From NCBI GenBank assembly GCA_903908605.1, contig CAIVSQ010000303.1, positions 1 through 33,501 of the forward strand: a DNA stretch of 33,501 nucleotides, written 5' to 3'. Below, in pieces: positions 1 through 33,501 of this stretch. The notes below the pieces were generated by a model. It saw nothing but the letters and a program-made list of their open reading frames with translations, did no database searches and was not told where the DNA came from. The stretch comes from an uncultured Anaerolineae bacterium (GTDB lineage: Bacteria; Chloroflexota; Anaerolineae; Anaerolineales; Villigracilaceae). Positions within the stretch are counted from its first letter, which is position 1. Each line of letters opens with the position of its first letter. Both the position numbers and the translations under genes were made by a program.

Positions 1-1
1 C

Positions 2-109
2 AGTGACTTTCAATCCGCCTTGGAACCAACCCCCATCCCAATGGAAGAGGGCTTCTTCAAGGAAATAAAAGAAGCGCCACAACCGGCACTTCACAAAATG
101 ATCAGGTAA
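2..109 (+). CDS. C-terminal end of an unidentified protein (partial)
   Basis: Frame 2 is open from the window edge to a TAA at 107-109 and gives a 35-residue tail with an acidic, Pro-rich stretch and a basic end (HKMIR). A strong hairpin terminator begins three bases after the stop, which is what would be expected at the end of a real plus-strand gene. No domain can be recognised from such a short fragment, and the gene start lies outside the window. Frame 3 also stays open for about 65 bases but does not end beside the terminator, so it is the weaker choice. Confidence 0.4.
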   Translation, partial: SDFQSALEPTPIPMEEGFFKEIKEAPQPALHKMIR

Positions 110-111
110 TC

Positions 112-147
112 AAAAAAGGAGCTCCCAAATGCGGGGGCTCCTTTTTT
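112..147. terminator. Bidirectional intrinsic terminator
   Basis: An A-run and GGAGCTCCC are mirrored by GGGGGCTCC and a T-run, giving a 15-bp arm with one mismatch and a six-base loop. Read in either direction the stem ends in a U-tract. It separates the plus-strand partial gene from the end of pyrD on the minus strand and probably stops both transcripts. Confidence 0.85.
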
Positions 148-154
148 GTTGATG

Positions 155-1240
155 CTAGATGGCTTTTACAATCTGTTTCACCAGGCCGGGTCCGGCGTAA
201 ATCAATCCGGTATAAACCTGCACAAGACTGGCGCCCAGTTCCATTTTTCGGCGGGCATCTACAGCGCTCATTATGCCACCCACGCCAACGACAGGGATAC
301 GTCCATCCACCAGTTTGACCACTTTTTTGAGCACTTCATCGCTCAGGTGTGTTAGTGGTCTGCCGCTCAACCCACCGGCTTCATCCTGCTGCGGTGAGCG
401 CAAACCCGACCTATCCAGGGTTGTATTGGTGGCAATCACGCCATCCATGCCGGTTTCAATAATGACGCCAACAGCGTCTTCCAACTCCTGATCAGATAAA
501 TCGGGAGCGAGCTTAACCAATAATGGTAGGCGTTTTTTGAGGCGGGTTTGTTCAAGCAGGCGCTGGGCGTGCAGATGCCTCAATAATCCCTGCAAAGCAT
601 CTCGTCCCTGCAAACTGCGCAACCCCACAGTATTGGGTGAACTGACATTGATCGTCAGGTAATCCGCCAGGGATGCATAATTTTGAAGCAGGGCAAGGTA
701 ATCGTAGACTGCCTCTTCATTGGGAGTATCCTTGTTTTTTCCAAGGTTAACGCCCAGCACAGTTCCCAAAGGCCTGGCTTTTTTTGGGTTCCTCGTTGTT
801 GGAAAGCCGAGCAGCCATTCAATTACACCAGCTGCCAGGGCGGGGTTGAGCTGTATCTGCACAAATTCGGTGCCTCGGCTGGGGAAACCCATCCGATTAA
901 TAACGGCTTCGTCTTCTACCAGGCGATAAACTCGTGGTTTGGGATTGCCAGGCTGTGGCCGCGGAGTGACTGTACCAATTTCAATATGCCCAAAGCCCAA
1001 GGCTGCCAGGCCACGCAGCGCAGTACCATCTTTATCATATCCTGCCGCCAGACCAACCGGGTTTCGGAATTTCAACCCAAAAACTTCGACCGGTTTGCGT
1101 GGCCCGGCAAATAATGCCGACAGCAGTTGTGGCCCCAGTGGCAGCCGGCCAACCGTGCCCACCATCTGAAGAGTCAACCCATGCGCCTTTTCTGGGTCGA
1201 GCTTGAATAATTGGTCGCGAAAAAAAGGATACATGCTCAT
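155..1240 (-). CDS. pyrD: Dihydroorotate dehydrogenase, class 2 (quinone)
   Basis: Oxidises dihydroorotate to orotate with FMN, passing electrons to membrane quinone. At 361 aa it has the class 2 layout: an N-terminal helical part (about 1-45) that in this class contacts the membrane and quinone, then the barrel. FMN and substrate motifs visible are AAGYDKDG (65-72), NRMGFPS (115-121), NVSSPNT (198-204), TNTT (271-274), GGLSG (289-293), GVGGI (319-323) and YTGLIY (343-348). The base at the active site is Ser (S201 in NVSSPNT), as in class 2; class 1 enzymes use Cys. It is the last gene of the pyr cluster, 12 bases after the Nudix gene, and ends at the bidirectional terminator. No pyrK partner is seen, consistent with class 2. 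A second ATG two codons inside is an alternative start. Confidence 0.95.
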   Translation of the reverse strand: MSMYPFFRDQLFKLDPEKAHGLTLQMVGTVGRLPLGPQLLSALFAGPRKPVEVFGLKFRNPVGLAAGYDKDGTALRGLAALGFGHIEIGTVTPRPQPGNPKPRVYRLVEDEAVINRMGFPSRGTEFVQIQLNPALAAGVIEWLLGFPTTRNPKKARPLGTVLGVNLGKNKDTPNEEAVYDYLALLQNYASLADYLTINVSSPNTVGLRSLQGRDALQGLLRHLHAQRLLEQTRLKKRLPLLVKLAPDLSDQELEDAVGVIIETGMDGVIATNTTLDRSGLRSPQQDEAGGLSGRPLTHLSDEVLKKVVKLVDGRIPVVGVGGIMSAVDARRKMELGASLVQVYTGLIYAGPGLVKQIVKAI

Positions 1241-1252
1241 CTGGTGGATACC

Positions 1253-1873
1253 TTATTCAAAATACGTAATTCTGGCCATATTTTCATGATGAGCAAAAAC
1301 TTCATCAAGAATACGATTATTGGTACGCGTTTCAGATAGTGGCGGAAGATGATCCCGCTCAAAAAAACCTACTTCCAGGGTTTCCATGCTGGGGGTGGCT
1401 TCTCCGCTCAGGATCGAACAGAGGAAAACCAGCTTATAAGCATGGTAAAACTCGAGCGGTTCCAGCCGATTGCCATCGAAAACCGCTATCAACTTATCAA
1501 CCCTGACGGTGAAACCACTTTCTTCCCAGACTTCGCGAGCCACCATGGCAGCAGGAGCATCACCAATATCGCCCCAGCCTCCCGGCATAGCCCATCGACC
1601 ATCCGCTTTTTCCCTGACTAATAATATTTGTCCATCACGAAAGATAGCACCCCGCACATCCACTTTGGGAGTGGCGTATCCACTTTGCATGGATAAATTC
1701 TTCAGAATATCCTCCGCCTTTAGGTCAGAGTAATTGGAGAGAATTTCGGCGCTGATTTCCTGCAGCCGTTTATAGCGATCAATATCATAATCATTGACGC
1801 TGTACGCCAACCCGGCCTGCGAGAGTGAAAAAATCTCACGCGCCCAACCTAACCAATTCGGAGTATCTGGCAT
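1253..1873 (-). CDS. Nudix hydrolase with N-terminal Nudix_N-type domain
   Basis: A 206-aa protein with a helical N-terminal domain (about 5-65) of the kind found in CDP-choline and ADP-ribose pyrophosphatase-like Nudix enzymes, followed by a Nudix fold. The Nudix box runs from G99 to F121 and ends in a perfect REVWEESGF (113-121). The first Glu of the consensus G-x5-E-x7-REUxEExGU is Asp here (D105), a conservative change. The catalytic REUxEE glutamates are intact, so activity is likely. It sits inside the pyr operon, 15 bases after pyrE and 12 before pyrD, which suggests a nucleotide-linked substrate such as a pyrimidine diphospho-compound. That link is inference; the substrate cannot be read from the sequence. 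Confidence 0.88.
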   Translation of the reverse strand: MPDTPNWLGWAREIFSLSQAGLAYSVNDYDIDRYKRLQEISAEILSNYSDLKAEDILKNLSMQSGYATPKVDVRGAIFRDGQILLVREKADGRWAMPGGWGDIGDAPAAMVAREVWEESGFTVRVDKLIAVFDGNRLEPLEFYHAYKLVFLCSILSGEATPSMETLEVGFFERDHLPPLSETRTNNRILDEVFAHHENMARITYFE

Positions 1874-1888
1874 TCTTTTTGGCTTCCC

Positions 1889-2491
1889 TTAGTTGTTTGC
1901 TAGAAACTCACGTGTTGCCTGGATATAAGCCTGGGATACTTTCCCGGTGGCTTCCCAATGGGCCAACATTTCACTGATGGTTAATACAGAGTGCATCGCG
2001 TATCCGGCTTGTGCCAGCGACTCACGGGCACCCGACTGCCTGTCCACCAGTACAACCACATCCTTTACCACCAGGCCTGCCGCTGTAAGTTTATCGATGG
2101 CCTCAAATTTGCTTCCCCCAGTAGTGGCAAGATCATCGATCACCACCACAATTTCACCCGGGTGGTATTCACCCTCAATCTCGGCCTTGGTTCCATAGGA
2201 CTTGACCTCTTTACGTGGGTAAATAAGCGGATAATCACCTGCCAGGCTAATCGCAGTGGCAATCGGGATGGCAGCATAGGGCAATCCAGCAAGCCTTTTA
2301 AATTCCAGCTTTTCCAATAGTGGTAAATAAGCAGAACCAACTTGCTGAAGCAGCCGCGGGTAGGTAATAATCTGGCGTAAATCGATGTAGATGGGCGATT
2401 TTAAGCCAGATTTGAGCGTGAATTCACCGAACTTGATACATCCGGCCTCTAACAAACCATCCGCTAATAATGCTATTTGGGAATCGGTCAT
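1889..2491 (-). CDS. pyrE: Orotate phosphoribosyltransferase
   Basis: Transfers the phosphoribosyl group of PRPP to orotate, making OMP. At 200 aa it is the normal size. The PRPP-binding signature VVVIDDLATTGGS lies at 115-127, and the catalytic-loop region with Lys and Tyr (PRKEVKSYGT, 92-101) comes before it. The N-terminal segment with FTLKSGLKSPIYIDLR (24-39) is the orotate-side strand typical of the family. It starts 29 bases after pyrF. PyrE and PyrF are separate proteins here, not fused as in the eukaryotic UMP synthase. Confidence 0.95.
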   Translation of the reverse strand: MTDSQIALLADGLLEAGCIKFGEFTLKSGLKSPIYIDLRQIITYPRLLQQVGSAYLPLLEKLEFKRLAGLPYAAIPIATAISLAGDYPLIYPRKEVKSYGTKAEIEGEYHPGEIVVVIDDLATTGGSKFEAIDKLTAAGLVVKDVVVLVDRQSGARESLAQAGYAMHSVLTISEMLAHWEATGKVSQAYIQATREFLANN

Positions 2492-2520
2492 AATTTATGG
2501 CTCCTGTAGACTGGCAACAC

Positions 2521-3336
2521 TCAACCGAGCTGATGTTTGATGGAGATAATCTGGTCACGCAATTCGGCGGCAGCCTGTCCGGGATCAGCCGCACGGGCAA
2601 CACCGCGCGAAACCGGCAGCAGCAGACCCTTGCCATCCTTGCGCAAACCTGCCTTTAGGGCTACTTCCAAATCACCGCCCTGGGCACCCACACCCGGTGC
2701 GAGAAACCAGAGATCAGGTGCAACCTTGCGCACACGTTCCAATGCCTCAGGTTTTGTAGCGCCTACAACCAGTCCAATATTATTGCGCGTATTCCATTTT
2801 TGGGCCATCATTGCCACACGCTCATAGAGCAAATCGCCACCTTCGAGACGCAAATCCTGCAAATCACCCGAACCAGGATTGGATGTTTTGCATAATAAGA
2901 AAACACCTTTCTCCTGGTTGACCAAAAACGGGTCAATCGAGTCCTTACCGAGGTAAGGACTGAGTGTTATGCAGTGTGCCCCCAGTTTGGTAAACGCTGA
3001 TAGAGCATAAGCATCCGCAGTTGAAGCAATATCGCCACGCTTGGCGTCCAGGATGACCGGGATGCGTGATCCCATCCGGTCGGATTCGTACTGGATGGCA
3101 TCAATTACTTCCTTCAGCGCGATCCAACCCTCTGGACCATACTGCTCAAAAAAAGCGGCGTTGGGCTTGAAAGCGGCAGCATATGGGGCAGTCTTTCGAA
3201 CAAGTTTGAGGCTAAAATCCAACGCCGAGGCTGCAGTGGGGGATTCGAGATCCGCACTGTGCGGATCAATCCCAATGCAAAGCAGGGAGGAACAATCATC
3301 AACACGTTTTTCAAGAAAAGAGAAGAAAGTTTCCAT
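2521..3336 (-). CDS. pyrF: Orotidine-5'-phosphate decarboxylase, type 2
   Basis: Decarboxylates OMP to UMP, the last de novo step. The protein is 271 aa, longer than the E. coli-type enzyme, and matches the subfamily 2 layout. GIDPH (22-26), FKPNAAFFEQ (56-65) and the catalytic DAKRGDI (97-103), which holds the Asp-Lys-Asp charge network, are all present. The C-terminal phosphate-binding portion contains APGVGAQGGD and VSRG. It follows pyrB by 14 bases and precedes pyrE by 29, so it is clearly co-transcribed with them. Confidence 0.95.
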   Translation of the reverse strand: METFFSFLEKRVDDCSSLLCIGIDPHSADLESPTAASALDFSLKLVRKTAPYAAAFKPNAAFFEQYGPEGWIALKEVIDAIQYESDRMGSRIPVILDAKRGDIASTADAYALSAFTKLGAHCITLSPYLGKDSIDPFLVNQEKGVFLLCKTSNPGSGDLQDLRLEGGDLLYERVAMMAQKWNTRNNIGLVVGATKPEALERVRKVAPDLWFLAPGVGAQGGDLEVALKAGLRKDGKGLLLPVSRGVARAADPGQAAAELRDQIISIKHQLG

Positions 3337-3350
3337 ATAATCAGTTTGTC

Positions 3351-4331
3351 CTAGGCTTTTCCAAGTACCATGGCCAGCAGGGCCATTCTGACGTACAGAC
3401 CGTATTCCATCTGCCGGAAATACGCAGCGCGCGGATCATCGTCAAAGTCAACGCTGATCTCCCCCACCCTGGGCAGCGGGTGCATGACTATCATTTCCTG
3501 GCGGGCAATCTTCATCACATCGGGGTCAACCACAAAGGCTCCTTTAACGCTTTCGTAAATCGCCTGATCCTCGAACCGTTCTTTCTGAACCCGTGTAACA
3601 TACAACACATCCGTTTCGGGCAGTACCTGCTCGAGGCTGGTAAATTCGGCCTGAGGAATGCCTTTTTCGCCAACTTCTTCCATCACCTCCCTGGGCATTC
3701 GCAAAATATCAGGGGAGACGTAATTCAGCTTGATACCGCTGAAGTTAGAAAGCAGGCGTGCCAGCGAATGAACCGTGCGCCCATATTTCAAATCACCGAG
3801 CATGGTAATCGTCAGGTTATCGAGACGCCCCAATTCTTCCATAATGGTGAAGGCATCCAGCAAGGCCTGGGTGGGATGCTCGCCAACACCATCGCCCGCG
3901 TTGATAACAGGCTTACGCGCATATTTTGCCGCCAGGGCGGCAGAACCAGTTTCGGGATGGCGCAGCACAATGACATCCGCATAGCATTCAAGCGTTCGAA
4001 CAGTATCGGGTAAGCTTTCGCCCTTCGATACCGAGGAATATTTCACTTCACTGATCGGAATGACACTGCCACCCAGTCGTTCCATGGCGGCGGTGAAGGA
4101 TGACGAGGTACGCGTGGAAGGTTCATAGAACAGATTTGCGAGGATCTTACCTTTCAACAAGTCAAAGGTACCCACGCGTTCAACCATTCCGCGCATTTCA
4201 TGCGCCACGCCAAAAACGTAACGAAGATCATCGTGACTGAATTGTTTGACGGAAAGGATATCTTTGCCGTACCAGGGCGCATTTTTATCATCGCCAAACG
4301 GCAAGTGGGGATTGGTGGGGGTAGTTGGCAT
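3351..4331 (-). CDS. pyrB: Aspartate carbamoyltransferase catalytic subunit
   Basis: Condenses carbamoyl phosphate with aspartate to carbamoyl-aspartate. I start it at the ATG at 4331, giving 326 aa. This ATG has AAGGAGAG eight or so bases upstream, while the longer open frame begins at a TTG with no ribosome-binding site and adds 29 unconserved residues. The carbamoyl phosphate motif [11 protein letters not shown] (69-79), the mobile-loop K103-[11 protein letters not shown] (152-159) and the HPLPRVGEI motif near the C-terminus are intact. No pyrI regulatory gene is present, so allosteric control by PyrI is not expected from this locus. A 185-base gap with its own candidate promoter separates it from pyrC. 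Confidence 0.95.
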
Positions 4332-4421
4332 GAGTCTCTCCTTTTTTTCTAAATAGTTCATCCGGATAATAAACCGCTCTGTGGTACCTGGTTCGCACCC
4401 TGGCAGCAGCGGCGACAATTT

Positions 4422-4451
4422 TTTATAGAATGATCACTTTTTTATATACAA
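4422..4451 (-). promoter_or_regulatory. Candidate internal promoter for pyrB
   Basis: On the minus strand, TTGTAT (4446-4451) and TATAAA (4422-4427) are separated by 18 bases, giving an untranslated leader of about 85 bases before pyrB. The surrounding 185-base gap is AT-rich near pyrC. No clear terminator follows pyrC, so read-through from upstream and new initiation here are both possible. No PyrR-type binding loop is recognisable in this leader. Confidence 0.45.
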
Positions 4452-4516
4452 CGATCGGCTGATGATAATCATCCAGCAAACCGAATAAAAAAATAATAAT
4501 GGATGTTACATGAATA

Positions 4517-5614
4517 TTAATCCCAATCAACTTCTCGTACATTTTTTCCAAAACCAGGCTGCACAAGAATTTTGCCATCCTTGAACGCTTCAGTACCACG
4601 CAAAACAACCCTGGTTACCCGGCCTCTCACCTTCCAACCTTCGAAGGGAGTCCAACCGCAGCGTGAATGCATCTCTGCTGCGTGTAATTCATAGACAGCA
4701 TTTTCGTCCACTTCAACCCAGGTTTCATGCTGAACCGGTAGTTTGAAAATTCTCCTTGGATTGGTTACTGCCTTTTCAACCAACTGTTCCATCGTCAGCC
4801 GCCCTTCTTGAACGGCAGTCAACAGCAAAGGCAGCAAACTTTCCAGACCAGGAAAACCGGGCGGAGGATTTTCGCTATCCTTTTCGGGCACGGTATGGGG
4901 TGCATGATCGGTTGCAAAACAATCAATCACATCCAGATTCTCCCAAAGTGCTGCGGCATCCTGCGCGGTTGCCAGGCGTGGACGTACCTCAGCTCGACCA
5001 CCACTCAACCCTTCAGTACAACAAGCCCCCGATGTGGAAAGTGGTATTCCACCTTCGGATAGAAATAAATGGTGCGGACAAACTTCACAGGTGACCCGAA
5101 TGCCATGTTCCTTGGCCGCTTTGATCAACAATACCTCTTCGCGCAAGGAAATATGTGCAATATGAATGGGTTTATTATACATTTGCGCCATTAATAATGC
5201 AGCGCCCATCGAACGACTCTCAGAATGGGTCACAATGGGCGTATCGCCAGGCCAGCGCATGAAATGCTCCATCCACAAGGTCATATCATCCAGACGAAGC
5301 TGGCCAAAGGTGGCATCCAGGTACATTTTTAGTGCGGCCGCACGGGGCGCCAGGGCTGCAGCGACAGTTGCATTATCGGCACCAGCTCCCACATATTGGG
5401 CATAATCACAGCGCGCCTTTTGCTGGGCTGAGTTAAGTACACTATCCAGCGTATCGGCATCAAAAATAGGGGGTTTCGTGTTGGGCATGGCCAATACCAT
5501 CGTCACACCACCCGCCAGCGCAGAGGCAGTACCGCTGTCATAATCTTCCTTGTGAACTGCGCCTGGTTCACGCAAGTGGACATGTGGATCAATCAAGCCA
5601 GGTAAACGAATCAT
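4517..5614 (-). CDS. pyrC: Dihydroorotase of the CAD type
   Basis: Cyclises carbamoyl-aspartate to dihydroorotate in an amidohydrolase barrel. The 365-aa protein closely resembles the dihydroorotase domain of animal CAD, from RLPGLIDPHVHLREPG at the N-terminus through PPPGFPGLESLLPLLLTAV to NPRRIF. Metal ligands are H11, H13, carboxylated K96, H130, H154 and D236, with spacings matching CAD up to E177. The CAD mobile-loop Thr-Phe pair is present at T102-F103. Differences are a roughly 10-residue insertion around 187-210 (Ser/Gly/Cys-rich) and Ala at 153 where CAD has a Cys bound to its third zinc. In-frame sequence upstream of the ATG has no other usual start before a stop codon, so the short N-terminus is genuine. 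It follows uraA by 171 bases. Confidence 0.93.
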   Translation of the reverse strand: MIRLPGLIDPHVHLREPGAVHKEDYDSGTASALAGGVTMVLAMPNTKPPIFDADTLDSVLNSAQQKARCDYAQYVGAGADNATVAAALAPRAAALKMYLDATFGQLRLDDMTLWMEHFMRWPGDTPIVTHSESRSMGAALLMAQMYNKPIHIAHISLREEVLLIKAAKEHGIRVTCEVCPHHLFLSEGGIPLSTSGACCTEGLSGGRAEVRPRLATAQDAAALWENLDVIDCFATDHAPHTVPEKDSENPPPGFPGLESLLPLLLTAVQEGRLTMEQLVEKAVTNPRRIFKLPVQHETWVEVDENAVYELHAAEMHSRCGWTPFEGWKVRGRVTRVVLRGTEAFKDGKILVQPGFGKNVREVDWD

Positions 5615-5722
5615 TTTGCCAATTACTCCATCTTCGAGGTAAAAACCACAACGCCTTATCTTTATCTACAATTCTCGTGCGAGCTATCCCAGGCATAACC
5701 GGTTTATTCGGGCACATGGAAA

Positions 5723-5754
5723 GGGGATTGGGTACGGAAACCGTCCCAATCCCC
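5723..5754 (-). terminator. Strong hairpin between uraA and pyrC
   Basis: GGGGATTGGG pairs with CCCAATCCCC, extended by ACGG/CCGT across one bulged A, giving a 14-bp stem with a three-base loop. In the minus direction it is followed only by TTTCC, not by a long U-tract. It may be a partial terminator, an RNA-stability element that separates uraA and pyrC levels, or a regulated attenuator. The sequence alone does not decide between these. Confidence 0.55.
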
Positions 5755-5785
5755 AGTATACAACTATCAATCGATTTCGCGGTAC

Positions 5786-7192
5786 TTATGCCTTCGAAGC
5801 TTCTGGGGCCTTGAACACCAGGAAAATTGTATTGATCAAAATGCCAAGGAACGCAGCAAAAACAATCGCCGGAATACCGTTCGGGAACAGGAAGGGCACC
5901 TGGAAGGGAAACATGCCATCTTTGAGAGACAGGTTACCACCGATACCACAAACCAGAATAACGGAACCAACAGCCAGCTGCTTCGGGTCAAACAAGTTGA
6001 CCTTTTCAGATTGAAGCAAAGCAATACCTTGCATGCCAATCACACCAAAGAGGTAAATACTCAGCCCACCGACCACAGCGGCCGGAATGGTATTGACCAG
6101 GGCCACCAGCTTGCCAAAGAAACCAAATACAATCGCCATGGCTCCAGCGGTCATCAACACCGAGGTCGAATAATTACGAGTAATCGCCATCAGGGAATTA
6201 TTCTCACCATAATTGGTACCGGCGCAGCCACCCAGGAAACCAACAACCAAGTCATCAGCACCATCAGCCACCAGGTTGAGGCCAATCAATTCCTTAATGT
6301 TATAAGGCTTGCGCTTCATTTCATGGGCAAGTTCATCAATGTACAGGCTCATCTGGTAAAGGTGAGCGGTGCTCTCTGGCACTGTCGCAATGAAAATCAA
6401 AGCGATGCTCAGGGCCATGCCCCATGCGGCAGGATTGTTAAAGGCGGGGAAGGTAAATTTGGGCAGCGCAACCCAGGCAGCGGACGCTACATTGTTGAAA
6501 TTTACCAGGCCGGCAAAGTACGCCACAATATAACCTGCGATGGCGCCGAATAAGATCGGCAGCATCCCAATCAGGCCCTTGCCCTGCAAATAAACTGAGA
6601 ACAGGATGGTCGCGATCAGTGTAAAGAATGCAACGCCCCAGGATGTGGCGGCAAGTTCGGGAGCTGCCCAGTTACCTGCATTTCCGAGGGCGGCATTGGC
6701 CAGGGCAATACCGATCACAATGGCCATCGAACCAGTCACAATGGGAGGAAGTACACGATCCAGGGCGGCCTTCCCCAGGCGCATGATCAGGAAGCCAATC
6801 AGGATTTCAAACACAGCCGTCAAAATAATACCGACCTGCACAATTTGAACACCTTCAGGGCAGTATACAGCTGCAGAATTGAAGCAGTCCGGTGCAAATT
6901 TACTCATCACCGTAATAATGACGGCGATGTACGAAAAAGAGGAGCCGTAGTACATTGGGATTTTGCGCTGGGAGACCAACAATGCAATGATGGTACCCAA
7001 ACCAGAAGCGAGCAGCGTGATGCCAACATCGAACTTGGTCAGGATGGCAACCAGTGCCGTGGCGGGAAACATCGTCAGGAATTGTTGAAAACCAAGGCTC
7101 AGCATGGCACCAATGGGTGGGGTATCATCAGGAAGAAACCCGATGAGTTTGCCCTGACGGGCGGCACTTGCAGAATTGTTTTTCGCTGCCAT
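5786..7192 (-). CDS. uraA: Uracil permease, NCS2 family
   Basis: Imports uracil across the inner membrane, probably in symport with protons. The ATG at 7192 (468 aa) is chosen because GGAGGAG lies directly upstream; the longer frame begins at a TTG six codons earlier within that Shine-Dalgarno region. The protein is hydrophobic throughout with the many membrane segments expected of NCS2 carriers. Family landmarks include the N-terminal GFLPDDTPPIGAMLSLGFQQ-like opening, the SFSYIA strand, ATVPESTAHL and a GGCAGTNYGENNSLMAITRNYS stretch that carries the NCS2 Asn-Tyr-Gly-Glu-Asn signature. As first gene of the pyr cluster it couples salvage uptake with de novo synthesis. It is preceded by a leader with an attenuator-like terminator. 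Confidence 0.92.
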   Translation of the reverse strand: MAAKNNSASAARQGKLIGFLPDDTPPIGAMLSLGFQQFLTMFPATALVAILTKFDVGITLLASGLGTIIALLVSQRKIPMYYGSSFSYIAVIITVMSKFAPDCFNSAAVYCPEGVQIVQVGIILTAVFEILIGFLIMRLGKAALDRVLPPIVTGSMAIVIGIALANAALGNAGNWAAPELAATSWGVAFFTLIATILFSVYLQGKGLIGMLPILFGAIAGYIVAYFAGLVNFNNVASAAWVALPKFTFPAFNNPAAWGMALSIALIFIATVPESTAHLYQMSLYIDELAHEMKRKPYNIKELIGLNLVADGADDLVVGFLGGCAGTNYGENNSLMAITRNYSTSVLMTAGAMAIVFGFFGKLVALVNTIPAAVVGGLSIYLFGVIGMQGIALLQSEKVNLFDPKQLAVGSVILVCGIGGNLSLKDGMFPFQVPFLFPNGIPAIVFAAFLGILINTIFLVFKAPEASKA

Positions 7193-7267
7193 TTCTCCTC
7201 CGTAAAACAAAAAAATAAATTAGGCTCGACCGTTCCAGCTTTCCTCGCTCAAGCAGGACACAGGCAT

Positions 7268-7299
7268 AAAAAAAGAGCCGCCCAAAAGCGACTCTCCTT
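7268..7299 (-). terminator. Intrinsic terminator (candidate attenuator) in the uraA leader
   Basis: On the minus strand GAGTCGC (7288-7294) pairs with GCGGCTC (7275-7281) around a TTTTGG loop with one G-U pair. The stem extends by A-U and G-U pairs to 7299, and seven T follow the core (7268-7274). It lies downstream of a strong promoter and about 75 bases before the uraA start, with the leader frame's stop codon touching its base. It could also catch transcripts arriving from ftsK and the kinase-like gene, which have no other terminator. Confidence 0.8.
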
Positions 7300-7380
7300 C
7301 TATTTCAAAAATAATGAAACACCAATCCCGCTAAGTTTGTGACGTGCAAAAAGATAAAAACAAGCGGAATATTTACACAT
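7300..7380 (-). CDS. Candidate uraA leader peptide (26 aa)
   Basis: An ATG at 7380 opens a 26-codon frame reading MCKYSACFYLFARHKLSGIG followed by VSLFLK and a TAG at 7300-7302. It includes a U-rich run (TGTTTTTATCTTTTT, 7348-7362). A possible pause hairpin forms between 7363-7370 and 7325-7332. The ATG is only 10 bases downstream of the promoter -10 box, so the transcript would be nearly leaderless, with no Shine-Dalgarno. A ribosome reaching the stop codon would cover the left arm of the terminator. These features match the logic of the enterobacterial pyrBI leader, but similarity of sequence is not claimed, and translation is unproven. Confidence 0.45.
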   Translation of the reverse strand: MCKYSACFYLFARHKLSGIGVSLFLK

Positions 7381-7390
7381 ATTGCACGCA

Positions 7391-7418
7391 ATTCTATTCG
7401 AAATGAAGTTCCTGTCAA
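7391..7418 (-). promoter_or_regulatory. Sigma-70-type promoter of uraA-pyr
   Basis: A consensus TTGACA (7413-7418) is 16 bases from TAGAAT (7391-7396) on the minus strand. It is the best promoter match in the window. The expected RNA start near 7384 leaves about 190 bases of leader before uraA. It lies after the end of the kinase-like gene and before the terminator, which argues that the terminator is regulatory and not merely the end of the upstream operon. Confidence 0.75.
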
Positions 7419-7510
7419 GAGTGAAAAACATTGTGTTAGCGCCAAGTAGAAATACCCCTTTTTAATGGGAGCAAAAATGAACGAACTACCCACAATGAGG
7501 GAAAAAGAAA

Positions 7511-8143
7511 TCACTCGCCCATGTACAAACCACCTGTTTGCTCCATCCAGTCGGCTATTTTCTCAACAGCCCCAGCTATATCATTATCCGAGATATCCAC
7601 TTCAAATTTGAGCAGGCTTGATTCAGAAACCAGCCGCCTGATCAATGTTTGTTCCTCAACAAAACGATTGAGATCGTTATACTGTCCAGGGTTGCCGGAA
7701 ACTTTTAACCGTTCGGCACGGGCATCGGCAAATGAATCTGGGGTACGGTTGAGAAAAACCATCCGAAATCCCAATGGGACCAATCTCTGTTCCAACCAGC
7801 GAAAATCGTAATCTCGTTGGTAGGTCATCCACTGGTAAGCACGGGTGGAAATGTGGAAACGGTCAATAACCCAGGAATAATATTTTTGCAACTCGAACAA
7901 CCGCATCCAAGTATGGTACGTCTCCATCGCCTGGGCTTCTTCATCGGGCTCAAAGTTGATCAGCCCCCTACCCCATGGAAAGTTGGTAAACGAGCACCAT
8001 TCAGCCGAAATAAGCGGTGAATGGTAGCGATAGCGGCGCGGTCCAACCACACGTGGATGTTCGTTCAAGGCGAAAGCAATATCTGTCTTGAATGTCAGGC
8101 GCGTACCTTCCAGAATTATTTTTGGACATAATTTTGAACCCAT
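7511..8143 (-). CDS. Nucleoside/nucleotide kinase-like protein with degenerate P-loop
   Basis: A 210-aa protein whose start at 8143 has AGAGG upstream and lies 10 bases after the ftsK stop; the longer frame merely overlaps ftsK. The fold cues are those of deoxynucleoside or thymidylate kinases: an opening KIILEG strand, a DR-F-H-x-S-x-R-A-Y-Q segment (94-103) like the DRY/DRF motif of thymidylate kinases, and a later LNRTPDSFADARAERL (131-146) lid-like stretch. The Walker A position reads GTRLTFKT (13-20), in which the invariant second Gly is Phe, though Lys-Thr remain. Activity is therefore uncertain. It is probably co-transcribed with ftsK and lies next to, but outside, the pyr operon. I do not recognise a characterised family. 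Confidence 0.7.
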   Translation of the reverse strand: MGSKLCPKIILEGTRLTFKTDIAFALNEHPRVVGPRRYRYHSPLISAEWCSFTNFPWGRGLINFEPDEEAQAMETYHTWMRLFELQKYYSWVIDRFHISTRAYQWMTYQRDYDFRWLEQRLVPLGFRMVFLNRTPDSFADARAERLKVSGNPGQYNDLNRFVEEQTLIRRLVSESSLLKFEVDISDNDIAGAVEKIADWMEQTGGLYMGE

Positions 8144-8153
8144 ACCAGCCTCT

Positions 8154-10517
8154 TTACGAATCTTTTGGTGGGGCGGCTGGTCCATAATCCAACACGGGGC
8201 GCACACCAGTATTGTCCTGTGGGGTACCAATAATTTTCTTTTCTTCCATGGTATCAATTAACCGTGAAGCCCGCGTATAACCTATACGCAATTTACGCTG
8301 CAACATGGATACCGAAGCCCGCCCTTCACGACGTACCAAATCCACCGCTTCAGACATCAACACATCCCCTTCCTCAGCCTTGGCAGCGATATCCTCGCCA
8401 AAGAAAGAGGTTTGCTTGAGCGGCACGTTGGAAGGCAGACCATCCACCGGCCCTCCAGCCGGATCGGCTGTCGAAAGCGTGTTCTGTTTCTGCCAAAAAT
8501 CCACCAGGCTGTGAATCTCATGGTCAGAAACAAACACACCTTGCAGGCGAACCGGGGCAGGCGCATCAGGCGCCTGGTAAAGCATATCTCCACGCCCGAG
8601 TAAACGTTCAGCGCCTGGTTGGTCCAAAATGACACGGCTATCGGTATTCGAAGATACCGCAAACGCGATGCGCGCAGGGAAATTTGCCTTAATAAGACCG
8701 GTGACCACATCAACCGATGGACGCTGTGTGGCAAGAACCATGTGAATACCTGTTGCACGCGCCAACTGCGCCAGGCGCGTGATGGTCTTTTCGGTTTCAT
8801 CAGGTGCAATCATCATCAAATCAGCCAATTCATCGATGACGATCACCAGGTATGGCAGCTTCTTGTGCCCCTGGGCTTTCATTTTGGTATTGAAATCGAC
8901 AATATTTCTCGCACCCGCCTGAGCAAAGGTATGATAACGACGATCCATCTCGCGCGTCATCCACTGCAACGCACCCAGAACACGATCCATCTCAACCACC
9001 ACCGGCGCTAATAAGTGAGGGATGTTGTTATAGCCCGTCAATTCCACACGCTTGGGATCAACAAGCACCATTCGCACTTCATCTGGGGTATTGTAGAGAA
9101 GTAAACTTGTCAGAATTGAGTTTACACAGACTGATTTACCCGAACCAGTCGTACCCGCAATCAATAAATGCGGCATCGAAGCCAGGTCCGCGCCAATCGG
9201 TCCGCCAGCAACATCACGTCCCAGGGCGAAGGATAGCAATTTTCGGTTTCTGTTAAAACTCTCTTCTTCAAGAATATCACGCAGGGTGACCAGAGACATT
9301 TCACTATTGGGCACTTCAATGCCAACATAACTACGACCTGGAACCGGTGCCTGGATGCGTATTCGCGGCGCTGCCAGGGCTAGAGCGAGATCATCCGACA
9401 GGCTGACAATTTTACTCACCCGGACACGAGTGCGCCCACCGCGTGATTCAACAAATCCCGGTTCAACTCCGAATTGGGTAATGGTAGGACCTCGGCTGGT
9501 GTGCACAACCTTGACTGGTGCCCCAAACGATAATAGCGTTTCTTCAATTAACTGCGCCCGCGATTCAACAAATTCCTGGTTGACCTCCGGAGCACTGCCG
9601 GTTTCAAGGGTTTCCTTAATGGAAGGCAACACCCACGCAACCTGTTTCAATGGCGTTGAAACCGGAATACCGATATCCGCCGCTACAACAACAGGGCGCT
9701 TTTCAGCTATCTCGGGAATACCTGGTTGAATTGGCTTATAACCATCCTGTGCAAAACCTGGTTCACCTTCATCTTCTTGCGCAGGACCTCTCAATCGATC
9801 AGCCAGCCTGTTTATCAGAACCGCAAAAACTACAAAAAGAGGCCGTAGCTTGGCTGCCAACTCAGGCAGGCTAATATCAAAAGACATGGTCAGGACGATC
9901 AGACCCCAGGCAACCAGGGCAACCAGCATACCACCCCAACCAAGATTTTCATTTAAAATGCGGAAAAATAAATTTCCAAGCCAGCCACCTTTTTCAGTTA
10001 TTACCTGAATGACGGTTTGCATAAAAAGGAACAGTAACAATAACCCTGAAACACGCTCCACCGAAACAGGTGGAATACGGTCAATTTTCCTCAGAACCAA
10101 CCAGCCGCCAAAAAGAATCAAGGCCACCGGCAAAATATATGCGCCAAGTCCCAGCAAATAATCCAGCGCTTTCAATACCGCCCCTGTAATGGAACTACGA
10201 CTTAACGAAAACAATGCCAGGGCAAGGACAACCCCAGACAGTGACAGGACAATCCCCAGGATGTCCAGTTTTCGCTCATCAGATATTTCAATCAACGGTG
10301 GCAGGGGTGGAGGAGGTGGCGCGGGTTTTCGCCCAACCGGGGCAGTTGACCTGGCAGGTGCAAGAGCGGGTTTCGCCACAGGCTTTGAGGCGGGCTTTGA
10401 GACCGGCTTTTTATCATCCTTACGTGACAGGCTTTTCTCTTCTTTTCTGGGCCCGGATGATTTCCCTTTGCCTCGCGCAGGCTGGGATGGCTTGATGAAA
10501 GGTAATTTTAGTGGCAT
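8154..10517 (-). CDS. ftsK: DNA translocase FtsK/SpoIIIE
   Basis: A septum-located hexameric ATPase that pumps DNA to clear chromosomes from the closing division site. The 787 aa comprise a basic, Pro/Lys/Ala-rich head (10-75), about four membrane segments (86-106, 117-142, 157-175, 192-212), a short linker, and the motor. Walker A is GTTGSGKS (455-462) and Walker B LVIVIDELAD (557-566). The C-terminal winged-helix gamma domain (about 715-775) that reads KOPS-like sites is present (SMLQRKLRIGYTRASRLID). Unlike E. coli FtsK the linker is short, as in SpoIIIE. No convincing Shine-Dalgarno precedes the ATG. An extended -10 promoter lies 43 bases upstream. Confidence 0.95.
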   Translation of the reverse strand: MPLKLPFIKPSQPARGKGKSSGPRKEEKSLSRKDDKKPVSKPASKPVAKPALAPARSTAPVGRKPAPPPPPLPPLIEISDERKLDILGIVLSLSGVVLALALFSLSRSSITGAVLKALDYLLGLGAYILPVALILFGGWLVLRKIDRIPPVSVERVSGLLLLFLFMQTVIQVITEKGGWLGNLFFRILNENLGWGGMLVALVAWGLIVLTMSFDISLPELAAKLRPLFVVFAVLINRLADRLRGPAQEDEGEPGFAQDGYKPIQPGIPEIAEKRPVVVAADIGIPVSTPLKQVAWVLPSIKETLETGSAPEVNQEFVESRAQLIEETLLSFGAPVKVVHTSRGPTITQFGVEPGFVESRGGRTRVRVSKIVSLSDDLALALAAPRIRIQAPVPGRSYVGIEVPNSEMSLVTLRDILEEESFNRNRKLLSFALGRDVAGGPIGADLASMPHLLIAGTTGSGKSVCVNSILTSLLLYNTPDEVRMVLVDPKRVELTGYNNIPHLLAPVVVEMDRVLGALQWMTREMDRRYHTFAQAGARNIVDFNTKMKAQGHKKLPYLVIVIDELADLMMIAPDETEKTITRLAQLARATGIHMVLATQRPSVDVVTGLIKANFPARIAFAVSSNTDSRVILDQPGAERLLGRGDMLYQAPDAPAPVRLQGVFVSDHEIHSLVDFWQKQNTLSTADPAGGPVDGLPSNVPLKQTSFFGEDIAAKAEEGDVLMSEAVDLVRREGRASVSMLQRKLRIGYTRASRLIDTMEEKKIIGTPQDNTGVRPVLDYGPAAPPKDS

Positions 10518-10559
10518 GGGTTCATCGCTTTTCTAATGCAAAAAGTAGAACATATTTTC

Positions 10560-10568
10560 ATTATAGCA
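10560..10568 (-). promoter_or_regulatory. Extended -10 promoter for ftsK
   Basis: TGCTATAAT on the minus strand is a perfect extended -10 element, with no recognisable -35 at 17 bases. It would give a leader of about 36 bases before ftsK. The same nine-base element occurs upstream of the coiled-coil gene at 25096-25104. The rest of the 246-base gap to rnz holds no other feature I can support; TAAAAT near 10697 is a weak -10 for rnz. Confidence 0.6.
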
Positions 10569-10763
10569 TACCCAACCTGGAGCAGGCTGGCGCACTGGGG
10601 CAGGAGAACCAGTGCAAGAAACCGTATTTATTTTACCCGGGGTTTGAGATTGGACCACAAATCGCAAGGCAGCTCAGAGAACCTGTAAAGTTTAGGGTAA
10701 AATAATTCGACTTATTTACTCCGCTATGCACATTGCGGTACATCACAACCCTGAGGACCAACC

Positions 10764-11684
10764 GTGTTTGAAATTCTATTCCTGGGAACATCCGCATCAG
10801 CACCTTCAGCCCGGCGTGGGCTTTCAGCGCAGGTTGTAAAACATGACGAATACCGATTCCTAATCGATTGCGGGGAAGGCACTCAACGCCAGATACTACA
10901 ATCTGGCATCGGATTTAAACAGTTGAATCGCATCCTGCTCACCCATGGTCACCTGGACCATATATTAGGCCTTGGTGGTTTGATGTCCACATTTTTACGT
11001 TGGGAAGCCATTGAAGAACTGGAAATATTTGGTGGAAAAAGCGCGCTGGAACGAGTACGCACATTGATCAACGATGTTGTTCTGCGAGGGACCAACCCTC
11101 CAATGTCGTTGAAATACCGTGAGATTGGACCAGGCATCCTATTTGAGGCCGATGATTTTACAGTGACAGCCTTTCCAGTAACCCACCGCGGCCCTGATTG
11201 CCTGGGATACATGTTCGAGGAAAAAGCGCGCCGTCCCTTCCTGGCGGAAAAGGCCACCGAAATGGGAGTGCCCTTTGGCCCGGAAAGACGCCTGTTAGTC
11301 AATGGCGAATCCATCACCCTGGCCAATGGCCAAACAATCGGACCAGAAGATGTATTGGGGCCACTCCAAAGAGGTACTCGCCTAATGGTGGTTGGTGATA
11401 CCGGCCGAACGGATGACCTGTTGGTTCACGCCCAGGATGCCGATGCCCTGGTGATCGAATCCACCTATCTCGATGAGGAAGCGGACATGGCTCGCCAGTT
11501 TTCGCACATGACCGCCAAGGGAGCAGCCGACCTGGCCTTGAAAGCCGGTGTCAAGCAATTAATCCTGACCCACATTTCCAGGCGCTACCGCGAAAAAGAT
11601 GTCCTGGCCGAAGCACAATCAGTTTTTCCAAATACAGTCGTGGCACGCGATTTCGACAGCTTCACGGTCAGGCGCGAAGCCTAA
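10764..11684 (+). CDS. rnz: Ribonuclease Z (tRNA 3' endonuclease)
   Basis: Cuts the 3' trailer from pre-tRNAs. At 306 aa it is the short bacterial form. The metallo-beta-lactamase motif HGHLDH is at 61-66, an Asp-containing GDTGRTDD segment follows in the C-terminal half, and the closing THISRRY (269-275) includes the late His ligand. An exosite-type insertion lies around 165-195 (RRLLVNGESITLANG). The start is a GTG with GAGG eight bases upstream, and no ATG gives a full fold. It is monocistronic and ends at a terminator shared with the convergent mutase gene. Confidence 0.93.
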   Translation: MFEILFLGTSASAPSARRGLSAQVVKHDEYRFLIDCGEGTQRQILQSGIGFKQLNRILLTHGHLDHILGLGGLMSTFLRWEAIEELEIFGGKSALERVRTLINDVVLRGTNPPMSLKYREIGPGILFEADDFTVTAFPVTHRGPDCLGYMFEEKARRPFLAEKATEMGVPFGPERRLLVNGESITLANGQTIGPEDVLGPLQRGTRLMVVGDTGRTDDLLVHAQDADALVIESTYLDEEADMARQFSHMTAKGAADLALKAGVKQLILTHISRRYREKDVLAEAQSVFPNTVVARDFDSFTVRREA

Positions 11685-11702
11685 CCAATTACCTTTATTA
11701 AG

Positions 11703-11746
11703 AAAAGGATGGCCAGGCCAAACATCATCGCCCTGCCATCCTTTTT
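11703..11746. terminator. Bidirectional terminator between rnz and the mutase gene
   Basis: AAAAGGATGGCCAGG is mirrored by CCTGCCATCCTTTT with one bulged base and a loop of about 14 bases. T-runs lie on both strands. It serves the convergent ends of rnz and the acyl-CoA mutase gene. Confidence 0.8.
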
Positions 11747-11793
11747 GATTCAAGCAATTGTTCTAAACACCCACAGCAGCAGTCTCTCAGCAG

Positions 11794-13473
11794 CTATATC
11801 CAGGTTGGCTCTGCATAAATACCAAGTTCCTTTTTCATCACGCCAATGATTTCGCCCAGGGTGCAGTAAGCACGCACAGCATCGAGAATAAATGGCATGG
11901 TATTTTCCGTTCCCTGGCATGCGATCCGAAGCCGGTCGAGAGACTGTCCCACGCGGCCTGCATCGCGTGTCCGGCGTACTTCATTTAGTCGGCTCACCTG
12001 ACGTTCATACCCAGTGGGATCCATTACCAGGATCGGCACCGCAGGAGCGCGGCCCTCTGCATACACATTCAACCCAACAATATTGCGTGTCCCTGCGTCA
12101 ATTTCACGCTGGTAGCGATATGCCGCATCCGATATCTCTCCCTGGAAAAAACCACGTTCAATCGCCGGCAAGACACCACCTAAATCAGCAATTCGCTGGA
12201 AATACTCGTAAGCCTGGGCTTCCATCCGGTTGGTTTGCGCTTCCACAAAAAAGGACCCGCCCAAAGGATCGACGGTATGCGTAACCCCAGATTCTTCAGC
12301 GATAATCTGCTGAGTACGCAGCGCAATGGTCACTGCATGTTCTGAGGGCAGCGCAAGGGCTTCATCCAGGCTGTTCGTGTGCAAAGATTGCGTCCCGCCC
12401 AAAACAGCTGCAAGCGCTTGGATGGCGACCCGCACCACGTTATTCTCAGGCTGTTGTGCGGTCAGTGATACTCCGGCCGTCTGCGTATGAAAACGTAGGA
12501 TCCACGAGCGCGGATTTTTTGCGCCAAATGTTTCCTTCATCTCCCGTGCCCAAATACGCCGGGCAGCCCGATATTTGGCGATTTCTTCAAAAAAGTCGTT
12601 ATGCGCGTTAAAGAAAAAGGACAGGCGTGGTGCAAATTCGTCAACATCCATCCCGCGCCGGATTCCCCACCGAACATATTCCATGCCATCGGCCAGGGTA
12701 AACGCCAATTCCTGGGCTGCCGTCGAACCGGCTTCGCGAATATGATAGCCACTGATCGAGATCGTGTTCCACTGCGGTAATTGTTCGGTACCAAACTCGA
12801 TGGTATCTGTCACCAGCCGCATCGAAGGTTCAGGTGGAAAGATGTATTCTTTTTGAGCAATAAATTCTTTAAGAATGTCATTTTGTGTAGTGCCGCGCAG
12901 TTGATCCGGGCGTACGCCCTGCTTCTCAGCAGCAGCAATATACATGGCCCAAATAATGGAAGCCGGGGAATTGATGGTCATACTGGTGGAAACCTGGTCG
13001 AGCGGTATCCCATCCAGTAGAAGTTCCATATCCCGCAAGGATGATATCCCCACGCCACACTTGCCAAACTCGCCCTCGGATTCAGGCGCGTCCGCATCAT
13101 ACCCCATCAGGGTTGGCAGATCAAACGCGATGGAAAGACCTGTCTGACCCTGGCTGAGTAGGTATTTGAAACGTGCATTCGTTTCTTCTGCTGTTCCAAA
13201 ACCGGCAAACATGCGCATGGTCCATAGCTTGCTGCGATGCAAGGTGGCATGCACACCGCGGGTGTACGGATACTCACCCGGCAATCCCAAATCTCGCTCA
13301 TAGTCCAGGTCGGCCACATCGGCCGGAGTATATAACCGGTTGACAGGTTCGGAGGAAGTGGTAATAAAAGTCTCGCGGCGTTCCGGCAGGGATGCCAAGG
13401 ATTTTTTTAACCGGTTGGCTTCCCAATATTTGAGCGAGTTCTGCAGTTCGACAAGCTTTTTTCTATCGTACAT
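11794..13473 (-). CDS. Acyl-CoA mutase large subunit (methylmalonyl-CoA mutase family)
   Basis: The 559-aa protein is the catalytic barrel subunit of a B12-dependent acyl-CoA mutase, without the C-terminal B12-binding domain that single-chain enzymes carry. Recognisable family stretches include [35 protein letters not shown]-like [42 protein letters not shown] and [20 protein letters not shown]. The segment around the substrate-side Tyr of classical methylmalonyl-CoA mutase (RGPY) reads RGVH here, so the substrate (methylmalonyl-, isobutyryl- or another acyl-CoA) is open. No small subunit, MeaB-type GTPase or epimerase gene is adjacent. GAGGAG five bases before the ATG fixes the start. Confidence 0.88.
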
Positions 13474-13846
13474 ACGCTCTCCTCAATAGAAATCATTATC
13501 TGAAGTGATTATACCTTTACTTATAAAATATCAGTTTCTCTTATCGCTCGCTATCAACCAAACCAGCACTATCCAAAAGAAATGATTGAACAGGTTGATT
13601 TTGTAAAAAAATAATTTCTTTCAACCCGGCACTACATTTTCAAAAGCATTTTCTACTCCTTCCCAGGCCGAAACATGCAATATTTTTCACCTTTAACCAA
13701 TCCAGACAACTCAGATGATGATAAAATTGTACGTTGTTACCGCCGCTGAAGGCAACCAGCAGAATATATTTCATCACCTGTTGTCCAAATGTGGTAGAAT
13801 TTGCAGTTGTGCAAAAATTCACAATTCAAACCCGAGGAGGTTTACA
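13474..13846. other. Divergent intergenic region between the mutase gene and gap
   Basis: This 373-base AT-rich gap holds divergent promoters at its two ends. On the minus strand TATAAT (13508-13513) lies about 35 bases before the mutase start without a clear -35. On the plus side is the extended -10 of gap. The middle (about 13540-13770) has no supported gene; the in-frame extension upstream of gap has no family similarity and lies before the strong gap ribosome-binding site. Confidence 0.6.
13792..13800 (+). promoter_or_regulatory. Extended -10 promoter for gap-pgk
   Basis: TGGTAGAAT forms a TGn-TAGAAT extended -10 without a good -35. Transcription would begin near 13806, leaving about 40 untranslated bases that contain the GAGGAGG ribosome-binding site of gap. 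Confidence 0.5.
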
Positions 13847-14905
13847 ATGACAATTAAAGTTGGTATTAACGGTTTTGGCCGTATCGGCCGCCAGGTTCTC
13901 AAGGCAATCCGCGATCGGTATCCTGAAGAACTGGAAGTAGTAGCGTTCAATGACATCGGTGATGTCCCCACTATGGCGCACCTGCTCAAATACGACTCAA
14001 ACTACGGGCGTTTCGATGGCACTGTGGAAGTTGCTGAAGATGCTTTGATTATCGACGGCAAAAGAGTAAAGGTTTTCAAGGAAACCGACCCCGCCAATAT
14101 TCCGTGGTCCAGCCTTGGAATCGACATCGTGGTTGAATCCACCGGTATTTTCACCGTCAAGGCCGATGGCGTCAACAAGAAGGGCAAAGTTGTTAAAGGC
14201 GCTGAGAACCACATCACCAAGGGCGGCGCCAAGAAAGTCATCATTTCGGCTCCCGCCGAAGGCGAAGATCTGACCGTTGTGTTGGGCGTCAATGAAGACA
14301 AATATGATCCCCAGTTACACCACGTCGTTTCCAACGCTTCCTGCACCACCAACTGTCTTGCTCCGGCCGCCAAGGTCGTTCACGACAACTGGCGGATCAA
14401 GCGCGCTTTCATGACCACCATCCATTCCTACACCAACGATCAGAAGATTCTGGACTTACCCCATTCAGACCTGCGCCGCGCCCGCGCCGCTGGTGTGAGC
14501 ATCATCCCCACCACCACCGGTGCCGCCAAGGCTATCAAACTGGTCATCCCCGACCTGGCCGGCAAATTTGACGGCTATGCCCTGCGCGTTCCGACCCCCA
14601 CCGTTTCCGTGGTAGATTTCACCGCTGAACTCGAGAAGGAAACCACCACCGAAGAACTGCGCCAAGCCTTCCGCGATGCTGCCAAGCTGCCGCGCTTCAA
14701 GGGCATTCTGGCCGCCATCGACGAACCTCTGGTTTCGATCGACTTCAAGGGTGATCAGCATTCGTCCTCCGTCGACCTGCCCTTCACTTCCGTGCTTGGC
14801 AAAGACAGGAGCAACTTTATCAAGGTTGTGACCTGGTACGATAATGAATGGGGCTATTCCTGCCGCACCGCCGATCTGGCGGCGCTGATGGCGAAAAGCA
14901 TGTAA
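13847..14905 (+). CDS. gap: Glyceraldehyde-3-phosphate dehydrogenase, type I
   Basis: Glycolytic enzyme converting glyceraldehyde-3-phosphate to 1,3-bisphosphoglycerate with NAD. The ATG at 13847, six bases after GAGGAGG, gives 352 aa; the frame is open further upstream but that part is unconserved. NAD-binding [10 protein letters not shown] (6-15), FND (34-36, an NAD-type end of strand 2), catalytic SNASCTTNC with C166, and H193 in [10 protein letters not shown] are intact. An insertion of about 10 residues after ESTGIFT (roughly 105-125, Lys/Gly-rich) is absent from most bacterial GAPDH and explains the slightly greater length. It precedes pgk in one transcription unit. Confidence 0.95.
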
Positions 14906-14916
14906 AGGGTAAACTG

Positions 14917-14950
14917 GTAAATTGGTAGATCTTTCGATCTACCAATTTAC
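14917..14950 (+). repeat. Perfect 15-bp hairpin between gap and pgk
   Basis: GTAAATTGGTAGATC and GATCTACCAATTTAC flank a TTTC loop. It follows the gap stop by 11 bases and is followed by TTT, too short for a typical terminator. The preceding bases repeat the GGTAAA-TTGG theme. It likely acts as a partial terminator or mRNA-stability element that raises gap over pgk, or is a small dispersed palindrome. Confidence 0.7.
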
Positions 14951-14973
14951 TTTCTGCTGGTCACGAGGATATT

Positions 14974-16146
14974 ATGGACAAGAAAACTGTAAAAGATATC
15001 GATCTGGTTGGCAAACGCGTCATTATGCGCGTTGATTTCAACGTGCCAATGGACAAAGGGATTGTCACCGATGACAAGCGCATCAAGGCTGCCCTGCCCA
15101 CCATCAAGTATGTACTCGAACAAGGTGCTTCCCTGTTGCTGATGAGTCACCTTGGCCGCCCGAAGGGTGGAGCGGATCCCGAGTTCAGCCTAAAGGCAGC
15201 CGCCGAAGTTTTGGCTGGTCACCTGGGCAAACCGGTTATGATGGCCCCCGATTGCGTTGGCCCTGAAGTCGAAAAAATAGCCGCAGCCCTCAAACCGGGC
15301 GAGGTTGTCATGCTGGAAAACACCCGTTTTTACCCGGGTGAAGAGAAAAACGATCTTGAGCTGGCCAAGAAAATGGCCGCCCTGGCTGATGTGTACGTGA
15401 ATGATGCCTTTGGTTCTGCTCACCGCGCCCACTCATCCACCGAAGGTATTGCCCGCTTCCTGCCCGCTGTTTCCGGTTTCCTGATGGAACAGGAACTGGA
15501 ATATCTTGGGCGCGCTGTCAGTAATCCCGAACATCCCTACATCGCCATTCTTGGCGGGGCCAAAATCAGCGACAAGATACTGGTCGTCGAAACCCTGCTT
15601 TCTAAATGCGACAAGCTCATCATTGGCGGCGGTATGGCAAACACCTTCCTCGCAGCCAAGGGTTTGAACATGCAAGACAGCCTGGTGGAAAGCACCTCCC
15701 TCGAAACTGCCAAAGCCATTCTTTCACGCGTGAGCGACAAACTTGTCTTACCCGTGGACGCTGTTGTAGCCGATAAATTCGACGCCGAGGCTAACAGCCA
15801 GGTTGTGGATGTCGAGGCCATTCCTGCCGGTTGGCGCATGCTGGATGTCGGCCCGAAGACACTTGAACTCTACAAGCAGACTCTCGCCGGTGCCAAACTG
15901 ATCGTTTGGAACGGTCCAGTAGGTGTTTTTGAATTCCCCAAGTTTGCCGAGGGTACCTTCACACTGGCGAAACTGCTGGCTGAATCAGGCGCGACCACCG
16001 TCATAGGTGGAGGCGACAGCGCCAGCGCCGTAAAAAAAGCTGGCGTTGCCAAGCAGATGACCCATGTTTCAACGGGCGGCGGCGCTTCACTGGAATTCCT
16101 GGAAGGCAAGGAACTCCCTGGTGTCGCAGCGCTAAACGCAAAATAA
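14974..16146 (+). CDS. pgk: Phosphoglycerate kinase
   Basis: Transfers phosphate from 1,3-bisphosphoglycerate to ADP. The 390-aa protein is full length. The signature [11 protein letters not shown] (19-29), [49 protein letters not shown] and the nucleotide-loop [13 protein letters not shown] are all present. GAGG lies just upstream of the ATG. It directly follows gap and is terminated by a hairpin soon after its stop codon. Confidence 0.96.
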
Positions 16147-16155
16147 TATATACAG

Positions 16156-16187
16156 AAAAGAGGGTGGTTTTGAACCGCCCTCTTTTC
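16156..16187 (+). terminator. Terminator after pgk
   Basis: AAAAGAGGGTGGTT and AACCGCCCTCTTTT form a 14-bp stem with one G-U pair and a TTG loop, ending in a U-tract. A second, weaker inverted repeat with 10-bp arms (TTATGAAAAA, 16191-16223) follows directly. The remaining bases to 16340 hold a TTGACA at about 16267 but no matching -10 box. Confidence 0.85.
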
Positions 16188-16340
16188 TTGTTATGAAAAA
16201 TTCCCACGCGGATTTTTTCATAATATCGTGATGGGAGAAAGGGGGTAAAATCAGCGCAACAACCTCTTTGACAATCCTTTACCCATAGCTCCAACCCACC
16301 TGTACGAAGGCGGTATCATCACATTATCCACTCATTCCAA

Positions 16341-17858
16341 ATGAACAGTTCCATTACCGCTCAAGAATTAATTGACTTGGCAGACAATATTTCTGATGTT
16401 GTCTGTAATTTTCGTATTGTTCCCAAACAAGCTATCGCCTTTATCAACCGGGCGATTGTGAACATGAGTTTATATACACAAGAAGAGTTCTATCAAGACC
16501 CTGAACTCATTTTTCGTATTGTGCATACCGATGACAGGCATATCCTGAAAAACATGCTTAAGGAAGGTCATCCCCTGCAGGCCGAATTCAGAATGTGCCG
16601 TAGAAACGGGGTGATTTTCAGGGTGCAGGGAAATTTCAATGATGTCTACAATTCCAACCATGAATTGACCGCGGTCTATGCTGTCCTACGGCTTGTCCCG
16701 GATGAAGACGAAGATAGCAAAACCAGCAAAACCATTGCCGTGGATGTCGATCAACGCATGCAGCGGTATATTGAAGAGTTGAAAATCATCAGCGATATTG
16801 GCCGCACGTTAGGCGAAAGCCTGGATTTGGCTGAGATATTCAAACGCCTTGGAACCTCCGTGCATCGTATGTTTCCGGATGTTCACGCTCAATACATCTC
16901 CAAGTATCACCCAGAGGATGACAACATCACCTGCGAATACTGTGTTATCAATGGCGAAGAACTAGATATTAGCGAACTTCCCCCGGTGCCCCTGGATTAT
17001 TCCCCCATGGCTACCCAAAGTAAAGCCATTATTCAGCGAGAACCATATATCATTTCAGATATGGTGGCCCACCGCGGAGGTGCCCAAAACATGGGGCAAC
17101 TGATTGGCTCCGGGCAAATTCCGCGTTCCGCGCTGTATGTGCCCATGCTATCAAAAAACAATGTACTGGGTGTCATCCAGGTCCAATCGACCGAATTGAA
17201 TCGATTTAATGATGAAGATGCCCGTTTGTTGGCCGTGGTAGCCAATGCGGCCGCAACCGTGATGCAAAACGCACAAATTCATCTTGAACTGATGGATTCA
17301 TATAACCAGACGCTTGAAGGTTGGGGGCAGGCAGTCGATCTCAGGGATAAGGAAACCGAAGGCCACAGCCTGCGAGTGGCAGATTTGGCCCGGCGCATGG
17401 CCACGCGCCTTGGAATTGTCGGAGACGCACTCACCGATATCTGGCGAGGAGCATTACTGCATGACATAGGCAAATTGGGCGTTCCAGATGCGGTTCTCTT
17501 CAAACCTGGTGCGTTTACTCCCGAAGAATGGGCAGAAATGCGCAAACACCCACAATTAGCGTTGGACATGCTCAAATCAATCAGTTTTTTGAAGGGCGCC
17601 TTGGATATCCCTTACGGGCACCATGAATGCTGGGATGGCAGCGGTTACCCACGCGGATTGCAGGGCGAAGACATTCCGCTGGCAGCACGAATTTTTGCCT
17701 ACGTGGATGTTTGGGATGCGGTTACTTCAGATCGCCCGTACAGACCAGCCTGGAGCAAAGATAAAGCCCTGGAGTACATACATTCACACCTGGGCACACA
17801 GCTCGACCCTAAACTGGAATTAATCTTCCTGGAAGTAATCCGGGAAGTTAATGGCTGA
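16341..17858 (+). CDS. PAS-GAF-HD-GYP cyclic-di-GMP phosphodiesterase-like protein
   Basis: A cytoplasmic signalling protein of 505 aa with no membrane segments. A PAS-like sensor fold occupies about 13-117, a GAF domain about 145-312, and an HD-GYP output domain about 325-500. The HD-GYP metal and signature residues are present: H342, HDIGK (374-378), HHECWDGSGYP (427-437) and the DVWDA segment (456-460). The family hydrolyses cyclic di-GMP; activity here is inferred from intact motifs. It likely links a small ligand or redox cue to second-messenger levels. No Shine-Dalgarno is evident before the ATG. Its last 11 bases overlap the end of the convergent cyclase gene. Confidence 0.9.
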   Translation: MNSSITAQELIDLADNISDVVCNFRIVPKQAIAFINRAIVNMSLYTQEEFYQDPELIFRIVHTDDRHILKNMLKEGHPLQAEFRMCRRNGVIFRVQGNFNDVYNSNHELTAVYAVLRLVPDEDEDSKTSKTIAVDVDQRMQRYIEELKIISDIGRTLGESLDLAEIFKRLGTSVHRMFPDVHAQYISKYHPEDDNITCEYCVINGEELDISELPPVPLDYSPMATQSKAIIQREPYIISDMVAHRGGAQNMGQLIGSGQIPRSALYVPMLSKNNVLGVIQVQSTELNRFNDEDARLLAVVANAAATVMQNAQIHLELMDSYNQTLEGWGQAVDLRDKETEGHSLRVADLARRMATRLGIVGDALTDIWRGALLHDIGKLGVPDAVLFKPGAFTPEEWAEMRKHPQLALDMLKSISFLKGALDIPYGHHECWDGSGYPRGLQGEDIPLAARIFAYVDVWDAVTSDRPYRPAWSKDKALEYIHSHLGTQLDPKLELIFLEVIREVNG

Positions 17859-18483
17859 TCAGGATCGTCCTGGCTGGAGCTCCATCTGCGCCAAAAATCT
17901 TAAGCGGCAGGCAGTATAGATCATAAAAACCACGCGGCACCTTGGAGAGGTTCAGGCCTTCCAGGATGATTACACCTGCGCTTAATAAAGTGATATGTGC
18001 AGGATGGGGGTCTTCATATGCAGCCACCGACAAATAATCCACCCCTACCAGCTTAATTCCATGTGCCACCAACCACTCGGCTCCATCCTGGGTCACCGAG
18101 ACATAATTCGTCTGGAATTGTCGTTCTTCGGCCGACCACCACTTGGAATTTCGTGTGCCAAACAACAGCCTGGTCGTATGAGTACCAACCGGTACTCTTT
18201 CCAATACTTCGGCGCTGATTTCATCGACATCATCGGGCAGCTGGGTGACATAGCAGGGTCCTGTGAGGATATCAAGCGCAAGGTTATCCACCGTACGCCG
18301 GTCATTAAGAAAATGATGCGGGGCATCCACATGCGTTCCCGTATGTGCAGAAAGTGCCAGCCGGGTCACATTGACCATATCACCTTGATCCATGGACGCC
18401 GCCAGGCCCACCTCCACCCTGGGATCCCCAGGCCAGACCGGCATATCGGATGAAATGGTGAGTGAAACATCATAAATCGTCAT
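17848..18483 (-). CDS. Cyclase-family metal-dependent hydrolase (kynurenine formamidase-like)
   Basis: A 211-aa protein of the cyclase / arylformamidase family, which hydrolyses amides or esters with a metal bound by the HxGTHxDxPxHF motif, here HTGTHVDAPHHF (47-58). The ATG at 18483 has AGGAGG five bases upstream; the longer frame overlaps the capA-like gene and is rejected. The N-terminal opening YDVSLTISSDMPVWPGDP is typical. No tryptophan-degradation genes are nearby, so the natural substrate is not evident. It lies 37 bases after the CapA-type gene and is probably co-transcribed with it. Confidence 0.85.
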   Translation of the reverse strand: MTIYDVSLTISSDMPVWPGDPRVEVGLAASMDQGDMVNVTRLALSAHTGTHVDAPHHFLNDRRTVDNLALDILTGPCYVTQLPDDVDEISAEVLERVPVGTHTTRLLFGTRNSKWWSAEERQFQTNYVSVTQDGAEWLVAHGIKLVGVDYLSVAAYEDPHPAHITLLSAGVIILEGLNLSKVPRGFYDLYCLPLKIFGADGAPARTILISH

Positions 18484-18520
18484 TCGTACCTCCTGAGTAA
18501 TAAACCGCCACGACCACAAA

Positions 18521-20134
18521 TCAGGGCTGCCAACCACTGGCGAGAAAATATTCCTCCAAAAAAGCACTCCGCTCTTCGGGAGTCATGGGCCGGGGTTTTG
18601 AATAATCTTCCAACACCGCAGTCAGAAGTTCAATGCTAACCAGCCTGTCGCCGTAAAATACATAACGATCAAGGAACTCGCGGCGAATATCCGTGGTGGA
18701 AACACCATTATCGTAATAATGTTGCATTTGATCAAAGAACAGGTTGCCTAAACCATAATGGATAAAGACCCCGCTGTGAAACTCCATCGCCTGGGCAAAA
18801 TGAGCCTGGGACCCACTAACCAGGATGGCACCGGCCTCCGCCAAGCGCTCGAAATCATCGCGTTGGGATGGGCGAATTTCTGGGCTGTAATATTCATAAT
18901 GCTGTAGCGTCACAATCACCACATAGCCGTTGGCCTTCTGTCGCTTGATTTCATCCACCAACCAATCGAAATTTCCGCACGCTGCTGAGCCAGGTGAATC
19001 CTTGGCGGCCCAGGCGAATTCGGGTCCAGGCAGGTTGCAACCCAGGAAAACAAACCGAGTGCCACCCCGTTCAACCACAGCTGGCTGTTTTGCGGTGTCC
19101 TCGTCCATTCCACCTGCATAGACTGGCCAGCCATGCGCCGCATAATTATCCAGGGTGGAACGAAGAGCGTCCACCCCCCAGTCATTTACATGGTTACCAC
19201 TCAGTTCAATGACATCCACACCGGCGTAATCCAATAGCTGAATATTTTCGAGGGCACTGCAAAATCGCAGACTGGTACTGTACGGATCAGGCTCAGGACA
19301 ATCCGCAACAAAGGCGACCTCACTGCTGGTATGAAAAATATCTGCGCCACGCAGCCAATCACCAATATCTCGTGCCGGATACTCCACCCCATTTTGGCGC
19401 ATTTTAGCCGAGATGGCGCGTACCAGGGCCGTGGTTCCAGTCATCAGGACAGTGGTCAAGCGGGATGAATCACGATTGCTGACGGGTAGTCTGAAGACAG
19501 GCGGCGTGAGACGATAATTTGCCTTAAGGGGATAATTCACTTCCTGGAAATCCTTGCGAACAGGCGAAATACCATCAATTTCAAGAACTTTCAACTGCGG
19601 GTCCAGTGATTCAAATGGCACAATTCCCCAACTACCGGGTTGCGCCCATAAGCTGGTCATTAATTCATTGCCAACCACCAGCCTGACACCAGGCGATTGC
19701 TGGCCAAAGATTGTCTGCATGGCAGCGTAAGTGGTCTCAGTCATTAATAGTGAAGGCCCGGTGCCCAGCCAGCTATTTTTCAATTCATCAAAGGTGACAG
19801 AATCCCGTACGGTTGGGAAGGCAGCCACCAATGCATAAAACCAGGTGGCAGTCGCTTCACCATCCGGGCTTCCCGCCAGTTCCAGCCGGGCAAGCGCAAC
19901 AGAAGCAGAGCTGGCACGGTTGTAGCCCTGTTGTATGACCAGGGTGCGTAAGTCCGCTGGCACCGCCGCTTCCACCCAAACCTCCTTGTTCGGGGGAATT
20001 ACAGTGCTTGTGGAAAGTGGTGAAACTGTCGGCAGCACGGGAGAATCGACAAACTTCTTTTCAGCTGCAGGCAGTGAACAGGACGTAATGAATAGCATTA
20101 ATAAAAATACTCGGGACATGAACCGTTGGATCAT
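18521..20134 (-). CDS. Lipoprotein with binding-protein-like domain fused to a CapA domain
   Basis: A predicted 537-aa lipoprotein: signal segment RVFLLMLFITSC with lipidated C19, a Ser/Thr/Pro linker, then a domain (about 52-210) resembling phosphate-type periplasmic binding proteins (SWGIVPFESLDPQLKVLEID, then YPLKANY). A CapA/poly-gamma-glutamate-synthesis-type metallophosphoesterase domain (about 225-520) follows. Its SGNHVNDWG (312-320) matches the family NNHxxDxG, and SGSQAHFAQ and HYGLGNLFFD are typical. The usual early metal motif GDxML reads GTTAL (233-237), and the N-x-E motif reads SSE, so the metal site is altered. ATG at 20134 is chosen because the promoter lies eight bases upstream and gives a good signal peptide. 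Likely envelope-associated; substrate unknown. Confidence 0.75.
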   Translation of the reverse strand: MIQRFMSRVFLLMLFITSCSLPAAEKKFVDSPVLPTVSPLSTSTVIPPNKEVWVEAAVPADLRTLVIQQGYNRASSASVALARLELAGSPDGEATATWFYALVAAFPTVRDSVTFDELKNSWLGTGPSLLMTETTYAAMQTIFGQQSPGVRLVVGNELMTSLWAQPGSWGIVPFESLDPQLKVLEIDGISPVRKDFQEVNYPLKANYRLTPPVFRLPVSNRDSSRLTTVLMTGTTALVRAISAKMRQNGVEYPARDIGDWLRGADIFHTSSEVAFVADCPEPDPYSTSLRFCSALENIQLLDYAGVDVIELSGNHVNDWGVDALRSTLDNYAAHGWPVYAGGMDEDTAKQPAVVERGGTRFVFLGCNLPGPEFAWAAKDSPGSAACGNFDWLVDEIKRQKANGYVVIVTLQHYEYYSPEIRPSQRDDFERLAEAGAILVSGSQAHFAQAMEFHSGVFIHYGLGNLFFDQMQHYYDNGVSTTDIRREFLDRYVFYGDRLVSIELLTAVLEDYSKPRPMTPEERSAFLEEYFLASGWQP

Positions 20135-20142
20135 GATACCCG

Positions 20143-20172
20143 AGTATACTCTGCAAAAGGATTGGGAAACAA
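20143..20172 (-). promoter_or_regulatory. Promoter of the capA-like gene (probably leaderless)
   Basis: TTGTTT (20167-20172) and TATACT (20143-20148) are 18 bases apart on the minus strand. Only eight bases separate the -10 box from the ATG at 20134, so RNA would start at or within a few bases of the start codon. No Shine-Dalgarno is present. Confidence 0.55.
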
Positions 20173-20180
20173 GCGCTAAT

Positions 20181-21287
20181 TTATGAGACCGTTTCTTCCC
20201 CAAAAGCGAATTCCCTGACAGCCGCTTCGTCCACCGTCACACCCAGGCCAGGGCCGGTGGGTACGTCAATGGTGCTATCGGCGTTGAGTTTGAAACGCTC
20301 AAAGGTGACATCGCGTGTGTAATAGCGATCCGAGGCAGAAATATCACCTGGAAGACTGAAACCAGGCAGGGAAGCAATCGCAAGATTAGATGCGCGCCCA
20401 ATACCAGTTTCCAACATTCCACCACACCAAACCGGAAGCCCAGCTTGCTGGCACATGCTGTGAATTTCAAGCGCCTGACTTAATCCACCTACCCGCCCGG
20501 GCTTGATATTGATAATCCGGCAGGCTTCCATTTCGATGGCGTATCGCGCATGCCTCGGGGAAATGACGCTTTCATCCAGGCATATCGGCGTGCGCAGTTG
20601 TTTCTGAAACAAGCGGTGATCCCAAATATCATCCTCAAAAAGCGGTTGTTCAATGAGCAATAAGTTGAGGTCATCCAAAGGTCGAAGAATATGCGCATTT
20701 TCCAGGCTGTATGCCGAGTTGGCATCCACTTGCAACCTGATATCCGGGTAAGCCTTGCGTACAGCCTCAGCCTCGCTGACATCCCGCCCCGGCTTGATCT
20801 TGATCTTGATCCGGCGATAGCCATTGGTAATATAGCCATCCACTACTCTCACCAGATCGGCAGTGGTGTCTTGTAAACCGACCGAAACGCCTACATCCAC
20901 CTTACCCCGCGTTGCACCAAACATTTGGAGCAGGGATTGGCCTGTTCTCTTTCCAAGTAAATCCCAAATCGCCATTTCCACACCGGCCTTGGCCAGGTGA
21001 TGTCCCCTAATACCACTGATACGTTTTTGAAAATCAGCGGCGTCTACAACATCCTGCCCCACCAGCAGGGGCAAAACAAAATCCTTAAGGATGTGCATGA
21101 CTGTACCGGTAGTTTCATAGGAGTAGCCAGGGTCCCGGTCAGCGGCGCATTCACCCCAACCAACCAATCCCTCGGACTCAATCCTCACCAGCACGCATTC
21201 CCGGTCATAGATGCGGCCAAATGAGGTTTCAAAATGTGAGACTAGCGGCATTTTTACTGGATAGATAGTAATTTTAGATAGTTTCAT
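20181..21287 (-). CDS. menC: o-Succinylbenzoate synthase / N-acylamino acid racemase family protein
   Basis: An enolase-superfamily protein of 368 aa. Catalytic residues line up with the OSBS/NAAAR subgroup: K163 and K165 in KIKIKPG, metal ligands D188 (QVDANSAY), E213 (IEQPL) and D238 (CLDES), and K262 (NIKPGRVGG), with GGMLETGIGR near the end. Members either dehydrate the menaquinone precursor to o-succinylbenzoate or racemise N-acylamino acids, and many do both. No other men gene is in the window, so the symbol is provisional. It follows the zinc-ribbon gene by 12 bases, and AGGA precedes its ATG. Confidence 0.82.
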   Translation of the reverse strand: MKLSKITIYPVKMPLVSHFETSFGRIYDRECVLVRIESEGLVGWGECAADRDPGYSYETTGTVMHILKDFVLPLLVGQDVVDAADFQKRISGIRGHHLAKAGVEMAIWDLLGKRTGQSLLQMFGATRGKVDVGVSVGLQDTTADLVRVVDGYITNGYRRIKIKIKPGRDVSEAEAVRKAYPDIRLQVDANSAYSLENAHILRPLDDLNLLLIEQPLFEDDIWDHRLFQKQLRTPICLDESVISPRHARYAIEMEACRIINIKPGRVGGLSQALEIHSMCQQAGLPVWCGGMLETGIGRASNLAIASLPGFSLPGDISASDRYYTRDVTFERFKLNADSTIDVPTGPGLGVTVDEAAVREFAFGEETVS

Positions 21288-21299
21288 ACGAATTCCTAC

Positions 21300-21803
21300 T
21301 TATTCTGCTGGATTTTCTGATTCAACTGGCTCAACTTGCTCATCTACAGCAATTTCGATCTTCATACCCGGAACAGGCGTTGCACAGTATGGGCAGACCT
21401 TCCAGGGAAGTTCCAGCAGCTTTTTACAGTGCTGGCACTCCTTGCGAAGTACAGTATGACAATTAGGGCAGACCTGCCAATCATCATGCACCCGACGCTC
21501 ACAACCCGGGCAAAGTAATTGATCTTCAATCGATGCCAGGAGGGCTTCCTCCTCCAGGTTGCGTTGATATCCATCCTCAAGCGTAAGCGCAGGACGCAGG
21601 ATGAGATAAATCAAAACGCCGGGCAGGTTAAGCACCAAAACCACCAGTACGGCAAGTGATATATACATTGGGTCCCGGGTCCGGCTGCGAATGTCACGCC
21701 AGGTCCACACCAGGCAGGCCAACCATAAAGCAGCCAAAAATGCGGCGCCAAATGCTACCAGGATCATCATCAAGCTACTCATAAGGGTCGGATCAATGGT
21801 CAT
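21300..21803 (-). CDS. Membrane-anchored double zinc-ribbon protein
   Basis: A 167-aa protein with two membrane helices (about 10-33 and 46-69) in the style of the phospholipase-D N-terminal/PLDc_N hairpin, then two CxxC-x10-CxxC zinc ribbons. The cysteines are at 98, 101, 112, 115 and 123, 126, 137, 140, facing the cytoplasm if the N-terminus is also inside. The acidic C-terminal tail is probably disordered. No catalytic motif is seen; a protein- or nucleic-acid-binding role is possible but inferred. It lies 33 bases after selB and 12 before the menC-like gene. Confidence 0.75.
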   Translation of the reverse strand: MTIDPTLMSSLMMILVAFGAAFLAALWLACLVWTWRDIRSRTRDPMYISLAVLVVLVLNLPGVLIYLILRPALTLEDGYQRNLEEEALLASIEDQLLCPGCERRVHDDWQVCPNCHTVLRKECQHCKKLLELPWKVCPYCATPVPGMKIEIAVDEQVEPVESENPAE

Positions 21804-21836
21804 AAAAATTTCTCCCGGCTTCTTAACTGGGGAAAA

Positions 21837-23738
21837 TCAACTACGCAAACGTCTAAAATCGCCATCACGAATTGTAACTCCAATCGCATCCAAGTGTTCA
21901 AGCAGACCCAACGCAAATTTCCTACTGGTACCGAACAAATCGCGCACCCCGGCAGCTGATATCGGTCCATGCTCATGGATGGCAGCCGTAATCCTGGCAA
22001 CCATGAGATCATAATCTGTACGACGAAAAACCACTTCCGCAGAAACCTGGATCAGATCGCTCAATTCCAGCAATGCAGCAAAGACATCTTCGCCCACTTC
22101 AGCCTGGCTTTCTTTCACCGATGGAGGAGCAAAAGGCGCAATCTCAAATTTTTGGAGCAAGCCTGCTATCTTGATCTTTTGAGTTGGCGAAAATTGAACA
22201 GCATGCCCGGGAAGTGCCAACCAGGACTTGGTAGTTTGCAGTGCGCCCTCCTGTGCTTCGAGTCGGGCGGTCACCTGGCTGTACAATCGGGGAGATATCT
22301 TCAATCGGCTTTTTAGTTCTTCACGCGGCATACCACGTCTTAACGGCCAGGACCTGTGATAGCTTTCCAGGATGGAAAGGATATTGGCACGCAGGTCATT
22401 CCAATGAGAGACGGGCATAACCCAATCCTCCTCCTTGGGATTATCCACGGACGCCTGGTCAAGCAAGGTTAGCAATCCGGTTTGGATGCATTCGATGGCA
22501 GCAGGCCAGGCCTGGTCTGATTGCAGGCGTGCCTTTGCAATCACATCACGAATGGGGGCTGCGCCAAGAGCCAGGGCAGCCTGAAATAGAACCTCAGATG
22601 GACTGCCGTGGGAAAGAGATTCCAGATTCTTCAGCACCTGCTCATCAAAACGTTTATGACGCTGACTTGGGTGCGGATCGACCACCTGCCCGCCGCCAAG
22701 TGTTTCACCAGGCGAGGGTCGCCGCAAAATAAACCGATCCCCGCGCACAACAGCCAGGGGATTGCGCAATTCCAACTGGATCCAACCTTGTTCAGCGGCA
22801 TTCAAGTCATCCGCGCCCAGGATACGAACTTTCGCCATGCTTTCAGAGGTACCAGTAAATACCTTGACCTCCGTGCCGTGTTTTAGCACAGCAGTAAGAT
22901 CGCGCACCAGGCGCAAACGAGCATCAAAACGTCTCGTGACCTGATAATGCCCCGGGGTGACAAGAGTCTCCCCGCGCGCAATCTCGTCCACCGCAATGCC
23001 TGAAATGTTCACTGCTGTGCGACTTCCTGGGATCGAGACGTCTTCTTTTTTCTTATGGGTTTGCAATCCACGAACCCGGCCAGTACGGCCTGAGGGTAGC
23101 AGTTCAATCTCAGCGCCTACTTGTAACCGCCCATCACTCAGCGTTCCGGTGACAACTGTACCAAAACCGGGCATGGAAAAGACCCGATCCACCGGTAGCC
23201 GCGGCCGGCCCAGATCCAGGCGCTCGGGCAGGTCTTGCAGCAGGTTTTCAAGCACACGCTTAAGCTCTTCCAGGCCAGTACCAACCCGGGCAGATACACG
23301 TATCATGGGGGCTTTTTCAAGTACAGTGCCAATCAGCACACCGCGGATATCATTTTCCACCATATCCAACCATTCAGGGTCATCGAGCATATCGATCTTG
23401 GAAATCACCACCAGACCACGTTGGATCTCAAGCAAGTCAAGGATGGCAAGATGTTCTCTGGTTTGCGGCATGACCCCTTCGTCAGCGGCAATCACCAGCA
23501 AAGCAGCATCGATACCCCCAACCCCTGCGAGCATATTTTCGATAAAATCACGGTGACCGGGAACGTCCACGATACCTATCTCCTGGCCACCTGGCAAAAT
23601 CAGCCAGCCAAAGCCAAGTTCGATGGTCATCTCGCGTTCCTGCTCTTCTTTCAAACGATCGGGGTGAATACCCGTCAGGGCGGCGATAAGGGTGGATTTG
23701 CCGTGATCAACATGCCCGGCAGTACCGATAACACGCAA
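21837..23738 (-). CDS. selB: Selenocysteine-specific elongation factor SelB
   Basis: A GTPase that brings selenocysteyl-tRNA to UGA codons marked by a SECIS hairpin. The 633 aa show G1 GHVDHGKS (8-15), G2 TIELGF (38-43), G3 DVPGH (58-62) and a G4-like SKID (113-116), then the EF-Tu-like beta-barrels and the long winged-helix C-terminal half (about 380-633) that binds SECIS RNA. The start is a TTG with AGGAG six bases upstream; no ATG lies before GTAGHVDHGKS. No selA, selD, selC tRNA or in-frame-UGA gene is in the window, so the rest of the pathway must lie elsewhere. Confidence 0.92.
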   Translation of the reverse strand: MRVIGTAGHVDHGKSTLIAALTGIHPDRLKEEQEREMTIELGFGWLILPGGQEIGIVDVPGHRDFIENMLAGVGGIDAALLVIAADEGVMPQTREHLAILDLLEIQRGLVVISKIDMLDDPEWLDMVENDIRGVLIGTVLEKAPMIRVSARVGTGLEELKRVLENLLQDLPERLDLGRPRLPVDRVFSMPGFGTVVTGTLSDGRLQVGAEIELLPSGRTGRVRGLQTHKKKEDVSIPGSRTAVNISGIAVDEIARGETLVTPGHYQVTRRFDARLRLVRDLTAVLKHGTEVKVFTGTSESMAKVRILGADDLNAAEQGWIQLELRNPLAVVRGDRFILRRPSPGETLGGGQVVDPHPSQRHKRFDEQVLKNLESLSHGSPSEVLFQAALALGAAPIRDVIAKARLQSDQAWPAAIECIQTGLLTLLDQASVDNPKEEDWVMPVSHWNDLRANILSILESYHRSWPLRRGMPREELKSRLKISPRLYSQVTARLEAQEGALQTTKSWLALPGHAVQFSPTQKIKIAGLLQKFEIAPFAPPSVKESQAEVGEDVFAALLELSDLIQVSAEVVFRRTDYDLMVARITAAIHEHGPISAAGVRDLFGTSRKFALGLLEHLDAIGVTIRDGDFRRLRS

Positions 23739-23800
23739 AGGGACTCCTAATGCCCAGCCCGATCACATGCAATTTGTGACCGCAGGCAGTATGGTAAATC

Positions 23801-23825
23801 CAGGGGCGACTGATCATCGCCCCTG
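23801..23825 (-). terminator. Hairpin between the coiled-coil gene and selB
   Basis: CAGGGGCGA and TCGCCCCTG form a perfect nine-pair GC-rich stem with a seven-base loop (TGATCAG on the minus strand). It lies just after the coiled-coil stop. There is no U-tract, so it may be a weak or factor-dependent terminator or a processing barrier. Confidence 0.5.
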
Positions 23826-23832
23826 ATGGTTG

Positions 23833-25020
23833 TTACCTACCTGGTCTGGAACGACCAGTAATACGTTCATAATTGGAAAGGAATTCGTGAGTCCAGTTCA
23901 TCAATTCCTGCAGGTGTGTTTCAGTGGTTTCAGTTGTCTGCTGGAACATGTCCTGCAAGGAAAGATACACATCGTCAAGACTAGCCATACGCTGGGCAAG
24001 TTTGTCAAGCTCAGCGCGCAAATCCTTGACCCAATCATCCTGGGTAAGAGTATAGTTCGTCCAACGTTTCTGATCATCGGCCTTGAGCGTGACCCATTCC
24101 TGCCGGAAACGTTCTTCCGTCAGGCGTTGAATCTCGGTGATTTCATTTATGCGGCGTTCGATACGGGTGTTCATATCCTCAAACGCTTCTTGTGAGCGTT
24201 TTACCGAGCGCTGGGTTTCTTCCAGGGCAACAAGTTGCTGGTCAATATTGGAATTCTGACGGACAAAACCTTCAAAGCGGGTTTGAATTTCCTTCCAACC
24301 GCGATCCCGCTCAACGGTGGACATACTTTGTTGTTCGATGAAGGCAATCTGGGCCTGGCGCCGGTCGGTTTCAGAAGCAAGCAGTTCATTGATACGGTTA
24401 TCCAGCTGGTGCAGACTGTCGAAATTCAAGTCTGATTTTTCACGTGCATCATCTGCCCGTTTGCGGATGGATGCCAATTCGCCCTGGATATCCGCAAGCC
24501 GTTTTACATCATTCCGGCGAGCCTCATCAACATTACGCACGCTGCGGCGGATTTCATCATCAGCAAATGTAAATTGATCCAGCTTCTTTTCCAACTCGCC
24601 AAAAACCCTTGCCAGGCGAATATCTTCTTCTATCCGTTCACGCAAGCCGCGCCGGAGTTCCTGCAGCGCATCAATACTGGCGCGTACTTCGATCAAGGAT
24701 TTATTGATGACTTCCACTTCCATACGGCGCCGGTCTTCGACATCACGCTCATGTTTAACACGGCGTTTCTCAACCTCATCAATGGCCTTAGTGACTTCAG
24801 AACGATACTGCGTAACCATTGAATCAAATTGATCCAGCCGTGCCCCAGTGGATTTATAACGTGAAAGATCAGTGCTCAACTCTTTAATCTGGTTTTGAAG
24901 AATGCCAAAACTACCTTCATAGCCAACCAGCTTTTCCTGGAGGTCAGCAATTGTGGCTCTATCTTTTCGGTGTTCTTTTTCCAGCCAATCCAGTTTTTTT
25001 GCAAGATCTTCAATTTCCAT
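23833..25020 (-). CDS. Coiled-coil protein of unknown function
   Basis: A 395-aa, charged, soluble protein that is almost entirely helical coiled-coil, with heptad-like runs of Leu/Ile/Val between Glu, Arg, Lys and Gln from about residue 5 to 350. It has no signal peptide, membrane helix or enzymatic motif. The C-terminal part is Thr/Gln-rich and ends basic (RITGRSRPGR). The ATG at 25020 (MEIEDLAKKLDWLEKEH) is preferred over the longer frame, as GGAG lies upstream and the 16 extra residues are not heptad-like. It has its own extended -10 promoter and precedes selB. A structural or scaffold role is plausible but not shown. Confidence 0.75.
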   Translation of the reverse strand: MEIEDLAKKLDWLEKEHRKDRATIADLQEKLVGYEGSFGILQNQIKELSTDLSRYKSTGARLDQFDSMVTQYRSEVTKAIDEVEKRRVKHERDVEDRRRMEVEVINKSLIEVRASIDALQELRRGLRERIEEDIRLARVFGELEKKLDQFTFADDEIRRSVRNVDEARRNDVKRLADIQGELASIRKRADDAREKSDLNFDSLHQLDNRINELLASETDRRQAQIAFIEQQSMSTVERDRGWKEIQTRFEGFVRQNSNIDQQLVALEETQRSVKRSQEAFEDMNTRIERRINEITEIQRLTEERFRQEWVTLKADDQKRWTNYTLTQDDWVKDLRAELDKLAQRMASLDDVYLSLQDMFQQTTETTETHLQELMNWTHEFLSNYERITGRSRPGR

Positions 25021-25095
25021 AGCAACATATCTCCACGAAACTATTCGACACTCCGGCTGTTGGGTCAATCAGTCATAAGGCCGGATACCGCACCG

Positions 25096-25104
25096 ATTAT
25101 AGCA
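25096..25104 (-). promoter_or_regulatory. Extended -10 promoter for the coiled-coil gene
   Basis: TGCTATAAT on the minus strand, identical to the element before ftsK, lies about 75 bases before the start codon. No -35 is evident. It is located after the stop of the NuoN-like gene, for which no terminator is visible, so the membrane module may also read into this unit. Confidence 0.6.
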
Positions 25105-25133
25105 TGGTAAAAAACAACGAGATACGGGTGGTT

Positions 25134-26534
25134 TTATTTGCCTAACAACTCGAACATGGAAGGCAAACTGGCCAAAAACGGCTTCGCCCATTGGGGATAT
25201 AGGCCAAGGACCAGCATGCTTACCACTCCAGCCAGGATAAGCACTCTCTGACTCCATGATTCAGCCATCTGCCAAAGCGTCTGCTCAGGTGCCATGGTGA
25301 GCACTGCCAATGAACGCAGCGCGGCAAACACCAATCCCAGGCTGGCAAATCCGAACAAAGAAGCCGCAGTCAGAGATTGAACCGCCAATTTTTCCCAAAG
25401 AGATTGGCGTACCGGAAAACTGGCAAATAAAGGGATTCCGGCCAGGGCCAGGTTCGCCAGGATCACCCCGATACTGGCCAGGGGAAGCCTGCGTGCCATT
25501 CCTTTAACATTTGAAAATTTCAAATCAAGTGCAGTAGCTTTGATAATGCTCAGCCCCATCGTCCAAACACCATAGGCCAAAGCACGGGGAACCAGAAGAA
25601 AAAATACGATCTGCAAGCCAACCTGCCTGTCAGGCAAGCTCATGGCCAACAGGGACATACCCGTCTCGACCACGGACGCATAGGCGAAAATCCTACCCAG
25701 ATGACGTTGAAAGGCAGCCCAAAATCCTGCGGTAATCAACATTAACAGTCCAACCAGGCGCAGCCCATTGCTTAATTCAACCGAATCACGCAACCAGGAA
25801 TATCTATCGATAAAATTTACCCCAAATATCAATGTAAATGCAGGGAAAATCGTCAAGATAAAACCCGCCGCATACGGCAAGGATTCTTGCAATAACATAG
25901 GAATCCAGGTGTAAAGCGGGAAAACAGAAAACAGGAAAGCAAACCCGAGCCCCAATAGCAATCCTGCCTGGGCAACGATGGCAATGTCCGCCGAACCTGC
26001 TTCGACCCCAGAGAGCAGGAAACCTGCCATTAAGATAAAAGGCATGGCGAAAGTCTGGTAAATAAGGAACCGAAGCAAACCACGGCCGGGTTTTTGCCCT
26101 GGCTCTGCCAAAAGCGGAACCGCAAGCAGCACCGCTCCTTCAATAAATAAGGCAGCATATAAAAAAGGTTCAACAGTCAGGGAAGCTACCAATAAGGAAA
26201 TGATTGCCAGCCCGAGCGGTACGATCCTACGAGCCTGCCCTGTCGCAATAGTGCCAAAGAACCAAAAGGCACTGACAGCATAGACAAGAATCAAAATCAC
26301 CTGGTCGCGGGATGTCAGGCTAATAACACGTCCTAATAAGGTAAAGGTTGAATCAATACGCAATGAAAACGGACCGAATCGCTGGGCTGTATCAGGGGGT
26401 AGCCAATAAGCCATACCGGCCAATGTAAGCGATACAAGCGTACCAAGGTAAGTGATCCATCGCTCACGCGGCAAAACAAGCAGCAAAATTGAAACCACAA
26501 AGGGAAACGCGATCCAGACCAGTGGCGCACTCAT
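25134..26534 (-). CDS. NuoN/HyfF-like antiporter-type membrane subunit, divergent
   Basis: A 466-aa polytopic membrane protein with about 13-14 hydrophobic segments, related to the proton-conducting subunits of complex I, Mrp antiporters and membrane hydrogenases. A membrane Glu is present at E132 (LFIEGAVLL), where family members carry the key Glu of segment 5. The family GxxFK-x-(A/V)-P-x-H-x-W motif reads GFAFLFSVFPLYTW (197-210), replacing the Lys by Leu (L201) and the His by Tyr, and the Lys of the next segment is also missing. The ATG overlaps the preceding stop as ATGA, implying translational coupling. Last gene of the module. Confidence 0.75.
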   Translation of the reverse strand: MSAPLVWIAFPFVVSILLLVLPRERWITYLGTLVSLTLAGMAYWLPPDTAQRFGPFSLRIDSTFTLLGRVISLTSRDQVILILVYAVSAFWFFGTIATGQARRIVPLGLAIISLLVASLTVEPFLYAALFIEGAVLLAVPLLAEPGQKPGRGLLRFLIYQTFAMPFILMAGFLLSGVEAGSADIAIVAQAGLLLGLGFAFLFSVFPLYTWIPMLLQESLPYAAGFILTIFPAFTLIFGVNFIDRYSWLRDSVELSNGLRLVGLLMLITAGFWAAFQRHLGRIFAYASVVETGMSLLAMSLPDRQVGLQIVFFLLVPRALAYGVWTMGLSIIKATALDLKFSNVKGMARRLPLASIGVILANLALAGIPLFASFPVRQSLWEKLAVQSLTAASLFGFASLGLVFAALRSLAVLTMAPEQTLWQMAESWSQRVLILAGVVSMLVLGLYPQWAKPFLASLPSMFELLGK

Positions 26535-27115
26535 GCAGTTTGTTCTCCCAGCATTAATAGGTAACAACCTTCCAGGGCAAGCCCCAGTGTCACAGCCACG
26601 ACCAGTCCTGAAACCAGGATTGAACTTTCAACGATTGAATAGAAAAGCTCAAAGCCCAGCAAGGTGGTCAGTAACCCAATAATCACCCGCATTGGTTGCA
26701 AGGTCATCCCCAAATGCAGAAAGCCCAGGCCAACCAGGATGGATGCTCCCCAGGTAATATCTGGAGCGCTGTGAGGCATCCATGAATCCAGGCTGCCTGC
26801 CCCAACTGTCACTGCCAATAATACGAGGCCCGATGCAAACAGCCGAAAAAAACCGCCTTGTGGCCAGGATGTATCACCCTCAGAATCTTCCTTTGTATTC
26901 AGACGGGTCATCCCCAACGCAGCTGCGGACATCCAGCCAGTCAACAACATGGCCGCAGACATACTCAAAGACCAGTGTTTCTGCATCAAAAAAAAAGCAG
27001 CCAGATTTTGCAGGGCAAGCAAACCCAGGCTTATGCGCCAACTGCGGCTGAGAAGCAACCCCGTAGCAGTAAGAGCAAGTGTTCCAACGGCAACCCATGA
27101 CATCCAAACAGGCAT
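26531..27115 (-). CDS. NuoK/HyfE-like small membrane subunit
   Basis: A 194-aa hydrophobic protein with about six membrane segments, starting at an ATG that shares a base with the stop codon of the preceding gene (TAATG). The length and position between NuoL-like and NuoN-like proteins fit a HyfE-type subunit. Sequence motifs are weak: LGLLALQNLAAFF resembles the first NuoK helix pair region, and FELFYSIVESSILVSG contains two membrane acidic residues. The function as an ion-channel subunit is inferred from context. Starting at the upstream TTG/ATG would place 17 residues inside the previous gene. Confidence 0.6.
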   Translation of the reverse strand: MPVWMSWVAVGTLALTATGLLLSRSWRISLGLLALQNLAAFFLMQKHWSLSMSAAMLLTGWMSAAALGMTRLNTKEDSEGDTSWPQGGFFRLFASGLVLLAVTVGAGSLDSWMPHSAPDITWGASILVGLGFLHLGMTLQPMRVIIGLLTTLLGFELFYSIVESSILVSGLVVAVTLGLALEGCYLLMLGEQTA

Positions 27116-28683
27116 TATTGGCCTCGCATAACGGAAATTAACAAAACCAGGAGCAGCAATGTCCATAGCAAGCCACCATCTCCTTCAAGGAGATTGGATG
27201 CCATCTCGAATGTCCTGGCGGTAAATCGAAACATTGTCCAAAACAGCTGGCCTGGCAATTTCAGCAAACCCTCCATCCACGAGAACTGGGGAAATGATCC
27301 GGTTCTCGTTTCTCCAGGCGCAAAACGTCTGAAACGATAATAAGCGAACCCAACCAGTACCAACAACACAAGCAGGATGACCGCGGGAATCCAGTTTTGC
27401 ACCTGCAAAGCCCCGACCCAACCCCAAACACCCAGCACCAGGATGGTAATTGCTAAAAAGGCAAGACCAATTGGATAGGCAGCCTGCGCCCAGGTTGGCA
27501 GCTCGGCATAAGAGGTATCGCTGCCGCTAAATAGGTGACGTAGATAGCCAGCCACCAACATGAGATGCGCAGCCAAAAATAATGGCCAAAATAGCCCTGG
27601 CAACGGGAATGTGCCTGACCAACCATTGGCCGTGAGTGTAAATGGCAAACCCAGCAAAAATAGCCCCAAGCCAGCCAATATTCGGCTGAGGAGAGGACGC
27701 CTGGCGGAATACAGGAATGAAATTCCGCCAAATAAAATCAAGGCGGCTCCCCAGGCTGCACTTCCAGCCGAATTACCACTCAAATTGGCGGCCAGCGCAA
27801 TAGCGCTCATCCCGATAATCCAGAAGGGACGTCCAATCAGCTCATCCTTGGCAATAAGCCAATTCCAAGCGCCATAAATCGCTGCAAAAGCAACGAGACC
27901 TAAAATATAAGGAACGAAGGTGGGATTTAGGGCCGTGGCAGGGATACGCGCCAGGACGATCAGGCTGGTGGCAGCTGCCATCAACCGCAATGTTGTACCA
28001 AAGCCCCGTCTTAAGATGGGCTCACTACGATAGGCCAGGTGCAGCGGTATCACTCCCAATCGCAGTCCAACAGCCAGAAGCAAGAAAATCCCAGCCAGAG
28101 AAGTAACATTTTCAAATAATAAAGATTGACCCGTAAGAGAAATTAACACACTGGCCCACAACACCAACCCGGTGCCTGAAGCTCGAATAGCAAAGGAAAT
28201 AACCGTACGTTCACTCAGTGAGGGGGAATCAGAGGCCCGCAAAGTATAAAGGAACTCGGTTAAATCGATGGCGGTCCAAGCCAGGACAAGGGTTAGAGGA
28301 TTGTCAGCCAAAATTGCGGATAACCCGATCGCAGAGATTGCCAGTGAGCCAGCCCAGGCAGCAGGATTAACAGCGCTGGTGGTGCGGGCCGGCGAGGTGA
28401 GCACAACGGCAACCGCCAAGGCCGACAGGCTGAGCGCGTAAAGCCAGGCATAGGAATCCACCAATAGCTCAGGGGAAGTACCAAAAAGTCCGACAGGCGC
28501 CCATAGACTGGGATGTATTCGAAAAGGCAAATTAACCTGCCAGGCAAGAATGCTTGCCCAGGCAAACAAAGCACCCAGGGCAGCGCTCATCCATGAATAA
28601 GATATGGGGGAACGCGATATTCGTAACCCCACCATCACCAGGATCGCCAGTATGTAAAGAAGTAAAGTAATTAATATAACCAT
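27115..28683 (-). CDS. NuoL/HyfB-like antiporter-type membrane subunit, divergent
   Basis: A 522-aa polytopic membrane protein with about 14 hydrophobic segments and a long C-terminal extension ending in a final helix (about 460-522), as in NuoL/MrpA-like proteins with a lateral arm. The motif corresponding to WE-x-M in segment 5 reads AWTAIDLTEF (135-144), losing the usual Glu at that position though Asp and Glu follow. The GxKSAQxPxHxWLPDA motif reads GLRLGVIPLHLAYRSEP (206-222), with Arg for Lys. First gene of the three-gene set; no Shine-Dalgarno, with TAAAAT nine bases upstream of the ATG. Confidence 0.75.
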   Translation of the reverse strand: MVILITLLLYILAILVMVGLRISRSPISYSWMSAALGALFAWASILAWQVNLPFRIHPSLWAPVGLFGTSPELLVDSYAWLYALSLSALAVAVVLTSPARTTSAVNPAAWAGSLAISAIGLSAILADNPLTLVLAWTAIDLTEFLYTLRASDSPSLSERTVISFAIRASGTGLVLWASVLISLTGQSLLFENVTSLAGIFLLLAVGLRLGVIPLHLAYRSEPILRRGFGTTLRLMAAATSLIVLARIPATALNPTFVPYILGLVAFAAIYGAWNWLIAKDELIGRPFWIIGMSAIALAANLSGNSAGSAAWGAALILFGGISFLYSARRPLLSRILAGLGLFLLGLPFTLTANGWSGTFPLPGLFWPLFLAAHLMLVAGYLRHLFSGSDTSYAELPTWAQAAYPIGLAFLAITILVLGVWGWVGALQVQNWIPAVILLVLLVLVGFAYYRFRRFAPGETRTGSFPQFSWMEGLLKLPGQLFWTMFRFTARTFEMASNLLEGDGGLLWTLLLLVLLISVMRGQ

Positions 28684-28692
28684 AATAAATTT

Positions 28693-28701
28693 ATTTTATC
28701 A
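28693..28701 (-). promoter_or_regulatory. Extended -10 promoter of the antiporter-like module (probably leaderless)
   Basis: TGATAAAAT on the minus strand (-10 TAAAAT at 28693-28698) lies nine bases from the NuoL-like ATG. RNA starting 6-8 bases downstream would begin almost at the start codon. There is no -35 consensus and no ribosome-binding site. Confidence 0.45.
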
Positions 28702-28753
28702 GGTTTGCGGCATGCCCCGCCCACATAAAAAATGGAGCAGAGCTGGAAAGCGG

Positions 28754-28759
28754 TATAAT
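28754..28759 (+). promoter_or_regulatory. -10 box for the DUF3048 gene (probably leaderless)
   Basis: A perfect TATAAT ends seven bases before the ATG at 28767. This spacing puts the RNA start at the start codon. No Shine-Dalgarno and no clear -35 box are seen. It lies back to back with the minus-strand promoter at 28693-28701 in an 83-base divergent gap. Confidence 0.55.
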
Positions 28760-28766
28760 CGCTGAA

Positions 28767-30113
28767 ATGAAAGCATCCAAGCTAAAAACCATCGCCATAA
28801 TCATTTGGGCCGCAATCGTAGGGGTTTGCATCCTCTTGGTTATGATTATCTTGACCCGCCAGGATCTTACGTTTTCCACGTTTACTAAACCGCAAGCCAC
28901 CCAGGTCACACCTTCACCAACCAAAACCGTGACCCACACACCCAGCCCTGCGATTGTGTACCTGCCCTCAACCACTGCCCGGGCAGCCACAGACATGCCG
29001 GCCACAGCCACATCAACCCCCGGCCTGGTAATACCATTACTACAATACTCGCTCACCTTGCCCGTAGACTTCAACCCGCTCACCGGCCTCAGGCCTGACC
29101 AACCTGATTTATTAAATCGGCGGCCCATGGCAGTCAAGGTCAGCACATTTCCAAGGGGAATCGTACGCCCAAACCAATACGGGTTGACACACGCCGACCT
29201 GGTATACGAATACTACATTGAAGATGGCCTAACCCGCTTTATTGCAGTTTATTATTCACATGATGCCTCACGCGCCGGCCCGGTGCGTTCTGGACGTTAC
29301 TTCGATGAATACGTCATGCGTATGTACCGAAGCTCGCTGGTTTTCGCCAACGCCGATGAACGCGTGGAAAAGCACCTGCTCGAGAGTGAATTAAAACCAT
29401 TGCTATTTTTGCCACGAGACGACAACTGCCCGCCATTATGCCGCGATACCACCATCGAAGGGTATAACAACGTCTATGTCGATACAGCCGGAGTCGGCCC
29501 GAAACTGACCGACAACAGCCGCCAGGATCTACGCGCTACGCTATTCGGTGCGCTGATGTACCCAATGTCACTTCCGATGACAAACCGTATTTCGACGCAT
29601 TACTCCATTTACAGCTATAACTACTGGGAATATGATCCCATGCACGGCAAATACTTGCGCTACTCAGATGCCGCAGATGCCACCAGCTTCACGCAGGATG
29701 AAGTTTACCTGCCGCACATAGACCATTTAAACGACGAACAACTCAAAGCAGACAATGTCGTCGTGCTTTTGGTACCCCACATTTTTCATAACGAATATGA
29801 TCGCGAAGACCAGTTAATCGACATCACCCTGGAAGGCAGCAATGACGCCTATATCTTCAGGGATGGTCGCATGATTAAAGGCAAATGGATCCGTGACGTA
29901 ATTGACCAACCCATCCGGCTGGAAGATGATCATGGACAACCGGTCCCCCTAAAGCCTGGCAACACGTATTTCCAGGTGATCGATCCAGAAAGCACCATAC
30001 AACGAGATGGTGAAAACATGGATTTTAAATTTTTCATACCCCTGCGCAAAGTCACACCCACGCCAACTCCTTTCGGCTTTAAACCTTCCGCCACGCCTCG
30101 CAAACGTCCTTAA
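28767..30113 (+). CDS. DUF3048 (YerB-like) membrane-anchored protein
   Basis: A 448-aa exported protein with one N-terminal membrane helix (about 8-31), a Thr/Pro/Ala-rich linker (40-86), a DUF3048 N-terminal domain (about 100-260) and C-terminal domain (about 285-430), and a short Thr/Pro-rich tail. Characteristic stretches are NPLTGLRPDQPDLLNRRPMAVKVS, GLTHADLVYEYYIEDGLTRFIAVY and AGPVRSGRYFD. The family is widespread in the cell envelope of Gram-positives and Chloroflexota; its function is not established. Replacement of the usual lipoprotein Cys by a plain membrane anchor is seen here. The TATAAT seven bases upstream suggests leaderless translation. Confidence 0.85.
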   Translation: MKASKLKTIAIIIWAAIVGVCILLVMIILTRQDLTFSTFTKPQATQVTPSPTKTVTHTPSPAIVYLPSTTARAATDMPATATSTPGLVIPLLQYSLTLPVDFNPLTGLRPDQPDLLNRRPMAVKVSTFPRGIVRPNQYGLTHADLVYEYYIEDGLTRFIAVYYSHDASRAGPVRSGRYFDEYVMRMYRSSLVFANADERVEKHLLESELKPLLFLPRDDNCPPLCRDTTIEGYNNVYVDTAGVGPKLTDNSRQDLRATLFGALMYPMSLPMTNRISTHYSIYSYNYWEYDPMHGKYLRYSDAADATSFTQDEVYLPHIDHLNDEQLKADNVVVLLVPHIFHNEYDREDQLIDITLEGSNDAYIFRDGRMIKGKWIRDVIDQPIRLEDDHGQPVPLKPGNTYFQVIDPESTIQRDGENMDFKFFIPLRKVTPTPTPFGFKPSATPRKRP

Positions 30114-30155
30114 ATTTTCCAATGCCAGGCAATTCATCCTCCATGAGGTGCACAA

Positions 30156-30866
30156 ATGTGTGGACGCTTTACACTGACTGTCGACCCCGCCGATTTACAG
30201 GCGGCTTTCCCCGAGTTCTCCTTTCCCGTACAGCACGCCCCACGCTTTAATATTGCCCCAACGCAGCCAATAATGGTCTTGCCCAACGATGGAAAAAACC
30301 GGGCAGATTATTACACCTGGGGCTTGGTCCCTGTCTGGGCCAAGGACCCGGGTATGGGTGCACGGCTGATAAATGCACGCGCTGACACCCTGGCCGAAAA
30401 ATCCTCCTTTCGAGGCGCATTTAAATATAAACGCTGCCTGATTTTTACAGACGGATTTTACGAATGGAAAAGCCAGGCCGGTGCAAAGACAAAAATCCCA
30501 TACCACATCCACCTGCTCTCTGGCCAACCCTTCGCATTTGCGGGTTTATGGGATGAGTGGCTGTCTCCAGATGGGTCCGAATTACGCTCATGCACCATTA
30601 TCACCACTGAGCCAAATGTATTAATGTCCAACCTGCACAACCGCATGCCGGTCATCCTGCCAACCAGCGCGTACTCACAATGGTTGGATCCAAACCCTCA
30701 GAAGGCTGAATCGTTACAGCATTTACTTGTGCCATACCCTGCCGAGGAAATGACAGCCCATCCAGTCAGCACACTGGTCAACAACCCAGCAAATGATCGG
30801 TCAGAACTGCTTGCACCTCTGACCTTTGATAAATCAGCCCGCGATCCCAAAAAAGATTTTTCCTGA
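30156..30866 (+). CDS. yedK: SOS response-associated peptidase-like abasic-site crosslinker (SRAP)
   Basis: A 236-aa SRAP-domain protein of the YedK/HMCES family, which forms a thiazolidine crosslink with abasic sites in single-stranded DNA and protects them. The catalytic Cys is C2, exposed when the initiator Met is removed. The conserved N-A-R-A segment (73-76), E103 in DGFYEW and H161 in HNRMPVI complete the active site. Overall length and the PRFNIAPTQ and WGLVPVWAKD strands match the family. GAGG lies seven bases before the ATG. It follows the DUF3048 gene by 42 bases. Confidence 0.93.
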   Translation: MCGRFTLTVDPADLQAAFPEFSFPVQHAPRFNIAPTQPIMVLPNDGKNRADYYTWGLVPVWAKDPGMGARLINARADTLAEKSSFRGAFKYKRCLIFTDGFYEWKSQAGAKTKIPYHIHLLSGQPFAFAGLWDEWLSPDGSELRSCTIITTEPNVLMSNLHNRMPVILPTSAYSQWLDPNPQKAESLQHLLVPYPAEEMTAHPVSTLVNNPANDRSELLAPLTFDKSARDPKKDFS

Positions 30867-30903
30867 ACATTAACCCATATCAATATATGACTGAATTCCT
30901 TCA

Positions 30904-32178
30904 ATGAACAATTTTGGGCTGACCGTTCTTCAACAATTTACCCGGCGTTACCCGGCGTTGAGTAATCGTAATTTTTTAATTTTTTGGATTGGGCAATTTG
31001 TATCCCTGATTGGGACATGGATGCAGAGCACGACCCAACCCTACCTGGCTTACCGGTTAAGCGGGAAACCATTTGATCTTGGCCTGATTGGTTTCATGGG
31101 GGCATTACCCACCTTAATCCTGGCGCTGCCAGGCGGAGTACTGGTGGAAAGACTCGACAAGCGTAAGGTGGTCATTGTTATGCAGTTTGTCATGATGCTG
31201 CAAGCATTTTTCCTGGCATTCCTGGCCCTAACAGGCCTGATTCAGATTTGGCATATCGCAGCATTGGCATTTATTCTCGGCACCGCCAATGCAATCGAGA
31301 TTACCGCTCGCCAGGCAATGCTGATTGAGTTGGTCGGAAAGGAATCCCTGCCCAACGCGATTGCCCTGCAATCGACCATCTTTAATGCGGCCCGGGTAAT
31401 CGGCCCTTCACTTGTGGCTCCATTCCTAATCCTGATCCAGGAAAGTGGAGAGGGTTGGGCATTCCTGGTAAACGGCATTAGTTACCTGGTGATCATCATC
31501 AGCCTATTTTTTATCAGCACACCATTCAAAACAGAACTGGCGGAAAAAACCCGCAACTGGATTTCCGAATTTATGGAAGGCCAGGCGTACATCCGGCAAA
31601 CGCGTCTGGTTGCCATGCTGATATTGATGGCATCCGTTATGGGTTTTCTTGGCTTCCCTTTGATGCAGCAAATCCCGGTCATCGCGCGTGACGTGCTCGC
31701 CCAACCAGCCGATACCGAAGCATCCAGCGCAGCCCGTAACAGCGCCATCTTCACAGCCCAGGGTATCGGCGCTCTAATCGCCGCCTTATCATTGGCATCT
31801 TTCAATCCCCCTCACAAGGGGCGGCTGCTGGCAACAGGCCAGGGGCTATTTATAATTGGGTTATTCGCAATTGCACTTACCCGCAGCGTCCCAATCGTGC
31901 TGCTTCTGTTCATCGTAATTGGCTGGGGATCAATCACCGCCCTGGCAAATATGAACACCATGATCCAACTGGAGGTGCCAGACAAGCTTCGTGGGCGTGT
32001 TTTCAGCACCTATTTATGGGGATTGCAGGGCATCGCTCCTTTTGGCAGCTTGTTGGTTGGCTGGATGGCTCAAACCTGGGGAGTGCCAAAAACTGCTCTA
32101 GCTTGTGGGGTCATCTGCATGGTGGTTATTAGTTCGATACACATCGCGAATCCCGAAATCCGCGATAAAGTTTTTTAG
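30904..32178 (+). CDS. MFS transporter, EntS/MFS_3-like exporter
   Basis: A 424-aa membrane protein with 12 predicted segments. The cytoplasmic loop after segment 2 carries a motif A variant (GVLVERLDKRKVV, about 79-91), and FWIGQFVSLIGTWMQSTTQPYLAYRLSG is a typical opening of the EntS-like MFS_3 group, many of which export siderophores or drugs. The substrate cannot be inferred. The central loop (about 210-260) is short. The beginning contains a tandem TTACCCGGCG repeat in coding sequence that appears incidental. It ends at a hairpin terminator. Confidence 0.87.
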   Translation: MNNFGLTVLQQFTRRYPALSNRNFLIFWIGQFVSLIGTWMQSTTQPYLAYRLSGKPFDLGLIGFMGALPTLILALPGGVLVERLDKRKVVIVMQFVMMLQAFFLAFLALTGLIQIWHIAALAFILGTANAIEITARQAMLIELVGKESLPNAIALQSTIFNAARVIGPSLVAPFLILIQESGEGWAFLVNGISYLVIIISLFFISTPFKTELAEKTRNWISEFMEGQAYIRQTRLVAMLILMASVMGFLGFPLMQQIPVIARDVLAQPADTEASSAARNSAIFTAQGIGALIAALSLASFNPPHKGRLLATGQGLFIIGLFAIALTRSVPIVLLLFIVIGWGSITALANMNTMIQLEVPDKLRGRVFSTYLWGLQGIAPFGSLLVGWMAQTWGVPKTALACGVICMVVISSIHIANPEIRDKVF

Positions 32179-32209
32179 CGCAGAGATCCTGGTAAATTAA
32201 TCCTCCATT

Positions 32210-32234
32210 AAGGGTCGTCTTGACGGCCTTTTTT
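32210..32234 (+). terminator. Terminator after the MFS gene
   Basis: AAGG-GT-CGTC and GACG-G-CCTT form an interrupted stem with a tight TT (or larger CTTG) loop followed by six T. The loop side contains TTGACG, which also serves as the -35 box of the next promoter. Confidence 0.6.
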
Positions 32235-32248
32235 GGGCATGTTATGAT
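32220..32248 (+). promoter_or_regulatory. Promoter of the LysM-M23 gene
   Basis: TTGACG (32220-32225) and TATGAT (32243-32248) are exactly 17 bases apart, and TGT just before TATGAT gives an extended -10. An AAGGA ribosome-binding site follows before the ATG at 32269. The -35 box lies in the terminator hairpin of the MFS gene. Confidence 0.65.
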
Positions 32249-32268
32249 GAATTTACAAGGAAAAATGA

Positions 32269-33471
32269 ATGGACCCAGAATTCCAAGAAGTGGCCGACCA
32301 AGGGACAGAACGGCCGATTGAAGATAAAACTCCGGAAATAAAACCCCAACGCTCACCAGGCTGGTTGGAAATGCTGGTTCGCATGGGCCTCGGTGAAACC
32401 GTAGCTAGAATCGGCACAGGCTTCCTGACTTTGGCGCTTGTCATGACTGTGGTGTGGCTGATGCGCCCTGTTTACCAGGGCCAGACAGTAAATACCCCGG
32501 TAGCAAACACCGCTGGTACGGCCATGCCGACGAATGAACCCCAAATCGACCTGGTGTCACTCCCAGAAATTAAGGCCAGTACCAGTGGGGTGGCACGCAA
32601 CGCGCTGATCCATACCAATATCCCCTCCAGGCCACGTCAGGATATCATCAAGTACACCATTGCCAAGGGCGACACGGTGATTGGTATTGCGCAGAAATTC
32701 AATCTGAAAGCTCAAACCATCATGTTTGGAAATTATTACACCCTGAGAGATGATCCCCACAATCTCTCGATTGGCGCTGAACTCAATATTTTGCCGGTGG
32801 ATGGCTATTATTATGAGTGGCATGAGGGTGATGGGTTAAACGGGGTGGCAAAAAATTTAAACGTCGCACCCGAAGACATTATTAACTTTCCGCTAAACAA
32901 GCTGGACATGGCCACCATTGGCAGTTATTCCAATCCAAACATAAAACCTGGCACATGGTTGATCGTACCAGGCGGCAACCGACCTTACACCTCATGGAGT
33001 GCGCCGGTAGGTATCACCCGCAGTAATCCCGCCATTGCCCGTGTCATGGGCGCGGGCTCATGTGGCAAGATCATGGATGGCGCCATCGGGTTGGGCTATT
33101 TTATCTGGCCTACCATCGGCCACACCCTTTCGGGCTTTGACTATTCCCCCGATACAAACCACCGTGGCATTGACATCGGTGGTAATACCGGCGAACCCAT
33201 CTTCTCGGCAGATGCCGGTGTTATCGTGTACGCTGGTTGGAATGACTGGGGTTACGGTAACATGATTATGGTGGATCATGGCAACGGGTGGCAATCTCTT
33301 TACGCACATTTAAACAGCGTCGGTGTAATTTGTGGACAAAGTGTTGACCAGGGCACGGTCATCGGCACCCTCGGCAGCACAGGCCGGTCAACAGGTTCTC
33401 ACCTTCATTTTGAGTTGATGCACTCCATATACAGCAAGGTCAACCCCTGGAGTTATCTGCCCCCACCATAG
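32269..33471 (+). CDS. Membrane-anchored LysM-M23 (LytM) peptidoglycan endopeptidase
   Basis: A 400-aa envelope protein. A cytoplasmic N-terminal stretch (1-47) is followed by one membrane helix (about 48-66), a low-complexity linker, two LysM domains (about 128-176 and 182-233) that bind peptidoglycan glycan, and an M23 peptidase domain (about 285-395). The zinc site is complete: H298 and D302 (HRGID), H347 (YAH) and H380 (HLHFE). So it is likely active, unlike the EnvC/NlpD-type degenerate forms. It probably cuts crosslinks during growth or division. Start chosen at the ATG with AAGGA upstream. Confidence 0.92.
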   Translation: MDPEFQEVADQGTERPIEDKTPEIKPQRSPGWLEMLVRMGLGETVARIGTGFLTLALVMTVVWLMRPVYQGQTVNTPVANTAGTAMPTNEPQIDLVSLPEIKASTSGVARNALIHTNIPSRPRQDIIKYTIAKGDTVIGIAQKFNLKAQTIMFGNYYTLRDDPHNLSIGAELNILPVDGYYYEWHEGDGLNGVAKNLNVAPEDIINFPLNKLDMATIGSYSNPNIKPGTWLIVPGGNRPYTSWSAPVGITRSNPAIARVMGAGSCGKIMDGAIGLGYFIWPTIGHTLSGFDYSPDTNHRGIDIGGNTGEPIFSADAGVIVYAGWNDWGYGNMIMVDHGNGWQSLYAHLNSVGVICGQSVDQGTVIGTLGSTGRSTGSHLHFELMHSIYSKVNPWSYLPPP

Positions 33472-33501
33472 AATAGTGTGTTTATTTACACATGTCTGGC
33501 A

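Follow-up and report, generated by a model that had tools for sequence, protein, structure and literature searches.

Attenuation of pyrimidine (pyr) operons is usually exerted by the protein PyrR, and in the Bacillus type a terminator lies before the pyr genes. The pyrBI and pyrE operons of E. coli have a U-rich leader and no repressor protein; the leader peptide pyrL is translated from a Shine–Dalgarno (SD) start, a feature that this type of attenuation perhaps does not require. Mycobacterial cysteine leaders reportedly use a leaderless short open reading frame (ORF) as an attenuator, in work attributed to Canestrari in 2020. In E. coli, coupling between ribosome and polymerase suppresses the terminator of pyrBI and pyrE (PMC4824070, PMC5021804). 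PMC4824070 states that in E. coli a ribosome represses a terminator located several bp past the stop codon, that a large stop–terminator distance (>27 nt in that system) gives no repression, and that in pyrBI the effect of distance is steep, with no repression of the terminator while UTP is normal. In C. glutamicum ilvBNC, the transcription start and the leader ATG are about one nt apart (PMC11857589).

Here we analysed a pyrimidine locus in the window, by which we mean the whole 33,501-nucleotide stretch of DNA from an uncultured Anaerolineae bacterium. A promoter, an ATG, a 26-codon frame, its TAG stop codon and a terminator with T7 all lie inside 151 bases of the minus strand and are followed by pyr genes, as listed below in the direction of transcription.

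7391–7418, minus strand: promoter TTGACA-16-TAGAAT (TTGACA 7418–7413, spacer 16 nt, TAGAAT 7396–7391)
about 7380–7384, minus strand: expected RNA 5′ end, predicted by geometry from the −10 box
7300–7380, minus strand: leader ORF, 26 codons plus TAG (7302–7300), leaderless or nearly so
7348–7362, minus strand: second T-rich tract (15 bases), its position not kept among relatives
about 7307–7320, minus strand: U-tract at the position conserved in relatives, candidate UTP-sensitive pause region
7268–7300, minus strand: intrinsic terminator serving as the attenuator; stem arms GAGAGTCGC and GCGGCTC around a loop, then T7
5786–7192, minus strand: uraA, NCS2 uracil permease family, SD sequence GGAGGAG at 7195–7201
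4517–5614, minus strand: pyrC, dihydroorotase family
3351–4418, minus strand: pyrB, aspartate carbamoyltransferase (mechanical ORF; likely start ATG 4331–4329)
2521–3336, minus strand: pyrF
1889–2491, minus strand: pyrE
1253–1873, minus strand: gene for a Nudix_N-containing Nudix hydrolase, flanked by pyrE and pyrD
155–1240, minus strand: pyrD, quinone-dependent dihydroorotate dehydrogenase

The promoter scores 11/12, the best among 14 promoter-like sites in a scan of window positions 1–12,000, and the leader ATG (7380–7378) stands 10 nt downstream of the −10 box. Because bacterial transcription starts 6–8 nt past the −10 box, the RNA would begin 0–4 nt upstream of this ATG, giving a predicted 5′ untranslated region of 0–4 nt. 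The frame encodes the peptide MCKYSACFYLFARHKLSGIGVSLFLK. For the terminator the folding energy is −18 kcal/mol (z −5.3), a value that none of 200 shuffled sequences equalled; its extended stem includes part of the leader stop codon, and the minimum-free-energy fold of the leader region retains it intact along with two weaker hairpins. It was absent from a simple terminator scan and was recovered by the fold and by a custom detector; extended A–U pairs that consume the T run are, we think, the likely cause of the miss. The coordinates given in the original prediction for a near-consensus promoter, a 26-codon frame and a stop codon against a terminator are confirmed, as is the placement of uraA and the pyr genes downstream. 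The leaderless start that it proposed is supported by geometry, the ATG lying 8–11 nt past the −10 box in all 78 elements of the family set described below (6–13 nt allowed). Counting against a leaderless reading is the low share of leaderless genes estimated for Chloroflexi in PMC3160421 (4.7%, found in 4 of 12 genomes). No known RNA family reached its gathering score within the window, and sub-threshold matches (U1, Listeria and other sRNAs, L20 leader and others) were set aside as implausible.

The genes after the terminator run uraA–pyrC–pyrB–pyrF–pyrE–nudix–pyrD on the same strand. uraA starts 75 nt past the terminator and has its own SD sequence; its start is most likely the ATG at 7192–7190 behind GGAGGAG, not the mechanical TTG at 7210. 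The promoter scan found no promoter-like site on the minus strand between the terminator and uraA. A long inverted repeat with a short T run (GGGGATTGGG ... CCCAATCCCC; 5723–5754, minus strand) follows the uraA stop and precedes pyrC, and is a possible internal partial terminator.

Relatives of the element were collected from 152 genomes of the window's GTDB family. A UraA search matched 87 of them. Almost every genome that carries a name in the analysis is a MAG, which limits the support for the main reading. Among 49 uraA upstream regions that were read (30 + 19), 37 carry the attenuator block and 12 do not, with less than 150 nt of upstream DNA in two of these 12. A pattern of promoter, ATG and AGAGYCG matched 75 times, in 70 of the 152 genomes and 21 of 26 genera, and its backward control gave 0 matches. 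When the ATG was left out of the pattern, four extra matches and one backward-control match (G119) appeared; by reading, one of the four (L192) is a T-box before a threonyl-tRNA synthetase-like gene, and another, in G033, is near-identical to it in sequence. The ATG requirement dropped no match recognised as a pyr element, indicating that the ATG is a regular part of the element. Of the 82 genomes without an exact match, at least five have variants that the pattern missed (G001, G031, G034, G083 and G133).

The collection comprised 79 distinct elements, or 78 after removal of an argG leader. uraA or pyrC is found downstream of 77 (75 assigned by tblastn, two fetched as uraA upstream regions), and in the remaining one the contig ends first. 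All 78 have a 16-nt spacer and the −10 box TAnAAT; the spacer was fixed at 16 nt in the pattern search, and the collecting script allowed 15–17 nt and also took uraA-seeded loci. The discriminator is GC-rich and similar among elements. From terminator to gene start the median gap is 48 nt (61 of 78 loci with an SD start found), which leaves little space for another promoter, and a weak promoter-like match (9/12) occurs in 5 of the 61 gaps. Three genomes, G055, G056 and G057, have the attenuator twice within a single gene row, ahead of uraA and again ahead of pyrC (L030/L082, L083/L092 and L093/L084).

If a frame counts as open when it meets no stop codon until it is within 9 nt of the stem, the ATG frame is open in 78/78 elements and the other two frames in 33 and 45, and shuffled leaders give an expectation of 31.5. 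After thinning to <65% identity, 20/20 ATG frames are open, with 8.2 expected. The length from ATG to stem falls into all three residues modulo 3 (38, 28 and 12 elements), so that openness is not due to one inherited spacing. The end of the stop codon falls in a zone reaching from 8 nt upstream of the stem to 2 nt into it in 47 of the 78 elements, and in 31 the stop codon lies in or past the hairpin: 18 at +13 to +19, around the loop, and 13 further downstream, one of which continues into pyrC. None stops earlier than 8 nt before the stem, and all 78 stop positions are inside the repressive distance range given in PMC4824070. Leader length ranges from 17 to 53 codons, apart from the one fused to pyrC. 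Substitutions at codon positions 1, 2 and 3 number 197, 197 and 362 over 45 overlapping pairs, and 35, 48 and 84 over 13 disjoint pairs (p = 4e-6). Together, these comparisons show protein-coding constraint on the frame, as expected if selection keeps the leader translatable as far as the terminator; the peptide sequence itself is kept only loosely.

Beyond the family, pyrC was searched in 48 genomes from 14 other families of the order, giving 23 matches over 300 bits. With the partial locus L228 dropped, 22 pyrC loci were judged; weaker matches (L230 and below) were left out, and the other 25 genomes, which gave weaker pyrC matches or none, are outside this count. By script, 17 of the 22 loci have the design (18 with L213, read by eye), among them one with a GTG start and one with its ATG 14 nt past the −10 box. 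L222, which has no start-codon frame at the right distance, fails, as do L223, L227 and L229. The design was found in families f1, f2, f4, f6, f7, f8, f9, f12, f13 and f14 (L195 included). Beyond the order the picture is less certain: the design seems to be present at L244 and L238 and possibly at L246 and L239/L240, and it was not seen at L241–L243 or L245. A pattern scan of GTDB r220 returned 80 matches in 77 stretches, of which 65 were already known and one was a new true match, the element ahead of pyrC–pyrB in the named strain Anaerolinea thermolimosa IMO-1. For the other 14 new matches no pyr gene was detected in the DNA examined around them; by title 13 come from other phyla and one (L128) from Chloroflexi, and by reading the frame runs without a stop as far as the motif in 4 of the 14.

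Both things that the original prediction expected of relatives were borne out in these sets. Start, frame and stop–terminator geometry are conserved (78/78 family elements and 17/22 other-family pyrC loci by script), the case of a terminator conserved without the frame was not encountered, and U-richness before the terminator is kept, wobble positions included. The pyrimidine-rich tract at 7348–7362, which it had singled out, is not the one that is conserved: relatives keep a U-tract 6–20 nt before the stem, here at about 7307–7320, and the tract at 7348–7362 is an extra one of the window genome. Across the 78 elements, U makes up 53–60% of positions −6 to −20 from the stem and 28% of the leader before its last 20 nt. 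The U fraction of the last 20 nt is 0.54 in the leaders and 0.23 in 20-nt windows of the downstream genes, and 67 of the 78 leaders exceed the 95th percentile of these windows. TTT:TTC is 95:31 in the last 8 codons and 60:84 in earlier codons, and GTT:GTC is 60:5 and 15:20, respectively. The preference persists at wobble positions: U is favoured as a nucleotide, which is what a pause sensitive to UTP would call for. In the window's family no stable hairpin precedes the U-tract (mean z −0.02). Among 14 chosen leaders from other families, 8 have z of −1.9 or lower before the U-tract; in these (L207, L210, L212, L213, L214, L216, L224 and L226) a stable hairpin lies directly before the U-tract, within the leader frame, and is either a pause hairpin or a second, tandem terminator.

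We consider it likely that the element is a pyrBI-like, ribosome-coupled attenuator with a leaderless leader peptide, and that it probably senses UTP. Polymerase would initiate at, or a few bases from, the leader ATG, and the leader would be translated by a ribosome that probably binds the 5′ AUG as a 70S particle. At high UTP, polymerase would pass the U-tract, the terminator would form ahead of the ribosome and transcription would stop. At low UTP, polymerase would slow in the U-tract and the ribosome would catch up; at or past the leader stop codon it would cover the left arm of the terminator, giving read-through into uraA and the pyr genes. What the sequences themselves show is the anatomy (promoter, frame, U-tract, terminator and operon) with its conservation, the coding constraint on the leader and, for this family, the lack of PyrR above the cut-off. 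We infer where the RNA begins, that the leader is translated without an SD sequence, that a ribosome blocks the terminator, that polymerase pauses, that UTP is the signal and in which direction control runs.

The same device, in which a ribosome blocks the terminator, could respond to another signal, such as CTP, the charging of a particular tRNA, or the capacity for translation or for leaderless initiation (70S supply, growth rate), and to this we assign a small but appreciable chance. Regulation could act on leaderless initiation directly, and towards its 5′ end the leader is rich in C (0.31), with Arg, Pro and His frequent there. However, the listed leader peptides of the 78-element family set contain no conserved run of a single codon and no pathway codon run of the trp/his/ilv type, and the strongest composition signal is the wobble U just before the terminator, which codon sensing does not need. 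Moreover, the amino-acid leaders compared in PMC4824070 keep >20 bp to the terminator, whereas here the stop lies ≤8 nt before the stem, which sets the element apart from amino-acid attenuators.

The terminator sequence bears on a different explanation. Among the 78 elements there are 57 distinct stem sequences, with the stem core AGAG/CTCT constant in 78/78, partly because the search pattern required it. The pair next to the core is T–G in 49, C–G in 26 and T–A in 3, and five stem positions occur with two Watson–Crick pair types, some of them in one element only. Pairing is kept, yet the AGAGYCG core, to judge from these alignments, is more constant across many genera than the hairpin needs. 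Such constancy, due in part to how the search was built, would suit a regulatory protein or RNA that recognises either the AGAGYCG terminator or the promoter–discriminator (the discriminator is GC-rich and alike between elements), with the short frame incidental. We hold this to be improbable, given that the frame is under coding constraint, that some other families have unrelated hairpins (AGGTGGTGATGGG, GCCGCCCTGTCC, AGCGCCCAAGAG) in the same place with the frame still open, and that no PyrR above the cut-off was found in the family.

PyrR was above the cut-off in 0 of the 152 family genomes, with weak matches in 141; the two weak matches of the window genome are HGPRT (hypoxanthine phosphoribosyltransferases). 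Across the phylum, 208 of 301 sampled Chloroflexota genomes have PyrR above the cut-off. None of the 38 listed genomes of the window's class is among the 208, their best E-values being 2.6e-10 or worse; the phylum listing leaves out two genomes without a match. The PyrR binding loop (RF00515) was not found at gathering score in the window, nor at E up to 5 in positions 7150–7520. As neither PyrR above the cut-off nor an RF00515 match was found, PyrR-mediated attenuation was rejected.

Nascent-peptide arrest of the TnaC type, in which the leader peptide would stall the ribosome in response to a pyrimidine, would draw on the loose C-terminal GxSVFxF seen in a number of members and on the excess of third-position substitutions. 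It is very improbable: relatives differ greatly in the last residues of the peptide (SLFLK, CCLFF, TDFVF, CFCFRK), and their stop positions are shifted by tens of nt. That the locus is a small peptide gene, independent in both promoter and terminator and placed before uraA by chance, is scarcely credible: it does form a complete small transcription unit, but uraA or pyrC is next in 77 of 78 cases, the peptide is not conserved, and in G013, G017, G130 and G131 the uraA homologue lacks the element and pyrC has it.

Other leaders were observed alongside the pyr elements. TTGACA-16-TANNAT-ATG occurs at four sites in the window genome, including the uraA leader and an argG leader; of the sites in this search, L061 is the start of a longer regulator-like gene, and at L058 the custom detector found no terminator. 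In the window genome, L059 (contig C225, about 5299–5530) has a near-consensus promoter, an ATG 10 nt past the −10 box and a frame, MFTSGNLLRTRRPQTSSLREGRGFLCVCAS, with CGT ACA CGT CGT, followed by hairpins with T runs and then an argG-like gene; it looks like a leaderless arginine attenuator. Before an argC-like gene in G190 (family f15), L197 has an ATG 9 nt past the −10 box and a frame, MNTTLFSRRARSTYMTKCLASRVN, with clustered Arg codons and then a terminator, and is a putative second leaderless arginine leader. The names argG-like and argC-like come from reading translations. A different leader stands upstream of the uraA homologues at L012, L013, L048 and L050, where a strong SD sequence (GAGGAGGTG or similar) precedes a start codon that is only a few nt from a GC-rich, T-run hairpin, and the frame crosses the hairpin; here translation initiation itself may block the terminator. 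Before a more distant uraA homologue (L054, L055 and L056), a T-run hairpin is closely followed by GGAGGTGAC and a mini-frame that precedes the gene for the permease; this may be another control element.

It is conceivable, at somewhat less than an even chance, that Anaerolineae lost PyrR and convergently acquired class-wide leaderless pyr attenuators in which ribosome loading on the 5′ AUG is part of the sensor. The leaderless design may serve other Anaerolineae pathways too, for example through arginine leaders at argG and argC. The proposed scheme offers a concrete mechanism of pyrimidine control for a large, mostly uncultured order where PyrR was not found, and suggests that UTP sensing through transcription–translation coupling arose separately from Enterobacteria. 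It would also tie leaderless initiation to the timing of attenuation, in that a ribosome loading on a bare 5′ end would have to catch the polymerase within about 60–85 nt.

Compared with known systems, the element resembles the PyrR type (Bacillus, RF00515) in having a terminator before the pyr genes and differs in that its leader is coding. With E. coli pyrBI (pyrL) and pyrE, as described in PMC4824070 and PMC5021804, it shares a pyrimidine operon and a leader, here predicted to be translated, that reaches an intrinsic terminator. The features that mark the pyrBI/pyrE type, namely an intrinsic terminator before the first pyr gene, a frame reaching it and a U-rich tract, are all present. Unlike that of pyrBI, the leader is predicted to begin at the RNA 5′ end or close to it, and the spacing of 8–11 nt between −10 box and ATG leaves no room for an SD sequence. 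It has 17–53 codons and most often ends just before the hairpin, uraA or pyrC comes first, and in the window's family the U-tract is not preceded by a stable hairpin. Attenuation of pyr genes by coupling is already known, and so are leader peptides that are leaderless (PMC4824070, PMC5021804 and PMC11857589); in open-licence PMC papers we found no description of their combination or of a leader-peptide pyr attenuator in Chloroflexota. The ilvBNC and mycobacterial cysteine leaders are likewise leaderless and sense amino acids via regulatory codons, whereas the element described here has no codon run, its stop codon abuts or overlaps the terminator, and its target is pyrimidine synthesis.
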